Origin: an uncultured delta proteobacterium
GTDB lineage: Bacteria > Desulfobacterota > Syntrophia > Syntrophales > UBA8958
Direction: 5' to 3'
DNA length: 64,000 nt
Assembly: GCA_903885795.1 (NCBI GenBank)
Contig: CAISJV010000001.1
Location: forward strand, 1-64,000
Position 1 is the first letter of the stretch. Each line of letters opens with the position of its first letter. Made by a program: the position numbers and the translations under genes. Below are positions 1 to 64,000 of this stretch, piece by piece. The notes beneath the pieces were generated by a model. The model did no database searches. It had not been told where the DNA came from and saw only the letters and a list, made by a program, of their open reading frames with translations.

Positions 1-122
1 ACACAATAATGAGATATGTCAAGCATTAAATGAATATCCAGTGGCACTACGCTTTTTAAATTATCAAAGAGCACACCCAATATTTACAATGGGTTACAAA
101 AAATATTTTGGCGACTTACACA

Positions 123-908
123 TCAAGTGTTAAAGATGAGCTTGGCGTAGAGTCCCTTCAACTTGGTGCGGTAGATGGTCCGGATCGCTTCCTCGTCCTC
201 GCCGATGGGCTTGAGAGGCACGAGATCCATGACCTCTGCGGGGGTCCGCTGGGAGTCGAAGAGGGTCTTCACCGTCCCCTTGACCATCTTTGTCAGGGCT
301 TTTTCGACCTCTTTGGCTGACAGACCGAAGGACAGGCCGAGGGACTTCAGTTCTTCGATTTGAAACCAGAGATAGGTGGGGCCCATCGCCGTGAGGATGG
401 CGTAGGCTTCCAGATTCTCTTCCTTTACCTCCGGGCAGTCGCCAAGAATCTTAAAGAATTTTCTGAGATTTCTTTTCTCGTCGCTGGAGAAGGCCGGGGA
501 AAAAGCCACGGGGTTGTAGCCCCTGTTGACAATCGACGGGGCGTTGGGGATCATCCGGACGATTCGGTCGAAGCCGCCGAGACCGGCGGACAGTTGGGCG
601 ATGGATAGCTTGGGGGCCAGGGACACCACAACGGCGTCCTTTTTTAAATGCCCTTTAATGCCGCCCAGGCTGGCCATGACCGCCGGGGGATGAAGGGCGA
701 TAAAAACTATCGCCGCCGCCGCGGGGTCTTTGACATCGCCGGAACTCGTTTTGATCTTGGGAAAGCGGTCCGCCAATTTTGAGAGAACCTCGGGATTCGT
801 ATCGCTGACAAATACGCGCTCCGGACGTTTGTCCTTGCGATCCAACCCCTCCAGGATGATGCCGGTGACCCTGCCGCCGCCGATAAAGCCCAATGATTTG
901 ATCTTCAT
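123..908 (-). CDS. ProC-like NAD(P)-binding oxidoreductase
   Basis: 261 aa with an N-terminal Rossmann fold. The glycine-rich dinucleotide loop is GFIGGGRVTG (about residues 7-16), followed by an acidic end to strand 2 (VSDTNPE). The middle part (RMIPNAPSIVNRG) resembles pyrroline-5-carboxylate reductases, which reduce P5C to proline. The helical C-terminal half lacks the usual ProC signature with a VTSPGGTT-type loop and reads DLVPLKPIGEDEEA instead. I therefore call it a ProC or F420-oxidoreductase superfamily member of unknown substrate, not a proven proC. It is the last gene of the minus-strand operon with arsenite-exporter and thioredoxin genes, 58 bp after the CcdA-like gene. Its link to that pathway is unclear. 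Confidence 0.7.
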   Translation of the reverse strand: MKIKSLGFIGGGRVTGIILEGLDRKDKRPERVFVSDTNPEVLSKLADRFPKIKTSSGDVKDPAAAAIVFIALHPPAVMASLGGIKGHLKKDAVVVSLAPKLSIAQLSAGLGGFDRIVRMIPNAPSIVNRGYNPVAFSPAFSSDEKRNLRKFFKILGDCPEVKEENLEAYAILTAMGPTYLWFQIEELKSLGLSFGLSAKEVEKALTKMVKGTVKTLFDSQRTPAEVMDLVPLKPIGEDEEAIRTIYRTKLKGLYAKLIFNT

Positions 909-966
909 GAAGAACCTCCTTTGTTTTATTGGTTTTTCGTTTTTTCCCTATTATGCCATGCCATGA

Positions 967-1674
967 CTAATTTCCCCAAAAAGGATTCCCGATAAAATAG
1001 ACCGCCAGGAGCATAATCATTACCCCCGCCCCCTTCCGGAACCAGTCGCCGGTACGCTGCCAGGCCTGGTTTTCGATCAATTTCCCGACCAGGGCCGTGG
1101 AGGTTCCCGCCACCAGGATGGGAAGGCAGTGGCCGACGGCAAAGAGGGTGATGAGGACCAGTCCCATGACAACCTGCCCCTGGATGGTGATGATTGCCAG
1201 GATCGGGGCGATGAAGCCGAAGGTGCAGGACCCAGAGAGAATCCCGTAGGCCAGACCGAGGAGGAAGGCCCCGCTGTGCCCTTTCAGATTGAGGCGCTGG
1301 AGAATGCCGCCTCCGGATACGGAGCAGGCCTGGACGCCGAACATTCCCAGGGCGACCCACAGGAGGACCAAGCCCACCAGGATCTGCCAGTAAGGACCCA
1401 CATCCCCTAACATGCGGCCCAGGAGGGCGCAGGTAATCCCTACCGCCGCAATGGACAGGAAAAGACCTCCCGTAAAAAGGACGGCGTAAAGTCCCGCCAG
1501 GCGGGGCGCTAAAACCTCGCGTTGCCCGGCCACATAGGCCACCATGAGGGGAATCGAGGCGAGATGGCAGGGGCTGAAGAGGACGCTGATCATCCCCCAG
1601 AGGAAGCTTCCCGCTGCGGCGAGGAGGGGCTCCCCCGTCAGCCACTGGTTCACCGTGAGAAAAAAGGTTTCCAT
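967..1674 (-). CDS. CcdA/DsbD-like membrane thiol electron transporter
   Basis: 235 aa, almost wholly hydrophobic, about six membrane segments. Two cysteines sit in the expected places for the CcdA/DsbD transmembrane family: FSPCHLASIP in the first segment and SGSCTFGFIAP in the fourth, each near a proline. These proteins carry electrons from cytoplasmic thioredoxin across the inner membrane to periplasmic thiol proteins. The gene directly upstream encodes an exported CxxC thioredoxin, 14 bp away, which is the obvious partner. It probably feeds reducing power to the periplasmic side of the arsenic-type operon. Known: family role. Inferred: partner. Confidence 0.85.
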   Translation of the reverse strand: METFFLTVNQWLTGEPLLAAAGSFLWGMISVLFSPCHLASIPLMVAYVAGQREVLAPRLAGLYAVLFTGGLFLSIAAVGITCALLGRMLGDVGPYWQILVGLVLLWVALGMFGVQACSVSGGGILQRLNLKGHSGAFLLGLAYGILSGSCTFGFIAPILAIITIQGQVVMGLVLITLFAVGHCLPILVAGTSTALVGKLIENQAWQRTGDWFRKGAGVMIMLLAVYFIGNPFWGN

Positions 1675-1688
1675 GCCGATCTTCTCCC

Positions 1689-2063
1689 TCAGTTTACGCC
1701 AAGCTTCTGGAGGACGGCCTCAATCGCCTCCTCGTTCATGAAGCCTTCATGTCGATAGACTTCTTCCCCCTTCTTATTGAAGAAAACCTGGGTTGGAATG
1801 ATTCTGATGCCGAAACGCTGGGCCGGCTTGGGATCTACCCAGACGTCGAGAAAGACGATGGCCGCCTTGCCGGCGTAGCGCTTCTCCAGTTTCTGCAGAA
1901 TCGGCGCCATCATCTTGCAGGGGATACATCTGGTCGCCCCCAGGTCCACCATCGTCACCATCCCCTTTACAGGAACGGTCTTTGCCGGTTCACCGGCCGC
2001 ACCGGTGGAAGTGGCGATTAAAAACAAAGCTGCCAACAGCAGGTATTTTAATTTTCTCTTCAT
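1689..2063 (-). CDS. Exported thioredoxin-fold protein (CIPC active site)
   Basis: 124 aa from the ATG at 2063. A longer version starts at 2096, but the hydrophobic signal segment (KYLLLAALFLIATST) begins right after the shorter start and a Shine-Dalgarno AAAGGAG lies at 2076-2082, between the two ATGs. Residues 46-49 are the redox pair CIPC, followed by a typical thioredoxin core with the cis-proline region RIIPTQVFF. It should act in the periplasm as a thiol reductase or oxidase, fed by the CcdA-like protein encoded immediately downstream. The small ALFLIATSTGAAGEP stretch looks cleavable. Confidence 0.85.
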   Translation of the reverse strand: MKRKLKYLLLAALFLIATSTGAAGEPAKTVPVKGMVTMVDLGATRCIPCKMMAPILQKLEKRYAGKAAIVFLDVWVDPKPAQRFGIRIIPTQVFFNKKGEEVYRHEGFMNEEAIEAVLQKLGVN

Positions 2064-2181
2064 TATATTCTTTAACTCCTTTGAAAACCGTTTCATGAAT
2101 ATGAATTTCTAGCTAATCCGGTTTAGTAAGTAAGTTCTTATCAATTAATGTAAGGGTTCCCTGTTTTGTTTGCTTGCCGAC

Positions 2182-3132
2182 TCAGAGGATCGCGTTAAAA
2201 AGATAGCCTACCATGATGATGGCCACCGTCATAATGGCGGCAAAGATGACAAGCAACTTCACTTTCAGTACCTTTCTCAAAATGACCATTTCGGGAAAAG
2301 AAATGGCTGTGATGGCCATCATGAAGGCCAGGACCGTTCCCAGGGGCATGCCCTTGCCCATCAGGGCCTGGACGATTGGAATCGTCCCGGCGGCATTGGA
2401 GTATAGGGGAATGGCAATCAGCACCGCCAGGGGAACGGCAAAGGGATTATCTCGTCCGGCATATTTGGCCACAAAATCGATTGGGGCATAGCCGTGGATG
2501 ACGGCCCCGACACCGATCCCGAGGATGACGTAAAGTATCACCCGCTTCAGGATGTCTTGGGTGTGATCGGATGCCTGCTCGAAGCGGTCCTTCCAGGTCA
2601 GCTCTGGCAGTATCACCTCACCCATCCGGATCTCCCAGACATAATCTTCCACCATCTTCTCGACCGCCGGGATCTTCCCGAGGATAAAGCCCGCCGTTAT
2701 GGCCACAATCATGCCGGTGCCGATATAGATCAGGGCGATCTTGGCGCCGAAGAGCCCCCAGAGGAGGACCAGGGCCACTTCGTTGATCATGGGTGAGGCG
2801 ATCAGAAAAGACAATGTCACGCCAAGCGGGACGCCTGCCTCCAGAAAACCGATAAAAACAGGAACCGCCGAACAGGAACAGAAGGGCGTAACGATGCCAA
2901 GCAAGGACGCTAGAATATTGCCGGTAAATTCCGACTTGCCGGCAAGAACCTTTTTGACCTTTTCCGGGGGGAAAAAGCTGCGGATGATGGAAACGACATA
3001 TATGATCACTGTCAGCATCAAGATGATTTTGATGGTGTCGTAGACGAAGAAATTGACGGCATCGGCCAAGTGTGTGCCCGCCGTCATCTTGAACACTGAA
3101 TATGTGAGCCAATCGGCAAAAGCCTTAATCAT
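2182..3132 (-). CDS. ArsP/DUF318-type permease
   Basis: 316 aa integral membrane protein with about eight hydrophobic segments and the family hallmark TPFCSCSAVPVFIG (near residues 82-95). The two cysteines in CSC are typical of this permease family (PF03773), which includes ArsP exporters of trivalent organoarsenicals and many uncharacterised members. A polar central loop (VEKMVEDYVWEIRMGEV) separates two membrane halves. It lies between two thioredoxin-fold genes and downstream of the ACR3 exporter, so export of a reduced arsenic species or other thiol-reactive metalloid is a reasonable guess. The substrate cannot be read from the sequence. Confidence 0.8.
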   Translation of the reverse strand: MIKAFADWLTYSVFKMTAGTHLADAVNFFVYDTIKIILMLTVIIYVVSIIRSFFPPEKVKKVLAGKSEFTGNILASLLGIVTPFCSCSAVPVFIGFLEAGVPLGVTLSFLIASPMINEVALVLLWGLFGAKIALIYIGTGMIVAITAGFILGKIPAVEKMVEDYVWEIRMGEVILPELTWKDRFEQASDHTQDILKRVILYVILGIGVGAVIHGYAPIDFVAKYAGRDNPFAVPLAVLIAIPLYSNAAGTIPIVQALMGKGMPLGTVLAFMMAITAISFPEMVILRKVLKVKLLVIFAAIMTVAIIMVGYLFNAIL

Positions 3133-3194
3133 GATAAATCTCCCGAATATTCACTTTTGTTTCACTTATTTTTGCAGGTATAGTCGGGGAAGCC

Positions 3195-3431
3195 CTATGC
3201 TTTACCGATCCAGGTTTTGACGTCTTCCTTCTTCGGGATTTTCCCGACGGATTTGACCTGGCCGTCTACCACAACCGAGGGTGTGCTGAGAACACCGAAC
3301 CCGGCGATCTTCCTGAAGTCCGTCACATGCTCGATCCTCGCGTCAACGCCGGTTTCGGCAACGGCTTCTTTGACGATCTTTTCCACTTGATTACACTTTG
3401 CACATCCAGGCCCTAAAATTTTGATTTCCAT
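3195..3431 (-). CDS. Small cytoplasmic thioredoxin (MTH895/TM0996 type)
   Basis: 78 aa, a minimal thioredoxin fold. The active site is GPGCAKCNQV near the N-terminus (Cys9 and Cys12), with cis-proline strand LSTPSVVVDG. No signal peptide. Such miniature thioredoxins are often encoded beside DUF318 permeases and arsenic genes, as here (permease 62 bp downstream, ACR3 80 bp upstream). The likely role is to reduce a metalloid substrate or a partner protein before export. The motif is close to that of the larger protein at 4679-5197, which carries GPGCAQCSRM. Confidence 0.85.
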   Translation of the reverse strand: MEIKILGPGCAKCNQVEKIVKEAVAETGVDARIEHVTDFRKIAGFGVLSTPSVVVDGQVKSVGKIPKKEDVKTWIGKA

Positions 3432-3511
3432 GATTAAATTCTCCTTTCAGAAGATGTTGTGTATGGAGCTTACTTCCTTAATGCTCAGATAATGTAGCAT
3501 GTTGAAACATT

Positions 3512-4621
3512 TCACAGGGATGTCGTTGGTAAAGCTTTATCGTACCAGGTCTGCGAACGGTTGCAGATATTGCAAACCGAGAGCATAACCGGCACCTCCA
3601 CTAGCACGCCGACTACGCAGGCCAGGGCCGCCCCGGAACTGGGACCGAAAAGGGTAATTGCCACGGCCACGGCCAATTCAAAGAAATTGCTCGCCCCGAT
3701 GAGGGCTCCCGGTGACGCTACATTGTGCGGTACCTTGAATAGTCGCATGAGCAGATAGGTGAGGCCGGAGTTGAAATAGACCTGGATGAGAATGGGCACG
3801 GCGATAAGGATCACGGCCACCCACTTGCTCGTGAGATTATCCGCCTGGAATGCGAAAATGAGGAGCAGCGTCAGGAGCAGCGCCACGACCGTTACCGGCT
3901 GGAATTTCGGCAGAAAACGGTTCTCGAACCAGTCTTTACCGTGGGATTTCAGTAAGGCTGTACGTGTCAGATACCCCGCCGCCAGGGGGATGACGATAAA
4001 CACCACGACAGAGGTGATGAGCACCTTGGACGGCACGACCACATCGGCTACCCCGAGGAGGAACATGACAATCGGTGCAAATAAAACGAGCATGATGAGG
4101 TCGTTTACTGCCACCTGGACCAGCGTGTAAGCCGGGTCGCCGTCGGTAAGATAGGACCAGACGAAGACCATGGCCGTGCAGGGGGCCGCTGCGAGGATAA
4201 TGAGCCCGGCGGTATAGCTCTTTGCCGTCTCCGGATCGACCCAAGCCGAAAATACATAATGAAAAAATACCCAGGCCAGAAAGGCCATGCTGAAGGGCTT
4301 AACCAGCCAGTTTACGAATAAGGTAACCAAAAGCCCTTTGGGTTTCCGGGCAATGCCTCCCAGGGAACCGAAGTCAATCTTCAGCATCATAGGAAAGATC
4401 ATCAGCCAGATGAGGATGGCAATGGGGACATTGACCTGAGACCCTTCGCCGAATTCCAACTTGCTTAACACGGCGATGCTGTCCGGCAGGAACTTGCCCA
4501 AGGCTACACCGACTACCATGCAGACCAGAACCCATACCGTGAGGTAGCGTTCAAATAAATTGAGACGTTTTGGCGCCTGTGGCAGTGGTTGCATCTTGAC
4601 TGACGGAGCTTTTGTTCTCAT
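3512..4621 (-). CDS. acr3: ACR3-family arsenite efflux transporter
   Basis: 369 aa with about ten membrane segments. It carries the two residues known to be needed in ACR3 transporters: a cysteine in AAPCTAMVFVWSYL (fourth segment) and a glutamate in GASNFFELAVAVAI (ninth segment). ACR3 pumps arsenite, and sometimes antimonite, out through the inner membrane using the proton gradient. The length is usual for the family apart from a roughly 20-residue polar N-terminal extension. It sits in a minus-strand operon with thioredoxin-fold proteins. No arsenate reductase of the ArsC type and no ArsR gene is visible in the window. Confidence 0.92.
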   Translation of the reverse strand: MRTKAPSVKMQPLPQAPKRLNLFERYLTVWVLVCMVVGVALGKFLPDSIAVLSKLEFGEGSQVNVPIAILIWLMIFPMMLKIDFGSLGGIARKPKGLLVTLFVNWLVKPFSMAFLAWVFFHYVFSAWVDPETAKSYTAGLIILAAAPCTAMVFVWSYLTDGDPAYTLVQVAVNDLIMLVLFAPIVMFLLGVADVVVPSKVLITSVVVFIVIPLAAGYLTRTALLKSHGKDWFENRFLPKFQPVTVVALLLTLLLIFAFQADNLTSKWVAVILIAVPILIQVYFNSGLTYLLMRLFKVPHNVASPGALIGASNFFELAVAVAITLFGPSSGAALACVVGVLVEVPVMLSVCNICNRSQTWYDKALPTTSL

Positions 4622-4678
4622 AAACTATATTATTCCTTTCTTATTCATGTCCTTATCGGCGTCGTTCCGGTTATTTTT

Positions 4679-5197
4679 TCAGCTATGAGTCGAAGGGATG
4701 GTTGACCCTGCCGCCAGCAGCCATTCTTTGATTTTATTCCGGTGGGGGGTCACCCCGACACAAACGACTTTGTCATTGATGACCAGTGCGGGGACACCCA
4801 TGACACCATATTTGCCGATTTCGCTATAATCCGTCACATGAAGCAATTCTCCCGGCAGTTTCATTTCCGCCATAACCTCCCGGACATCCATTTCCATACG
4901 GCTGCACTGGGCGCAGCCAGGGCCGAGGACAAGGACGCGCAGCCCTTCCGGGGGCGTCTCATCAACGGGTTCGCCGAGATGCTTCCGAAATTCCCGTATA
5001 AATGCGTTTACATACAGTTCTTTTGCCTGGGCGGGAATGTAATTCTTCTCGGATACCCTTTTCATGATTTCGTTCCCAATCTCATCATCAGCAAGGTGGG
5101 CATCATCCCGGGCCAGTGTTTCCATCACCTGCTTTAGTCCGACAATTCCGACCAGGTTGCTGTTGATCCTGATTTGCGTCACATCGCTTTCCCGCAT
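4679..5197 (-). CDS. Two-domain protein with C-terminal mini-thioredoxin
   Basis: 172 aa. Residues 1-75 form a predicted helical domain without a motif I recognise. From about residue 86 comes an MTH895-type thioredoxin fold with active site GPGCAQCSRM (Cys95, Cys98) and cis-proline strand VMGVPALVIND. No signal peptide, so cytoplasmic. The second structural gene of the operon, starting 11 bp after a 28-residue micro-ORF and followed by acr3. The helical domain may bind a partner or nucleic acid; that is a guess. The short gap and a GAGGA ribosome site overlapping the micro-ORF stop suggest translational coupling. Confidence 0.75.
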   Translation of the reverse strand: MRESDVTQIRINSNLVGIVGLKQVMETLARDDAHLADDEIGNEIMKRVSEKNYIPAQAKELYVNAFIREFRKHLGEPVDETPPEGLRVLVLGPGCAQCSRMEMDVREVMAEMKLPGELLHVTDYSEIGKYGVMGVPALVINDKVVCVGVTPHRNKIKEWLLAAGSTIPSTHS

Positions 5198-5208
5198 TAA
5201 AAAATTCC

Positions 5209-5295
5209 TCAGCCTACGAGCCAGCCGTAGTTCATACCAGCTGCAGCAGCCAAAGAGACCCCTACGATGGGTCCGAATTTAGTCCATTCTTTCAT
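5209..5295 (-). CDS. 28-residue hydrophobic micro-ORF, first gene of the ars-type operon
   Basis: A small ORF with ATG at 5295 and TGA at 5209-5211. A strong Shine-Dalgarno (AAAGGAG, 5303-5309) lies at ideal spacing. The peptide starts MKEWTKFGPIVGVSLAAAAG and ends in NYGWLVG. It has a short amphipathic start, one Ala/Gly/Val-rich segment just long enough to sit in a membrane, and two tryptophans at the edges. It lies between the operon promoter and the first thioredoxin gene. It may be a tiny membrane subunit of a neighbouring permease or a translated leader. I know no family for it. Confidence 0.6.
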   Translation of the reverse strand: MKEWTKFGPIVGVSLAAAAGMNYGWLVG

Positions 5296-5408
5296 GCTTT
5301 TCACTCCTTTAATATATCCGTACAGCAATATGCACGGGATAATACCTTTCTCTTCACGTGACCTACCAACTGATATCCGGTATATTCATATTCATATTCG
5401 TGATTGGT

Positions 5409-5436
5409 AATATAGTTATTTGTCCAGCGGTGTCAA
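5409..5436 (-). promoter_or_regulatory. Sigma-70 promoter and possible ArsR operator of the ars-type operon
   Basis: On the minus strand TTGACA (5431-5436) and TATATT (5409-5414) are separated by 16 bp. Just downstream, at 5380-5400, the plus strand reads TATTCATATTCATATTCG, a tandem repeat of the kind often bound by SmtB/ArsR-type repressors near the start site. The first gene, the micro-ORF, begins about 105 bp downstream of the predicted start point. The repressor itself is not in view. The rest of the 247-bp gap up to 5542 shows nothing else. Confidence 0.6.
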
Positions 5437-5542
5437 GAAATATTTTCGGGGTTGGATTATCCGAAAGAAGAGATTGCCATTTGTCACCTCATCAACAAAG
5501 TACGGCAATTAACTGTATTCATTTGAGTTTGAATACCGCCGC

Positions 5543-8500
5543 TCATTTATGGTCAGAATTGGGCGTACCTGGATTCGGCCTGTTCCTGAAGACGGCGTAG
5601 TAGAGAAGGGGGACCACGATGAGGGTGAGGCCGGTGGCGGCAACGGCGCCAAACATCATGGCGATTGCCAATCCCTGGAAAATTGGGTCAAAGAGCATGA
5701 CAAAGGAACCGACGACTACGGCCGCCGCCGTCAGGACAATCGGCCGGAAGCGGACCGCACCGGCGGAGATGATGGCCTGCTTCAGATCTCCTTTTTCCAG
5801 CCATTCCATCTGGATGAAATCGACGAGAAGAATGGAATTGCGGACGACGATACCCGCCAGGGCGATGAAACCGATCATGGAGGTGGCCGTAAAGAAAGCG
5901 CCAAACAGCCAATGGGCGGGCAGGATACCAACGAGGGTAAGGGGTATGGGAGCCATAATCACGAGGGGGGTGACGAAGTTTCGGAACCAGGCCACTACCA
6001 GGATATAGATGATCACCAGGACAGCGGCGAAGGCGATCCCCAGGTCACGGAACACCTCGTAGGTGATATGCCATTCGCCATCCCACTTCATGGAGTATCG
6101 GTCTTCTTGGCTCGGCTGGACGGTGGAATACTGTTTTAATTCATATCCTTCGGGGAGCTTCAATTTGGCGACGGCCTCCTGCATCTTCAGGATGGCATAA
6201 ATTGGACTCTCTTCCGTCCCGGCCACGTCCCCCGTTACATAAGTAACCCTTTGCAGATTCTTGTGATAGATGGTTTTCTCTTCGAAGCCATCTCTCGTCT
6301 TCACAAGTTCCGAAATGGGGATAGCCCCCCCTGCGGAGGAAGGAACAGTAAGGGATTTCAATGCTTCCGGATAGGAACGGGCGGTGAGGGGCATCTGCAT
6401 GAAAATGGACACAGGTTCCCGCTCCCGATCAAGATGTACGAGACCGGCCTCGGCACCGCTCACGGCGATGTTCAGACCCCGGGCTATGTCGGCAGGGCTC
6501 ACGCCGCTCAGGGCCGCCTTTTCCCGGTCGATTTCAAAGACAACCTTCCGCTGATTATCTTCCACAAGCCAATCCACATCCACAACGCCATCAGTCTTTT
6601 CAAAGACATCCATAACTTGTCCTGCGACTTCGCGCTGCCGTTCCGGTTCGGGGCCGTAAATTTCTGCGACCAGGGTACTCAGGACCGGCGGTCCTGGCGG
6701 GATTTCGGCCAGTTTGATCCGGGCGCCGTAACGATCGGCAATTCTTTTCATTTCCGGACGCAGTCGTTTGGCAAGATCATGGCTTTGGGCCTTACGCTTG
6801 TCTCTGGCGACGAAGTTGACCTGAATATCCGCGACATTGGGGCCACTACGCAAATAGTAATGCCGTACGAGGCCATTGAAATTATAGGGAGCCGCCGTGC
6901 CAACGTAGGACTCGTAATCCGTGACCTCCGGCGCCGTCGTGATGTATTCAGTCAGTTCCCGGGTAAGAGCCGCTGTTTCTTCAAGGCTTCTCCCCTCGGG
7001 CATATCGATGATCACCTGCAGTTCGCTCTTGTTATCGAAGGGGAGCATCTTAACGGTGACTTTTTTCAGGGGGATCAGGGCCACCGAAAGGACAAGGAGC
7101 AGCGCCACAACAGCGAAAATGAGGGACCGCTTATTACCTTTGTCAATAAATGGTCCCAGTATCTTTTCGTAAAGGCGATGCATCCCTCGGCCTTCATCGT
7201 GTCCAGCGTGAGGCCTGATGTTTTTCAGGGCCAGCAGGCTCATCCAGGGGCTGACAATAAACGCCACGAGGAGGGAAAAGAGCATGGCGGCGGAGGCCCC
7301 GACGGGAATGGGCCGCATGTATGGTCCCATTAGGCCGGATACGAAGGCCATGGGAAGGAGGGCGGCGATTACCGTAAAGGTGGCGAGTATAGTGGGATTT
7401 CCTACTTCATCCACGGCCTGTACGGCCGTCAGAGCACCTATCCCGTGGTTGCGGAAATGACGGGTGATATTTTCCACGACCACAATGGCATCGTCCACAA
7501 GGATGCCGATAGAGAAGATCAGGGCGAAAAGGGTCACCCGGTTCAGGGTGTAGCCGTACAGATAGGTGATAAGCAGGGTCAGGGCGAGGGTAACAGGAAC
7601 GGCCACGGCCACGACGAGGGACTCCCGCCAACCAAGGAATAGGGCGATCAGGATGATGACGGAAACAGTGGCAATCAACATATGCTTCAGGAGTTCGTCA
7701 GATTTCTCCTTTGCCGTTTCGCCATAGTTTCTGGTGACGGTCATTTGAACATCGGCAGGAATGAGCCGCCCTTTCATGGTCTCGACCTTACGGAGGGCTT
7801 CATGGGCCACGTCGCTGGCGTTAGCCCCTTTTTTCTTGGCAACGGCAATGGTCACGGCTTCGAACTGGCCAGCGGAGTGACTCTTCACGCCTATAGACGC
7901 TGCGGCTGGTCCGAGGCCCATAAAGACATAGGAATTCGCCTCCTCCGGACCATCAAGGATTGCAGCGACGTCACGCAGGTAAACGGGACGTCCATTAGCA
8001 ACAATGACGACGATACTCCCCAGGTCATCGGCGTTTTTTATGAAACCATTGGTTTCGATCAGCATTTCCCTGTTGCCGGCAATGGTGGAACCTGCCGCCA
8101 GGGCGACGTTTGTTTTCTGCAGACTTCCCATGATCTGAAAAGGGGAGGCGCCATAGGCCCGCAATCGCGCCGGGTCAAGGTTGAGACGGAACTGACGACG
8201 CTGGCCGCCGATGACGGAAGTTTCTGAAACATCGCTTCCCTTTTTTATCTCCGTACAGACTTCCATGGCCATCCGGCGAAGTTCGAAGCCCGTGTAGGAT
8301 GGATTTTCACTCCAGAGGGTCATGGTAAGGATAGGCACGTCGTCAATGGATTTGGGTTTGACCAGGGGCTGGGAGACACCAGGCGGAATCCAGTCATAAT
8401 GGGACATGAGCTTGTTATGGAGTTTGACCAGGCTGTCCTCCATATTTTCCCCCACATAGAAACGGACGATGGTCAGGTTGAATCCGGGTTTGACAATGGA

Positions 8501-8761
8501 GTAAACGTACTCAACTCCTTTGATTTCCCAGAGGAGCTTTTCCATGGGATAAGTGACCCGCTCTTCTACCTCCTTAGCCGAGGCTCCGGGATAGTTTACA
8601 AAGACGTCCACCATGGGGACGACGATCTGCGGTTCTTCTTCCCGCGGGGTGACGATGACGGCGAAAAGACCCAGCAACAGAGATGCCATGACAATCAAGG
8701 GAGTCAACTTGGATTGGATAAATGCCTTGGCGATCTGTCCGGAAACGCCCATTCCTGCCAT
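5543..8761 (-). CDS. RND-family efflux pump inner-membrane subunit
   Basis: 1072 aa, the usual length for AcrB/CzcA-type pumps. After one N-terminal membrane helix come the periplasmic porter domains ([20 protein letters not shown]), then a membrane block with the family signature [17 protein letters not shown], a second large periplasmic loop and a second membrane block ending in [15 protein letters not shown]. The proton-relay Asp pair in LVDDAIVV supports drug/proton antiport. Metal specificity is not evident. It is the last gene of a tolC-adaptor-pump operon, 28 bp after the adaptor. The substrate is unknown; its proximity to an arsenic operon does not prove metal export. Confidence 0.93.
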
Positions 8762-8789
8762 AAAATAGCCCGCGAAATAAAATGATGTT

Positions 8790-9905
8790 CTACTTGAGTT
8801 GGTTCTTCTGGACTACGCCGCCATCTACCGCCCTTTGCGTCCCTTCGGAAACGATCTGCTCGTTCTGAGCAAGACCGGAGAGGATTTCTATCCGACCGTC
8901 GGAATATGTCCTGCCGGTTTTAACAAGGCGGTAGGTCATGACTCCGCTTGGCGCCACTACATAAACTCCCGACAACTGCCCCTTGGAAACAACGGATCCT
9001 TCCGGGACGAGGAGGACTTCCTTTTTCCCCACCGGGATACGGATGCGGGCATAAAGACCGCTCTTTAATCCGGCGGCGGGCAGACTGATCTTGATCAGAA
9101 AGGTTCGCGAGTGGGGATCCACGGCCGGGACAATATCCCGAATCGAACCCCGGAGCTGCCGATTTGTTGCCTCAATTGCAACATCGACGGTCATGCCTTT
9201 ACTCAGGCGTCTAGTGAGTGTCTCATCGGCGAATGCTTCCACGTGTAAAGCCGTATCGCTCTCGATGGTTAGCAGGAGTTGACCGGGGAGGGCCATGCTG
9301 CCCCCATCTATCTTTTTGCTGGTAATTATTCCGGTTACAGGAGCTTTGATTTTTGCGTACGCCTCATAGATCGTCGTCTCCTCATAGGCGGCTTTGGCCC
9401 TTTCATACTCACTGTCCGCCATCTTCTTCTGTGTCTCCACCTGATCCATTTCCTGCTGAGACAGGGCTCTTTCTGAGTAGAGTTGTTGGTACCGGCGCCA
9501 TGTTATATCGGCCATGGCCTTGTTGGATTTTGCCGTCTCCATGGCCATGGCCGCACCTCTCACTTTTTGAATCAGCTCACGATTATCGATAGTCGCCAGG
9601 AGTTGACCGGCCTTGACCCGGTCCCCTTCCCGAACATAGACGGCCGTTACCACTCCCATTATTCGGCTGGCGACATTACTAACCTGTTCCGATTTTAGCG
9701 TACCTGTTGTTTCATAAATCTCATCGACTTTTGAAAGGACGACGGCAGTTATTTTTACATCCGAAACCGACGGTCGCGAGCGTTCCGCCGGCGGCGAAGC
9801 GCCCTGACATCCCCACACGAATAAAGATGCAAGGCCCAGCAAAACCAGGAACGTGTAATAAAACAAATCACGTTTATCGAAGAGGTAAATTGATTTTTTC
9901 TTCAT
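8790..9905 (-). CDS. Periplasmic adaptor (membrane fusion) protein
   Basis: 371 aa. The N-terminus has a hydrophobic segment ending in [15 protein letters not shown], which looks like a lipoprotein signal (Cys at about residue 33). Then follow the split lipoyl domain ([22 protein letters not shown]), a coiled-coil hairpin of Glu/Lys/Gln-rich helices, the second lipoyl half ([19 protein letters not shown]) and a beta-barrel plus membrane-proximal domain. This HlyD/AcrA-type subunit bridges the RND pump and the TolC channel. It lies 15 bp after the tolC-like gene and 28 bp before the pump gene, giving a complete tripartite operon. Confidence 0.92.
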
Positions 9906-9920
9906 GTTCGGTTCCTGAGA

Positions 9921-11291
9921 TTATGGTTCTATTTTCAGGTCTTTCATAATGATCCCGCTTTCATAACTCAATTTCACGATGGCCGTGCGGTACTCTCCTT
10001 CCCTTGCCGTATGGTTGGCTCGGGCCTGATCCAGACTGGCCTGGGCACTCAATAGATCGATGAGGGGATAAAGACCGTTTTCATAGCGTACCCGCACCAG
10101 TCTTTTCCCCTCTTCCGCTGACTTCAGGGCATTCCGGGAAATTTCCATGTTTGTCCGCGCCTCGTTAATATTGAGGTAGGCTTCGTAAATTCTGAAGGAA
10201 ATGGCTTTTTTCAGGGAAGAGAGCTGCTCCTGGGCTTCACCGGCCTTATACTTTGCCTGGGCTCGCTCGTATTCCCTCTTTGCACCGTCGAACAGGTCCC
10301 AACGGAGAAAGGCCGTCACCTGCCAGTTGCTTCCCTCACTGCCCAGGGGCCGGTTGGGATCGTTCATCTGGTAAGCGCCTCCCACCCCTACATATGGGAA
10401 ATAGCCGGCTTCCGCCAATTTTATGTTCTTTTTGGCGTTATCGCCATGGATTTCCCAGGATTTGACGTCCCGGCGCGTCTCCGCCGCCTTTTCATAAGCC
10501 GCCAAATCCAGCACGGGAAGTTCCGGAGTGGCATCACTGAGATCCACATTCTCATCCCTGCCCAGGATCAGGCCAAGTCCTCTTTTAGCCATCCGGACAT
10601 TCTTTTCCGCGCTCACCCTTCGCTGCTCCGCCTCGGATAGGGAGGTGGCAGCCCGCAGGGTGTCGGCATACTGGCCCAGACCTTTTCCATATCTCACCTC
10701 TGCGATCCGCAGATGCTCCACCGCCTCGGCAACGGCCTTTTCCGTAGCCCCGAAGGATGACTTTGCCGTCTGCAAAGTTAACGCGGCCTGGGCGACCTGA
10801 TAGGCGACCTGTTCCTGCTTTCTTAGCAACTCCTCCTGTTTGGCGGACGACTCCCCTTTGGACATTTGGAGACCAACGATTCCCTTCCGGGTGAATATCG
10901 GCTGTTCGATGGCAAGGGAGGTTTGAAAATTATTAACAGGATCGGGGTGATTCAGGGTTGACGGGTTGAAATCCTGCAGCTCGATCCGCTGCTGGTCCAG
11001 TTTGGTCATAAAGGCATAACCGGGATTTACGGTCCTCAGGTAGCGTTCCTCAAACGTTATTTTCGGCAGAAGATAACTCCTGGCTACGCCGATCCCTTCT
11101 TTACTGGCCAGGGCGGCACTCTGCATTGCCTTTAGCTCGTGATTATTCTGCAGGGCCAATCTGACGGCTTCATAAAAAGAAAGATTATGCTCTTCCGAAA
11201 AGGCATATCCTATCCCTACGAGAAAGAACATGCAGAGGGGGAAAATTAATTTGCCTGAAAAGACGCCATTCATTTTTTTATCCCGTTCCAC
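9921..11291 (-). CDS. TolC-family outer membrane efflux channel
   Basis: 456 aa with a signal segment (KLIFPLCMFFLVGIGYAFS) and two repeats of long amphipathic helices rich in Ala, Gln and Glu with conserved beta strands (GVGGAYQMND, LRWDLFDGAK), as in TolC/CzcC proteins. It would form the outer-membrane duct of the pump encoded downstream. The start is uncertain. A GTG at 11291 directly follows an in-frame stop and has no ribosome site; the ATG at 11273 is preceded only by a weak GGGAT. Residues before the signal peptide are few, so the ATG at 11273 is at least as likely. Confidence 0.9.
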   Translation of the reverse strand: MERDKKMNGVFSGKLIFPLCMFFLVGIGYAFSEEHNLSFYEAVRLALQNNHELKAMQSAALASKEGIGVARSYLLPKITFEERYLRTVNPGYAFMTKLDQQRIELQDFNPSTLNHPDPVNNFQTSLAIEQPIFTRKGIVGLQMSKGESSAKQEELLRKQEQVAYQVAQAALTLQTAKSSFGATEKAVAEAVEHLRIAEVRYGKGLGQYADTLRAATSLSEAEQRRVSAEKNVRMAKRGLGLILGRDENVDLSDATPELPVLDLAAYEKAAETRRDVKSWEIHGDNAKKNIKLAEAGYFPYVGVGGAYQMNDPNRPLGSEGSNWQVTAFLRWDLFDGAKREYERAQAKYKAGEAQEQLSSLKKAISFRIYEAYLNINEARTNMEISRNALKSAEEGKRLVRVRYENGLYPLIDLLSAQASLDQARANHTAREGEYRTAIVKLSYESGIIMKDLKIEP

Positions 11292-11332
11292 TTAAAGATG
11301 ATCAATTGTTTTTCTCCTACTCCCGGAGAGGA

Positions 11333-11361
11333 ACCATAAGAAAAACCGCCTTATGTGTCAA
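11333..11361 (-). promoter_or_regulatory. Promoter of the tripartite efflux operon
   Basis: Minus-strand TTGACA (11356-11361), a 17-bp spacer and TATGGT (11333-11338). The TolC-like gene begins about 40-60 bp downstream. Between them a strong AGGAG (about 11308-11312) precedes an out-of-frame TTG that opens an 11-codon frame whose stop overlaps the ATG at 11273, so coupled translation of tolC is possible. Confidence 0.55.
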
Positions 11362-11448
11362 TGAAATATAAATCATAAAACTTTTTCCAGGGTATCCTTC
11401 CTGGAAAGTCGATTTCGGACGATTGAGACTGCTGCCTAACAACGGGTT

Positions 11449-12261
11449 TTACAGGGGCAGCTTGACCACTTCGACATGACCGAGACTCCGGCCCAGGAAA
11501 CGCTCGGCGATGGTCTGAAAGCGGAAGGGGACATCGGAAACGCAGAAGTGATATTTTGGGGGAATCCGCAGGGGATTGGCAAGGCCTTCTTTTTGCAGCA
11601 GCTTGGCTGTAATCTCCGCCATGGCTTCGGCGGAATCGACGAGATGTATAAACGGCCCGACAATATCCTGCAGCAGGGCCTTGATGAGGGGGTAGTGAGT
11701 GCAGCCCAGCACCAGGGTGTCTACATGTTCCGCCAGTATGGGCTTGAGATATTCCTGGGCTGTCAGGCGGGTCACGGGATGGTCCAGCCAGCCCTCTTCC
11801 ACCAGGGGTACAAAGAGGGGGCAGGCCTGAGAAAAGACACGGATGGCCGGATCATTTTGGTGGATCGTCCGGGCATAGGCGTTGCTGTTGATTGTCGTGG
11901 GCGTGCCGATGACGGCGACCTGCTTCGTTTTTGTCGCTTCCACGGCACACAGAGCGCCGGCCTCGATGACATCGAGGACCGGGACGGGAGAACGTTCCTG
12001 GACCTGCTCATAGGCGACGGAGGCAATCGTGTTACAGGCGATAATCAAGAGTTTGACCTGTTGTTTCAGGAGGTAATCGGTGATCTCCGTGGCATACTGG
12101 GTAATGGTTTCTACCGACTTGACGCCGTAGGGAACCCGGGCCGTATCACCAAAATAGATGATATTTTCGAAGGGCAAGCGTTCCATGAGGGACCGGACCA
12201 CGGTCAGACCGCCGATCCCGGAATCAAAAACACCAATAGGATGGACTAATTTAAGATCCAT
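11449..12261 (-). CDS. murI: Glutamate racemase
   Basis: 270 aa. It makes D-glutamate for peptidoglycan. The substrate-binding start GVFDSGIGGLTVV and both catalytic cysteines are present: Cys76 in IIACNTIASVAY and Cys187 in VLGCTHYPLI. Length and motif order match the family. It is encoded 3 bp after the rRNA methyltransferase gene on the same strand, so the two are very likely co-transcribed. No unusual features. Confidence 0.96.
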   Translation of the reverse strand: MDLKLVHPIGVFDSGIGGLTVVRSLMERLPFENIIYFGDTARVPYGVKSVETITQYATEITDYLLKQQVKLLIIACNTIASVAYEQVQERSPVPVLDVIEAGALCAVEATKTKQVAVIGTPTTINSNAYARTIHQNDPAIRVFSQACPLFVPLVEEGWLDHPVTRLTAQEYLKPILAEHVDTLVLGCTHYPLIKALLQDIVGPFIHLVDSAEAMAEITAKLLQKEGLANPLRIPPKYHFCVSDVPFRFQTIAERFLGRSLGHVEVVKLPL

Positions 12262-12264
12262 AGT

Positions 12265-13875
12265 TCATTTCTTAGGAATGACACGCCGTCGCACCGGGAC
12301 GCGGCGCTCCGGTGCAGATTCCTTCTCCGGAAGCGCATCGGCGGCGATAATATCCCTCACCAGGCCGGGCATCTCGTCCGGGATGGCTTTAAACCCGGGG
12401 GAAGTTTCTTTCGGGTGAATAATACGCCGGGATTGAATCTTTCCCGGCTCACGATTCCACTCCCGATTCGTTTTGCCGAAACGACTATTATTGATAGTTT
12501 CCGGGCTTTTTTTGATTTTGTTGTTTCTTGTCTTAATGGAGGCAGTGGGGACAGATTCGAATCTGTCCCCCGTCACGCTGGCTATCTTTGCGTGTCCCCG
12601 CACGACCGTATGATCAGCACCGGGAGCGAAATTGCTTGCCGCCAGATGCTCGCCGTCTTCGCTCCGACGCTCTTCTTCATTAAGCGGCTGTTTTCTGCTG
12701 CCTTCGTAGATCTCGTATTCCAGCAGGCGGCTTTCCAACTCGCCATTGTATAGAATCACCCGCCGGGAAGTGCGGAGCCCCACCTTCTTGGCTAAATCCA
12801 GATTGGCCGTGAAGACATAGCCCCGATATCCCTCGCATCTCTCCTTGAAAAAATCACCGATCCCTTTATAGAGACCCGCAAGGTCTGCTTCTTCCCCTAA
12901 CCGCTGGCCGTAGGGGGGGTTCATAACCACAATGCCTTTTTCCCCCGGGATGGATGTGTTTTCGAAAGGACATTGGCGAAATTGGATATACCGGCCCATT
13001 TTTGCCCGCCCGGCGTTGACACCGGCTGCCCGGACCGCATCCAGAGAAATATCTGTGGCAATTATCCGTCCGGGAATATCCTTCCGCTCTCCTTTTCTGA
13101 CCTTCAGACGCACTTGTTGCCACAGGTCGTCGTCAAAGCCTTTCAGGTGGAGAAAACCGAAATTGTCTCTCAGCAAGCCCGGGGCCCGCCGCCGGGCAAT
13201 CAGCGCCGCCTCGATGGCCAGGGTGCCGCTGCCGCACATGGGATTGATTAGCGGCCCGTCGCCCGTCCAGCCCGTGGCCATGATCACCGCCGCCGCCAGG
13301 GTTTCCTGCATGGGGGCAATGAGGGGAATCTTGCGGTAACCACGACGGGAGAGGGGTTCCCCGGAGGTATCAGCAAAAATCCGGTAGAGATCATCCTTCC
13401 AGTACACATGAACAACAGCGCCGGTCCGGTCGGAACCGGAATCAGGACGGCACCGGAATAAGTTTCGGAGGCGATCCACAATGGCGTCTTTGACTTTGAG
13501 ATTGGCGTAACGGGGATCGCGAATCTCCGGGGTATCTACTGAAGAGGTTATGCAGACATAGCCGTCCTCATGGAGTATATCCTCCCAGGGCAGGTTAATG
13601 ACTCCATCATAGAGGTCACCCGGCGTCTTGGCCTGACCTTCGTGAAGGAGGAGAAGGACCCGCTGACCCGTACGCAGGGAAAGGTTGAGGAGCATCGCCT
13701 CCTCCATAGCCCCCTCTGTTTCTACAGCTGCTTCCGACTCTTCATGGACCGGCAGCCCCAGGGCAAGGATTTCCTGCTGTAAATAAGGGGCGGTCCCCTT
13801 GGAGCAGGTGACAAGAATACGGCGTTTTTCCATCCACATTGACGTGGTCGTTTCAGGTTCCATATTTTTTAACAT
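12265..13875 (-). CDS. rlmL: THUMP-domain 23S rRNA guanine-N2 methyltransferase, RlmL type
   Basis: 536 aa from the ATG at 13875, which follows GAAGG at good spacing (a TTG at 13902 would add nine residues). The N-terminal part is a THUMP-like RNA-binding domain (ILVTCSKGTAPYLQQEILALG). The Rossmann-fold methyltransferase has the SAM region INPMCGSGTLAIEAALIARR and the catalytic NPPYGQRLGEE. After about residue 395 there is a tail of roughly 140 residues, basic and low in complexity, ending in RRVPVRRRVIPKK and including a stretch encoded by a palindromic repeat (12547-12570). RlmL enzymes methylate G2445 of 23S rRNA. The tail is unusual and may be acquired. Confidence 0.85.
   Translation of the reverse strand: MLKNMEPETTTSMWMEKRRILVTCSKGTAPYLQQEILALGLPVHEESEAAVETEGAMEEAMLLNLSLRTGQRVLLLLHEGQAKTPGDLYDGVINLPWEDILHEDGYVCITSSVDTPEIRDPRYANLKVKDAIVDRLRNLFRCRPDSGSDRTGAVVHVYWKDDLYRIFADTSGEPLSRRGYRKIPLIAPMQETLAAAVIMATGWTGDGPLINPMCGSGTLAIEAALIARRRAPGLLRDNFGFLHLKGFDDDLWQQVRLKVRKGERKDIPGRIIATDISLDAVRAAGVNAGRAKMGRYIQFRQCPFENTSIPGEKGIVVMNPPYGQRLGEEADLAGLYKGIGDFFKERCEGYRGYVFTANLDLAKKVGLRTSRRVILYNGELESRLLEYEIYEGSRKQPLNEEERRSEDGEHLAASNFAPGADHTVVRGHAKIASVTGDRFESVPTASIKTRNNKIKKSPETINNSRFGKTNREWNREPGKIQSRRIIHPKETSPGFKAIPDEMPGLVRDIIAADALPEKESAPERRVPVRRRVIPKK
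12547..12570. repeat. 24-bp perfect palindrome inside the rlmL tail
   Basis: Both halves of this site read GGGGACAGATTC on opposite strands, giving a perfect 24-bp palindrome. It lies in frame inside the low-complexity tail of the RlmL-type gene and encodes part of TGDRFESVPT. Short GGGGACAG-type sequences are widely dispersed in deltaproteobacterial genomes as REP-like repeats. A related half-site, GGGGACAGAGCCC, occurs at 40510-40522 between ilvB and ilvH. Confidence 0.7.
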
Positions 13876-13985
13876 TTTTCCTTCTATCAAAATTTCCCTC
13901 AAATTATAAGGATTATATTGATTATGAGGATGAAAAGATAAAGAGATAGTTGCGAAACTATCAAGATTTGTGTAGATGAGTTTCC

Positions 13986-15032
13986 ATGAGCTCTGAAAAA
14001 TCTCGATATATTGCTTTTTATATCCTCCTCGGGCTGGCCACTCTCCTGTTTCTCTACCTCATGAAGCCTTTTTTCTTTCCCATTTTCTGGGCGGCGGTGA
14101 TCGCCACCATCTTCATGCCCGCGCATCTATACCTTTGCAGGAAGGTCAAATCTTCCACTCTTTCGGCGACGATCATCCTCCTCATTATCCTGCTGATCAT
14201 CATTCTACCGGCCGGGGTTATCGGCAGTCTCTTGTTGAATGAGTCCATGGAATTGTATAATGCCCTCGATGTAAGCAGTGCCTCCATCGAACAACAGATC
14301 CAGAATATCTCGAGCAAAATAACGACCAATCCCTATCTGAGTCGTATGCATATCGACACGGCCTTTCTCACGGCAAATCTCGCTGAGGGAGCTAAAAACA
14401 TAGCTAACTACATCATCTACAACCTCAGAGACCTGACACAGAACACCATTGTGTTTGCCGTCAATTTCGCAATCATGCTCTACACCCTGTTCTTTTTTAT
14501 CCGGGATGGAGATAAGTTCGTCCGTATAATCATGAAACTCGTGCCCCTGGAACAGGCACGGGAAGACCTGATTCTGGAAAGATTCTCCTCCACCGCCCGG
14601 GCCACCCTCAAGGTGACCTTGATTATCGGAGGCATCCAGGGCATCTTGGGCGGCCTGATATTTTTTCTCACCGGAGTCAAGGGCGCCTTGACCTGGGGGA
14701 CGATGATGGTTTTCACGTCCATTGTTCCCGCCATCGGCTGTTCTCTTGTCTGGGCTCCGGCGGGTATCGTGATGATCATCATGGGTCATTTCTGGGAAGG
14801 CATGATCATTTTGGCCTTCGGAGTTATCGTCATCAGCCATGTGGACGCGCTGTTACGTCCGCTACTTTTAGGGCATGACGTCCAGATGCACACCCTGCTG
14901 ATCTTTCTTTCCACCCTTGGTGGCCTTGCCCTATTCGGGATTTCGGGTTTCGTCATTGGACCGGTTATCACCTCCCTCGTGCAGACCTTCTGGGAGATGC
15001 ATGACGAATTATCCAAGAGTGGCGGATCGTGA
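13986..15032 (+). CDS. AI-2E family (PerM-type) transporter
   Basis: 348 aa, seven to eight hydrophobic segments. It begins with a paired segment (LLGLATLLFLYLMKPFFFPIFWAAVIATIF), has a central polar loop with the family-typical VPLEQARED and ends in the conserved FISTLGGLALFGISGFVIGPV-like region. The family was named after a proposed autoinducer-2 exporter, but many members act in ion or alkali tolerance, so the substrate is open. No clear ribosome site precedes the ATG. It overlaps the next gene by 4 bp (GTGA), forming a three-gene operon with a GNAT and a DUF2156 protein. Confidence 0.85.
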   Translation: MSSEKSRYIAFYILLGLATLLFLYLMKPFFFPIFWAAVIATIFMPAHLYLCRKVKSSTLSATIILLIILLIIILPAGVIGSLLLNESMELYNALDVSSASIEQQIQNISSKITTNPYLSRMHIDTAFLTANLAEGAKNIANYIIYNLRDLTQNTIVFAVNFAIMLYTLFFFIRDGDKFVRIIMKLVPLEQAREDLILERFSSTARATLKVTLIIGGIQGILGGLIFFLTGVKGALTWGTMMVFTSIVPAIGCSLVWAPAGIVMIIMGHFWEGMIILAFGVIVISHVDALLRPLLLGHDVQMHTLLIFLSTLGGLALFGISGFVIGPVITSLVQTFWEMHDELSKSGGS

Positions 15033-15475
15033 AAACAATCTATACCTTCATCCGCCAACCGGCGGATTCACAAATAAATACAATCATTCGCCTCTATCAG
15101 ACGGCAGGATGGTGGACCGGGCAGGCCCACGAAAACCCCGAGCTGATTCACAGGATTGTCGCAGGCAGCCATTGTTTCGTCCTTGCTTGTGAGGGGGATG
15201 AGGTAATCGGTATGGGACGGGCTATCAGCGACGGCATCAGCGACGCCTACATTCAGGACATAACCGTTCTTCCCGAATTCCGAGGACAAGGCGTCGGAAC
15301 GGTCATCGTGCAGGAGATCCTCAAGAAGTTGCGGGTCGACGGTTTGCAATGGATTGGCCTCATCGCCGCCAGGCATTCCCATCCCTTTTACAGGAAACTG
15401 GGGTTTGAAGAGATGCCGGCGGCCACGGCCATGCTCCTGCTGATGAATTATGACGGGGCAATGAGAGAGTCATAA
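15029..15475 (+). CDS. GNAT-family N-acetyltransferase
   Basis: 148 aa from a GTG that overlaps the stop of the previous gene. The acetyl-CoA-binding motif A is clear: DITVLPEFRGQGVGTVIVQEIL (R/Q-x-x-G-x-G/A type, about residues 73-95). The C-terminal part (HPFYRKLGFEEMP) is the usual motif B. The acceptor substrate cannot be predicted. It lies between an AI-2E-type permease and a DUF2156 protein, both with overlapping reading frames, so the three products are made together. Confidence 0.85.
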   Translation: MKTIYTFIRQPADSQINTIIRLYQTAGWWTGQAHENPELIHRIVAGSHCFVLACEGDEVIGMGRAISDGISDAYIQDITVLPEFRGQGVGTVIVQEILKKLRVDGLQWIGLIAARHSHPFYRKLGFEEMPAATAMLLLMNYDGAMRES

Positions 15476-16389
15476 TGAAAAAGATCGCCCTTGAAGACTA
15501 TCCGCTTCTCAGACATTACTTTACTTGTCAGCCCTACGGTCTGTGCACCTATTCCCTGCCTTCCCTGATTGTCTGGAGCAATCGTGTCTTCCAGACGTTC
15601 TATACCATCAAAAATGATTCCGTAATCATCGCCAATGAATCGGGATGTCGGCCGGAGGAAAACCATCTATTGCTGCCGGTCAGACCGGGCGGACTGCCCG
15701 CGCCGGAAGACCTTGCCGATCTTGCCTTGCAGACCGGCTACCTGCGTTATGGATCGGTTCCGGAGGATTATCTGGAACAAATGGGGAGGGAAAAGATCGG
15801 GCAGCACTTTATCGTCTCCGAACAGCCGGAATATGACGACTATGTCTATCTGACCGAAGACCTTAGTCAACTCAAGGGCAATCGTTATGCCAAGAAACGC
15901 AATCTCCTGCACCAGTTTTCCCGGGATTATCTCCAGCCGAACCGGGTGGTTACCGGACCGATCACACCCGCTGTGGTTGCGGAATGCCTGGACTGTCTCG
16001 AAAAGTGGTGTGAAATAAGGAACTGCGACACCGATCAGGACTTGAGTCTAGCCTGTGAAAAGGAGGCCGTTATCAGCGCCCTTCATCATTTTTCACAGCT
16101 TGACATGAAAGGACTCTATGTAAGCATTGACGGGGAGGTTAGCGCCTTCTGCCTCTCTTCCCATCTGCGTCCGGACATGGGAGTCATGAACTTCGAAAAG
16201 GCCCTGCCCCACATTCGCGGCCTCTACCAGTACCTCGACAACGAATGCGCGAAACATCTTTTCAAAGGCTACCAATATGTCAACAAAGAGAGCGACATGG
16301 GCCTTCCCGCCTTAGCCGAATCAAAACATTCCTATCATCCGGTCCTAAAAATCAAATCCTACCGCCTGGTCCTTAAAGCTGTCAGATAG
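15475..16389 (+). CDS. DUF2156 / LPG-synthetase C-terminal-like protein
   Basis: 304 aa, soluble, with no membrane part. The sequence (Y-x-C-Y-S-L-P-S start, RYAKKRNLLHQFSRDY centre, YVNKESDMGLPALAESKHSYHP end) fits the double-GNAT-fold DUF2156 family. That family resembles the catalytic domain of aminoacyl-phosphatidylglycerol synthases, which use aminoacyl-tRNA. Free-standing versions such as this are common in anaerobes and their acceptor is unknown. The start codon overlaps the previous stop by 1 bp. A role in envelope modification together with the upstream acetyltransferase is only a guess. Confidence 0.8.
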   Translation: MKKIALEDYPLLRHYFTCQPYGLCTYSLPSLIVWSNRVFQTFYTIKNDSVIIANESGCRPEENHLLLPVRPGGLPAPEDLADLALQTGYLRYGSVPEDYLEQMGREKIGQHFIVSEQPEYDDYVYLTEDLSQLKGNRYAKKRNLLHQFSRDYLQPNRVVTGPITPAVVAECLDCLEKWCEIRNCDTDQDLSLACEKEAVISALHHFSQLDMKGLYVSIDGEVSAFCLSSHLRPDMGVMNFEKALPHIRGLYQYLDNECAKHLFKGYQYVNKESDMGLPALAESKHSYHPVLKIKSYRLVLKAVR

Positions 16390-16462
16390 GGTAGGGGAAT
16401 GCCATGTGTCGATGTCGATGGCGGCAACCATGGGGGTACGATAAATGTTTTCCAATCAATTC

Positions 16463-17941
16463 TCATTTCGCACTCCTGGCAGAATTCGTGACGGGAAAGA
16501 AGAAGTTATCCGTGTTGGGCAGCTTGACCTCCTCCCGGACGGGTGAAGAGTAGATGTAGGCCGGGGCGCTGGTATATCCGTCAAGGCCACGCAACTTGAC
16601 AAGTGCCTTGCGTTGCTCATTGGTCAGGGTCCGGTTCACCTTCGCGAACGCGGTTGCATAGAAGTAGGACATCTCCCCGTCCAGGTCGCCATAGCGACGG
16701 CCAAGGGCAATCACCTTTGCCTTGTCCGCTTGTCCGCCCTTGAGAAACTTGCGCAAGTCCATGGCGATGGCGCGCCGCAGGTCGATGATTTCCTGGAGAT
16801 CCTTACGCTGGAGATCGGGAATGGCGGTGATGTTCTGCCTCTGATTTTCGGTGAGGGTGTTGAGGAAATCCTTGCCGCTGTCACCGGTTACGGATGTGCT
16901 GATATCATAATCGCGCTTGCCCATCGCTGGCATGTCCTTCATGTAGAAACCTCCGAAGTAGGTGCCGTGCCGTTCCGGGCAGAAGTAGGCATCCGCCTCG
17001 ACCGACCCGGCGTACCAACTGAAAAATTCGCTGGCATAGGTCATATACGCCACATTGACGAGCTTTTCCGTGCCTCTGGGCAGCTTGTACTTTTCCACAT
17101 CGATGACAGGCCAGGTATTGAAATCGCCGAATTTCATCTTGGCGAGCCAGGCTTTCTGCGCCGGTGTGAAGGACGCGGCAAGTTGACCGAAGATTTGCGC
17201 CCGCCCGTAGCTTAACTGCGCATCAAAGGCTAAGATATTACCTACATACCGCATCACCGCAGCCTTGTTCAATCCCTTGCTTCCGGAGGGAATGTCACCG
17301 TTTAATTCACGGTAAAACGCCTTGATGAGGGGAAGGCGCATCTCGGCAAGCGCTTGCAGTTGCACTGCTTCCTGGCGCGCTGATTTCTCGAGGAGGGCGC
17401 GCTGCACATCATTAAGGATATGCAGCACATTTCCGGCGACACGGTTGAGGAAAATGGGATTATGTCCCTTCTCCGCCGTGTCAATGTCGCGCATATATTG
17501 GAAGCCGAAGAAGTCGCAGACCTTGCCCGGCGGGATGAAGGTAGCGGCGCCAAAATCACCGGTGATAAAGGCAAGGCCGCTGAAGGCGATGGTATGGAGC
17601 TGGGCCTGGTCGGAAACCGCCTGCTCGATCGAGTAACGTTGAGCATTGTTCCGATTCTGATTTCCCCGCTGAGAAGCGGTCTGAGACGGCCGGACTTCTG
17701 ACCGGGCGCCCTGTTGACGGTTGGGACGCGCCGCCAGCCCCTGGGGCGAGTCCTCGCAGATGGCTTCAACATTTCCTTCCGGCGTCGAATGCTGAACTGT
17801 ATCGCCGGCATTTTTGCCACGACAGTCCTCAAGGGCTTGCGGCGGCACTTCGCGGCGGGTCTGCGTCTGTCCCCACACGGCTTGTACGGATATAATGAGC
17901 AGAGCTGAACAGAAAAAAATGGTAAAACGGTTGAACATCAT
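16463..17941 (-). CDS. Secreted Spy-like protein with LTxxQ motifs
   Basis: 492 aa from the first of two adjacent ATGs (17941), with GGGAGG at 17947-17952. The N-terminus MFNRFTIFFCSALLIISVQA is a signal peptide. A short two-cysteine module follows (DCRGKNAGDTVQ to EAICEDSPQGL), then an Arg/Gln/Asn-rich linker. The body has three LTxxQ-like motifs: FTPAQKAWL, LTENQRQNI and LTNEQRKAL. Such motifs define the Spy/CpxP periplasmic chaperone family, but this protein is far longer. The two-cysteine module recurs in the periplasmic domain of the histidine kinase at 19096. Probable role: periplasmic stress output or signal modulator of that kinase. No exact family recognised. Confidence 0.6.
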   Translation of the reverse strand: MMFNRFTIFFCSALLIISVQAVWGQTQTRREVPPQALEDCRGKNAGDTVQHSTPEGNVEAICEDSPQGLAARPNRQQGARSEVRPSQTASQRGNQNRNNAQRYSIEQAVSDQAQLHTIAFSGLAFITGDFGAATFIPPGKVCDFFGFQYMRDIDTAEKGHNPIFLNRVAGNVLHILNDVQRALLEKSARQEAVQLQALAEMRLPLIKAFYRELNGDIPSGSKGLNKAAVMRYVGNILAFDAQLSYGRAQIFGQLAASFTPAQKAWLAKMKFGDFNTWPVIDVEKYKLPRGTEKLVNVAYMTYASEFFSWYAGSVEADAYFCPERHGTYFGGFYMKDMPAMGKRDYDISTSVTGDSGKDFLNTLTENQRQNITAIPDLQRKDLQEIIDLRRAIAMDLRKFLKGGQADKAKVIALGRRYGDLDGEMSYFYATAFAKVNRTLTNEQRKALVKLRGLDGYTSAPAYIYSSPVREEVKLPNTDNFFFPVTNSARSAK

Positions 17942-18139
17942 GACGACCTCCCGTTTAACTATACATAGATTCAGTATCATAAACCTCGGTTAGAAGTCCA
18001 AGCCCACCCCGGGCAGCAGTGGGTTAGGGGGCGCCGGGTCGGCTGGCTCCCGGAGGGGACAATACACTTCCTCCCCGGCGACCCTTGTCTTACCTTGTTG
18101 AATGCCCTTTCCCGGCATTCAGTATTCTCTGCTGCAAAA

Positions 18140-18832
18140 CTACCGGCCTGCTCTCGGAGCCTGCCCCGGGCCTCTGCCGCCGCCACCATTGTTATCGGCT
18201 CTGCGCTGGTCAGAACGATCCTGCCGTGGTTCCTGGCGATCCCGAGTGGGCTCGCGCTGGTCCTGATTCATATCGCGCCGGTCTCTATCGCCTCTGGGCT
18301 GGTCAGAGCGATCCTGTCTGGCTTCCTGCCGGTCTTTATCGGTTCTGCGTTGATCTTGATCTTGACGTGCTTCCTGACGGTCCCGATTGAGTTCGCGCCG
18401 GTCCTGATTAATCTCCCGTCGATCCTGTTTAATCTCGCGGTTCAGGCTCTGAAGTTTTGCCCTTGCGGCCTCGGCCCCGGTTGTGTCTCCAGCTTTCATT
18501 TTCTGCTTGATTTCCTTCTGTAGTTCTTGACGCGCGCTCATGTCCTGCCGCAGTTCCTGGCGATCACGATTCAGTTCACTATAGTCCTGGCGGATTTCCC
18601 TGTTGTTGTCACGCATCTCGTCCCTTCTACCGTCCTCGCTCTGCCGGGGTGGGGGCCCCTGCGGCCTCACGTCGCTCTCGCCTTGCCCGATCCGGGATCC
18701 TTCCGCATTGCGGGGGTCAGCCTGCTCTCCGTAAGCACTACTTCCCATCAGCAATAGCAGGCAAAGCAACATGGTGACTGTTCTCATACCCTTTCCTCTT
18801 CTCGTCCCCTGTGAAATGCTGTTTTGTTTCAT
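18140..18832 (-). CDS. Secreted Arg/Asp/Gln-repeat protein
   Basis: 230 aa. A signal segment (TVTMLLCLLLLMGSSAYGEQA) is followed by a highly charged, mainly helical region. It is made of short repeats around RxxDRQExRQD, for example ELNRDRQELRQDMS, EINQDRRELNRDRQ and TRDRQEPRQDRSDQ. It ends in a Gly-rich tail. Two starts are possible: ATG 18832, with GGAG at good spacing, or an internal ATG 45 bp later that also has a purine-rich site. Expected to be periplasmic, perhaps a coiled coil or RNA- or anion-binding surface; function unknown. It lies between the kinase gene and the Spy-like gene, and the kinase carries a similar Arg/Gln/Asp-rich stretch. Confidence 0.7.
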   Translation of the reverse strand: MKQNSISQGTRRGKGMRTVTMLLCLLLLMGSSAYGEQADPRNAEGSRIGQGESDVRPQGPPPRQSEDGRRDEMRDNNREIRQDYSELNRDRQELRQDMSARQELQKEIKQKMKAGDTTGAEAARAKLQSLNREIKQDRREINQDRRELNRDRQEARQDQDQRRTDKDRQEARQDRSDQPRGDRDRRDMNQDQREPTRDRQEPRQDRSDQRRADNNGGGGRGPGQAPRAGR

Positions 18833-18965
18833 GGTCTTTTCTCCTCTCGTTTTTTAGTCGGACATTTAAATTTTTACACTGATCCGTTCGTTGGAAAGGA
18901 GAATATCAGAAGAAGATGAAAACCACAGACGTGGGATCATTAAAAAAATGTAATGTAGATAATTA

Positions 18966-19088
18966 TTCCGTTTTTAAATCAAAGATGAAATCAAGGCGGC
19001 AAGGAAGAGGCGACGCAGGCGTATTGTTTATACGTCAAGGAGCCGATGACGAAGCCAACGAAGATAGCGCTTTGATCTAGAAACGGAA
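18966..19088. repeat. 123-bp element with 19-bp inverted ends
   Basis: The left end TTCCGTTTTTAAATCAAAG (18966-18984) is the inverted counterpart of the right end (19070-19088), with 17 of 19 positions matching. The interior has GGCGGCAAGGAAGAGGCGA and GAGCCGATGACGAAGCC, which resembles the core of the two elements at 35915 and 46895. It sits between the histidine kinase gene and the secreted repeat protein gene and may act as a terminator or mini transposable element. The rest of the 263-bp gap holds the presumed promoter of the secreted-protein gene, with TGTAATG at 18949-18955. Confidence 0.7.
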
Positions 19089-19095
19089 TTAGTCG

Positions 19096-21000
19096 TCAGG
19101 AGCTGCAGGGTAAAGACAGGGTAAAAGAGACCAAGGTGCGCCGGGCTTTCAAGTCCGGATTGCCGGGGTCGGAGTCGCGGTCGGTATCGGCATCGAGACG
19201 GAGTTCGCCGTGATGGGCGTGGACGATCTCCCGTGCCAGGCTCAGGCCCAGGCCGGACCCGGACACGGATTTGCTGCGCGATTGATCGACCCGGTAGAAA
19301 CGGTCGAATATTTTTTCACGGTCTTCCCCTGGAATGGGAGCGCCGGTATTGGCAATGGTAACGAGGACTATTTCGTCACGGACGGATAACTGAAACCTGA
19401 TGAGGCCGTTTTCATGATTGTACTTCACGGCATTGGACGTAAGATTCCGGATTACCTGCCCCATCAGAACAGAATCTGCCTTTACGGTAACGCCGGGAGC
19501 TATCTGTTTCTCCACCTGCAGATGGGGAGCTATGGCGCCTGCATCTTCGGCCGCGGCCTCGATCATGGCGCTCAGGTCCAGGGCAGTGAGACGCAGGTCC
19601 AGCCGGCCCGCATCCGCCCGGGCGAGGATCAGGAGTTTCTGCACAATCGCCTTTAGCCGCTGCACTTCTTCCAGGAGGCCACTATATCGCTGCTGCTCTT
19701 CCGACCCGACGATTGCATGCTGCACCGCATCGTCCAGTTCTCCCTGAAGGATGGTGAGCGGCGTCTGTAGCTCATGGGCCGCATCGAAACTGAATCGGAC
19801 CGCCTGGCCAAAGCTCTTTTCCAGGCGATCGAGCATACCGTTGATCACCTCCACAAGGCGGGACAATTCGCTGTCCCCGCCAACCAGGGGAACCCGCTGA
19901 TCAAGGGCGCGAGCGGTGATGGCCTCCGCCGTCCGGGTTATCCGGGCGACGGGTTTGAGCGCTCGCTGGGCAATCAGCCACCCTCCCCCGGCGAGAAGAA
20001 GCAGTACTATCGGGATGACGCCAAGAAAGGCACGGCGATAACGGGCCTCATCATCGTAGAAGCTGGTCATATTCACTCCAACCATCATGGTAATACGGTC
20101 ACTTCCCATGATCCCCGTCCGCCACACGCCCGACGTTGTTTGTAAGGTCGCAAGGAAAGGCTTTTTCTTGATGCGGGGCACTGGCCCTCCCGGTTGTTGG
20201 TTCAATCCGTTTGGCAATGGTAACGGACTGTCACCTGGTCGTCCAACTTGAGCTTGTTCCTGACGGTCACCGGCACTTTCTTGTCCCCGCCCCTGCGCCT
20301 GTCTCTGCCCCTGTCTGTTATCATTGCGAAAATCAGGTCGCAGCACCAGATTTCCATTCTCCTTCTCGCAAGTCCCTTTTATGGTTTCTCCGCGCTGATC
20401 TACAAACTGCGCCGTCATTCCCTCTTTCTTGCCTGCACAGGCCTCATAAGCTTCCGGAGGCGGACCGCGCCGATCGCCCCGCCCTTCCCTTGCTTCCTGT
20501 CTATCCTGCCCCTCCCGTCCGTCCTGTTCAGCCCGTGCTTCCCGGCCATCCCTTCCATCCTGTCTTTGCTGTCGATCCTGTCTGTCCCCACCGCGGCTGA
20601 CCCGCTCGGCCCGCTCTTCCCTTACTTCCCGCAAATCCCGTCCGGCGGGAGCGGGCGGACGGGTATCCATGGTGCGATCGAAGCCTGGGAATGAGTCCGC
20701 GGTAATTTCTGCCGGCCAATGGGGAGATTTGAAAAGAACCTTATTCCCTGAATCCTTGATCTGGACGATCAGGTTTTCCGACCGTTCTTCGCCGTATATA
20801 AAACGGAGCGACGTCGCGAAGTTCTGCCAGTAGTCCGGGGAAGGACGGGTTGCAAGATGACCTTCCCCCAACGTCAGGATCTCATTGTCAATGCGGGCCA
20901 TGCCCAGCTTGTTTATAACAGAAAGGGAATAGAGACCGAGACCCACGAGGACCGCGCCCGAAAGCAGGACGGAAAGCAGGGCTATCTTTAAGCGGAACAA
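19096..21000 (-). CDS. Sensor histidine kinase with Arg/Gln/Asp-rich periplasmic domain
   Basis: 634 aa. Membrane helices at about 5-27 and 325-345 bracket a periplasmic domain of nearly 300 residues. Its centre (about 120-180 and 222-255) is a low-complexity run of RQDGRDGRE-type repeats, interrupted at 183-222 by a module with two cysteines (Cys188, Cys211). A HAMP domain follows (346-398), then the phosphorylation box FDAAHELQTPLT with His409, the N box (LTSNAVKYN) and the G box (GSGLGLSLAREIV). The kinase core is of the HPK1/EnvZ type. It lies 7 bp after its response regulator. The periplasmic composition mirrors the two secreted proteins encoded next, suggesting a shared ligand or direct contact. 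Confidence 0.92.
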   Translation of the reverse strand: MFRLKIALLSVLLSGAVLVGLGLYSLSVINKLGMARIDNEILTLGEGHLATRPSPDYWQNFATSLRFIYGEERSENLIVQIKDSGNKVLFKSPHWPAEITADSFPGFDRTMDTRPPAPAGRDLREVREERAERVSRGGDRQDRQQRQDGRDGREARAEQDGREGQDRQEAREGRGDRRGPPPEAYEACAGKKEGMTAQFVDQRGETIKGTCEKENGNLVLRPDFRNDNRQGQRQAQGRGQESAGDRQEQAQVGRPGDSPLPLPNGLNQQPGGPVPRIKKKPFLATLQTTSGVWRTGIMGSDRITMMVGVNMTSFYDDEARYRRAFLGVIPIVLLLLAGGGWLIAQRALKPVARITRTAEAITARALDQRVPLVGGDSELSRLVEVINGMLDRLEKSFGQAVRFSFDAAHELQTPLTILQGELDDAVQHAIVGSEEQQRYSGLLEEVQRLKAIVQKLLILARADAGRLDLRLTALDLSAMIEAAAEDAGAIAPHLQVEKQIAPGVTVKADSVLMGQVIRNLTSNAVKYNHENGLIRFQLSVRDEIVLVTIANTGAPIPGEDREKIFDRFYRVDQSRSKSVSGSGLGLSLAREIVHAHHGELRLDADTDRDSDPGNPDLKARRTLVSFTLSLPCSS

Positions 21001-21007
21001 AAAGCGG

Positions 21008-21688
21008 TTACTCCTCTCCCGGCTTGATCATCCGGTAACCGACGCCCCGGACGGTTTCGATAAGCGGCGCTTCGGGATTCACATCCACCTTGCTTCGCAA
21101 TCTCCGGACGTACACGTCAACGACATTTGTCTGGGGGTCAAAGTCGTATCCCCATACATGCTCGAGTATCTGTGTGCGTGTGAAAACACGGCCGGGTGAG
21201 CGCATCAGCAACTCCAGGAGGCTGAATTCGCGGACGGTCAGTTCCACCTTTTCTTTGCCGAGCATGACCTCGCGGGTGATGAGATTGACCGTCAGGTGGC
21301 CAACCTGCATCAGGCTCATCTGGGCGCCCGTCGCCCGTCTCGTCACGGCGTGGATTCTCGCCAGCAGTTCCTCCATGTAGAAGGGTTTGCTCAAATAGTC
21401 GTCGGCGCCGAGGTTCAGACCTTCCACGCGCTCCTGAAGGGCAGAACGAGCCGTAAGCAAGATCACGGGGACGGTGAGCTTCTTCTCCCGCAGTCCGCGC
21501 AGGATGCTCAGGCCGTCCCGGCCGGGCAGCATGATATCCAGGATGATTACGTCGTAGGCCTGCCCGGATGCAAGATCGTACCCGTCATCGCCGTTGTCGC
21601 AGGCATCGACGACGAATCCCTGCTCCTTAAGCCCCTTCTTCACGAAGGACAAAATCTTTCGATCATCCTCGACAAGTAGAACTTTCAT
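21008..21688 (-). CDS. OmpR/PhoB-family response regulator
   Basis: 226 aa. Receiver domain with acidic pocket EDD (8-10), phospho-acceptor Asp51 (DIMLPGRDG), Thr in LLTARS and Lys in LSKPF. The C-terminal winged helix-turn-helix is complete (VELTVREFSLLELLMRSPG to VDVYVRRLRSKVD). The sequence is QseB/CopR-like. It is the first gene of the operon with the histidine kinase. A perfect inverted repeat 46 bp upstream of the start codon (21734-21749) is a candidate binding site for itself. Confidence 0.95.
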   Translation of the reverse strand: MKVLLVEDDRKILSFVKKGLKEQGFVVDACDNGDDGYDLASGQAYDVIILDIMLPGRDGLSILRGLREKKLTVPVILLTARSALQERVEGLNLGADDYLSKPFYMEELLARIHAVTRRATGAQMSLMQVGHLTVNLITREVMLGKEKVELTVREFSLLELLMRSPGRVFTRTQILEHVWGYDFDPQTNVVDVYVRRLRSKVDVNPEAPLIETVRGVGYRMIKPGEE

Positions 21689-21733
21689 GGCTCACTAATA
21701 ACACCAATAAATGAAAATGGAAATATCAAGGGT

Positions 21734-21749
21734 ATTACAATTTTGTAAT
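21734..21749. promoter_or_regulatory. Inverted repeat upstream of the two-component operon
   Basis: ATTACAATTTTGTAAT: two 7-bp arms around a 2-bp centre, about 46 bp before the regulator start codon. A related half-site TGTAATG occurs at 18949-18955, upstream of the secreted repeat-protein gene of the same cluster. OmpR-family regulators often bind such sites, so autoregulation is possible but not shown. Confidence 0.45.
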
Positions 21750-21868
21750 GTGCCGGTGCGGTTCGATCTCAAGATGGCTGCCATATCCATATCGCTCGAT
21801 GATAGATGCAAAGCTGTTTTTTTGAATGGAAAAACAGGCGATGAAGAGTGATGTTCTTTCCATCAATT

Positions 21869-22573
21869 TCATTCGATGGACATAAGGGAGAGCCAGCGTT
21901 CTTCCTCGGTGGCGCGGGGAAGGTCATGCTCCTTGAGGAGGGCTATGATCGCCGGCTCGTTGAAACGGAGATAGGGATTGACCTGTAATTCCTCGGCGAG
22001 GGTCGAGTAAACATGGCCGGGATCGTATGTCTGCCGGAACCTTTCGATCGCCGGGTTGTTCGGTTCCAGTTGTTCAGCCAGAGCAACGGAATCCCGGACA
22101 TAATCGTGGCCTGCATAAATCAGGGTGTCCCCCGGCAGGGCCATGAGGCGCTTGATGGACCGGAAGAAGGCCCTTTGATCGCCGGAAAAACAGTTGCCCA
22201 CCGTGCCGTTGAACAGGGTATCCCCGGTGATCAGAGCGCCGGCGGTGTGGAAACATACGGAGTCCTCGGTATGGCCCGGCGTCCGGTAAACCTTGATTGC
22301 TTCTCCCTCGATCTCGATTGCACCGCCGTCAGGAAACTCGTCATGATCCAGATACAGAGCCTGGCTATGGCGCAGAAGCGGTTCATTGCCCGCCGTATGA
22401 TCGAAGTGGCCGTGGGTGTTGGTGACGTAGGTCAGGGAAAGTCCGTGCTTGTCGAGAAAACCCAGGATCTCCTCCCAGGCCACGCCGTCTATGGCCACGG
22501 CTTCCTTATTCCCGTAAAGTAAATAAGCCAGATTATCACCGCAGCGGAACTGCTCAGTAGATAGATGGGGCAT
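21869..22573 (-). CDS. Metallo-beta-lactamase-fold hydrolase (glyoxalase II-like)
   Basis: 234 aa from the ATG at 22573, which has AAGGAG just upstream; longer in-frame starts lack a ribosome site. The zinc-binding motif THGHFDHTAGN is complete, followed by the second His (RTPGHTEDSVC), the bridging Asp (ITGDTLFNG) and the last His (YAGHDYV). The core resembles hydroxyacylglutathione hydrolases and related persulfide dioxygenases. The C-terminal region is short, so the thiol ester it acts on is uncertain. Its neighbours give no clue; it is not in an obvious operon. Confidence 0.88.
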   Translation of the reverse strand: MPHLSTEQFRCGDNLAYLLYGNKEAVAIDGVAWEEILGFLDKHGLSLTYVTNTHGHFDHTAGNEPLLRHSQALYLDHDEFPDGGAIEIEGEAIKVYRTPGHTEDSVCFHTAGALITGDTLFNGTVGNCFSGDQRAFFRSIKRLMALPGDTLIYAGHDYVRDSVALAEQLEPNNPAIERFRQTYDPGHVYSTLAEELQVNPYLRFNEPAIIALLKEHDLPRATEEERWLSLMSIE

Positions 22574-22712
22574 CGTTTCTCCTTCAAAAGTTGATATCCC
22601 GGAGCGCCCGGTCATAGCCATAGCCCTCCTGCACCTGTAGATGCTGGGCGGCAAGTCCTTACAGAGCTTGCCATTTGATAAATACGTGACGGTATCGATC
22701 CGCGAGCAAATT

Positions 22713-23969
22713 TTACAGGTATTGCCAAGGCAGAGCGATCACCCGCTCGTGGATTTCCATGGGCCTGGGACATCGGCAAATAATATAACCCTTTTCCGTC
22801 TGTTCGGGATGTTCCTTGAGAAACGTCAGGAGGTGACGAGCGTCATGCCGATCCGGATGGACCGTCCACTTTACTTCGATAGGAATCAGCCGCCCCTGCC
22901 TTTCAATGATGTAATCAACTTCCGCGCCTTGACGCGTCCGCAGGTAGGAGAGACTGCCATCCCCAAGATATTGAATGCGCTTCCATAGTTCCACGCCCAC
23001 CCACTGCTCGAAGAGGGGGCCCGGATTTGCCCGGACCACATCCAGGGAAGGGAGAATGCCGGCGGCTGCATGCCGCACCCCCAGATCGGCAAAGAGGAAC
23101 TTCGGCGTGGAAAGGACATTTTTCCTCTGGCTGCGCGAAAACGCCGGAATGCGGAGACCAAGGAACATGTCTTCCAAAAGCTGGTAGTAAGACTTGACGG
23201 TGGGCTGGGATATTCCAGTTTCCTGAGCGATCCCGGCGTAGTTCATAATTTGCCCCGCTTCCAGAGCCGCGAGGGGAAGAAAGCGTACAAAAGCCCCCCA
23301 GTCCCGGATCAGGGCCTCACGGCGTATTTCCTCCTCCAGGTGGATGACCGCGTAAGCCTTCAGAATTTCTCCCCGGTCAGACTCCGCCCCGGCAACAACG
23401 CCGGGCAGACTTCCATAAGCCAGTCTCTCCTCCATATCCCACGGGGGAAACGGATGGGGAGAATATGGATTCCCAATCCATGTCATGGGCAGGGGAGACG
23501 GAACCGAAGGAGGGGACTGATTGGGGCTGGGATGCTCAGTCAACACCAGAGGAAAGAGCCGGTGGAGAAAGCTTCTCCCGGGAAGGAGATTGGCGCCGGT
23601 CCTGCGGAGTTTGCGGGCTGAGCTGCCACAGAGGACAAACCGCCATCGTTCCGGGTCGCTGTCATAAAGGGATTGTACTGCATCAAAAATGGCAGGAACG
23701 GTCTGGACCTCATCCACGAAAACGAAACGACCCTTGTCCTCCGGCGGCAGGGCGCGACAAATCTGAAGGAACTCGCCCGGTCGCGCCAGGAGGCGCGATC
23801 GTTCTTCCGGATCAGCCAGGTTTATCCGCAGGGCTTCCGGAGGGAGGAGGGCATTCAACAAGGTGGATTTGCCCGTCTGTCGCGCCCCGAAGATAATGTG
23901 CACGAAAGGGCGCGCCAGTTTTTCCTTCAGCGCCTCGGCACACCAGCGGTCATAAAAGGGTGGGGACAT
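22713..23969 (-). CDS. AAA ATPase with C-terminal DUF4143 domain
   Basis: 418 aa. Walker A is GARQTGKST (about 27-35), Walker B is RFVFVDEVQ and the sensor is VLCGSSARKLR. A helical and winged-helix middle follows. The C-terminal DUF4143 part ends with a PD-(D/E)xK-like pattern (GAEVDYIIERQGRLIPIEVKW). Proteins of this kind are abundant in anaerobes and archaea; their role is poorly known, and some have been linked to toxin-antitoxin or mobile DNA contexts. It has its own promoter. A proline-rich insertion around residues 150-175 (PSPNQSPPSVPSPLP) is unusual. Confidence 0.88.
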   Translation of the reverse strand: MSPPFYDRWCAEALKEKLARPFVHIIFGARQTGKSTLLNALLPPEALRINLADPEERSRLLARPGEFLQICRALPPEDKGRFVFVDEVQTVPAIFDAVQSLYDSDPERWRFVLCGSSARKLRRTGANLLPGRSFLHRLFPLVLTEHPSPNQSPPSVPSPLPMTWIGNPYSPHPFPPWDMEERLAYGSLPGVVAGAESDRGEILKAYAVIHLEEEIRREALIRDWGAFVRFLPLAALEAGQIMNYAGIAQETGISQPTVKSYYQLLEDMFLGLRIPAFSRSQRKNVLSTPKFLFADLGVRHAAAGILPSLDVVRANPGPLFEQWVGVELWKRIQYLGDGSLSYLRTRQGAEVDYIIERQGRLIPIEVKWTVHPDRHDARHLLTFLKEHPEQTEKGYIICRCPRPMEIHERVIALPWQYL

Positions 23970-24009
23970 AAAAAATAACTATCCTTACTTGCTTTGTATT
24001 TGCAAGACA

Positions 24010-24038
24010 ATACTAAAGCGCACCTAATTATTTGTCAA
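24010..24038 (-). promoter_or_regulatory. Promoter of the DUF4143 ATPase gene
   Basis: Minus-strand TTGACA (24033-24038), 17-bp spacer, TAGTAT (24010-24015). The start codon is about 35 bp downstream of the expected start point. An inverted repeat CTTGC-N9-GCAAG lies right at the expected start point. The 230 bp between this ATPase gene and the next gene hold nothing else I can name. Confidence 0.5.
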
Positions 24039-24229
24039 GGTATATTTGCAGAAAGGCCATCTGCCGCAGGCCACCGCTGGTGTCCATGAAGGCCTGATTG
24101 CGGCTTTTCTATTCATGGAGGAATAAAAGTGGCTTTTCTCTCGAAAGATTGTTAAAGTACCGCCGTCTATACGAGATCTACGCAAATCTTTACATCACTT
24201 GGCCATGATAAAGTAGGGAGGAACGACCC

Positions 24230-24451
24230 ATGGAACTCGGCGATTTTGTCATTGTGGACCACCCCCGGCACCCGTTTTACGGACGCACGGGAAAGATTAT
24301 CGGCCGTCGGGGCGAATACGAGGCAGGTGATCCCTGGTTCCTCATTTATGTGCCTGCCCACATGCGCAGCTTTCTCGTTCCCCAATCAATGCTGTGCCTC
24401 GAAAAAGAGGTCGCCGTGGCCGTCGATGTTTTCAGCGATCGTCTCCAGTAA
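24230..24451 (+). CDS. Small beta-rich protein, KOW/SH3-like
   Basis: 73 aa. The start has a strong GGGAGGA site at proper spacing. The sequence begins ELGDFVIVDHPRHPFYGRTGKIIGRRGEY, which looks like the KOW/SH3-type strand-turn-strand pattern (G-x-V-x-x-G-x-x-G), followed by FLIYVPAHMRSFLVPQSMLCL. It is soluble and could bind nucleic acid or a metal centre. I do not recognise a named family. It stands alone, converging on the MtnA-like gene. Confidence 0.6.
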   Translation: MELGDFVIVDHPRHPFYGRTGKIIGRRGEYEAGDPWFLIYVPAHMRSFLVPQSMLCLEKEVAVAVDVFSDRLQ

Positions 24452-24490
24452 GAGACATTGCCCCGATAACGGCTTTTGCATCCCCACCGC

Positions 24491-25504
24491 TCACGCAGAG
24501 GCTATTTCCAATGGTTTATAGACGCCGGATACAGTGACAATGCCGGTTATGAGTTCCGGCGGGGTAACGTCGAAGGCCGGATAGTATGCTTGCACCCGGT
24601 CACCGGTAATGGGTGTTCCCTGGAATTCGAGGACCTCCCGGGGATCTCGCTCCTCGATGGGTATTTCATGTCCCCGCAGGGTGCGACGGTCGGGTCCACC
24701 ATAGCCGAGGATATAAAAGGGAATGCCCAGATGCCGAGCACAGATGGCCAACTGCAGGGTTCCTACCTTGTTGGCAACGGAGCCGTCCATAGCGATCCGG
24801 TCCGCAGCAGCAAAGACCTTCTGAATCATTCCTTTGGACATGCAATAGGCCGCCATGTTGTCGGTGATGAGGGTAGTTTTGATTCCCATCTCGCTCAGGG
24901 ACCAGGCCGTCAGTCTGGCCCCCTGGAGATAGGGGCGCGTCTCCGTACACATCGCTTTTATCTCTTTGCCGTTTTCTTTTGCATACTTGAACATGTAAAG
25001 CAGACCGGCCCCGGCAAAACAATGTGTGAGGACCGTATCTCCGGAGGCAAGCAGAGTTTCCGCCTGTCTACCCGTTGCTTGGGAGATTTCCCGCTGCCGG
25101 GTGAGGCTCTTGTGCAAGACGGCAAGGATAATTTCTGACGCCTTACCGTCGGTATTTTTCCTTACTCTATCTAATAGCTTCCCCATCAGGACAGCAAGAT
25201 GAAATCCTGTCGGTCGGGTGGCACAAAGGCGGTCGGCGGCCTGCTTAAGCCCTGCCATATCCCGACCACCGGTTTGCCTTTCCAACTCCCGGGCCGCCAG
25301 ATATAGGCCGTATCCAGCTGTAATGGCAATATCTCCCGCACCCTGGACCATCATCTGTTCGATGGCCCGGGCCACTTCCACATGGTCGGTGCAATACACC
25401 TCTGCTTCGGAGCGGGGCAACTTGCGCCGATCAATAATGATCAGTGCATCTTCCCCCTCCAGATAAACATTGTTCTCCAGGTGCATCAATAAAGGCTCAG
25501 TCAA
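24491..25504 (-). CDS. MtnA/eIF2B-alpha-family isomerase paralogue
   Basis: 337 aa. The fold and catalytic pair of methylthioribose-1-phosphate isomerase are kept: Cys162 in VLTHCFAGAG and Asp235 in AAADRIAMDG. The family tail [13 protein letters not shown] is also present. The phosphate-binding region that is [11 protein letters not shown] in normal MtnA is GAGDIAITAGYG here, so substrate choice may differ. A second, canonical homologue lies at 50313-51392 in the same window. Possible substrates are other 1-phosphorylated 5-deoxy-pentoses, but the neighbours do not say. It could also serve methionine salvage as a redundant copy. Confidence 0.75.
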   Translation of the reverse strand: MTEPLLMHLENNVYLEGEDALIIIDRRKLPRSEAEVYCTDHVEVARAIEQMMVQGAGDIAITAGYGLYLAARELERQTGGRDMAGLKQAADRLCATRPTGFHLAVLMGKLLDRVRKNTDGKASEIILAVLHKSLTRQREISQATGRQAETLLASGDTVLTHCFAGAGLLYMFKYAKENGKEIKAMCTETRPYLQGARLTAWSLSEMGIKTTLITDNMAAYCMSKGMIQKVFAAADRIAMDGSVANKVGTLQLAICARHLGIPFYILGYGGPDRRTLRGHEIPIEERDPREVLEFQGTPITGDRVQAYYPAFDVTPPELITGIVTVSGVYKPLEIASA

Positions 25505-25811
25505 GATTTTGGTTTCCCTTCTTTTTTTGCGAATTAAATTGATCTACCATAAGCGTTATTGCCCCCCGTAAATGCGGTTTTTCAAAAAGCTTCAAGAAAT
25601 CCAAGGCGCATAAACTATCATAGTCCTTTCAGTCATGCAAACGGGGATTCAACAATAAAGACAAAAACATCTTGACTTTGTTCAATTGATTTGGCTTCTA
25701 GTGACCTGGGCAGATGGTTTTATTTCCTGTCCAGGCAGTCCCAAAGCACAATTTTTTGTACGGTCGCCTCCCTGAGCGGTAAAAGAAATTCATGAACGGA
25801 GACTGACAAAG
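25505..25811. other. Intergenic region between divergent genes
   Basis: 307 bp between the MtnA-like gene (leftward) and the PAS-LuxR gene (rightward). It must hold both promoters, but I find no convincing -35/-10 pair. The stretch GCGGTTTTTCAAAAAGC to ATCCAAGGCGCA weakly resembles the ends of the dispersed repeats seen elsewhere in the window. No ORF with a good ribosome site. Confidence 0.4.
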
Positions 25812-27065
25812 ATGGCTTCCCAGATCCGACAAGTCGAAAAAAAGCAGCTCCAATTGTTTGAAAAGCTTATCAGATCGGAGCAGGAAAAATCCGTTATCCT
25901 TGATTCAATGACCGAACTCGTTTTATATCTGGACACGGATTTGCGCGTTATCTGGGCGAACAAGGCCATGCATGAAGCCTTCAAGTTAACGACCGGTCAA
26001 CTGAACAAGAAACACTGCTATCAAGCCCTCCACAATAGAAACAAGGTATGCAGTGTCTGTCCGGCCGAAAAAACCCTTAAAACCGGTGAACCCCACGAAG
26101 TAGTCGATTTTTTGTCGTACAAGAAGAACTGGGTGCTCCGTAGTTACCCCGTCCGCAATGAAAAGGGATCTCTAACCGGGATTGTAGAAATCGTAACCGA
26201 CATAACGGAGCGCAGAAAGGCTGAAGAAGGGTTGAGACAGTCTGAGCAGCAGTATCGTGAGCTCTTCGAAAATGCCAACGATATCATTTTTATTCTTGAT
26301 TTCGACGGCAAGATCCTGTCCGGCAACGCCGCCGCCGCAAAAACTTACGGCTACGAACCGGAGCAACTCAAAGGTTTGAACATAGCTGACCTCCTTCATC
26401 GGGATGATCTTTCTGTGGTCCGTGACCTCCTTCAAAAAAAGGTTGACGATGCCGAAGTACAGACGCCTCAGGCATTCCGGACATTTACAAAAGATGGCGA
26501 TACGGTATGGCTTGAAGTCAACACCAGGATTATGAAGGAAAACGGCAGAAACGTATCAATTCACGGTATTGCGCGCAACATCACGGAACGGAAAAGGATG
26601 GAAGAGGACCTGAAAAAGAGAGAAAGGGAACTTTCCGATAATTCAAGAAATCTTGAAGATGCAAACACCGCCCTTAAGGTCCTCCTCAAACGTAGAGAGG
26701 AGGATAAGACGGAACTGGAAGAAAAAGTGCTGTGCAACATGAGGGAGTTAATCCTGCCGTATATCGATAATCTGAAGCTGTCTTCCATCGACAGCCACCA
26801 ATTGAATCAATTGACGATCATCGAGGGTCACATCAATGAGATCATTTCCCCGTTTTTGCGCACCCTATTCTCTAAATACCCCAATCTAACGCCCATGGAA
26901 ATCAAGATCGTAAATTTTATAAAAGAAGGACGAACAACAAAGGAAATCGCCGAACTGCTTCATATATCGCCTAGAACGATCGAGGTTCACCGGGACAACA
27001 TCAGAAAAAAAATTGGCTTGAGAAGCAGGAAGGTTAATCTCCGGTCCTACCTGCTCTCTATATAG
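25812..27065 (+). CDS. PAS-PAS-LuxR transcriptional regulator
   Basis: 417 aa. A short coiled start is followed by a first PAS domain (about 25-135). This has a cysteine cluster HCYQALHNRNKVCSVCP, as in many redox- or small-molecule-sensing PAS domains of anaerobes. A second PAS domain (about 145-255, YRELFENANDIIFILDFDGK) ends in ITERKRMEEDL. After a helical linker comes a LuxR/FixJ-type helix-turn-helix (LTPMEIKIVNFIKEGRTTKEIAELLHISPRTIEVHR). There is no kinase domain, so this is a one-component regulator. It lies just before a palindromic site and the redox/acyl-CoA gene block, which it probably controls. Confidence 0.9.
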   Translation: MASQIRQVEKKQLQLFEKLIRSEQEKSVILDSMTELVLYLDTDLRVIWANKAMHEAFKLTTGQLNKKHCYQALHNRNKVCSVCPAEKTLKTGEPHEVVDFLSYKKNWVLRSYPVRNEKGSLTGIVEIVTDITERRKAEEGLRQSEQQYRELFENANDIIFILDFDGKILSGNAAAAKTYGYEPEQLKGLNIADLLHRDDLSVVRDLLQKKVDDAEVQTPQAFRTFTKDGDTVWLEVNTRIMKENGRNVSIHGIARNITERKRMEEDLKKRERELSDNSRNLEDANTALKVLLKRREEDKTELEEKVLCNMRELILPYIDNLKLSSIDSHQLNQLTIIEGHINEIISPFLRTLFSKYPNLTPMEIKIVNFIKEGRTTKEIAELLHISPRTIEVHRDNIRKKIGLRSRKVNLRSYLLSI

Positions 27066-27166
27066 AAATCTTTGCGAAAAAGATTTTTGAGCCGCGGCGA
27101 AGCCATTTTCCCACGGACTCACATAGTAATTCCGCTCCATGGCAGTTATTGGAATACATACTCAAT

Positions 27167-27185
27167 TTACGTATACCATACGTAA
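27167..27185. promoter_or_regulatory. Palindromic operator for the redox/acyl-CoA operon
   Basis: TTACGTAT-ACC-ATACGTAA, two perfect 8-bp arms. A further half-site, CACGTAAT, lies at 27205-27212, and a TATAGA -10 with no good -35 follows at 27235-27240. The sites would sit near -71 and -38. This arrangement fits activation by the LuxR-type regulator encoded directly upstream. Confidence 0.5.
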
Positions 27186-27308
27186 TTTTTCAGTATTGCG
27201 TTTTCACGTAATCAGTGGTTGCATCTTCTGGAAATATAGACTGCCTGTTGTATTTTCGGGAAGGGACCAATATCGTTTTTAATCAATCATAACAAAGGAG
27301 GGGAAATT

Positions 27309-27848
27309 ATGACGCGTGAGGAAAAAATCGAGGAAATCCGCCAACGGGCCCGGAAGAATTTTTCTCTGGGATACAATTGCGCGGAATGTGTCACCGAGGC
27401 TGTCTTAACGCTGGTGGATACGGGGCTGCCTCCCGAAGTTAAAAAAGTGGCGACGGGATTCGGAGGCGGCATCGGGCTCTATGGTGATACCTGCGGCGCC
27501 CTGGCCGGCGCGGTGCTGGCCGTCAGCGCCGTACACGGCAGAAGCAGCCTTCCCGAAGGCGAAGGAAAGGAATCTGCCATGAAGTCCAAGGAGCAGTTTT
27601 ATGGGAAACCAGGTCTCTACAGGATATTCAATATCATTCCCAATCGGATTCACGAGAAATACGGCAAGACGCTCTGTCGTGATTTCACTGTTCAGTGGCA
27701 GTCCAGCTGGCTCTGCCGCGATCACGCGCTTTTCTGTCGCGATCTCATCACCGAGGCAGCCGGTATAGCGGCGGAACTGGTTCTATCCGACAAGGACGAG
27801 CTGGCCTCGCAGCCGTTCGGTAAGAATGTCGAAAACCTGAAAGACTAA
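27309..27848 (+). CDS. C_GCAxxG_C_C family putative redox protein
   Basis: 179 aa with a perfect AAAGGAGG ribosome site. The N-terminal GYNCAECV (Cys24, Cys27) and the central FGGGIGLYGDTCGALAGAVLAV (Cys62) fit the C_GCAxxG_C_C family (PF09719), followed by further cysteines in KTLCRDF, SWLCRDH and LFCRDL. Members are thought to be redox-active or to bind a metal cluster; biochemistry is scarce. It is 15 bp before a selenocysteine-containing flavoenzyme gene, which suggests that it passes electrons or thiols to that enzyme. No signal peptide. Confidence 0.8.
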   Translation: MTREEKIEEIRQRARKNFSLGYNCAECVTEAVLTLVDTGLPPEVKKVATGFGGGIGLYGDTCGALAGAVLAVSAVHGRSSLPEGEGKESAMKSKEQFYGKPGLYRIFNIIPNRIHEKYGKTLCRDFTVQWQSSWLCRDHALFCRDLITEAAGIAAELVLSDKDELASQPFGKNVENLKD

Positions 27849-27863
27849 AAGGGGGACATAAGC

Positions 27864-29198
27864 ATGAGTCAAAAGATGGTCGTCATCGGCGGCGGGGCGG
27901 CAGGCCCTTCCACGGCTGCGGAGGCCAAAAGGAGAGACAGGTCCCTCGATGTTACCATGATCGAGGGAGGAGACTTTGTGTCCTACGCCGCCTGACCGAT
28001 GCCCTATTACATCGGTGATGTAATCAATGACTACAAAAAACTGGTAATCCGGACGCCGGAAGATTTCCAGAAGAACGGCATCAACGTAAAGATCAGGACC
28101 CGCGTCGAAGATATCGATCCAGAAAAAGGTCTGGTCCGCCTATCCGATGATTCAAGTCTCCCCTTCGATATTCTGGTTATGGCTACCGGCGCCGACGCTG
28201 TCCGTTTGGACATCCCGGGGGCCGATTTGGAAGGGGTCTTTGTACTTAGAAACCTGATGGACGCCCTTCACCTTAAAACCTACCTGAACGAGAAAGAGTG
28301 CGGCAAAGCAGTTATTATCGGTGGTGGATACATCGGAATGGAGATGTGCGAAGCCATGAAAAACCTGGGTATCCAGACGACGGTCCTCGATGTCCTGCCT
28401 CGGCCGGTTGTCCGCTGGGATGGCGAATTTGCCAAGATGGTCGTGGATGAGCTGGGGAAAAACAATGTGCCCTTTCTGCCGGAAACAAGGCCCCTCGGCA
28501 TTGAAAAGGGAACCAAGAGCCGCCTCGTCCTGAAGACGGACAAAGGTGATCTGGATGCCGACATAATTTTGATGGGAGTGGGCACCCGTCGCAACGTGGC
28601 CCTGGCTAAGTCCGCAGGAATCGAGATGGGTGAAAGCGGCGCCATCAAAGTTGATTTCCGGCAGCAGACATCCCGGGAGGGGATCTATGCCGTCGGTGAC
28701 TGCTGCGAGGTCTTTCACAAGGTTGCCGGTCGTTGGGTCTATTATCCCCTGGGGGACATCGCCAACAAACAGGGGCGCGTCGCCGGCCAGAATATCGGGG
28801 GGCGCCCGACGGAATTTCCCGGCATCGTGGGCGCCCAGTCCTTCAAGGTCTTCAATCTTGAAGTAGGGGCCACGGGACTTACGGAGGAGGAAGCGTCAGC
28901 GTATGGATTTCAACCCGTTAGCGCCATGATCTGGGGACTTCCCATTGGCCGGCCCATGGCGAAAGGCGAAAAGCTGGGGGTTAAACTGGTTGCCGACAAG
29001 ACCACGGGAAAGCTCCTGGGTGGCCAGTGTATCGGCGAAAAGGGGGCTATCCAGCGGATCGTCGGCCTGTCCGTTGCCCTGTGGTCCGGCTTGCCCATCG
29101 AAGAGGTCGGCTATCTGGACCTTCCCTACGCCCCACCTTTCGGAGGCGCCTGGGATGCCATTCATGTGGCGGCACAGGAACTTATGAAAAAAATGTAG
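27864..29198 (+). CDS. Selenocysteine-containing CoA-disulfide-reductase-like flavoenzyme
   Basis: 444 aa when the in-frame TGA at 27993-27995 is read as selenocysteine (Sec44). The start ATG at 27864 gives the FAD-binding motif MVVIGGGAAGPSTA. The Sec falls in SYAA-U-PMPYYIGD, exactly where CoA disulfide reductases and Npsr/Nox enzymes have their single catalytic cysteine (SCGLPYYIG type). The second Rossmann motif VIIGGGYIGMEMCEA binds NAD(P)H and the C-terminal dimer domain is complete. Likely reaction: NAD(P)H-dependent reduction of CoA disulfide, persulfide or a related thiol. Reading from 27999 would lose the whole FAD motif, so that is not the real start. Confidence 0.9.
27993..28024 (+). 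promoter_or_regulatory. Selenocysteine UGA and SECIS-like hairpin
   Basis: TGA at 27993-27995. Downstream, ATTACATC (28006-28013) and GATGTAAT (28017-28024) form a perfect 8-bp stem with a GGT loop whose first G is the 19th base after the TGA. Bacterial SECIS hairpins have a G at the start of a small loop about 16-37 bases after the UGA, as in fdhF (loop GGUCU). A competing stem, CCGATG with CATCGG, starts directly after the TGA. Confidence 0.88.
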
Positions 29199-29216
29199 TT
29201 TAATGGAGGAACAAAC

Positions 29217-29543
29217 TTGGCGTTAACAGCTAATGAGCGGGGTGTGGAGATCATGGCCATCAGTATTGAAGGTAAGGCCTGGGGAACCTATGAGGGCCTT
29301 GCCGGGACATTTGCCGGCTTTGCCGATTCCTGTCTCCGCCATAAAACGCTTCCGGGATTTTATAGGACGGACCTTACCGTGGAAGCAGAATTAAAGGGAC
29401 GGCGTCTACAGCTGGTCCTGCCGGGAGAACGAACGCCGGCGGAGCTGGTGGAGATCCTTGATACGGCCTTACTTAACATAGTTGCCTTTCCCTGCACAGA
29501 GGGGGAGGCGGAGTGTTTCATAGAAGTCAAATCTGGAAATTGA
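29217..29543 (+). CDS. Conserved-looking small protein of unknown function
   Basis: 108 aa from a TTG with an excellent GGAGG site (about 29204-29208) at 7-bp spacing; the next ATG, 36 bp in, has no such site. The protein is alpha/beta in pattern with strands KAWGTYEGLAGTFAGF and LKGRRLQLVLPGE, then a helical part with two cysteines late (FPCTEGEAECFIEV). No signal peptide and no motif I recognise. It lies between the selenoprotein and the dehydratase-like gene with gaps of about 20 bp, so it is part of the same transcript and perhaps a subunit or accessory protein. Confidence 0.65.
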   Translation: MALTANERGVEIMAISIEGKAWGTYEGLAGTFAGFADSCLRHKTLPGFYRTDLTVEAELKGRRLQLVLPGERTPAELVEILDTALLNIVAFPCTEGEAECFIEVKSGN

Positions 29544-29564
29544 ATATTTAAAAAGGAGGAGATT

Positions 29565-31016
29565 ATGGCTTTAAAAACGGCAAAGGAGTATCTGGACAGC
29601 ATCAAAAAAATGAAACCCCGCGTTTATATCGGCGGGAAATGGGTGACAAATCTGCTGAAAAATCCCGTGACCAAATCCATGGTCATGGCCAACTCCGCCA
29701 TTTACGGCCTGGCGGAAGATCCGGCCCACAAAGAGGTCATGGTGGCAACATCCCATCTGACGGGGGAGCCGGTTAACCGCAACCTCAATGTCGCCCGGAA
29801 CATCCACGACCTGGATATGCGCCAGGAGATGGCCCTCCTCACGAGCCAGACCGTGGGTACCTGCAACTATCGCTGTGTCGGCTGCGACGCCCTCAACAGT
29901 CTGGCCTCCACCACCTGGGAGATGGACCAGACCCTGGGGACGAAATACAATGAGAGATTCAACAAGTGGCTCGCTCACGCCCAGGCGAACGACCTGGCCG
30001 TCTCCGGCGCCATCACCGACGCTAAAGGGGACAGGAAGAAGAGACCGTCTCAGCAGGATGAAATCGATACCTACGTTCACCTCGTCGAGAAACGCGACGA
30101 CGGGATTGTGGTCCGGGGCATCAAGGTCAGCCAGAGCGGCGCCATCGGCTCCCATGAAACCCTGGTCCTTCCCGGCGGGTCGCTAAAAGAGGGAGAAGAA
30201 AAGTTCGCCCTCGCCTTTGCCGTCCAGAACAGTGTTCCGGGTCTGTCCTACATCTGCCAGTACAACGCCTTATCGGCGGAGCGGGAGTTTTGCGACAATG
30301 AAGACGAACTTGGGAACCCACTCTACGGTCAGCGGGAGACCTCGACAATGTATTTTGATAATGTCTTCATTCCCTGGGAGCGGGTTTTCCTTTGTGGTGA
30401 AACCAAGTTCTGCGGGAAGATGGTAACCCGGTTTGCCAAGGCCCACCGGATGAACTGCGGCGGGGCCTGCAAGGTGGGATTCGCTGACCTGATCATCGGC
30501 GGCACCATGATGGCGGCGGAATACATCGGCGTAGAGAAGATCCCCCATATCCAGGAGAAGATCGTCGATATGATCCGTTACAGTGAGACATCCCATGCCT
30601 GCGCCATTGCTGCGGCCATGCGGGGCCGGGAGGAACCCAAGGGATCGGGAGTCTTCCTCCCCGATGATCTTTTCGGAAATGCCGCCAAGCTGAACATCGC
30701 CCACGGCTTCTATGAGATCCTCAAGAACGCCGGTGATATCGGCGGCGGACTGGTGGTAACCGCCCCGAGGCTGAAGGACCTGGAGGACCCGGAGGTAGGT
30801 CCCGTGCTGAAGAAGGCCTTCGGGGCGGCGGCGCCGGCGGACAAGCGCATGAAGGTCGCCAAGTTCCTCCAGCACTGGACGGCAGGACTCCATGGAGTGG
30901 GGACGTGGCACGGCGCCGGGGCGCCCCAGGGCCAGCGGTTTATGTTTACCCTCCTGACGGACTTTGAGGCCAAAAAGAAGATGGCCAAAAAACTTATGGG
31001 CATGAAAGAAGAGTAA
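29565..31016 (+). CDS. 4-hydroxybutyryl-CoA dehydratase / 4-HPA 3-hydroxylase family flavoprotein
   Basis: 483 aa, close along its whole length to AbfD-type enzymes, which use FAD and a [4Fe-4S] cluster to dehydrate 4-hydroxybutyryl-CoA to crotonyl-CoA. Two cluster cysteines are at the expected spacing (Cys100 and Cys104 in TCNYRCVGCDA), and Cys302-Lys303 matches the GGCKVG motif. The expected His is shifted: AHRMNCGGACKVG places His294 eight residues before Cys302, whereas AbfD has seven, and there is an extra Cys298. The substrate may thus differ. An oxygenase role is unlikely in this setting. It ends the operon before a clear terminator. Confidence 0.8.
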   Translation: MALKTAKEYLDSIKKMKPRVYIGGKWVTNLLKNPVTKSMVMANSAIYGLAEDPAHKEVMVATSHLTGEPVNRNLNVARNIHDLDMRQEMALLTSQTVGTCNYRCVGCDALNSLASTTWEMDQTLGTKYNERFNKWLAHAQANDLAVSGAITDAKGDRKKRPSQQDEIDTYVHLVEKRDDGIVVRGIKVSQSGAIGSHETLVLPGGSLKEGEEKFALAFAVQNSVPGLSYICQYNALSAEREFCDNEDELGNPLYGQRETSTMYFDNVFIPWERVFLCGETKFCGKMVTRFAKAHRMNCGGACKVGFADLIIGGTMMAAEYIGVEKIPHIQEKIVDMIRYSETSHACAIAAAMRGREEPKGSGVFLPDDLFGNAAKLNIAHGFYEILKNAGDIGGGLVVTAPRLKDLEDPEVGPVLKKAFGAAAPADKRMKVAKFLQHWTAGLHGVGTWHGAGAPQGQRFMFTLLTDFEAKKKMAKKLMGMKEE

Positions 31017-31047
31017 ATACCATTCTGTCCGGATAGCGCACCTTTTC

Positions 31048-31081
31048 ATTATTCCCCTCCAAAATACCGGAGGGGAATAAT
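31048..31081 (+). terminator. Terminator-like hairpin after the dehydratase-like gene
   Basis: ATTATTCCCCTCC (31048-31060) pairs perfectly with GGAGGGGAATAAT (31069-31081) around an 8-base loop. The A/T-rich arm base supports use in either direction. It separates the selenoprotein operon from the mutase operon. In the remaining gap to 31341 I see only a short leftover frame (31125-31358) with no ribosome site. Confidence 0.75.
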
Positions 31082-31341
31082 TCATTTCTGATCGGCAATC
31101 ATCATCTTTCCCGTCCTTTTTTCCTTGACAAACTGTCTGTTTCGTAATACCAGAACACCCGGTGTAGAAGAACTCCTTATGAATTTAATCATAGACAAAT
31201 GTCTGGATAATTCGGTGATTTCTATTAAACACGCTCCTCTTTTGGTTCATTTACTCACCTACAGCTTGATCATGGCATCGGGATATTTCTCGTGCGCAAC
31301 GCTCATGAACAAGTATCATAAGTATTGTGATCTTCAGGATG

Positions 31342-31385
31342 TTGGTAAGGTTTTATGATCAGGTATTTTAAAGGTTTCATGAAAC
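31342..31385 (+). promoter_or_regulatory. Candidate promoter with overlapping palindrome before the mutase operon
   Basis: TTGGTA (31342-31347), 16-bp spacer, TATTTT (31364-31369). A perfect 12-bp palindrome GTTTCATGAAAC (31374-31385) lies where transcription would start, flanked on both sides by TTTTAAA. A repressor bound there would block the promoter. The mutase start codon is 27 bp further on. Confidence 0.4.
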
Positions 31386-31411
31386 ATTTTAAAGTAAGGA
31401 GGGAGTAGCGT

Positions 31412-33100
31412 ATGTATTTTGCAGCGGAAGTGCTGGCAAGCTCCAGCACGCTCAAACAGAAGTGGGAGGACGAGGTTCGCAAGAGCGTCGCCAAGGTCGC
31501 CGATCAGAAACCGGAAAAGCTCTGGTCCACTGTATCCGACCTCCAGATTAGGCGTCTTTATGGTCCCGATGACATCAAAGACATGGATTTCGAAAGGGAC
31601 ATCAGCTATCCCGGCCAGTACCCCTACCTGCGGGGCAATCAGCCCACTGGTTACCGGGGTAAATACTGGACCTACCGGATGTTCTCCGGCATGGGAGACG
31701 CCAAGACGACCAACGAACGCTGGCACATGCTCCTCAAGGAAGGGCAGACGGGTCTCAGCACGGCCTTCGATTTCCCGACATTGATGGGTTATGACTCCGA
31801 CTGTCCCAAAGCGAGGGGGGAATGCGGAAAGTGCGGCGTCGCCATCGATACCCTGGAAGACTTCATGCAGTTGGTAGAAGGCATCCCCATGGACAAGGTT
31901 ACCACGTCCATGACCATCAACCCGCCGGCAACGGCCCTCTGGGCCATGTACTGCGCTGCCGCGGAAATCAGGGGCATCCCCCTGACCAAGATCGGCGGGA
32001 CGATCCAGAATGACATGCTCAAGGAATTCATCGCCCAGAAGACCCTGATGTGTCCCCCCGATCCCTCGGTCAAGCTGATCAGCGACACCGTGGAATTCGG
32101 AACCAAGTACGTTCCCCGCTGGAACACCATCAGCATCAGCGGTTATCATATCCGGGAAGCCGGCGCGACGGCCGTTCAGGAACTGGCCTTTACCCTCCGG
32201 GACGGCATGGAATACGTCGAAGACGTCATCCGCCGCAAGGGACTGGAAGTTGATGAATTCGCTCCGCGACTGTCCTTCTTCTTTAACTCCCATATCGACT
32301 TCTTCGAAGAGATCGCCAAACTGCGGGCCGCCCGCCGTATCTGGGCAAAAGCAATGCGGGATCGTTACAAGGCCAAGGATCAGCGTTCCTGGTGGATGCG
32401 ATTCCATACCCAGACAGCCGGATGTTCCCTCACGGCGCAGCAGCCATACAACAACGTTGTCCGGACGGCTACGGAAGCCCTGGCGGCGGTACTCGGCGGG
32501 ACCCAGTCCCTCCACACGAATTCCCTTGATGAAGTCCTCTGTCTGCCCTCGGATCATGCAGTGCAGATCGCCCTCAGAACCCAGCAGATTATCGCTGAGG
32601 AAACAGGCGCGGCAAACACCATTGATCCCCTGGCTGGTTCCTATTTCGTCGAGGCCCTGACCAATGAGATGGAAGAGAAGGCATGGGAATACATCCACAA
32701 GATCGACGAGATGGGCGGCATGGTTGCCGCCATTGAAAAGGGATTCCCCCAGCTCGAAATCTCCGACGCCGCTTATCTGTACCAGCGACAGGTCGATGCC
32801 AGTGAAAAGATCATGATCGGCGTCAACAAGTACGTTACCGAAGAAAAGATCCCCATCCCCCTGATCGAAATCGACGATGCCGTGGAAACCGCACAGGTCG
32901 CACGTTTGCAGGCCGTCAAAAGGAAACGCGACGGCAAGGCCGTCAAGAAGGCCCTCGATGACATCAAGGGCGCCTGCAAGAAGGGTGAGAACGTGATGCC
33001 CTACTGCATCGAAGCCGTAAAGAGCCTGGCATCCGTCCAGGAAATCTGTGATGTCTATCGCGAAGTTTACGGCGAATACCGGGATCCAGGATTGTACTAA
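31412..33100 (+). CDS. icmA: B12-dependent acyl-CoA mutase large subunit, isobutyryl-CoA-mutase-like
   Basis: 562 aa: the substrate-binding TIM barrel of the methylmalonyl-CoA mutase family without a fused B12 domain. Conserved parts include LSTAFDFPTLMGYDSD, GTIQNDMLKEF and the catalytic-His strand SISGYHI (His246). Specificity positions differ from methylmalonyl-CoA mutase: Phe91 replaces the active-site Tyr (Y89 in Propionibacterium) and Gln209 replaces the carboxylate-binding Arg (R207), both 118 residues apart as in the family. Phe/Gln is the isobutyryl-CoA mutase pair. Ala118 argues against 2-hydroxyisobutyryl-CoA mutase, which has Asp there. Its length also matches IcmA (about 566). 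It probably interconverts isobutyryl- and butyryl-CoA. Confidence 0.85.
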   Translation: MYFAAEVLASSSTLKQKWEDEVRKSVAKVADQKPEKLWSTVSDLQIRRLYGPDDIKDMDFERDISYPGQYPYLRGNQPTGYRGKYWTYRMFSGMGDAKTTNERWHMLLKEGQTGLSTAFDFPTLMGYDSDCPKARGECGKCGVAIDTLEDFMQLVEGIPMDKVTTSMTINPPATALWAMYCAAAEIRGIPLTKIGGTIQNDMLKEFIAQKTLMCPPDPSVKLISDTVEFGTKYVPRWNTISISGYHIREAGATAVQELAFTLRDGMEYVEDVIRRKGLEVDEFAPRLSFFFNSHIDFFEEIAKLRAARRIWAKAMRDRYKAKDQRSWWMRFHTQTAGCSLTAQQPYNNVVRTATEALAAVLGGTQSLHTNSLDEVLCLPSDHAVQIALRTQQIIAEETGAANTIDPLAGSYFVEALTNEMEEKAWEYIHKIDEMGGMVAAIEKGFPQLEISDAAYLYQRQVDASEKIMIGVNKYVTEEKIPIPLIEIDDAVETAQVARLQAVKRKRDGKAVKKALDDIKGACKKGENVMPYCIEAVKSLASVQEICDVYREVYGEYRDPGLY

Positions 33101-33128
33101 GATAACGACTTGAGGAGGGAATTTCGAT

Positions 33129-33533
33129 ATGTCAGATAAAAAGATTCGTGTAATGGTCGCGAAACCGGGCCTCGATGGTCATGATCGGGGGGCCAGGGTT
33201 CTGGCCCGCTGTTTCCGTGACGCAGGCTTTGAAGTCATTTACACCGGTTGTCACCAGACGCCGGAACAGATCGCCTCGGCGGCGATTCAGGAAGACGTGG
33301 ACGTGGTGGGATTGAGCTGCCTTTCCGGGGCCCATCGTTATCTGTTCCCCGCCGTCGCCAAACTGCTGAAAGAGCAGGGGGCCGGTGATATTACCGTCGT
33401 CGGCGGCGGCATTATTCCCGAGCAGGATTTCCAGTTGCTTTATGACGCCGGTCTCAAGGCGATCTTTGTCCCCGGCGCCAAACTCGACTTTATTGTTGAC
33501 TGGTTCAAAACAAACGTGCATCCAAGGATTTGA
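33129..33533 (+). CDS. icmB: B12-binding small subunit of the acyl-CoA mutase
   Basis: 134 aa, a free-standing cobalamin-binding domain. The DxHxxG motif is DGHDRG (16-21) with His18 as the lower cobalt ligand, followed by GLSCLSGAHRYLFPAV and the GGG loop VVGGGIIPEQD. This size matches IcmB-type small subunits. It is encoded 28 bp after the large subunit with a strong GGAGGG ribosome site, and 4 bp before the chaperone gene. The two proteins together form the active mutase with adenosylcobalamin. Confidence 0.92.
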   Translation: MSDKKIRVMVAKPGLDGHDRGARVLARCFRDAGFEVIYTGCHQTPEQIASAAIQEDVDVVGLSCLSGAHRYLFPAVAKLLKEQGAGDITVVGGGIIPEQDFQLLYDAGLKAIFVPGAKLDFIVDWFKTNVHPRI

Positions 33534-33537
33534 TATC

Positions 33538-34512
33538 ATGGAACGTGTAAAAAGAATCCAGGCGGGCGACGTAAGAACGGCGTCCCGCCTTATCAGAAAT
33601 CTCGAAGACGGGATGGTTGAAGCAAGAGCTACCATCAAGCATATCTTCCCCCTGACCGGCAAGGCTAATGTCCTTGGGATTACCGGCTCTCCGGGGGCGG
33701 GTAAAAGCACCCTCGTGGACGGCCTGGTGGAATCCTTCCGCAAGAAGGATAAAACCGTGGGTGTCCTGGCCGTGGATCCTACCAGCCCCTTCACCGGCGG
33801 GGCCATCCTGGGAGACCGGATCCGTATGCAACGCCATGCCGAAGATCCGGGCGTCTTTGTCCGGAGCCTGGCAACGCGGGGTGCTCTGGGCGGTCTATCC
33901 AGGGCGGTCGGCGACGCCATTCATATCATGGATGTTATGGGGAAGGATATGATCATCGTCGAGACCGTCGGCACGGGCCAGCAGGAAGTGGATATCATCA
34001 ACCACTCCCATACGGTCATCGTGGTCCTGATTCCGGGAATGGGCGACGAAATCCAGGCCATCAAGGCCGGGATTATGGAAATCGCCGACATTTTCGTGAT
34101 TAACAAGGCGGATCGGGAAGGTTCGTCCAAGCTGCGGCGGGAGATCATGGCCATGCTCGACATGGCGCCGCCGACCGCCTTCGCGGCGGGCTGGCGTCCA
34201 CCCATCATTCGGGTGGAAAACGCCTTCGAGCCGGAAGGCTTCAATAAGAGTCTCGAAGAGTTGACGTCCACCATTGAAAAGCATTACGAGCATCTGGTAA
34301 AGCACGACCTCATCGGTTCCCGAATCCGCCGGAAGGCGGTTATGGAGCTTAATGAGGCGATCCGGACCTGTATTCTGGAACCGGTGCTGAATCGGCTCAT
34401 TGCTGATGGTGAAACCGAGGTGATGATCGAGAAGCTTATCAACAAGCAGAGCGATCCCTACACCCTCGCCGAGGACGTGGCGAGACGGTATCTCAAGGAC
34501 TGCAACTTATAA
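33538..34512 (+). CDS. meaB: MeaB/ArgK-type G-protein chaperone of the mutase
   Basis: 324 aa from the ATG at 33538, four bases after the small-subunit stop; a longer upstream frame overlaps the small-subunit gene and is not used. Walker A is GSPGAGKST (50-58), a VDPTSPFTGGAILGDRIRM switch-like segment follows, then VETVGTGQQEVDI and NKADREG (G4). MeaB proteins use GTP to load adenosylcobalamin into the mutase, protect it and release damaged cofactor. The gene order large subunit, small subunit, chaperone is typical for two-subunit mutases. Confidence 0.93.
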   Translation: MERVKRIQAGDVRTASRLIRNLEDGMVEARATIKHIFPLTGKANVLGITGSPGAGKSTLVDGLVESFRKKDKTVGVLAVDPTSPFTGGAILGDRIRMQRHAEDPGVFVRSLATRGALGGLSRAVGDAIHIMDVMGKDMIIVETVGTGQQEVDIINHSHTVIVVLIPGMGDEIQAIKAGIMEIADIFVINKADREGSSKLRREIMAMLDMAPPTAFAAGWRPPIIRVENAFEPEGFNKSLEELTSTIEKHYEHLVKHDLIGSRIRRKAVMELNEAIRTCILEPVLNRLIADGETEVMIEKLINKQSDPYTLAEDVARRYLKDCNL

Positions 34513-34530
34513 CCTTTAACGTGTTGATAG

Positions 34531-34563
34531 AGAAGCCCGGGATGGCAAACATCCCGGGCTTCT
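34531..34563 (+). terminator. Rho-independent terminator after the mutase operon
   Basis: AGAAGCCCGGGATG (34531-34544) and CATCCCGGGCTTCT (34550-34563) form a perfect 14-bp stem with a 5-base loop. Only a short mixed T run follows, but stem strength and position 18 bp after the chaperone stop support termination. Confidence 0.85.
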
Positions 34564-34567
34564 ATTC

Positions 34568-34724
34568 TTGACGTTCTCGCAAAAAGTCGTCACCCCGGCG
34601 AAAGCCGGGATCCAGACAGCACATAAACCATTGAAAATGCTGGTTTATGAACATTAATCTTCGATCTCCCGTTTTCACGGGAATGACAGAAGGTGAGATT
34701 TTCAACTTTTTGCGAATCCGTCAA
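34568..34724. repeat. 157-bp inverted-repeat element
   Basis: The left end TTGACGTTCTCGCAAAAAGT and right end ACTTTTTGCGAATCCGTCAA are inverted copies with three mismatches in 20. The inside holds CACCCCGGCGAAAGCCGGGA, a hairpin of a type scattered through many proteobacterial genomes. It lies between the mutase terminator and the adenosyltransferase gene and supplies the sequence just before that gene's ribosome site. Similar ends (ACTTTTTGCGAGTTCATCAA) occur at 47039-47058. Confidence 0.65.
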
Positions 34725-34749
34725 TTATTCACAGGAGGGTAAGACGGCA

Positions 34750-35307
34750 TTGACGGACAATCTAATTGAAGATGCCCTGGCCAAGTTCAACCGTGGCATT
34801 GTCATGGTTATCACGGGGAACGGCAAGGGAAAGACGACCGCCGCCATCGGCCAGGCCCTCCGGGCCCTCGGGCATGGAAAGAAGGTCTTCATGATCCAGT
34901 TCATGAAGGGCAAGAAGTACGGCGAGGTGCTCGCCGCCGAGAAATGCCTTCCCGATTTCACGATCCGTCAGAGCGGCCTGGACAGTTTCGTCATGCGGGA
35001 CAATCCCGCCCCCATAGACATTGAACTGGCCAAAGAGGGCTTCAAGCTGGCCGGGCAGGTCATTGCTTCCGGGGAGTACGATCTCGTCATCCTCGATGAA
35101 ATAAATGTGGCCCTGGATTTCAAGCTGCTGCCCCTCCCGGAAGTCATCGATATGATCAACAACAAACCGGCGGCGGTTGATTTGGTCCTCACGGGCCGCT
35201 ACGCCCCCCCGGAAATCATTGATCTCGCCGATACGGTCAGCGACATTCAGGAGATCAGGCATCACTATACCAGAGGGATAAAAGAACGCGCCGGCATGGA
35301 GTACTGA
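34750..35307 (+). CDS. cobO: Cob(I)alamin adenosyltransferase (CobO/BtuR type)
   Basis: 185 aa from the TTG at 34750, chosen because AGGAGGG (34733-34739) lies 10 bp before it; an upstream ATG in the same frame falls inside a repeat element. The P-loop is ITGNGKGKTTAAIGQALRA. The VFMIQFMKGKKYGE and DLVILDEINVALDF motifs are those of CobA/CobO/BtuR enzymes, which attach the adenosyl group to reduced corrinoids. Position beside the adenosylcobalamin-dependent mutase fits cofactor supply. The TTG start may keep expression low. Confidence 0.92.
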   Translation: MTDNLIEDALAKFNRGIVMVITGNGKGKTTAAIGQALRALGHGKKVFMIQFMKGKKYGEVLAAEKCLPDFTIRQSGLDSFVMRDNPAPIDIELAKEGFKLAGQVIASGEYDLVILDEINVALDFKLLPLPEVIDMINNKPAAVDLVLTGRYAPPEIIDLADTVSDIQEIRHHYTRGIKERAGMEY

Positions 35308-35310
35308 GAC

Positions 35311-35916
35311 TTGACACAGGTCGAAAGCAGCAAGACCCCAGGTCGCGAATTGCTCGCCCCCATCGATCCCATCATCGCCTTGCTCAAGGCGGAGGGGGCG
35401 TCAACTGCCATGTCCATTCCCGTTTCTCATGTCATCATCGACGAACGGGTCCGCCTGAAATGCCAAGTCCCCCTCTGCGACAGCTTTCACAAGAACCTTA
35501 TGTGTCCACCCTTTGTCATGCCGGTCGAGGAATTCCGTCAGGTCCTCGCCTGCTATGAGGAGGCGATTATCCTGCAAACAGAGGGAGTTATTGACGTTCC
35601 GAACGACGTTGGAAAGCCCGGCAGGGATGTTTTTGCCCCTGCGGGAAGGCTGCACGACCTGATAAATCTGGGAGAACGGGAGGCCTTCCGCTCCGGTTTC
35701 CGTTTCGCCGCCGGTCTGATCGGCGGCTGCTGCCGTCTCTGCGAGGTCTGCGTGGCGATTGACAACAGCAGGATCTGTCGCTTCCCCTTCCGCGCCCGTC
35801 CTTCCATGGAAGCGATGGGCATCGATGTCGTCGCCACCCTGGAAAATGCGGGATTATCCCTTGCCTTTCCCGTTAGCGACCGGGTAATCTGGACAGGGTT
35901 GATCCTGCTGCAATGA
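35311..35916 (+). CDS. DUF2284 predicted metal-binding protein
   Basis: 201 aa from TTG at 35311, 3 bp after the adenosyltransferase stop. Cysteines cluster in KCQVPLCDSFHKNLMCPP and GGCCRLCEVCVA, with a later CRFPFRARPS, as in DUF2284 proteins, which are thought to bind an iron-sulfur cluster or other metal. The role is unknown; nearness to cobalamin genes may be meaningful. The stop codon TGA overlaps the first bases of a repeat element flanked by CAAT on both sides. Without the element the frame would run four codons further to a TAA. Confidence 0.75.
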   Translation: MTQVESSKTPGRELLAPIDPIIALLKAEGASTAMSIPVSHVIIDERVRLKCQVPLCDSFHKNLMCPPFVMPVEEFRQVLACYEEAIILQTEGVIDVPNDVGKPGRDVFAPAGRLHDLINLGEREAFRSGFRFAAGLIGGCCRLCEVCVAIDNSRICRFPFRARPSMEAMGIDVVATLENAGLSLAFPVSDRVIWTGLILLQ

Positions 35917-36039
35917 CGGCATCGTAAAAAGAGCCGGACGCTGCGTTGCGCTGCATCCTTCGTCATTGCGGCTACGACAGGTACGCCTCATGACTCAGGC
36001 CTTGCGCGCCTTGCCTGCGGATCTTTTTACGATGCCGTC
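35915..36039. repeat. 125-bp inverted-repeat element, copy A
   Basis: Ends GACGGCATCGTAAAAAGA and TCTTTTTACGATGCCGTC are inverted copies; the inside includes GTTGCGCTGCATCCTTCGTC. It is flanked by a direct CAAT on each side (35911-35914 and 36040-36043), a possible target duplication. About 90 percent identical by eye to copy B at 46895-47020. The rest of the gap to 36128 shows nothing but a good ribosome site for the next gene. Confidence 0.8.
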
Positions 36040-36128
36040 CAATGTTGCCAAATTTAAACTTTTTACGGTTTCATCAAGGTTTGATATCTGAAAAACGTGA
36101 CAAGTAAATTATTTTAAGGAGGTTAGTT

Positions 36129-36326
36129 ATGGCAATTCTAAAAGAAGGCGGCATCCCCATCGGACGCATGCTGTTTATCCCCAAGGACGGGACGCTGTCG
36201 AAAAATGATCTGGAGATTGAATCTAACGGTCAGTACCAGCTTATGGAAAGGCCTGACTGCTTTGTCGTCAAGAATGCCGAATGCTGCCGGAGCATCATGG
36301 TGACGGTCAAGACAAAAGAAGCGTAG
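36129..36326 (+). CDS. Small protein of unknown function
   Basis: 65 aa with a near-perfect AAGGAGGT ribosome site, so it is very likely expressed. The sequence MAILKEGGIPIGRMLFIPK is followed by short polar strands and ends in NAECCRSIMVTVKTKEA with two adjacent cysteines. No signal peptide or membrane segment. No family recognised. It converges on the trmJ gene. Confidence 0.65.
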   Translation: MAILKEGGIPIGRMLFIPKDGTLSKNDLEIESNGQYQLMERPDCFVVKNAECCRSIMVTVKTKEA

Positions 36327-36356
36327 GGATGCTGCCTGCCCATTGAGCTGGAAATG

Positions 36357-37091
36357 TCAAAGTGTTTTGTTTTTAACGGCCCACAGCACCTGGCGGCAGA
36401 TCCCCCGGATAATCTTCACATCCCTTGCGAAAAGTCCCGTCCGGGACAGCAACCGGCGGATATGCATCAGCCAGTAATCGGGATTCTGGGGATTGAGAAA
36501 ACCGACTTCCGTCAGGGCCTCCTTGACCTGGCCGAACATACCCTCGATTTCCATCGATGACGCCAGCTTTGACGTAAAGGCTTTTTTCTTCTCCCCCCCG
36601 GCGGCAAAGACTTCATAGCACAGAATCATCACGGCATGGGAGAGATTGATGGATTTCAATTTTTCCGAAACGGGGATGGTCGTAACGGCATGGCAATAGC
36701 GGAGGTCGCTGTTGCTGAGTCCCTTGTCTTCGGAACCGAAAAGGAGGGCAATCTCATTATTCTGAGATAGGCCGACCAGACTTTCCGCCGTCTCCCGGGG
36801 GGAGAGGGCGGGCCCTCGCGCCGAACCGAGGCGGGAAGTCGTGCCCACGATATACTGAAAGGGGGCGAGGGCGTCGCCAAGACGATCATAATATTGGATA
36901 TTATCAACGATGTCCGCGGCAAAGTGGGTGGACATGATCTTCATCTCATCCGGATCAAACGGCCCCGCCTCAGAAACGATGAGTTTTCCCATGCCCATGT
37001 TCTTAATACAGCGGGCTACCGAACCGATGTTGCCCGGGAACTTGGGTTTTTGCAGAACAATGGTAAAATTATCAAAACGCGCCGCGGTCAT
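36357..37091 (-). CDS. trmJ: tRNA 2'-O-methyltransferase, TrmJ type (SPOUT)
   Basis: 244 aa. The three SPOUT motifs are present: QKPKFPGNIGSVARCIKNMG (motif 1), IALLFGSEDKGLSN (motif 2) and KSINLSHAVMIL (motif 3). The C-terminal extension of about 80 residues (MEIEGMFGQVKEALTEVGFL) is typical of TrmJ, which methylates the ribose at tRNA position 32. It is transcribed away from the ilv operon end and has no co-transcribed partner. Confidence 0.9.
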   Translation of the reverse strand: MTAARFDNFTIVLQKPKFPGNIGSVARCIKNMGMGKLIVSEAGPFDPDEMKIMSTHFAADIVDNIQYYDRLGDALAPFQYIVGTTSRLGSARGPALSPRETAESLVGLSQNNEIALLFGSEDKGLSNSDLRYCHAVTTIPVSEKLKSINLSHAVMILCYEVFAAGGEKKKAFTSKLASSMEIEGMFGQVKEALTEVGFLNPQNPDYWLMHIRRLLSRTGLFARDVKIIRGICRQVLWAVKNKTL

Positions 37092-37154
37092 AGCGTCTCC
37101 GACCTATGTTGATTTACCGACCATTGTCAACCCGCTTACAGAGAGAAAATTATT

Positions 37155-37202
37155 ATGCCCTGAGCGTCGGAACAGATAAATCCGATCCGGCGTCCAGGGC
37201 AT
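37155..37202 (-). terminator. Possible terminator of the ilv operon
   Basis: ATGCCCTG (37155-37162) pairs with CAGGGCAT (37195-37202), with inner pairs CG/CG and CGGA/TCCG. It lies 24 bp beyond the ilvD stop on the minus strand. There is no long T run, so it may work with Rho or only protect the mRNA end. Confidence 0.5.
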
Positions 37203-37226
37203 TTATTCATGGGGTGCTGTATCCTC

Positions 37227-38888
37227 TTAGTCCTTAAAGATTGCCCCCGTGCTGGCTGACGTCACCAGTTTTGCGTAGCGGGCCAGATAACCGGTGGTGA
37301 TGGTGGGCGCTTTGGGTTTGAACTCTTTTTTCCGCTTTTTCAACTCCTCCGGGGAAACTTTGAGGGTGATCTTTTTCTTGGGGATATCGATGGCGATGAT
37401 GTCGCCTTCCCGGACCAGGGCGATGGGTCCTCCTTCTGCTGCCTCCGGAGAGATGTGACCGATCGCAGCGCCGCGGGTACCGCCGCTGAAGCGGCCGTCC
37501 GTCAACAGGGCAACGGTGGTGTCCAGTCCCATCCCGGCGATGGCCGAGGTCGGGCCCAACATTTCCCGCATCCCCGGACCGCCTTTGGGGCCTTCATAAC
37601 GTATCACGACGATGTCCCCCGCCTTGATCTTGCCGCCGAGGATTGCCTTGATGGCGTCGTCTTCCGAATCGAAAACCCTGGCTTTGGACTCGTTGACGAG
37701 CATGCTTTCCGCTACGGCGGACTGCTTGACGACGCAGCCGTCGGGGGCCAGGTTCCCCTTGAGGATGGCGATGCCCCCTTCTTTGGTGTATGGATTCTTG
37801 AGGGTCCGGATAACGTCGTCGTCGAGAACTACGGCGGACTTGATATTTGCCCCCACAGTCTTTCCCGTAACCGTTATGGCCTTTTCATCAATGACGCCCA
37901 GGGAGCTGATGCGCTTCATAACCGCCTGGACCCCTCCCGCCGCATCCAGGTCTTCGAGGTGATGGGGTCCTGCCGGGCTGAGTTTGCAGAGGTTCGGGAT
38001 TTTTTTGCTGATTTCGTTGAAGATATCCAAATCCAGTTTGATGCCCGCCTCATGGGCAATGGCCGGGATATGAAGGACCGTATTGGTCGAGCAACCCAGG
38101 GCCATATCCACGGCGATGGCGTTTTTAAAGGCCGCAAGGGTGGCGATATCCCTTGGTTTTGTTCCCTTTTTGAGGAGATCCATGATCTTCATCCCAGCCT
38201 CTTTGGCCATACGTCTGCGGGCGGCGTTGACGGCGAGAACCGTCCCGTTTCCCGGCAGGCCGAGACCGAGGGCCTCGGTGACGCAGTTCATGGAATTGGC
38301 CGTGTACATGCCGGAACAGGAACCGCAACCGGGGCAGGCGCAATTCTCGACGGCGTCAAGCTCTCCCTGGGACATACTGCCGGCCTTTACCTTCCCCACT
38401 CCCTCGAAGACGCTGATGAGGTCGATGGTCTTTCCCTTGAGCTTCCCTGCCAGCATGGGACCGCCGCTGATAACGATGGTGGGGATGTTGAGCCGCAGGG
38501 CCGCCATGAGCATTCCCGGAATGATCTTGTCACAGTTGGTAACCATAACGAGGGCGTCGAAGGGATGGGCCATCGCCATCGATTCGATGGAATCGGCGAT
38601 AAGTTCCCTGCTGGCCAAGGAGTATTTCATCCCTGTGTGACCCATGGCAATGCCGTCACAGATGCCGATGACGGGAAATTCCACGGGCGTCCCGCCGGCG
38701 ATGCGAATGCCGGCCTTGACGTCATCGGTAATGATTCCCAGATGGATATGTCCGGGAACAATTTCGTTGGCCGAGTTGACGACGCCGATGAGCGGCCGTC
38801 CGATTTCTTCGTCCGTATAACCCATGGCCTTGAACAGGGAGCGATGAGGCGCCCTCTCCAGGCCTTTTTTCATCAAGTCGCTGCGCAT
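37227..38888 (-). CDS. ilvD: Dihydroxy-acid dehydratase
   Basis: 553 aa. It converts dihydroxy-isovalerate or dihydroxy-methylvalerate to the 2-keto acid for valine and isoleucine. Cluster ligands are visible: Cys in [11 protein letters not shown] and [19 protein letters not shown]. The C-terminal catalytic region ([19 protein letters not shown]) is complete. The length is typical of the shorter IlvD class. Last gene of the ilvB-ilvH-ilvC-ilvD operon, 18 bp after ilvC. Confidence 0.97.
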
Positions 38889-38906
38889 GTGTCCCTCCTT
38901 ATCATT

Positions 38907-39953
38907 TTACTTTTTTCGGCGCTCCGGACGAAGGGCCCGTAGGGTGGCGCCGGCCTGCCACATCTCGCTGTTCTTGATGACATCCAGCTCGGCCTGCAAT
39001 TTTTCCCGGTAATCGGGGGCGCTGTTGACCCGGAGGACGATCTCCGTCTCCTTCCCGGCGGCGACGCGGTCATAGAGTTCCGTAAAGACAGGGACTACGG
39101 CGTCACGGAAACGGTTTTTCCAGTCCAGGGCGCCCCGCTGGGCCGTGGTGCTGCAATTGGCGTACATCCAGTCCATGCCGTTCTGGGCCACCAGGGGCAT
39201 GAGGCTCTGGGTAAGCTCCTCGACGGTTTCGTTGAAGGCCTCGCTGGGGCTGTGTCCCCGCTTGCGGAGCTCGTTGTACTGGGCCTCGAGAACCCCGGCC
39301 AGGCAGCCCATGAGGACGCCCCGTTCCCCGGTCAGATCGCTGAAAACTTCCTTTTCAAAGGTCGTAGGGAAGAGATAGCCCGAACCGATGGCCACACCCG
39401 TCGCCAGAGCCCGTTCCATCGCCCTCCCCGTGGCGTCCTGGAAAACGGCGTAACTGGAATTGATGCCGCTGCCGGCCAGGAAGTTGTCCCGGACAGTCCG
39501 TCCCGCGCCCTTGGGGGCCACGAGGATCACGTCGATATCCTTGGGGGGAATGACCCCGGTCTGCTCTTTATAGACGATGGAAAACCCGTGAGAAAAATAC
39601 AGTGCCTTTCCTGCCGTCAGGTTCGGTTTCAGTTCCTCCCACATGGCCTTCTGGCCCGCATCGGACTGGAGATACTGGATGATGGTGCCCCGCTTGGCCG
39701 CCTCCATGGGCGAAAACAGGGTCTTTCCGGGGACAAATCCCTCTTCGATGGCCTTGTTCCAGTTGTAGTCCCCTTCGCCGACGATGACGTGGATTCCGTT
39801 GTCTTTCATGTTCAGGGCCTGTCCCCGTCCCTGAACGCCGTAGCCGATTACGGCCACGATCTCATCCTTGAGGACCGCCCGGGCCTTGTCCAGAGTAAAT
39901 TCTTCCGAGGTGATGACGTCTTCGACGACGCCACCGATATTGAGTTGCGACAT
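38907..39953 (-). CDS. ilvC: Ketol-acid reductoisomerase, class I
   Basis: 348 aa. N-terminal Rossmann domain with VIGYGVQGRGQALNMKDNG; the C-terminal knotted domain holds the magnesium-binding acidic residues (SDLTGERGVLMG, EAQYNELRKRGHSPSEAFNETVEE). The loop after strand 2, normally Arg/Lys/Ser-rich for NADPH (GLR-type), reads VIVGEGDYNWNKA with Glu60 and Asp62. Acidic residues there favour NADH, so this enzyme is probably NADH-preferring, which suits an anaerobe. It converts acetolactate or acetohydroxybutyrate into the dihydroxy acid. Confidence 0.96.
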   Translation of the reverse strand: MSQLNIGGVVEDVITSEEFTLDKARAVLKDEIVAVIGYGVQGRGQALNMKDNGIHVIVGEGDYNWNKAIEEGFVPGKTLFSPMEAAKRGTIIQYLQSDAGQKAMWEELKPNLTAGKALYFSHGFSIVYKEQTGVIPPKDIDVILVAPKGAGRTVRDNFLAGSGINSSYAVFQDATGRAMERALATGVAIGSGYLFPTTFEKEVFSDLTGERGVLMGCLAGVLEAQYNELRKRGHSPSEAFNETVEELTQSLMPLVAQNGMDWMYANCSTTAQRGALDWKNRFRDAVVPVFTELYDRVAAGKETEIVLRVNSAPDYREKLQAELDVIKNSEMWQAGATLRALRPERRKK

Positions 39954-39986
39954 AATTCCCCCTTCTTTTTTGCCTAGTTTATTTGT

Positions 39987-40475
39987 TTAGTCTATTTGTC
40001 TTTCCAGAGATACGATCCCGGTTCTGGCCATATCATCAATACCTAAAGGTTTCAAGCTCGCCACGGCCTTCTCGATAATCGCCCGGTCGCCGGTAATCTC
40101 CATGACGCAGTGGTCGCCGTTCATCGTAATTACCCGCCCGTTGAAGGTATCGATGATCAAGGCCAGGTGTCCCTTGTTAGTATCCGAAAGCTTCATGCGG
40201 ACCAGCATCATCTCCCGGGATACGGATTCCGCCTGGGTCAGATCCGTTACCTTGTGGACGTCAATAAGTCTGATCAGTTGTTTTTCAATTTTCCCTATCG
40301 TCGCCTTATCCTGGATCGTCGTCAGGATGATCTTGGAATAGGCCGGGTCTAAGGTCGCGTCCACACAAAGGGTTTCAATATTGTAGCCCCGACCGCCGAG
40401 AACGCCGGAGACCCTTGCCAGAACATCGGGTTTGTTGCTGACGAGCAGCGCCAGGGTATATTCTTTCTTTTCCAT
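39987..40475 (-). CDS. ilvH: Acetolactate synthase regulatory small subunit
   Basis: 162 aa. The N-terminal ACT domain (YTLALLVSNKPDVLARVSGVLGGRGYNIETLCV) senses valine and is followed by the second ferredoxin-like half (REMMLVRMKLSDTNKG). It activates the large subunit and gives valine feedback. The gene is separated from ilvB by 119 bp containing a short GC-rich palindrome, and from ilvC by 33 bp. Confidence 0.95.
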   Translation of the reverse strand: MEKKEYTLALLVSNKPDVLARVSGVLGGRGYNIETLCVDATLDPAYSKIILTTIQDKATIGKIEKQLIRLIDVHKVTDLTQAESVSREMMLVRMKLSDTNKGHLALIIDTFNGRVITMNGDHCVMEITGDRAIIEKAVASLKPLGIDDMARTGIVSLERQID

Positions 40476-40557
40476 AATTCTTATTGTTACCTCCTAAATA
40501 GATTTAATTGGGGACAGAGCCCTGATTATTTTCAGGATTGCCCCATCCCCACCCTAA

Positions 40558-40578
40558 CCCTCCCCTCGAAGGGGAGGG
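40558..40578. repeat. GC-rich palindromic repeat between ilvB and ilvH
   Basis: CCCTCCCCT-CGA-AGGGGAGGG, 9-bp arms. Preceded by CCCCATCCCCACCCTAA, which is the common dispersed form of this repeat. Inside an operon it could shift the level of the downstream genes or stabilise the ilvB message. Confidence 0.65.
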
Positions 40579-40594
40579 AAATATAGTGAACTCG

Positions 40595-42292
40595 TTAGTT
40601 TGCCATCTCCCTGCCCAGGGCCATTTCATGGATGGGGCCGCCGGGTCGTACCATGGGATAGACGCACTCCTCACGGGATACGCGGAAGTCCATGAGGACC
40701 GGTCCGGGCGCGGCAAGTCCTTTTTGGAGCACCGCCTCCACCTCACCGGGCTTCGTCGCCCGCAGACCCATCCATCCGTATGCTTCCGCCAGCTTAAGAA
40801 AGTCAGGCTGGTAAGTCATGTCCGTACTGGAATAACGTTTGTCATAGAAAAGCTGCTGCCACTGGCGGACCATGCCCAGGTAGCCGTTGTTGAGAAGGAC
40901 GATCTTTACGGGGATATTGTCCTGGATGGCCGTGGCCATCTCCTGGATGTTCATCTGGATGCTCCCGTCGCCGGCAATATCTATCACCAGTTTGTCCGGA
41001 AAGGCAATCTTCGCCCCGAGGGCTGCGGGCAATCCGTATCCCATTGTCCCCAGGCCACCGGAAGACAAAAATGTGTTGGGCTCGTCGTATCCGTAGAACT
41101 GGGCCGCCCACATCTGGTTCTGGCCAACTTCAGTGGCGATGATGGCCTTGCCCTGCGTCAATTTGTAGAGGGTCTCGATGACGAACTGGGGTTTGATTTC
41201 CGTGTCACTTTGGCAGTAGCTCAAGGGATTCTCTTTTTTCCAGGCGTCTATCTGGTCAAACCACTCCTTTCGCTGGTCCTCCGTGACGTTGAAGTTCTTT
41301 TGCTCCAGAAGGGCGTTGAAGCTCTGAAGGGCGCTCTTGCAGTCGCTAACGATAGGCACGTCCACCATGACGTTCTTGTTGATGGAAGAGGCATCGATGT
41401 CCACATGGACGATCTTGGCATTGGGAGCGAAATGATCGATCTTGCCGGTAACCCGGTCGTCGAAACGCATCCCGATGGCGATCAGGAGATCACAGGTGCT
41501 GATGGCCATGTTGGCATAGTAAGTACCGTGCATTCCCGGCATGCCCAGCCAGAGGGGATCCGAGGCGGGAAACGCCCCGAGGCCCATAAGGGTGGAGGTG
41601 ACGGGCATCTTGGTCCGTCGGGCCAACTGCCGGAGTTCCTCCGATGCGCCGCCGAGGATGACGCCGCCGCCGGAAAGGAGCAGCGGCTTTTTAGATTCAG
41701 CAATAAGATCCATCACATAGAATGCCTTTTTCGAGGCGGGGCGGGGACTTTCCTCCTCGATCTTTTTAGGCGGCTGCGGGTCATATTCGGTCATGGCGGC
41801 CATGACGTCCTTCGGAAGATCAATCAGCACCGGTCCGGGTCGTCCCGACCGGGCAATGTGGAAGGCCTCGTGGATCGTCTTGGCTACCTCCTCCACCCGC
41901 TTGATCAGAAAATTGTGCTTTGTACAGGGGCGGGTGATGCCGATGATATCAACCTCCTGGAAGGCGTCGGTCCCGATCAGATGGGTAGGAACCTGACCGG
42001 TCAAGACGACGATGGGGATGGAATCCAGATAGGCATTGGCGATTCCCGTAACCGTGTTGGACGCCCCGGGTCCGGAAGTGACCAGGGCCACTCCAACCTT
42101 GCCGGAGGCACGGGCATATCCGTCCGCCGCATGGACGGCTCCCTGTTCATGACGGACCAGGATATGGCGAATCTCGCCCTTGAACAGTTCATCATAAATA
42201 TCCAGAAGAACACCTCCCGGATAGCCGAAGATCGTGTGGATCCCCTCCTGCTTCAACACCTTGATCAGAATTTCAGCTCCTCTTAGTTGCAT
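40595..42292 (-). CDS. ilvB: Acetolactate synthase catalytic subunit
   Basis: 565 aa from the ATG at 42292. The GGAGG site (42301-42305) overlaps an upstream in-frame GTG, ruling that out. The thiamine-diphosphate activating Glu is in RHEQGAVHAADGYARA (about residue 48), the FAD region is in the middle, and the cofactor motif is IAGDGSIQMNIQEMA to LLNNGYLGMV. It condenses two pyruvates, or pyruvate and 2-oxobutyrate, at the start of Val/Leu/Ile synthesis. First structural gene of the attenuated ilv operon. Confidence 0.96.
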   Translation of the reverse strand: MQLRGAEILIKVLKQEGIHTIFGYPGGVLLDIYDELFKGEIRHILVRHEQGAVHAADGYARASGKVGVALVTSGPGASNTVTGIANAYLDSIPIVVLTGQVPTHLIGTDAFQEVDIIGITRPCTKHNFLIKRVEEVAKTIHEAFHIARSGRPGPVLIDLPKDVMAAMTEYDPQPPKKIEEESPRPASKKAFYVMDLIAESKKPLLLSGGGVILGGASEELRQLARRTKMPVTSTLMGLGAFPASDPLWLGMPGMHGTYYANMAISTCDLLIAIGMRFDDRVTGKIDHFAPNAKIVHVDIDASSINKNVMVDVPIVSDCKSALQSFNALLEQKNFNVTEDQRKEWFDQIDAWKKENPLSYCQSDTEIKPQFVIETLYKLTQGKAIIATEVGQNQMWAAQFYGYDEPNTFLSSGGLGTMGYGLPAALGAKIAFPDKLVIDIAGDGSIQMNIQEMATAIQDNIPVKIVLLNNGYLGMVRQWQQLFYDKRYSSTDMTYQPDFLKLAEAYGWMGLRATKPGEVEAVLQKGLAAPGPVLMDFRVSREECVYPMVRPGGPIHEMALGREMAN

Positions 42293-42333
42293 CGTAAGCA
42301 CCTCCGTTATGAATATTTTTAATTTTGAACAAT

Positions 42334-42367
42334 AAAAAAGCCGCTATCTTTGGAGATGCGGCTTTTT
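42334..42367 (-). terminator. Second ilv attenuator hairpin
   Basis: On the minus strand AAAAAGCCGC (42367-42358 side) pairs over 10 bp with GCGGCTTTTT (42344-42335 side), with an inner AUCU/AGAU pairing, followed by T residues. Its 5' arm can also pair with the 3' arm and U run of the first hairpin, so the two structures are mutually exclusive alternatives. Confidence 0.75.
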
Positions 42368-42373
42368 GGAATC

Positions 42374-42404
42374 AAAAAAGCCGCGGGTTTTGGGGCCCGC
42401 GGCT
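42374..42404 (-). terminator. First ilv attenuator terminator
   Basis: Minus-strand AGCCGCGGG and CCCGCGGCT form a perfect 9-bp stem with an 8-base loop, directly followed by six U residues (42374-42379). It begins 18 bases after the leader-peptide stop codon, the spacing expected for translation-coupled attenuation. Confidence 0.88.
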
Positions 42405-42422
42405 CTTGTTTTTAAAGGTTGC

Positions 42423-42515
42423 TTAAAAACACCGAGCAGCAGTCCCCCTCGGTACGATGACTACAACGACGCTGCCCAGTACAATGACCTTGTTTTTCAT
42501 TTGGCTGTCTTCCAT
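42423..42515 (-). CDS. ilv operon leader peptide
   Basis: 30 codons from ATG 42515, or 25 from the ATG at 42500, which has the better GGAAGA spacing. Stop TAA at 42423-42425. The core reads KVIVLGSVVVVIVPRGTAA: eight Val, two Ile and one Leu in 15 codons, with a near-unbroken VVVVIV run. This resembles E. coli IlvL (VVISVVVIIIPP), including the proline after the run. Shortage of charged Val/Ile tRNA would stall the ribosome there and prevent terminator formation. The position between promoter and terminators fits fully. Confidence 0.88.
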   Translation of the reverse strand: MEDSQMKNKVIVLGSVVVVIVPRGTAARCF

Positions 42516-42540
42516 ATCCTTCAAGTTGAAAAGTGGGCGC

Positions 42541-42569
42541 ACATTACGAAAATAATTGACCCTTGTCAA
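42541..42569 (-). promoter_or_regulatory. ilv operon promoter
   Basis: Minus-strand TTGACA (42564-42569), a 17-bp spacer and TAATGT (42541-42546). The expected start near 42534 lies about 20-35 bp before the leader peptide. The -35 sits directly beside the stop codon of the upstream penicillin-binding protein gene. Confidence 0.8.
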
Positions 42570-42577
42570 GCAGTTTT

Positions 42578-44605
42578 TTATTCTCCCTCTTCTCTCGGCA
42601 CCATTTCTTCCGGTTTTACCTGCTCGGCGTCAACGGCGACGGCCCCGGGAGGTGTGGTTCCCTCCAAAAAGCCCTCATAGATGGCTCCGCGGCCGGAAGA
42701 GGGAGCGCCCGTTTTCGGATCCACCTTTACAAAGACAATGCCGTCCGGCACGGGGAAGGTCTCGATCGGTGTCCCGGATAGGGCCTGGGACATGAAATAC
42801 AACCAGATCGGAGCTGCGGCCCGACCCCCGACTTCCTGATGACCGAGAGTTTTTTCCTGGTCGAAGCCTACCCAGACACCTGTGATTAGAGACGGTGTAA
42901 ACCCGAGGAACCAGGCGTCCCGGACATCGTTGGTCGTTCCCGTTTTTCCCGCCACTGGACGGCCAATGCTTTTGACCCGCCTTCCCGTCCCGCTTTCTAC
43001 AACGTCCTGCATGATATAGGAGGTGATAAAGGCAATCCGGGAATCGATGACCTGTTCCACTTTGGGTTGATTCTCTTCGAATATATGGCCGGTCCGATCA
43101 ACAATCTTTGTGATAAAGTATGGCGTTACCCGCTTACCCTGATTGGCCAGGACGCCGAAGCCCCGTACCATCTCCAGCAGGGTCACACCGGAACTGCCCA
43201 GGGCCAGGGACAGGTTCCGGCTCAGGGGGGAGGTGATCCCCATCACGTTGGCATAGGAGGCGGCGTAATCGACGCCGATATCCTGGAGAACCTTTATGGT
43301 TATTATGTTCCGGGATTGAACGATGGCGGTTCTCAGGGTCGTGGGACCGTTGAATTTCCCGTCGAAGTTCTTCGGTTGCCAGAAGCCGCCGGGTTTGGAA
43401 GGATCGGGAAATTGAATCGGATCGTCAACAAATCGTGTCGAAGGAGTCAGGCCCTTGTCGAAAGCCGCTGTATATATGAATGGTTTGAAAGCTGATCCCG
43501 GCTGGCGGCGGGACTGAGTCGCCCGGTTGAACTCACTTTTGGAAAACTCCCGGCCCCCAACCAGGGACTTGACCGCACCGGTTTTAACATCCATGGCAAT
43601 CAGAGCGCCCTGGACGAGGCCCCGTCCGTATCCCTGCCGTTCTTCCAACTCGCTCAATCCCCGCTCTACGGCGTCACGGGCCGCCTTCTGCGCCTCGATA
43701 TTCAGGGTCGTGTAGACCTCCAATCCCTCCTTGTACAGGACATCGCTGCCATATTTCTCGACGATATAGCGACGGATGTGTTCAATAAAGTAGGGGGCAA
43801 GCTTTTCCCTGGGTTTGACGGAACGCAGGGGCAGCGATGCACTCAGTGCCCTTTCCCGGTCCTGCCTGGTGATATAACCATCTTCCTCCATACGCTCGAG
43901 AACGTAGGCTTGCCGCTGACGGGCCTTGTCGAAATGGGTGAAGGGGGAGTAAGCGCTGGGCGCCTTGGGAAGTCCCGCCAGGATGGCCGCCTCCGGCAGG
44001 GTCAGGTGCCGGGCGCTTTTCCCGAAATATCCCTGGGCGGCCGCCTCGACGCCATAGGTGCCGTGCCCGAGATAGATATGATTCAGATAGAGATTGAGAA
44101 TTTCCTCTTTGGTCAGATAATGATCTATCTTATAGGCTAGGAAAGCCTCTTTTATTTTCCGGACATATCTCTTTTCAGGGGACAGATAGAGGGCTTTCGC
44201 CACCTGCTGGGTGATGGTGCTGCCCCCCTGGACAATTCGTCCTGCCTGGATATTCTTAAAGAAGGCCCTGGATATGCCCTGGAAATCGAGTCCTTTATGT
44301 TCAAAAAAACGGGAGTCTTCCGCAGCGACAAAGGCCTGGATAACATATTTGGGAAGATCGCTGATCTTGATGATCTTCCGGTCTTCCAGAAAAAATTCAT
44401 CGATCAGTTCATTGTTATCTGCATAAACGCGGGTAGCAATGCTCGGCCGGTAGTCCTTGAGGGTGTCGACGCTGGGCAACTCTCCTAAAAAGAAATAGAA
44501 GAGATACCCCACTACTACGAGGACCAACAAAACAACCAGACCGATCAGGACGGCAAGGATGCTGGCAAATCCCTTTTTGCCCAAGAGGCAACTCCCGCGG
44601 CTCAT
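42578..44605 (-). CDS. mrcA: Class A penicillin-binding protein 1A
   Basis: 675 aa. One N-terminal membrane helix (LIGLVVLLVLVVVGYLFYFF), then a GT51 glycosyltransferase domain with EDSRFFEHKGLDFQGI (catalytic Glu) and GGSTITQQVAKALYLS. The transpeptidase domain has the SxxK serine in QPGSAFKPFIY, the second motif in QSRNIITI and KTGTTNDVRDAWF. It polymerises and cross-links peptidoglycan. Shorter than E. coli PBP1A (850), lacking the large OB insertion. It lies 4 bp after tatC, so it is probably co-transcribed with the Tat genes. Confidence 0.95.
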   Translation of the reverse strand: MSRGSCLLGKKGFASILAVLIGLVVLLVLVVVGYLFYFFLGELPSVDTLKDYRPSIATRVYADNNELIDEFFLEDRKIIKISDLPKYVIQAFVAAEDSRFFEHKGLDFQGISRAFFKNIQAGRIVQGGSTITQQVAKALYLSPEKRYVRKIKEAFLAYKIDHYLTKEEILNLYLNHIYLGHGTYGVEAAAQGYFGKSARHLTLPEAAILAGLPKAPSAYSPFTHFDKARQRQAYVLERMEEDGYITRQDRERALSASLPLRSVKPREKLAPYFIEHIRRYIVEKYGSDVLYKEGLEVYTTLNIEAQKAARDAVERGLSELEERQGYGRGLVQGALIAMDVKTGAVKSLVGGREFSKSEFNRATQSRRQPGSAFKPFIYTAAFDKGLTPSTRFVDDPIQFPDPSKPGGFWQPKNFDGKFNGPTTLRTAIVQSRNIITIKVLQDIGVDYAASYANVMGITSPLSRNLSLALGSSGVTLLEMVRGFGVLANQGKRVTPYFITKIVDRTGHIFEENQPKVEQVIDSRIAFITSYIMQDVVESGTGRRVKSIGRPVAGKTGTTNDVRDAWFLGFTPSLITGVWVGFDQEKTLGHQEVGGRAAAPIWLYFMSQALSGTPIETFPVPDGIVFVKVDPKTGAPSSGRGAIYEGFLEGTTPPGAVAVDAEQVKPEEMVPREEGE

Positions 44606-44609
44606 AAAG

Positions 44610-45380
44610 CTATGATCCCTCCCTTTCAGCAGCGGCTTCCTTATCTTTCCTGGCTGTTTTCTCTACGCGCCTGGCCATGACAATGCTGATCTCGTAGAGA
44701 ATCATGAGAGGAATAGCCATGAGAATCTGGCTGAAGGCATCGGGGGAAGGGGTAAGCACGGCGGCAACAATGAATATAATCAGAATGGCATAGCGTCGGT
44801 AGCTGGTGAGGATACGGACGTTAAGTATCCCTGCTTTTGTCAAAAAGAAAATAAACACGGGTAGTTCAAAGGAGATGCCGAAGGCGAGGAGAAACTTCAT
44901 GGTAAAGGAAAGATATTCCCGGAAGGAGACCATGGGCTTCAAAAATTCCGATGAAAAGGAGATAAAAAATTCAAAGGCCGTCGGGAGAACGAAGAAATAT
45001 CCGAAGAGGACGCCGCCGATGAACAGGCTGCTGGAGGTCAGAACGAAGGGAACGACATATTTCTTTTCAGATTTATAGAGCCCCGGGGAAACGAACTTCC
45101 AGATCTGGTAAAGGGTGTAGGGGCTCGTAATCAGCAGGGAGGCAAAAAAAGCGATCTTCATGTAAATAAAGAACGCCTCAGGCAGACCGGTAAAGATCAT
45201 GTGGCTGCCCTTCGGAAGGACGGCCACCAGGGGTCTCGCAATGATCTTAAATAGCAATTCCTTGAAATAATAGCAGGCGAAAAACCCGACGCCAACGCCG
45301 GTAATGATATGGACAAGGCGGGTCCGCAATTCTTTGAGATGGGTAGTTAAAGGTAGTTTATCGTCTTCTGTTCGGTCCAT
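44610..45380 (-). CDS. tatC: Sec-independent protein translocase TatC
   Basis: 256 aa with six membrane segments. The N-terminal LTTHLKELRTRLVHI and the loop FVSPGLYKSEKKYVVPFV are typical TatC sequences, the latter containing the conserved FxxPxxxxxEK pattern. TatC binds twin-arginine signal peptides and recruits TatA. The neighbouring tatA/B gene lies 26 bp upstream. The C-terminal cytoplasmic tail is rich in Lys and Glu. Confidence 0.95.
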   Translation of the reverse strand: MDRTEDDKLPLTTHLKELRTRLVHIITGVGVGFFACYYFKELLFKIIARPLVAVLPKGSHMIFTGLPEAFFIYMKIAFFASLLITSPYTLYQIWKFVSPGLYKSEKKYVVPFVLTSSSLFIGGVLFGYFFVLPTAFEFFISFSSEFLKPMVSFREYLSFTMKFLLAFGISFELPVFIFFLTKAGILNVRILTSYRRYAILIIFIVAAVLTPSPDAFSQILMAIPLMILYEISIVMARRVEKTARKDKEAAAEREGS

Positions 45381-45406
45381 GGAATAAGTATATTAATGAT
45401 GGATCT

Positions 45407-45685
45407 TCAGGCTTGGGTTTTGGGGGTTGTTTCTTTATCTTTATCTTTGTCTTTCTCGTCTTCCTTGCCGTAAAGGAGGGAGTCCTTAAAATCATTGACG
45501 TCTTTCTTGATGTCGTCTGGCTTCAGGGTGTCCTTGATAGATTCCGTGACGTCTTCCGTTGCCCGGCGGAATTCCTGAAATCCCTTACCAAGGGATTTGG
45601 CTAAACCGGGAAGTTTATCCGGGCCGACAACCAGCAGGGCCACGACGGCAATCACAAGAAGTTCAGGCAGACCGATACCAAACAT
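45407..45685 (-). CDS. TatA/TatB family translocase subunit
   Basis: 92 aa: MFGIGLPELLVIAVVALLVVGPDKLP is the single membrane helix and hinge, with the Glu8 typical of TatB, then an amphipathic helix (LAKSLGKGFQEFRRATEDV) and a Lys/Asp/Glu tail. TatA versus TatB cannot be decided by length; the Glu8 and GPDKLP favour TatB, but a single bifunctional subunit is also possible. There is no Shine-Dalgarno before the ATG, and the promoter lies unusually close. Confidence 0.9.
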   Translation of the reverse strand: MFGIGLPELLVIAVVALLVVGPDKLPGLAKSLGKGFQEFRRATEDVTESIKDTLKPDDIKKDVNDFKDSLLYGKEDEKDKDKDKETTPKTQA

Positions 45686-45695
45686 AGTGGCGGTA

Positions 45696-45723
45696 TATAT
45701 AGCGCTTGTGAAGTCCTTGTCAA
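45696..45723 (-). promoter_or_regulatory. Promoter of the tat-pbp operon, possibly giving a leaderless mRNA
   Basis: Minus-strand TTGACA (45718-45723), 16-bp spacer, TATATA (45696-45701; an 18-bp register is also possible). The start point would fall only about 2-5 bases before the tatA/B ATG at 45685, and no ribosome site lies between. Confidence 0.55.
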
Positions 45724-45839
45724 TGGTAAATATTTTTGCACTTCCGGGGGTTTTATGATAGAAGCGGGACGCTTTCCACAGGCGCAGTGATTATGTCTGC
45801 AAGGAGAGGATACTTACAATACGAACCAGGACTCACCAT

Positions 45840-46895
45840 ATGTCTCTTAGAACAGGAATTGTCTGTGATGATAGATATTTAAGACATGGCGAAGGGTTTT
45901 ATCATCCCGAGTCCCCCCGGCGCCTGGAAGCGGTTTATGCCATGCTGGAGCAGCCGGACATGGGTGGAAAATTTGTTTCCATTTCCCCCCGCTATGCCAC
46001 CCCCGAGGAAATCGGTCTCGTCCACAGCCAATCATATATCGGCCTCATCGCCAGCACGGCAGGCAAGGGCAACTTCTCTCTTGACCCCGACACCCAGACG
46101 ACGCCTGAGTCTTACGATACGGCGAAACTCGCTGTGGGCGGTGCACTAAATGCCATTGACGGCGTTATGACTGGCGAGGTGGATAACGCCTTTGCCCTGG
46201 TCCGGCCTCCGGGACACCACGCCGGCAAGGATCAGGCGGCGGGCTTCTGTCTGTTCAACAATGTGGCCATCGGCGCCCGTTACGCCCTGTCGAAATATGA
46301 CCTCGAGCGCATTCTGATCGTCGACTGGGATCTCCATCACGGCGACGGCACTCAGGGTATTTTTTATGGAGACAAAAAAGTCCTTTATTTTTCCACCCAC
46401 CAATATCCCGCCTATCCCGGTTCCGGGGTCCTGTCCGAAACCGGTCAGGGCGAGGGACTGGGCTACACAATCAATGTCCCGCTGAAGGCCCGCTCTGATG
46501 ACTCCCTTCACGTCAAGGCCTTCCGCAGTATCCTGCAGCCGGTGGCCCTGAAGTTCAAACCGGAACTGATTCTTCTTTCCGCAGGTTTTGACTCGTATTT
46601 TCAGGACCCTCTGGGAGAAATGCGGGTAACCGCCAAAGGTTATGTCTACATGACCAGAATCCTCATGGATATCGCCGCCGCCTGCTGTCAGGGGCGCCTG
46701 GTTGCCGTCCTTGAGGGAGGCTATCATGTTGAAGGCCTGACGGAATCGATCAAGGCGATGCTCGGGGAAATGCGGGGAGACACCCATGCCTCGGAATTCG
46801 ACTTGGACCGAATGGAGTACGAGGCTGATCAGGGAAAGGATGTTATCATCAGACGGGTGATGGATCAGATAAACCCCTTCTGGCAGATATTTTAG
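45840..46895 (+). CDS. Histone-deacetylase-superfamily (acetoin utilisation/APAH type) protein
   Basis: 351 aa. The zinc-hydrolase motifs are present: LVRPPGHHA (active-site His pair), ILIVDWDLHHGDGTQ (metal Asp and His) and LLSAGFDSYFQDPLG (metal Asp). Bacterial members deacetylate small amines such as acetylpolyamines or act on lysine-acetylated proteins such as acetyl-CoA synthetase. Which applies here is unclear. It is monocistronic, and its stop codon overlaps a repeat element. Confidence 0.92.
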   Translation: MSLRTGIVCDDRYLRHGEGFYHPESPRRLEAVYAMLEQPDMGGKFVSISPRYATPEEIGLVHSQSYIGLIASTAGKGNFSLDPDTQTTPESYDTAKLAVGGALNAIDGVMTGEVDNAFALVRPPGHHAGKDQAAGFCLFNNVAIGARYALSKYDLERILIVDWDLHHGDGTQGIFYGDKKVLYFSTHQYPAYPGSGVLSETGQGEGLGYTINVPLKARSDDSLHVKAFRSILQPVALKFKPELILLSAGFDSYFQDPLGEMRVTAKGYVYMTRILMDIAAACCQGRLVAVLEGGYHVEGLTESIKAMLGEMRGDTHASEFDLDRMEYEADQGKDVIIRRVMDQINPFWQIF

Positions 46896-47020
46896 ACGGC
46901 TTCGTAAAAAGATCCGGATGCGGCGTTGCGCTGCATCCTTCGTCACTGCGGCGTACGACAAGTACGCCTCATTACTCAGGTCTTGCGCGCCTTGCCTGCG
47001 GATCTTTTTACGAAGCCGTC
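46895..47020. repeat. 126-bp inverted-repeat element, copy B
   Basis: Ends GACGGCTTCGTAAAAAGAT and ATCTTTTTACGAAGCCGTC are fully complementary. Compared with copy A, the seventh base pair from the end is T-A instead of A-T on both arms, a compensatory change. The core GTTGCGCTGCATCCTTCGTC is unchanged. It starts on the last base of the deacetylase stop codon. A following segment at 47039-47058 resembles the end of the 34568 element. Confidence 0.8.
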
Positions 47021-47090
47021 GATAATGGCTTTTTATTGACTTTTTGCGAGTTCATCAATTTTATGATTTAGGAAAAAGGAGAATGCCGCT

Positions 47091-47378
47091 TTGAAGATAA
47101 CAAGAACGGAGGTAGCCCACGTCGCCCATCTGGCGCGCTTGACTTTCCGGGAGGAAGAAATGGAGAAATTTACCTCCCAGTTGAACGACATCCTCCTCTA
47201 TATGGACAAACTGAATTCCGTAGATACAACGGGGGTCGAACCCATGACCCATGCGACGGTTCTGTATAACGCCTTCCGGGAGGACGTAGTCAAACCGTCT
47301 CTGGCCAATGAGCAATCCCTGGCCAATGCCCCGGACCCCCGGGGAGAATTCTTCCGGGTCCCCAAAGTGATCGAATAA
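47091..47378 (+). CDS. gatC: Aspartyl/glutamyl-tRNA amidotransferase subunit C
   Basis: 95 aa from TTG at 47091 with AAGGAG upstream. The sequence KITRTEVAHVAHLARLTFREEE and the C-terminal MTHATVLYNAFREDVVKPS are typical GatC. It wraps around GatA and stabilises the complex. First gene of gatC-gatA-gatB, 12 bp before gatA. Confidence 0.95.
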   Translation: MKITRTEVAHVAHLARLTFREEEMEKFTSQLNDILLYMDKLNSVDTTGVEPMTHATVLYNAFREDVVKPSLANEQSLANAPDPRGEFFRVPKVIE

Positions 47379-47390
47379 TAAAGAGGTATT

Positions 47391-48872
47391 ATGGAGCTCT
47401 ATTCGTTAACCATTCATGAATTGCAAGAAAAGCTGCGGGCGGGGGAAGTCACGGCTGCGGACATTCTCGACTCCGTCTATCAAAGAATCGATCAGGTGGA
47501 AGACAAAGTCCACGCCTACATCACCCTGATGAAAGAAGCGGCCCAGGCCCAGGCCGCCGCCGCCGATACGGCTATTCGCAACGGCGATATCAAGGCCCTG
47601 ACAGGTATTCCCATCGCCCTGAAAGACATCTGTTGCACCCAGGGATTCACCACCACCTGCGGCTCCCGAATCCTCCACAATTTCGTCCCTCCTTATGACG
47701 CCACGGTAGTGGAAAAACTCCGGGCCTCCGGAGCCGTCTTTACGGGCAAGGCAAACATGGATGAATTCGCCATGGGCTCCTCTACGGAAACGTCCTCTTT
47801 CGGTGTTACCCGCAACCCCTGGGATCTAACCCGGATCCCCGGTGGTTCCAGTGGCGGCTCCGCCGCCGCCGTTGCCGCTGACGAGTGCATCGCAGCCCTC
47901 GGTTCAGACACGGGTGGTTCCATCCGCCAGCCGGCGGCCCTCTGTGGTATTGTGGGTATGAAGCCTACTTACGGTCGCGTCTCTCGTTTCGGACTGGTAG
48001 CATTTGCCTCGTCCCTGGACCAGATCGGCCCCTTTACCAAGGATGTCGAGGACTGCGCCATTCTCATGAACGTCATTGCCGGTTACGACCCCCGGGAATC
48101 GACTTCCGTTAACATAGAGGTTCCCGACTACCGATCTTTTCTTTCCCGGGGCATCGAAGGCCTAAGAATAGGCATCCCCAGGGAATACTTTATCGAAGGG
48201 ATCGATCCGGAAATCCTTGCCTCGGTTCGCCAGGCTATCGCCGTCCTCGAGAAAGCCGGGGCAAAATGCGTCGATATTTCTCTGCCCCATACGGAATACT
48301 GCCTGGCCGTCTACTATATCGTGGCCCCTGCGGAAGCCAGCTCCAACCTCGCCCGTTACGACGGCGTCAAATACGGATTCCGATCCCAGGAAGGACGGGA
48401 TCTCCTCGACATGTACAAACAGTCCCGCTCCGCCGGATTCGGCGATGAGGTGAAAAGAAGGATTATTATAGGCACATACGTTCTGTCGTCGGGATACTAT
48501 GACGCCTATTACAAAAAAGCCTCCCAGGTCCGCGCCCTCATTCGTCGGGATTTTGACGAGGCCTTTAAGAAATGTGACATCATCGCCACTCCGACCTCTC
48601 CCACGGCGGCCTTCCGTATCGGCGAGAAGACGGATGATCCCATGCAGATGTATCTATCCGACATATTTACCATATCAGCAAACATGGCCGGCATTCCGGG
48701 GATTTCCATCCCATGCGGGTTTACCGGGGACGGACTGCCCATCGGCCTGCAATTCCTGGGGGGACACTTTCAGGAAGGAACGCTGATCCAGGCGGCGGCA
48801 GCTTATGAAAAGACAGCCGGCATGAGCGCCCTCATTGCCCGACAAAAACAGGCAAAGATGAATTTTGCATAA
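47391..48872 (+). CDS. gatA: Aspartyl/glutamyl-tRNA amidotransferase subunit A
   Basis: 493 aa amidase-signature enzyme. The Ser-cisSer-Lys triad is visible: the Lys in PIALKDICC, the cis-Ser in [11 protein letters not shown] and the nucleophile Ser in [16 protein letters not shown]. It releases ammonia from glutamine for conversion of Glu-tRNA(Gln) or Asp-tRNA(Asn) on GatB. Its presence implies that the organism lacks at least one of the direct Gln or Asn tRNA synthetases. Confidence 0.97.
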
Positions 48873-48888
48873 GGAGTTGTGATACTTA

Positions 48889-50316
48889 ATGGAATTTGAA
48901 CCAGTCATCGGACTTGAAGTCCATGCACAATTGCGTACCGATTCAAAAATATTCTGCAGTTGCTCAACCCAGTTCGGGGCGGGGCCCAACACCCACACTT
49001 GCCCGGTCTGCCTCGGCATGCCCGGGGTTCTCCCCGTTCTCAACCGGAAAGTCGTTGAATATACGATTAAAATGGCCCTGGCAACTCACTGCCGGATCAA
49101 CCGGGAAAACAGCTTTGCCCGGAAAAACTACTTCTATCCAGACCTTCCCAAGGGCTACCAGATTTCTCAGTACGCCTATCCCCTTGCCGAGGAGGGAGGT
49201 ATCGAGGTCGAAGTGGAGGGAGGCAAGAGACGCATCGGCATCACTCGTATTCACATGGAGGAAGATGCCGGCAAGCTGATTCATGACGAACACTTTCCGT
49301 CGAGCTATGTGGACCTGAACCGTACCGGGGTGCCCCTGATTGAGATCGTCAGCGAACCGGACATCCGTTCTGCCGAAGAGGCCGCCGACTACCTGCGCCG
49401 GATCCACGAAATCCTTGTCTATCTGGAAATCTGTGACGGCAACATGGAGGAGGGTAGTTTCCGGTGCGATGCCAACGTCTCGCTGCGCCCCCGGGGACAG
49501 GAGGAATTCGGTACGAGGGCGGAACTCAAAAACATGAATTCCTTCCGGAATGTCCAGCGGGCCCTGGAATACGAGATAAAAAGACAACAGTATGTCCTTG
49601 AGGCGGGCGGCGAGGTAGTCCAGGAGACCCGTCTCTGGGACGACGCCCAGGGCGTCACCATTCCCATGCGGAGCAAAGAAGAGGCCCATGATTACCGGTA
49701 TTTCCCCGACCCGGATCTGGTAACCATTGCCGTCAGCGACGCCTGGATCGAAGAGATCCGCGGGACGATGCCCGAACTGCCCCTGGAAAAGCGGGAACGC
49801 TTCCTCCGGGACTACCAGATCCCCCCCTATGACGCCGGCGTCCTGACGACAAGCCGGGCCCTGGCGGACTACTACGAAGAGGTCGTCCGTCTTTGCGGCC
49901 AACCCAAGGTAGCGAGCAACTGGGTCATGGGAGACATCCTGCGTTTCCTGAAAGAGGACAAACGGGATATCAGGGATTGCCCCATCAGCGCGGCGGCGTT
50001 GGCCGAAATGATCCGCCTGATTGAGGACGGCGCCATCAGCGGCAAGATGGCCAAGGAAGTAAGCGAGGAGATGTACCGGACGGGCAAGCCCCCCCAAACC
50101 GTCATCGCGGAAAAGGGCCTGGTCCAGATCACCGATGAGGGCGCCCTGGCAGCGGTAATCGAACAGATCATGGCGGCGAATCCCACCCAGCTTGCCCAAT
50201 ACCGGGGAGGGAAAGACAAACTCTTCGGTTTCTTCGTCGGACAGGTAATGAAGGCCACCCAGGGAAAGGCCAATCCCCAGTTGATCAATGACCTTCTAAA
50301 AAAGATGCTGGCATGA
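48889..50316 (+). CDS. gatB: Aspartyl/glutamyl-tRNA amidotransferase subunit B
   Basis: 475 aa. The N-terminal cradle begins [13 protein letters not shown], with zinc-type cysteines in FCSCSTQFG and [11 protein letters not shown], then the ATP site region ([29 protein letters not shown]). The C-terminal helical and YqeY-like domains bind tRNA. It phosphorylates the misacylated tRNA and adds ammonia. It overlaps the next gene by 4 bp (ATGA). Confidence 0.97.
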
Positions 50317-51392
50317 CGTCTCCCATCCGCACCGTTTACTGGGAAAATGACACCGTCGTCTTCATCGACCAGCGTCTTTTGCCGGGTGTAGAAACATATG
50401 TCATCAGCCGCGACTACCGGCAGGTCGCGGCGGCCATCAAGGATCTTTCGATTCGAGGCGCCCCGGCCATCGGCGTCGCCGCCGCCCTTGGGATCGCCTT
50501 GGGAGCCCATCAGAGTCAGGCTGCCTCCGTGACCGCGTTGAAGACCGACTTCGAGATCATCTGCACAACCTTTTCCCAAACCCGTCCCACCGCCCGGAAC
50601 CTTTTCTGGGCCATCGAAGGGATGAAGAAATGCTTTTGTGAGGCATATGCCGCGTCGCAATCACAGACCGATAGGGATTGGAAACAGGCTCTTAATTACC
50701 TGAAACAGTCTCTCATTACCGAGGCCTGCCGGATATGCGCGGAAGACATTGCCATCAATAGACAAATCGGCGCCTATGGATCGTCATTGATTACCGCCGG
50801 AGATAACATCCTCACCCATTGCAACGCCGGCGCCTTGGCGACCGCCGGTTACGGGACGGCCCTCGGCGTCATCCGGGCGGCCTGGGAGGCAGGAAAACGC
50901 ATTCATGTTTATGTAGACGAGACACGACCCGTTCTTCAGGGGGCGCGGTTGACCGCATGGGAACTGGTACGGGAAGGAATCCCCGCCACCCTGATCACCG
51001 ACAACATGGCAGGATTCCTGATGAAGCAGGGAAGGATTCAGAAGATTATCGTCGGGGCCGACCGGATCGCCGCCAACGGAGATGCGGCCAACAAGATTGG
51101 CACCTATAGCGTTGCCGTCCTCGCCAAGGCTCATAAAATACCCTTCTATGTAGCGGCGCCCCTTTCCACTTTTGATGGCGCCATCAAGACGGGCAGGGAT
51201 ATTCCCATCGAAGAGCGGGACCCTGAAGAAGTGACCTGCTGCCAGGGCGCCATCCTGGCCCCCCGGGGAATAAGGGTCTATAATCCCGCCTTTGACGTAA
51301 CCCCCCAAAGCTATATTACGGCCTTCGTAACCGAAAAGGGTCTGATCTATCCGCCCTTCCGGAAGACCGTTCCCCTGCTCCTGCACTCATGA
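50313..51392 (+). CDS. mtnA: Methylthioribose-1-phosphate isomerase
   Basis: 359 aa. Canonical MtnA: phosphate loop [15 protein letters not shown], catalytic Cys170 in [12 protein letters not shown], Asp250 in [15 protein letters not shown], tail [11 protein letters not shown]. It turns 5-methylthioribose 1-phosphate into the ribulose form in methionine salvage. The start codon overlaps the gatB stop, so it is co-translated with gatCAB; no other salvage gene is near. A divergent paralogue is at 24491-25504. Confidence 0.93.
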
Positions 51393-51418
51393 AAGAGAAC
51401 TGATTAAGAAAGGCAGGT

Positions 51419-52054
51419 ATGACAAAGAAGCTTTTCCTCTTTGATTTCGATGGAGTGCTGGTCGACTCCCTGGATGTCTACCACCATGCGGTGAGATGGT
51501 GTCTTGAAAAGATCGGCACCCCCATCATCAAAACTCAGGAAGAATACGTCGCCCTTTTTGAAGACAACTTTTATGAGGCCATGGCAAAAAGGGGGGTCGA
51601 TCTGAATGCTTTTTCCAGAGCCCTGATAGAATATGCAAGTAATGTTGATTATTACCAGGATGTGAAGCCCTTTCCAGCCGTATTGCCGGTCCTGACAGAG
51701 CTTTGCGGCAATAACATCCTAGCTATCATCTCTTCGAATTCATCCCAAGCCATCCGAAAGATCTTGGCCCGTTTCCAATATAACGGCTGCTTCCATGACA
51801 TCCTGGGTTCGGAATTCCATCTGAGCAAGAAGATCAAGATTGACCACGCCGTCGCAACATGCCGGATCAGCAGGGATAATGCCTATTACGTGGGGGACAC
51901 CTCCGGTGACATCAAGGAGGGAAAAGCGGCGGGAGTCAAGACCATTGCCGTTACCTGGGGGTGGCATTCCCGTGAGGCCCTGGCGGCAGCAAAGCCGGAC
52001 TTTATCATCGACGACCCGGAAGAACTTAAAACCATACCTGATTTAATCTATTAA
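51419..52054 (+). CDS. HAD-family phosphatase (phosphoglycolate-phosphatase-like)
   Basis: 211 aa. HAD motif I is FLFDFDGVLVDS (nucleophile and acid Asp), motif II is IISSNSS, the motif III Lys is in LSKKIKIDH, and motif IV is YYVGDTSGDIKEG. The helical cap follows motif I directly, as in Gph/PGMB enzymes. The exact substrate is not clear. It is 26 bp after mtnA; in methionine salvage a HAD phosphatase acts later (MtnX/MtnC), but this sequence is generic. Confidence 0.85.
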   Translation: MTKKLFLFDFDGVLVDSLDVYHHAVRWCLEKIGTPIIKTQEEYVALFEDNFYEAMAKRGVDLNAFSRALIEYASNVDYYQDVKPFPAVLPVLTELCGNNILAIISSNSSQAIRKILARFQYNGCFHDILGSEFHLSKKIKIDHAVATCRISRDNAYYVGDTSGDIKEGKAAGVKTIAVTWGWHSREALAAAKPDFIIDDPEELKTIPDLIY

Positions 52055-52109
52055 TCCGGAAACGGCCCTATTGTTCACCCCACCCTCATCGCCGCTGGTC
52101 GGTTAACAC

Positions 52110-52181
52110 TTAACACTTCGATGCCTTGGTGAGGGCCGGCATGACCAGCAACTGTCCCTTTTCCTTGGTGGTAGCGTACAT
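52110..52181 (-). pseudogene. Truncated start of a possible DUF4150 (PAAR-like) gene
   Basis: A strong AAAGGAGG lies just before ATG 52181, but the frame stops after 23 codons (MYATTKEKGQLLVMPALTKA, then SKC). In other genomes a DUF4150 PAAR-like gene typically follows DUF3540 in such clusters, and those proteins begin with a similar M-x-A-T-x-G-Q-x-x-x-P pattern. I therefore read this as a decayed remnant. It could also be a short functional peptide. Confidence 0.4.
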
Positions 52182-52195
52182 TGTTTGTCCTCCTT

Positions 52196-52852
52196 TCAGC
52201 CCAGGTGGATTTTCTTGCCGTCGATCTTAACCTCTTCCTCAGCCAGGAGGGAGGTATGTCTCGCCCGGACGGCAAATCGCTCTTTCACGATTGTACTGAT
52301 GCGTCCCGCCCTGGTCTGTTCGAAATTTTCGATCCAGCGGAAGCTGGTTTTGAGCCGCTCCGTCAGGCGGCCGCAGACCGTATCGAGGGAGTCGATCACG
52401 GTTGCTGCCTTCCGGATCTGGACCTCCAGGGTATCTGAGAGAAAGGAAAAAGCCAAAAAGCTGACCCTGGCCGTGACACCTGCAAAAGAGACCTCCGGAG
52501 CGGCAAAAGAGGCCCTTTCCTTCGCGCTTACGGCAATGGTATCCGCCTGGAGGGACAAGTCGCCGGTAACCGTGGTGATGACTCCCGCACCGGGAATGAC
52601 GACAGCGGAACGGCTGCCGTTTTTGACCAGGACGTTGAGGATGAAGCCATCATCGCCGTCACCTTCGGCCAGGAGTACCCGGTCGTGGATCTCCGGCGTG
52701 AGGAGGCAGCCGTCGGCCTTTTGCACCCCGATCACCCGGCCGTCGTCCGCAAGGACGAACCAGCGGTCCTTCGTCCGGCACGTTATCTGCCCGTAGGAAA
52801 GGGCCACGGGCCGGGGCGCCGTCTTCTTCTTCAAAAGCAATACATTTTTCAT
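52196..52852 (-). CDS. DUF3540 type-VI-associated protein
   Basis: 218 aa. The N-terminal part is an OB-like beta barrel (RWFVLADDGRVIGVQKADGCLL, DRVLLAEGDGDDGFILNVL). The middle is a short beta-helix (VITTVTGDLSLQADTIAVSA) and the C-terminal part is helical, ending with another strand repeat. This layout fits DUF3540, found only beside VgrG, DUF2169 and pentapeptide genes. It may be a small spike-like or adaptor protein. It is the last intact gene of the operon, 22 bp after the pentapeptide gene. Confidence 0.8.
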   Translation of the reverse strand: MKNVLLLKKKTAPRPVALSYGQITCRTKDRWFVLADDGRVIGVQKADGCLLTPEIHDRVLLAEGDGDDGFILNVLVKNGSRSAVVIPGAGVITTVTGDLSLQADTIAVSAKERASFAAPEVSFAGVTARVSFLAFSFLSDTLEVQIRKAATVIDSLDTVCGRLTERLKTSFRWIENFEQTRAGRISTIVKERFAVRARHTSLLAEEEVKIDGKKIHLG

Positions 52853-52874
52853 TTCCTTGCCTCATTTCTTGTCT

Positions 52875-53939
52875 TCAGCGCGCCGTTGCCGGCGGTTGCC
52901 AGTGTTCCGCCTCCCAGAGGTCGCGGTCCGTTTTATAGATAGTCGCTATATCGGCGCCATCCCAGCGGGCTTCCTGCATTTGGACGCCGTGCATATTAGC
53001 GTAAGGCAGCGCGGCGTCGGTGAAATCAGCCCCCTTGACGTTCGCATGGCTAAAATCGCCATAGGGCAGATGGGCCCCGGCAAAACTTGTCTTGTCACAG
53101 TTGGCCTTGATAAAAAGTGATTGCTCGATGGTGGCCCGGGAAAAATCTGCCCCCGTTAGCATCGCTTCCCGGAACGTGGACATAATGAGCCTTGCCCCGG
53201 TAAAATCGGCGCCTTTTCCCCGTGCGGTGGCGAAGTTGGTGTATTCCCCCTTGGTTCCCGCGAAGATCGTTCCAGAAAAATCCGCCCCGGCAAAGCTCAT
53301 CTGGCTGATGTCCGCCCCGGCCAGGTCGGCCCCCTGGAGATCGGCCCCGTCCATCATGGCCATAAGCAACGTGCAGCCGGGGAAGCGCTGCTTTGCCAGC
53401 TTCGCGCCGGGAAGATAGGCCTTGGTCAGGTTCGTTTTGGAGAAGACGGCCCTCGTCAGGTCGGCACTGGAAAGATCGATGCCGGTGAGATCGGCGCCGG
53501 TGAAATCTACCCTTGACAGAGGGCACTTATAGAAGGTGGCCATGACGAGGACGGAGGCGATAAACTTGACATCATGGATGTCCGTTTCGGCAAAATGGCC
53601 TCGAGTAAGATTGGCGCCGGTCAGGTCTGCCCCGGAGAGGTTGACCTCCTGGAAGTCGCACGCGGCCAGGGAGGCCCTGGTCAGAATCGCCCCGGCAAGG
53701 TTGGACTTGAGGAACCTGGCGTGGGTAAGGTGGGCCCCGGCAAGGTTCACGCCGGAGAGATCCGCTGCCAGGAAGGTGGCCCCCGCCAGATTGGCCCCGG
53801 CCATGATGCAGCCCCGGAAGGAGACATGCTCAAAGGCCGTCCCGGCGAGGTCCGCGCCGGTCAGATCCAGGCCCGCCAGATCGGCCCCGGTCAGCCGCCC
53901 CTCGTTTCTGATGCGGTTCAATGCCTCGTCAGCGTTCAT
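52875..53939 (-). CDS. Pentapeptide-repeat protein
   Basis: 354 aa made almost entirely of A(D/N)LxX repeats from residue 20 to about 335 (for example LAGLDLTGADLAGTAFEHVS), which fold into a right-handed four-sided beta-helix. The C-terminal end (DGADIATIYKTDRDLWEAEHW) is different and may cap or bind. It overlaps the DUF2169 gene by 4 bp. In type-VI-like modules such proteins may support or load the VgrG spike; a direct role is not proven. Confidence 0.88.
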   Translation of the reverse strand: MNADEALNRIRNEGRLTGADLAGLDLTGADLAGTAFEHVSFRGCIMAGANLAGATFLAADLSGVNLAGAHLTHARFLKSNLAGAILTRASLAACDFQEVNLSGADLTGANLTRGHFAETDIHDVKFIASVLVMATFYKCPLSRVDFTGADLTGIDLSSADLTRAVFSKTNLTKAYLPGAKLAKQRFPGCTLLMAMMDGADLQGADLAGADISQMSFAGADFSGTIFAGTKGEYTNFATARGKGADFTGARLIMSTFREAMLTGADFSRATIEQSLFIKANCDKTSFAGAHLPYGDFSHANVKGADFTDAALPYANMHGVQMQEARWDGADIATIYKTDRDLWEAEHWQPPATAR

Positions 53940-56491
53940 ATGTCCACCTTGAGGGTCAGGAGGGTGTTATTGATATTCGTATCCGTTAGGTTGGTCTTGC
54001 CCAGCTTGGCCTTGTAGAGATCCACACCGTAAAGATTAGAGAACTGGAGGTCCGTGCGGGTCAGTCGGGCCTTGCGCAACGACCCCTTGAAGAGATTGAT
54101 CCCTGTGAGGTTTGCCTCATGGAAGTTTGCCTTCATGAAGTTCGTCCCCCTGGCGCTCACCCGGAAGGTGGCGGCGCCGGAGAGATCGCAGCGGCTGAAG
54201 TCGGCGCCGTCGAGGATCGTTTCCACCAGTTGCGCCCGGATTAGCCTCGCCCCCTCCCAGTTGGCGCCGCTGAGGTTCGCATGGTTGAGCCGGATATTTT
54301 CAAAGGCCGTGTCCTTATCAGCCCGGGACCCCGCCAGGGAGCTGCCACCGAAGACAGTAGCGTCCCCCTTGGCCCCATACAAGCTCAGGCCGTCCGCCCT
54401 GGCGTTGTTGAAGACAGCCGACGACAGATTTGTATTTGAGAAATCCGCACCGGTCAGATTCGCTTGGTTGAAATCCGCTTCCGCCATGTCGGCGCCGGTG
54501 AATAAAGCTCTTGTTGCCGTGATTTTTTCTCCCTGTAGCCCCGTCATGACCGAATTTTCAAATACCGCTCTGGAAAGGACGGCCCCCTTGACGTTCCCTT
54601 CCCGAAAGTTTGCACCGGTAAAATCTCCCCCGGAAAGGTCGGCGCCGGAAAGTATCGCCTGGGTGAAGTTTCCCTGGGCGGCGTTGGCACCGGCTAGGAC
54701 GGCCCCCTCCAGAACGGCCTCGGTGAAATCGGCTTCCATCAGTACGGCATCCCGGAAGACGGCCCCCTTGAGGTTGGCCTTCCTGAAGATAGCCTTCGCC
54801 ATGGCCCCTCCGGTAAAATCAGCGCCGGAGAGGTCACAGTCGGTGAAATCCAGTCCCGTCAGGTCGAGGCCCCGCAGGCTCTCCCCGCGCTGCCGACGGG
54901 ACAGGACCTCTTCCACGGTCAGGGCGGTTGCCCGGGGGGGAGGTGCCGGCGCCGCCGCCGCCGCTGCTTGTTCAAAGCCCGCGGCGGCCTGTTCTTTCCC
55001 CTGCTCCAGTTCTTTGAGGGCCGCCATTGCCTCCTGACCCATTTTATGGGCCGTGTTGATCTGTGCCTCGATCTCCGGGTTGGCGATCCCGGCCTTTCGC
55101 AGGTTGCTGATGATCTCTTCCGGAGAAGGCGGCGGGGCCGACGGTTTCGGCGCCAGGAGTTTTTGGGCTGCCGTCTCGTCCAGGCCGAACCTGGCCAGGG
55201 TCGCTTTTGTCTCCTCCTGGAGCCGGGTTGCCATCGCCATGAGATCGTCAAGGGAGGCGGGTTCGCTCTCCATCTGCAGGGGCATAAATTTCTTTATCGC
55301 CGCCTCCGGGTCGATGCCGAACTTCTTCATCTCCGCGGCGGCAGTGGCCATGAGAGCCTCGGCCTCGGCCACCATTACGGCGAGGGCCGGGTTGATCGCG
55401 CCGGTTTCGGCGGCGGGCGGCGTGACCGGGACGGCGGGTTCTTCCGGTGGCGGCAGAGGGGCCGGCTCTTCCGGTGGCGGCGGGGCGAGCCGTTTCTCAA
55501 GGGCCGCCTGATACTCCGCCACGGAACGGGGCGTTTCCACGAGGGCCTCCCAGGCGGCGAGAACATGGAGGACGTCCTCGTATTCCTCGTCCGCCACCGC
55601 TGTTGCCCCACGGTAGAGGACGATGCCGCATTCACGGTCGGGGAAGAGCCACACCGTTTCCGCCCGGGCCGGGATCTCCTTGAAAATCTCTTTTCCGGCT
55701 TCTGACTGCTGGACGAAAAGACGGGCCCGGAGGGCGGGGAGGGCGGAGACGATCCCTTCCTGCCGGGGGTGCATGTGGATGATCTCGATGGCTTCATCAC
55801 CCTTGAAGAAGCCGTCCAGGCGCTGGTCTTCCGGGGCGGTGTTGAAGAATTCCAGGTTGGTGTCCGCCGGGAAATGGGGCCAACTCTCCACGAGCCAGTT
55901 GCCGTCGAATTTCCCGAGATGCTTCGTCCGCTGCGGCCAGGTCAGGGGATAGGCCGCGAGACCCGCCACCGGCGGTGTTTCTTTGGGGCTGCCCATGAGC
56001 CGGGCGGGGTCCTGGATATTGGGCAGGGGCTGCCGTCCCGTGGCGTCCGCCTCGTGACCTTTTCCCAGGGGGTTCGGGGGATAGGCGGGGCCGCCGTAGG
56101 CGTAATTGTAGGTGATGGGTATACGTTGGAAAGACTCCGGCGTTCCGGGGATCCCTCCTGCCTGCCACCAGCGGTTCCCGAAGACGGCCAGTTTTTTGCT
56201 CAGGTTCCCGATCCTGACGGCCACCTCCAGGGCCGACACGGGCCGGGCGGCGAAGCAGGACCCGTAGACGAGAAATTCCCCCCGGTCCTTGGGATGGGCA
56301 AGGTCGAAGACCTCCCCCTTGCCCAAGGCGTCCTGGATGACGGGCCACATATCCTGATCAAGCATCAGTCGCTGGGGAAGCCTTGCATCCAGGTGAAAAA
56401 AGGCGCAGGCCCCGAGGGACAGGAAAGACTTTCCCCCCCAGACGAAGGACTTGAAGAGGAGCGCCAGATTGTCAGGTTTGATAATTTTCAC
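53936..56491 (-). CDS. DUF2169 adaptor fused to a pentapeptide-repeat domain
   Basis: 851 aa. Residues 1 to about 320 form the DUF2169 domain (starts MKIIKPDNLALLFKSFVWGG; contains LPNIQDPARLMGSP), known from type VI clusters where it helps load effectors onto VgrG or PAAR tips. A Pro/Glu-rich linker (PPPEEPAPLPPPEEPAVP) and helical segments follow to about 530. The C-terminal 300 residues are pentapeptide repeats (LRGLDLTGLDFTDCDLSGAD). The fusion ties the adaptor to a beta-helix that may pack against the VgrG needle. Confidence 0.88.
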   Translation of the reverse strand: MKIIKPDNLALLFKSFVWGGKSFLSLGACAFFHLDARLPQRLMLDQDMWPVIQDALGKGEVFDLAHPKDRGEFLVYGSCFAARPVSALEVAVRIGNLSKKLAVFGNRWWQAGGIPGTPESFQRIPITYNYAYGGPAYPPNPLGKGHEADATGRQPLPNIQDPARLMGSPKETPPVAGLAAYPLTWPQRTKHLGKFDGNWLVESWPHFPADTNLEFFNTAPEDQRLDGFFKGDEAIEIIHMHPRQEGIVSALPALRARLFVQQSEAGKEIFKEIPARAETVWLFPDRECGIVLYRGATAVADEEYEDVLHVLAAWEALVETPRSVAEYQAALEKRLAPPPPEEPAPLPPPEEPAVPVTPPAAETGAINPALAVMVAEAEALMATAAAEMKKFGIDPEAAIKKFMPLQMESEPASLDDLMAMATRLQEETKATLARFGLDETAAQKLLAPKPSAPPPSPEEIISNLRKAGIANPEIEAQINTAHKMGQEAMAALKELEQGKEQAAAGFEQAAAAAAPAPPPRATALTVEEVLSRRQRGESLRGLDLTGLDFTDCDLSGADFTGGAMAKAIFRKANLKGAVFRDAVLMEADFTEAVLEGAVLAGANAAQGNFTQAILSGADLSGGDFTGANFREGNVKGAVLSRAVFENSVMTGLQGEKITATRALFTGADMAEADFNQANLTGADFSNTNLSSAVFNNARADGLSLYGAKGDATVFGGSSLAGSRADKDTAFENIRLNHANLSGANWEGARLIRAQLVETILDGADFSRCDLSGAATFRVSARGTNFMKANFHEANLTGINLFKGSLRKARLTRTDLQFSNLYGVDLYKAKLGKTNLTDTNINNTLLTLKVDI

Positions 56492-56512
56492 GTCTGATTT
56501 CCTTTGGGCCGG

Positions 56513-59284
56513 TTAGCCGCCCATTTTTACCATGCCGGCGGCGTCGATGGTCAGGGCGCCATTCGCGGCGTTGATGCCCTGGCCGACGAGTTTTATTTGA
56601 TTTCCCGTCAGTTCCACGGAAGCGGTGCCCTGCGCCAGTTTGGCCCCGGCATCCAGGGTCAGCGTACCCCCGCCTGTCTTCTCGATGATCACCTGATCAT
56701 TCGTGATCTCGACCTTATTACCGGTAGCCGATGACACGGTTACGCCGTTATCAGTGACCAAAATGGAAGCACCGCCGCTTTTGTCAATGGATATGCCATT
56801 TTGATTTAACTCAATCATTACCGAACCTAAAGTATTGTTATAAACGGTAACCATGCCGTCGGGTGTCATTTTTACTCCTGAGATGGGTGTATGATCAACA
56901 ACATCAAGAGGATCCGGATTTGTACCGATAATGATACCTTTGGTGGCTGTCGGCAGGGTGGTCATGGTGATTCCCTGAGCATTCATCTTTAGATTGGAGG
57001 CCTTTTGGAAGTGCTTCTTTTGATATTTCCACAGACCTGACATTAACCCGAAGGCAATGGCCTGTAAAATTAACCCGTCGGCGAGTATCCCGGCCGCGAC
57101 GCCTCCTTCTCTCTTCGGGTATTCTCCTTCCGGATCCGTGGCGCCGGCGATATCACCCGCCCCGGCGGCCATAATGGTACCTATCCCCGCAAAGATGCCG
57201 GTCAATACATTTATCAAATATGCTATCCCTTTCTTTTCTAATCCATCAGAACCGGCACTGATGGTGACGGACTCGGTGCCCGTAAGATCTGATTCTTCAC
57301 AGAGCTTTTCAAGGGCCTTTTTGTATTCAAATTTCTCTCCCAGGGTCATTTCCATGGAGGCCCCGGCCTGCATCTCAACCGATGTTCCGATATGCAGTTC
57401 GTTGGCCGTGCCAAGGACCGCTTCGAAAAGGGAACCGAGAACACCGATGTTCAAGGAACCAAGGACAAAGTCGTCCTCCTGGCCGAGGGTGACCTCGTGT
57501 TTGTCTCCCGATGCCTTGAGGGTAAAGACGCTCTCCCCCCCGCTGCCGATAGTAAGGCTACTCCCCTTGTCGTCCGGATAGGGGCTGTGGATCAGGATGG
57601 ATTCCTCTCCCTCGGTGTCGTTCATGACGATCTTGTTGCCCCCGGCGGACTCGATGACAAGGTTTTTCGGAGAATACGCGTTATCTGTCTTTGGATCTGA
57701 ATTTACGGGATTGGTACTCTGGGAGTTGAAGGCCGCCCCGGCAATGATGGGCAAATCAGGGTCGCCGTCACGGAAACTGAGGATCACCTCCGCTCCGACA
57801 TGGAGGGGGAAGTGCATGCCATAGGTGGCTCCCGACCCGCCATAGGGGGTAGCCATGCGCAGCCAGGCGGATATCTTCATAACCGCCTGGCCGGTACCAT
57901 CGCTGCTCGCCGTAAACGGCAGATCCACCAGATACCGGCCGAACTGGTCCAGTTCGGCGTATTGATCCGATATGTCGCCGTGGATGAAGGCGTTCATCGT
58001 CCCCATGATCCGGGGTTTTGCAGTTTTCCGCTCCGGGCGGAACTGGACGACGCCTAGGGCAGCGTTCGTATTATCGTTAGGGATGAGTGTAAAGGTGTTG
58101 GCGTAAAAGAAGTCTTCGCCCTCCGTGCCCCGGGCGCCGACAAGGGCCAGTTTCTGCGCCCCCTGGTGATGGACGTCGCGGACAAGATAGGTGCCGGAGA
58201 AAGCGGGGTTGGGGTGCACGAGCTTTATGAGTATTCCGGGCATGAGGGGAACGGCGGTGCCGAACCCGCTGTAGGTCCTGCCCTGGCAGAAGATCTCCTG
58301 TGCCCGTATCTTCGCCAGCTTTTTACCTTCATCATTGGCGGGGATAAAATTATCTCCGTAAATCCGTACCTCGCCCCGGTAGGTCCCGTTTTCCGTGAGA
58401 CCGTCGTTGGAGACAAAGGCCGTCGCCGACAGCACCGACTTCCCCGCCTGCTCGTAGTCGCAATTAAGCAGGGTCACCCGCTTCGGCAGCATTTCCTCTT
58501 TGCAGACGAGGGCCTGGATGACGTTGGCCTCCGGTTCCGTGGCGAGTTCCGCTGACGGTTTGTATAGAATCGCTCCCTCCGGCTGCTGGGGGGATAGGCA
58601 ATTGTCGGTAATGCAGAGGACTTCCTGATCGGCGCCCTGGGTGAAGTAGTAGTAAACCCCCTCCCGTTCAAAGATCCGGGAGAGGAAATCCAGACAGGTT
58701 TCCTCGTATTGGCAGCAGTAGGACCAGCGGTTGTAGTTGCCGTCGTCGGCGTTCTGGAGGGGGGCGTAGAAGGTGTTGGCGTCATTCAGATTGGGGCCCC
58801 GCAGGTTCAGGGTGTAGGGGCCGTCGAAGCCGGCGGTCTTGAAGACCGGCGTGATGATATCCGTCGGGGGGGTAGTGCTGCCTGGATGGGCTTGATGGAC
58901 GGTGTCCGTAGGGTCTGCATAAATGCTGTCCGATAGGGGCAGGTTGAGGAAGACGTCCGATTGCCGGGTGAGGGAGAGGATGTCGAACAGCGGCTTCAGG
59001 GCGGCCTCGTAATAGACGAACTCGCCCTCTTTGCGTTTTTGTTCAAAGCGGGTGATGACGCCGTGATACTGGGACGACTGGCCTCCCAGCCTGATCGTCA
59101 AAGTCGCCCGTTTATAGAGGACGTCGCTGATGTTTTCCGTGGCAGACACCAGGCTCACGGTGAAGAGGTAGGGGTTCGAAAGGGCCTCCGCGCCCTTGAA
59201 ACTTTCCACCTGGAAGGTCGGCTCTGTTTTGCCCTGATCCAGATCGGGGACAGTGAATCCGTATGAGTTTGACTCCGTCGCCAT
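56513..59284 (-). CDS. VgrG spike protein with hydrophobic insertion
   Basis: 923 aa from ATG 59284 (AAAGGAG at 59294-59300); a longer frame to 59413 lacks a ribosome site. The gp27-like base is about 20-400 (FQVESFKGAEALSNPYLFTV), the gp5 OB domain about 425-525 (RYLVDLPF, GAEVILSFRDGDPDLPIIAG), then a beta-helix. At 686-714 and 728-751 two hydrophobic, Ala/Gly-rich segments interrupt it, followed by a second beta-helix to the end (IEKTGGGTLTLDAGAKLAQG). No enzyme domain is seen. It would pierce a target membrane as a trimer. No core type VI genes are in view. Confidence 0.9.
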   Translation of the reverse strand: MATESNSYGFTVPDLDQGKTEPTFQVESFKGAEALSNPYLFTVSLVSATENISDVLYKRATLTIRLGGQSSQYHGVITRFEQKRKEGEFVYYEAALKPLFDILSLTRQSDVFLNLPLSDSIYADPTDTVHQAHPGSTTPPTDIITPVFKTAGFDGPYTLNLRGPNLNDANTFYAPLQNADDGNYNRWSYCCQYEETCLDFLSRIFEREGVYYYFTQGADQEVLCITDNCLSPQQPEGAILYKPSAELATEPEANVIQALVCKEEMLPKRVTLLNCDYEQAGKSVLSATAFVSNDGLTENGTYRGEVRIYGDNFIPANDEGKKLAKIRAQEIFCQGRTYSGFGTAVPLMPGILIKLVHPNPAFSGTYLVRDVHHQGAQKLALVGARGTEGEDFFYANTFTLIPNDNTNAALGVVQFRPERKTAKPRIMGTMNAFIHGDISDQYAELDQFGRYLVDLPFTASSDGTGQAVMKISAWLRMATPYGGSGATYGMHFPLHVGAEVILSFRDGDPDLPIIAGAAFNSQSTNPVNSDPKTDNAYSPKNLVIESAGGNKIVMNDTEGEESILIHSPYPDDKGSSLTIGSGGESVFTLKASGDKHEVTLGQEDDFVLGSLNIGVLGSLFEAVLGTANELHIGTSVEMQAGASMEMTLGEKFEYKKALEKLCEESDLTGTESVTISAGSDGLEKKGIAYLINVLTGIFAGIGTIMAAGAGDIAGATDPEGEYPKREGGVAAGILADGLILQAIAFGLMSGLWKYQKKHFQKASNLKMNAQGITMTTLPTATKGIIIGTNPDPLDVVDHTPISGVKMTPDGMVTVYNNTLGSVMIELNQNGISIDKSGGASILVTDNGVTVSSATGNKVEITNDQVIIEKTGGGTLTLDAGAKLAQGTASVELTGNQIKLVGQGINAANGALTIDAAGMVKMGG

Positions 59285-59375
59285 GAATCCGATCTCCTTT
59301 CTTGATGGCTCCGCGTTCGGCGCATCGTGCCGGGTGGTGGATCTTAACGGGGAAGGCGCTGCGCCCCTGCCGTCT

Positions 59376-60377
59376 TTAACCTTCCGACTGAGGCGCCAGG
59401 ATCGTACCCGCAAGGTTCGCCCCGGCGAGGTTCGTCTTTACCTGTTTGGACTCAAAAAAATCAACCCCTGCCAGGTTGGACATTTTCAGATCCGTGCGCG
59501 TGAGGTCGGCCCTGCGCAGCGATCCCCCGGCGAGTTCGATCTGCGAGAAGTTGGCCTCGCTGAGGTTGGCATCCTGGAAGCTGGTCTCCTTGGCGCTGGT
59601 GGTGAGCATGATGCTTCCCGTCAGGTCGGCGCCGCTGAAATCCGCGCCGTCCAGGACGGCCGCCACCATCTGCGCCCGGAGGAGCTTTGCCCCTTTCCAG
59701 TTGGCGCCTGTAAGGTCCACCATGTTGAATCTCCCGTCGATGATCATTGTTTCCCCATCCGCCCGTGATCCCTTCAGGGAGGTCTGGCCGAAAGTGGTCT
59801 TTTCGCCCCGGGCTCCGCAAAAACTGGCCCCGTCCCCCTTCGCCTTCAAAAAGGTCGTATAGGAAAGGGCCGTGGCGCTCAGGTTCGCATCCGTCAGATC
59901 GGCCTCGGTGAAGTCCGCGTCCGTGAGGTCGGCCCCGGTAAAGACGGTCTGCGGGGCGCCCACCTTTACGGCCTTGGCATCGACGAAACGGGCCTTGGCA
60001 AAAACGGCGCCGGCCAGGGCCGCCCCGGTCAGATTGGCTTCCGTAAAGTCGGCCTCCGTAAAGTTTCCCTGTGCCATATCGGCTTGGGTGAGGTTGGTGC
60101 GGATAAACCGGGCGGAGATGGCCTGGGCGCCGCCGAGCAGTGCCTCAGTCAGGTCGGCCCCGGTAAAATCTGTTTCCGTCAGGACGGCATTTTGCAGGGA
60201 TGCCTTGACTAGGTTGGCCTTCCGGAAGGCGGCCCGGGCAAGGGTTGACCCGGTAAAATCGGCGCCGGCAAAATCGGCGCCGGCAAAATCGAGACCGGTC
60301 AGGTCCAGATCGGTCAATTTTTCGCCGTTGCGGTACTTGGCAAGGACATCTGCGGCCGTCAAGATTGCTGTCTTCAT
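59376..60377 (-). CDS. Pentapeptide-repeat protein, first gene of the VgrG operon
   Basis: 333 aa. After a short start (TAADVLAKYRNGEKLTDLDL) the protein is almost all A(D/N)LxX repeats to the end. Its first 20 residues resemble the VEEVLSRRQRGESLRGLDL stretch just before the repeats of the DUF2169 fusion, so the domains look related by duplication. The ribosome site AAAGGAG is ideal. It is 91 bp before vgrG and right behind the operon promoter. Confidence 0.88.
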   Translation of the reverse strand: MKTAILTAADVLAKYRNGEKLTDLDLTGLDFAGADFAGADFTGSTLARAAFRKANLVKASLQNAVLTETDFTGADLTEALLGGAQAISARFIRTNLTQADMAQGNFTEADFTEANLTGAALAGAVFAKARFVDAKAVKVGAPQTVFTGADLTDADFTEADLTDANLSATALSYTTFLKAKGDGASFCGARGEKTTFGQTSLKGSRADGETMIIDGRFNMVDLTGANWKGAKLLRAQMVAAVLDGADFSGADLTGSIMLTTSAKETSFQDANLSEANFSQIELAGGSLRRADLTRTDLKMSNLAGVDFFESKQVKTNLAGANLAGTILAPQSEG

Positions 60378-60429
60378 AGTACTCCTTTCTCCTTACTGAT
60401 TGGTGTGGGGAGGCATTTTCGACTTCGGC

Positions 60430-60458
60430 AGTATAAGGAGAAGGGCATTGTATGTCAA
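60430..60458 (-). promoter_or_regulatory. Promoter of the VgrG/pentapeptide operon
   Basis: Minus-strand TTGACA (60453-60458), exactly 17 bp spacer, TATACT (60430-60435). The first gene starts about 45 bp downstream of the expected start point. Near-consensus, so transcription may be strong rather than tightly controlled. Confidence 0.75.
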
Positions 60459-60634
60459 TGGAATAATGACAGAATAATTACAGAATCGATTTGTCTCAAA
60501 GTGAATGCTGCTGAAGTTGCTTTTTTGTTATCTTGAATGGTTAAACTTCTCGATCGTCCGTGCGGATTCCTTGCTAATAGGGTTACGTCCATATTTTGCC
60601 CGGGTCTGCATGAACCCGCAATATCAACTTTTCA

Positions 60635-60663
60635 TTGACCCTTGGACCAACTTTCTTTATACT
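60635..60663 (+). promoter_or_regulatory. Promoter of the autotransporter gene
   Basis: TTGACC (60635-60640), 17-bp spacer, TATACT (60658-60663). The start point near 60670 leaves a 5' region of about 100 bases before the ATG at 60770. This also shows that the longer frame from 60635 is not translated in full. Other parts of the 392-bp gap show no feature. Confidence 0.7.
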
Positions 60664-60769
60664 TCTTCACACAAAATCCCTTTTGCACGAAATCGAGTGT
60701 TCCTCCGCTCATGGCGCTGCTGGTTTCCAATGTGTTCTTGATATTCGCCCCAGGAGAGGGAATGTTTCC

Positions 60770-63625
60770 ATGAAAAAGGCCCTTCTCATTGTTTTATCTT
60801 TGTATTCATTAATTATTTTCCCTTGGATAGGATTTTCCCAGGACCTGAGCCCGGACTATCAGCGATCCATAACTCTCTCGCGGCAGCATGCCGACAGCCC
60901 CGGCAGCTACCCAGGATGGGTTCCCGACTACCCTACCTCCGGAAACAGGCAGATTTTCACCATCACCGGAAATCCAGCTACTGAAAATGCAACCTTCGGC
61001 CTTAAATATGACAGTGTTGGCTATGGCGATGGTAAGAACTATCTGATTGTTCGTACCCTATCTAAGTCAAATTATTACACAAGTAATTATGTAAACGAAA
61101 CAGGGTATTACATTAAAGGTGGGCCGGCGACGACAAATGCCGCCTGGGTGACGACGGGTAATGACGCAACAAAATTTCTCCAAAATAACGGCGGAACCAG
61201 CGCCAATATCGTGAAGCTCCTGGAGCGTGGCCTAGGCATGAATAATGACGGCTCCCATACGGCAATTGTAGAATATGCCGTTATTGCCGACAACAATCAC
61301 ATCCTGCGCCCCACTAAAAACCCCGATATCAGTACATATTCAACCGTCTCTGCCAATTATGGAACCAGCGCGGCTTTTAAGACCTTACCAGTCAACGGCA
61401 TGACGCCAGCCACTTATGATAAATTTGTAGGCGGCACGTCTGATGTGCCGAAAGGGTATTACCAGTACTGGAAGGAAAAGACTTACGACAGTGCCGTTAC
61501 AAGTAGTAATGCCTTTCCCTGGTCGCAAATCGGTTATACTTTTTTCTGGGGAAACGGAGAAACACTATCAAATATCCAGGGGATGAGTGAATTCATCCTC
61601 CCCGGCGAAACAGCCGTGCAGATTTACGGGATTTATTCTCCCCAATCCTACATCTATACGCTTAATAAGGGTGGGGCCTTCAGTACGGATGCAGATGCAC
61701 AATATGGAAACGGTTTTGCCGGATTCAAGGTCACCGGAACTTGCGACACCATCTGGGCGGGGCATCGCTTCCAAAGGAACATTAGCACCACGGCTGCCTC
61801 GCCAAACCAGATCATCATAGGCAGCGGCGGATCAATTTCCGGTGGGCAGGGGCTGTTGATCTGGTCATTGAACTATGCCGTGGACAACCAAGGAACGATC
61901 AGCGGCGCCACCGCCAATAAGTTTGCCACTTCGGATACAGCGAATATTGCCGTCCTCTTCAAGGGTGATACCACAAAGTATGGCAGCGTCGCTGCCCCCA
62001 CTGGTTCAAATACCCTCACGAATTCCGGTACCATCTCCAGTCCCGGCACGGCTATCAAAGCGGAAGCGGGGGACACAAATATCACCAACAACGCCGGCGG
62101 CCTCATCGAAGGTGGAAATTACGCGATTCTGACCGGAGCAGGGAATGACACGGTTACGGTGAAGGGTGGAGAGATCAATGGTACTGTCGATCTGGGGACG
62201 GGAACGGATAAGGTCGATGTGACTGCCGGGAGCAACGCCAAGTTCAACTTTACCCTGAATAAGGATTCCACGACTTCCGCCCAGACGATCAAGGCGCAGA
62301 CGGTCAATATTGCCGATAACACCAAGCTGGCCGTGACGATGACGGGAAACAGGAATATCCGCGACAACGACAAATACCAGATCGTAAGCGCCGCCGCCCT
62401 GACCGTGAACCCGGCGAAACTCACGATTCAGAATGACAACCCCCTGCCGATGGTCACGCTTGCCGCCGGGCAGGAGGGCAACAATCTCTATATCGTGGCT
62501 TCGCGGAATAACAGCTACTACAAAAGCAATAGCGGTAATGCGTCGCTGGGCGCCTTGCTTGATAACCTCGCCAATACGACAACCGGTGATTTTGCCAGTG
62601 TATTGAGTGATCTCGACGCGTCGGGCGCTGCCGAAAACGCCAGAAAGATGGAGCCGACGGTGGACCGGGGAACGGTGCAGGCGGGCTTCGCAACGAACGC
62701 CCAGATTACGCGTACGATTATCAACCGGATGGTTGAGTTCCGGACGGCGGGATTGGGGCCGGGGGAATCGGGAATTTCCACTGGTGATGAGCCGGCTAAC
62801 TGGGGAGTCTGGACCCAGGGTTTCGGAGCTTATATGAAACAGGCGGCGGCCGGTTCCAGCAACGGCTATACGGCGAACATCTGGGGCGGCTCGCTGGGTT
62901 TTGACCGGCTCGTTTATAACAATGTCCTGGTCGGGCTGAGCGGCAGCTATGCCCGCGACAATATCGGGACGGCAGACGTAAATACGAGGACCAACGCGGA
63001 CAGCTACCAGGGCAATCTCTATGGGAGTCTGGCCCGGGACGCCTACTATGTGAACGGCATTCTTTCCTATGCCTATAACCGGTATGACGCTTCGCGTCAT
63101 ATCGTATTCGGGACCACGAATCGCATCGCGACCAGCAATTACGACGGGCAACAGTATTCCGCCTATGTGGAAAGCGGATATAGCTTTAAGAACAGCGGTT
63201 TTGACGTAACGCCGCTCCTTTCCCTCCAGTATATGCGCCTCCATATCAACGACTATGCCGAAGCGGGGGCCGATTCCCTTAACCTCAACGTGGACGCCCA
63301 ACGGTACAACATGTTGCAGAGCGGCCTGGGGGCGAAGCTGGCCTACCCGATCACAGGGAAAGACCTGCGGTTCATCCCCGAAGTGCACGCCAAGTGGTTC
63401 TACGATTTCGTCGGCGATTCGCAGCAGGCGACTTCAACCTTCACCGGGGGCGGCGCGTCCTTCGCCACGCAGGGTTTTGACCCGCCCAAGTCGAGCTATA
63501 ACCTGGGAGCGACTCTAACCATCATGATGGCGCATAATGTGACACTGACCATGAATTACGACTTTGACATGAAAACGGATTTTTACAGCCATAACGGCTA
63601 TTTTAATCTCCGCTATGTCTTTTAG
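60770..63625 (+). CDS. Type V autotransporter with outer-membrane beta-barrel
   Basis: 951 aa from ATG 60770, which has AGGAGAGGG at 60752-60760 and a clear signal peptide (KKALLIVLSLYSLIIFPWIGFSQ). The passenger (about 25-650) is Asn/Gly/Thr-rich with repeats of the kind NNAGGLIEGGNYAILTG and VKGGEINGTVDLGTGTDKV that form a beta-helix. A junction follows (ATNAQITRTIINRMVEFRTA), then a roughly 270-residue barrel ending in YFNLRYVF with the terminal Phe needed for assembly. No protease motif in the passenger. Probably a surface adhesin-like protein. Confidence 0.9.
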   Translation: MKKALLIVLSLYSLIIFPWIGFSQDLSPDYQRSITLSRQHADSPGSYPGWVPDYPTSGNRQIFTITGNPATENATFGLKYDSVGYGDGKNYLIVRTLSKSNYYTSNYVNETGYYIKGGPATTNAAWVTTGNDATKFLQNNGGTSANIVKLLERGLGMNNDGSHTAIVEYAVIADNNHILRPTKNPDISTYSTVSANYGTSAAFKTLPVNGMTPATYDKFVGGTSDVPKGYYQYWKEKTYDSAVTSSNAFPWSQIGYTFFWGNGETLSNIQGMSEFILPGETAVQIYGIYSPQSYIYTLNKGGAFSTDADAQYGNGFAGFKVTGTCDTIWAGHRFQRNISTTAASPNQIIIGSGGSISGGQGLLIWSLNYAVDNQGTISGATANKFATSDTANIAVLFKGDTTKYGSVAAPTGSNTLTNSGTISSPGTAIKAEAGDTNITNNAGGLIEGGNYAILTGAGNDTVTVKGGEINGTVDLGTGTDKVDVTAGSNAKFNFTLNKDSTTSAQTIKAQTVNIADNTKLAVTMTGNRNIRDNDKYQIVSAAALTVNPAKLTIQNDNPLPMVTLAAGQEGNNLYIVASRNNSYYKSNSGNASLGALLDNLANTTTGDFASVLSDLDASGAAENARKMEPTVDRGTVQAGFATNAQITRTIINRMVEFRTAGLGPGESGISTGDEPANWGVWTQGFGAYMKQAAAGSSNGYTANIWGGSLGFDRLVYNNVLVGLSGSYARDNIGTADVNTRTNADSYQGNLYGSLARDAYYVNGILSYAYNRYDASRHIVFGTTNRIATSNYDGQQYSAYVESGYSFKNSGFDVTPLLSLQYMRLHINDYAEAGADSLNLNVDAQRYNMLQSGLGAKLAYPITGKDLRFIPEVHAKWFYDFVGDSQQATSTFTGGGASFATQGFDPPKSSYNLGATLTIMMAHNVTLTMNYDFDMKTDFYSHNGYFNLRYVF

Positions 63626-63631
63626 GACCGC

Positions 63632-64000
63632 ATGATGCCAAGAAGAATATTGAACGGGTTAGCCAGAATTCTCTTTGTCGCTGTTTTTTTTCTATACGGA
63701 TGCGCCGTCGGGGCGGTTCCGGACAGAACGTCCCTGGCGGACCGTGTCAGCCTTGAGGGCGGATTAGAGAAATCATACCTCAAAACGTCGTCATTCACCC
63801 TTACGTCGTACAGCCGCGCCTCCCGTCCGGGCGGTAATCTGAATCTCTATATCGAAGGAGACGGATTGGCGTGGATTAGTCCGACATGGCGATCTTCGGA
63901 CCCTTCTCCCCGCAACCCCCTCGGCCTGGAGATGGCCGCCCTGGACCCGGCAGCGAATGTGGCCTACCTGGCGAGGCCGGGACAATATCTACGCCCTGAC
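63632..64000 (+). CDS. Lipoprotein alpha/beta hydrolase, start only
   Basis: First 123 codons of a gene cut by the window end. ATG at 63632, six bases after the autotransporter stop, or the adjacent ATG. LFVAVFFLYGCAVGA is a lipoprotein signal with Cys at about residue 24. The body (NLYIEGDGLAWISPTWRSSD, PSPRNPLGLEMAALDPAANV, YLARPGQYL) matches the start of a group of bacterial alpha/beta-hydrolase lipoproteins. Active-site residues would lie beyond the window. Probably co-transcribed with the autotransporter. Confidence 0.7.
   Translation, partial: MMPRRILNGLARILFVAVFFLYGCAVGAVPDRTSLADRVSLEGGLEKSYLKTSSFTLTSYSRASRPGGNLNLYIEGDGLAWISPTWRSSDPSPRNPLGLEMAALDPAANVAYLARPGQYLRPD

Follow-up and report, generated by a model that had tools for sequence, protein, structure and literature searches.

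A predicted selenocysteine-containing flavoprotein of Syntrophales: a variant of the predicted CoA-disulfide-reductase-like selenoenzyme family

Introduction

A selenocysteine (Sec)-containing family resembling CoA-disulfide reductase (CoADR) has already been predicted in print. It is listed as a high-confidence predicted family under the name 'FAD-dependent oxidoreductase (CoA-disulfide reductase)', with TIGR03385, the motif UGxP and WP_011365774.1 (PMC13188914, Table 1). The accessible part of that paper cites a 2004 survey for the family, and it was entered as COG0446 elsewhere (PMC9312934). In addition, one selenoprotein called 'NADH oxidase' has been reported in Geobacter metallireducens (PMC1794560), and this is probably the same family. 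The accessible part of the same source gives 19 selenoproteins for Syntrophus aciditrophicus, with 'NADH oxidase' not among them. The family is not among the new families in the accessible part of the deep-Sep paper (PMC12013277).

The bSECIS model, as given in the accessible part of PMC13188914, has a loop of 3-9 nt, a stem of 4-16 bp, G at the first two loop positions and a spacing of 16-37 nt. Its folding-energy limit is −7.5 kcal/mol. In the CoADR of P. horikoshii, His367 was placed in the substrate channel, above the catalytic Cys48 (PMC6026696, accessible part).

Here, we describe a related gene in a 64,000-nucleotide stretch of Syntrophales DNA, called the window throughout. A first-pass annotation had read its in-frame TGA as Sec at the catalytic position of a CoADR-like enzyme. 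We compared the locus with its homologues and with the systems above.

Results

Reading frame and residue 44

The features of the locus are collected in Table 1. The frame 27864-29198 contained a single internal stop, the TGA at 27993-27995, within SYAA-U-PMPYYIG. Plain ORF calling gave a shortened gene of 399 aa starting at ATG 27999, as the first-pass annotation had anticipated. The read-through product had 444 residues with Pyr_redox_2 and Pyr_redox_dim domains (Pfam). It regained the FAD-binding N-terminus, and the 399-residue form contained neither this part nor the catalytic residue. Residue 44 aligned with the Cys of solved chains, which agreed with the earlier placement of Sec at the position of the catalytic Cys in the CoADR/Npsr family. 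For codons 1-43, dN was 0.010-0.099 and dS was 0.22-2.48 in six comparisons; in a seventh, dS was saturated and undefined. Because dN was far below dS there, these codons appeared to be translated together with the rest of the gene.

Table 1. Features of the locus in the window. Neighbour counts refer to the 18 group-A loci defined in the text, several of whose stretches are cut by contig ends.
Feature	Position	Strand	Remarks
PAS-PAS-LuxR-type regulator	25812..27065	+	Pfam PAS and GerE; same-strand neighbour in 12/18 group-A loci
C_GCAxxG_C_C family redox protein, 179 aa	27309..27848	+	PF09719 75.5 bits (cut-off 27), TIGR01909 55.3 (cut-off 47.4)
GGGGG run, likely ribosome-binding site	27851..27855	+	8 bases before ATG 27864; suggested by sequence inspection
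NAD(P)H/FAD disulfide-reductase-like gene, predicted to contain Sec	27864..29198	+	444 codons including UGA, then TAG stop
UGA codon, predicted to be read as Sec, residue 44	27993..27995	+	catalytic Cys position of CoADR relatives
SECIS-like hairpin, 8-bp stem ATTACATC/GATGTAAT, loop GGT	28006..28024	+	conservation, RNAalifold consensus
Small protein, 108 aa	29217..29543	+	downstream of Sec gene; in 13/18 group-A loci
4-hydroxybutyryl-CoA dehydratase / vinylacetyl-CoA delta-isomerase-like flavoprotein, 483 aa	29565..31016	+	in 12/18 group-A loci

Sec and Cys forms among homologues

Public genome contigs were scanned for loci, family and order searches added others, and the loci used are a subset of all matches listed. 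Matches not covering residue 44 were excluded, and genes sharing the same 91 bases from codon 44 onward entered the count as one. Among the matches listed, this gave 133 distinct homologous genes, in which codon 44 was TGA in 96, TGT in 22 and TGC in 15 (Cys in 37). No residue other than Cys or Sec was found at position 44 in these genes, as expected from the first-pass annotation. A catalytic site that varies only between Sec and Cys is a classic mark of a selenoprotein.

We divided the loci by identity to the window protein. Group A (at least 59%, except L055, which was placed in group B by its position near lgt) comprised 18 loci including the window, with 16 TGA and 2 Cys genes. Group B comprised 94 loci, 68 with TGA and 26 with Cys. 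Group C comprised 21 loci at 34-41% identity, including 12 TGA genes with the motif USIP (11) or UAIP (1). These 12 genes (L161-L170, L043, L044) made up another Sec CoADR-like group at a greater distance, in which the motif extended to USIPYY apart from the one UAIP. A search of 395 genomes sampled from the phylum gave, at its best loci, 17 further TGA genes; five matches at 39-42% identity with no internal stop (G178, G180, G203, G238, G267) stood outside the codon count. We also observed a group D in other families of the phylum (L199-L212), whose 14 TGA genes had an identity of about 41-45%. Its motifs were UETP, UDLP or UEL[P/A], and its hairpin was the same as that of the window, with paired base changes. 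In a tally of 101 TGA genes, the motif after Sec was U-P-M-P in 64/101, U-P-T-P in 16/101 and, in a further group, U-E-T-P in 10/101. No UG motif occurred in this tally.

For groups A and B, a quick tree was computed after removal of the alignment columns surrounding the site, and parsimony on it required 10 Sec/Cys state changes; many of its forks had weak support, and a long-branch warning applied. In this tree, L068 of group A was located at the base of a large B set. Cys forms were present also in selA-bearing genomes, such as G083 and G031. In the Cys genes L184 and L154, the stretch after codon 44 was still SECIS-like, consistent with a recent Sec-to-Cys change.

The hairpin downstream of the UGA

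The 8-bp stem with a GGT loop, described in the first-pass annotation, was present and conserved. The loop was separated from the TGA by 18 bases and began at base 19 after the UGA, which agreed with the distance stated in that annotation. In groups A and B, all 8 pairs of ATTACATC-GGN-GATGTAAT were formed in 84/84 TGA genes, and the stem letters were the same in 81/84. In the case of the Cys genes, the stem letters of the window occurred in 0/28 and all 8 pairs in 3/28. The hairpin was therefore beyond chance. Columns with a conserved amino acid were ranked by synonymous codon entropy. In the 84 TGA genes, stem codons 48, 49, 50, 52 and 53 took ranks 1-5 of 177 for the lowest entropy, and codon 51, whose third base lies in the loop, took rank 82. 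In the 28 Cys genes, residues 48, 49, 50 and 52 ranked 18, 57, 32 and 35 of 183, and residue 53 was too little conserved to rank.

With the 17 further genes, all 8 pairs were formed in 100/101 TGA genes, the exception being L212 with C-A at pair 8. Double-sided changes were found in 11 cells. Nine of these were at pair 2, and pairs 3 and 5 had one each. The 101 hairpins are related by shared ancestry and hence non-independent, and the nine cells at pair 2 may represent few events. The RNAalifold consensus of the 101 genes was exactly the hairpin at 28006-28024. For group C, the RNAalifold consensus was another hairpin, at −10.7 kcal/mol. A search for the TGA with the hairpin, allowing some variation, matched 87/155 genomes of the order, at one place per genome except for two in G014, and the window copy was the only match in its own genome. 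The backward control of this search gave 0 matches in the 155 genomes.

The RNA-folding check gave a mixed result. The conserved hairpin was there, but in the window its minimal form was weak, at −5.2 kcal/mol over 19 nt and −5.7 over 31 nt. The mean of the 101 genes was −7.6 kcal/mol, with a range of −16.2 to −3.2 (28-nt pieces). A competing CCGATG/CATCGG hairpin was stronger in the window (−9.9 kcal/mol). We rejected it as the SECIS: its six pairs were all formed in only 42/101 TGA genes, and its loop starts with C. Since the competitor paired fully in 42/101 genes against 100/101, 28006-28024 was taken as the conserved hairpin. The sequence comparison supported a bacterial SECIS-like hairpin at this site.

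Sec machinery in the genomes

The first-pass annotation had pointed to selA, selB, selC and selD as a check on its reading. All four were found in the genome of the window: selA with 603 bits, selB with 382 bits, selC as a tRNA-Sec with 75.6 bits and anticodon TCA, and selD with 392 bits. selD is itself a selenoprotein gene, with an in-frame TGA in IVHGSG-U-ACKIG (G000:C35:3662-4591, L023).

selA was present in 137/155 genomes of the order. Two of the 18 genomes without it had a completeness of at least 90%, and both carried the Cys form. G002 (97% complete) had neither selA nor selB, and it was the only one of five genomes checked from which selB was absent. G039 (9% contamination) had selB. 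The TGA-bearing genomes without selA in the assembly (G005, G024, G076, G079, G097 and G099) were all 68-88% complete. G040 and G147 were also without selA; each had a homologue match outside the codon-44 count.

Fold and enzyme class

The AF2 model (33 aligned sequences) gave pLDDT 94.6 and pTM 0.90, with the first 44 residues confident, and we regard the CoADR fold as a confident model. The best VIA-align match was the NADH-dependent CoADR 6ruz, with Z 50.8 and an rmsd of 1.8 over 437. Z was 50.1 for 4fx9, 49.4 for the persulfide reductase 6pfz and 41.5 for 8a56. The residue under Sec44 was the CoADR-type Cys in the aligned solved chains, and this position was invariant in set A1. Because homology aligns Sec44 with this Cys, Sec would lie beside the flavin. 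The Sec protein had a GDCCE motif (residues 280-281, window 28701-28706) where FAD binds for the second time in the chain, the second FAD-binding site. Its first Cys was kept in 112/112 and its second in 97/112 group A and B proteins. The motif might resolve a Se-S bond.

The two best NCBIfam models were CoA-disulfide reductases, and both scored below cut-off (TIGR03385, 352.5 bits vs 578.8; PRK09564, 367 vs 458). No rhodanese domain was matched in the 444-residue protein by Pfam. At the channel position, the window had IGRPMAKG (P364-M365), compared to RPHYYPG in aligned chains such as 4fx9. The pair was Pro in 18/18 group-A genes, followed by Met in 17 and Ile in 1, and in group B it was mostly Ser/Ala followed by Met/Leu. 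The channel Tyr-Tyr was kept in 12/12 group C Sec genes. By alignment numbering, His367 of P. horikoshii is the His of HYYPG, and the alignment suggests that the channel Tyr of this segment corresponds to Tyr361 of S. aureus. The C-terminal Tyr of YAPPF (Y422) was present in 18/18 A and 94/94 B genes and would correspond to S. aureus Tyr419. According to PDB titles, S. aureus Y361F and Y419F mutants exist.

The earlier assignment to the CoADR/Npsr family was only partly borne out. The CoADR fold and the match at the Cys position stood, but the TIGR03385 score was below cut-off, the rhodanese domain was absent, and Pro-Met replaced the channel Tyr-Tyr. We did not file the protein as CoADR or Npsr, as these defining features failed. 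Since the substrate channel differs, the protein is described as working like a CoADR-class reductase, without being called a CoADR. The missed cut-off and the missing Tyr pair weakened the substrate reading.

Gene neighbourhood

The C_GCAxxG gene ended 15 bases before the Sec gene. The neighbour named in the first-pass annotation passed both family cut-offs and was upstream in 18/18 group-A loci. Six Cys of its product were the same in all 14 distinct full-length orthologues compared; the alignment had 15 rows, two of them from one gene. The 108-aa protein downstream had no Pfam or NCBIfam match. The dehydratase-like protein matched 1u8v with 360.8 bits and 6vjr with 321.2 bits. Its Cys-x3-Cys, its His and the Cys of CKVG were aligned to the 1u8v chain, and we take these to be the cluster ligands. 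The PAS-PAS-LuxR-type regulator possibly controls the operon. Methylmalonyl-CoA mutase was considered as a fixed partner and not kept: apart from the window, it was seen in three of the group-A stretches retrieved, and two of these had it on the other strand, although many stretches were too short to reveal it.

Group B showed another neighbourhood, with lgt upstream in 70/94 loci and a thioredoxin-reductase gene in 54. One lgt example scored 254.3 over 118.9 with NCBIfam, and one thioredoxin-reductase example scored 370.2 over 343.45. In group-B loci such as L105 and L120, the Sec/Cys paralogue was close behind lgt, and the thioredoxin-reductase gene was often one further upstream. No close relative of the C_GCAxxG neighbour was seen in group B, where one weak match occurred (L143, 25% identity, opposite strand). 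The order in L068 was lgt, C_GCAxxG and Sec gene; here the partner gene of group A occurs inside the neighbourhood of group B.

Discussion

The codon, the SECIS, the Sec machinery and the Sec/Cys exchange were established here by comparison of sequences. On this basis, we regard Sec at residue 44 as virtually assured, and Sec insertion at 27993 as close to certain. A real stop at this codon would leave a truncated gene with a 399-residue product from ATG 27999, or a decaying gene, and the plain ORF scan does give that start. However, codons 1-43 were under purifying selection, the same TGA occurred in 96/133 genes among the matches listed with Cys as the sole alternative, and the short form would have neither the catalytic residue nor the N-terminal part that binds FAD. 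Truncation and pseudogene formation were rejected because of the kept TGA and a dN far below dS, and a real stop is highly improbable. The UGA could also be read as another residue (Trp or Cys) in a variant code. What favours this is the in-frame TGA itself, and its probability is close to nil. TGA was the commonest stop in the window, where it terminated 19 of 45 long ORFs; it is therefore an ordinary stop elsewhere in the window, and code reassignment was rejected. In addition, the homologues showed Cys and never Trp, the genome had the full Sec machinery, and the hairpin was frozen only where the codon was TGA.

In our preferred reading, which is very likely, the gene encodes a FAD enzyme of the single-Cys pyridine-nucleotide-disulfide class, with Sec44 decoded by SelB at the hairpin and replacing the catalytic Cys. 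UGA 44 would be decoded as Sec by SelB at 28006-28024. NADH, the presumed donor, would reduce FAD, and FADH2 would in turn convert Sec44 into its selenolate form next to the flavin. The selenolate would attack an S-S or S-SH bond to form a Se-S intermediate, which the flavin would reduce again. The presumed substrate would be a low-molecular-weight or protein disulfide or persulfide, with CoA disulfide as just one candidate, and the neighbouring six-Cys C_GCAxxG protein is a candidate partner. NADH-dependent disulfide or persulfide reduction through Sec is probable. By analogy, the protein may be a homodimer, and the selenol at residue 44 might make a faster disulfide or persulfide reductase, as the first-pass annotation had proposed.

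Three narrower readings of the substrate were weighed. A true Sec-containing CoADR would serve the surrounding acyl-CoA metabolism by holding the CoA pool in the reduced state. The nearest structures are CoADRs, a gene for a CoA-ester enzyme lies downstream in 12/18 group-A loci, and methylmalonyl-CoA mutase genes (Pfam) follow in the window. However, TIGR03385 and PRK09564 both fell short of their cut-offs, the channel Tyr-Tyr is Pro-Met in group A (one Pro-Ile), and 70/94 group-B genes lie near lgt instead. This reading is unlikely, and CoA disulfide is an improbable substrate to the same degree. A Sec-containing persulfide or polysulfide reductase, acting on sulfane sulfur like Npsr, is doubtful but conceivable. 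The persulfide reductases of P. horikoshii and A. fulgidus were among the top structural matches, and the P. horikoshii chain is equally short, but the protein is without the rhodanese domain, which is present in the enzymes of A. fulgidus and E. faecalis according to the accessible sources. It is likewise doubtful but conceivable that the enzyme serves as the NADH-dependent reductase of the C_GCAxxG protein in a dedicated Sec redox relay. The two genes stayed together in 18/18 group-A loci while other neighbours varied, the partner has six invariant Cys, and L068 has the pair inside a group-B lgt neighbourhood. However, adjacency is not interaction, and group B is without a close relative of the partner apart from the one weak match in L143. 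Because of this absence, the reductase class does not need the C_GCAxxG partner. A wider version, in which a Sec NADH:protein oxidoreductase feeds the C_GCAxxG protein as a selenium relay for the oxygen-sensitive flavin/iron-sulfur CoA-ester chemistry of the dehydratase-like neighbour in syntrophic bacteria, is rather unlikely.

Overall, the locus is a well-supported variant, at the sequence level, of a predicted selenoenzyme family. The kind is known. As far as we searched, we found no earlier report of the UPxP subfamily, its frozen SECIS or its two gene neighbourhoods; the literature searches covered selenoproteins and enzyme names in the accessible text outside supplements and found no UPxP CoADR-like selenoprotein. 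The motif may be missing from the catalogue because the window hairpin misses the bSECIS energy limit. If the reading is true, the gene with TGA and hairpin in 87/155 genomes of the order is likely mis-called as truncated, without its catalytic residue. Repeated Sec/Cys exchange, with a hairpin frozen only in the Sec forms, provides a natural test set for Sec versus Cys in a flavin disulfide reductase. The family also suits tests of SelB requirements when the SECIS is weak and its loop has 3 nt.

The enzyme shares with the catalogued family (WP_011365774.1; TIGR03385/COG0446) Sec in a CoADR-like FAD enzyme. However, the motif is UGxP there and U-P-M-P or U-P-T-P here, a distinction drawn from the motif printed in the accessible source. 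Compared to the bSECIS model in the accessible part of PMC13188914, the 3-nt loop GGU, the 8-bp stem, the loop G's and the 18-nt spacing are the same, but the window hairpin fails the limit of −7.5 kcal/mol and its sequence is near-invariant across the order. The CoADRs of S. aureus (1yqz) and P. horikoshii (4fx9) and 6ruz share the full-length modelled fold (Z 45.8-50.8), the catalytic Cys aligned with Sec44, and the C-terminal YAPPF Tyr, which was found in 112/112 A and B genes. In contrast, the window protein is predicted to have Sec for Cys, group A has no channel Tyr-Tyr, group B mostly has Ser/Ala-Met/Leu at this place, and the window protein scored below the curated cut-offs. With Npsr, CoADR-RHD and CoAPR (6pfz, 3nta, 3icr, 8a56) it shares the reductase core, and it differs in being without their C-terminal rhodanese domain.
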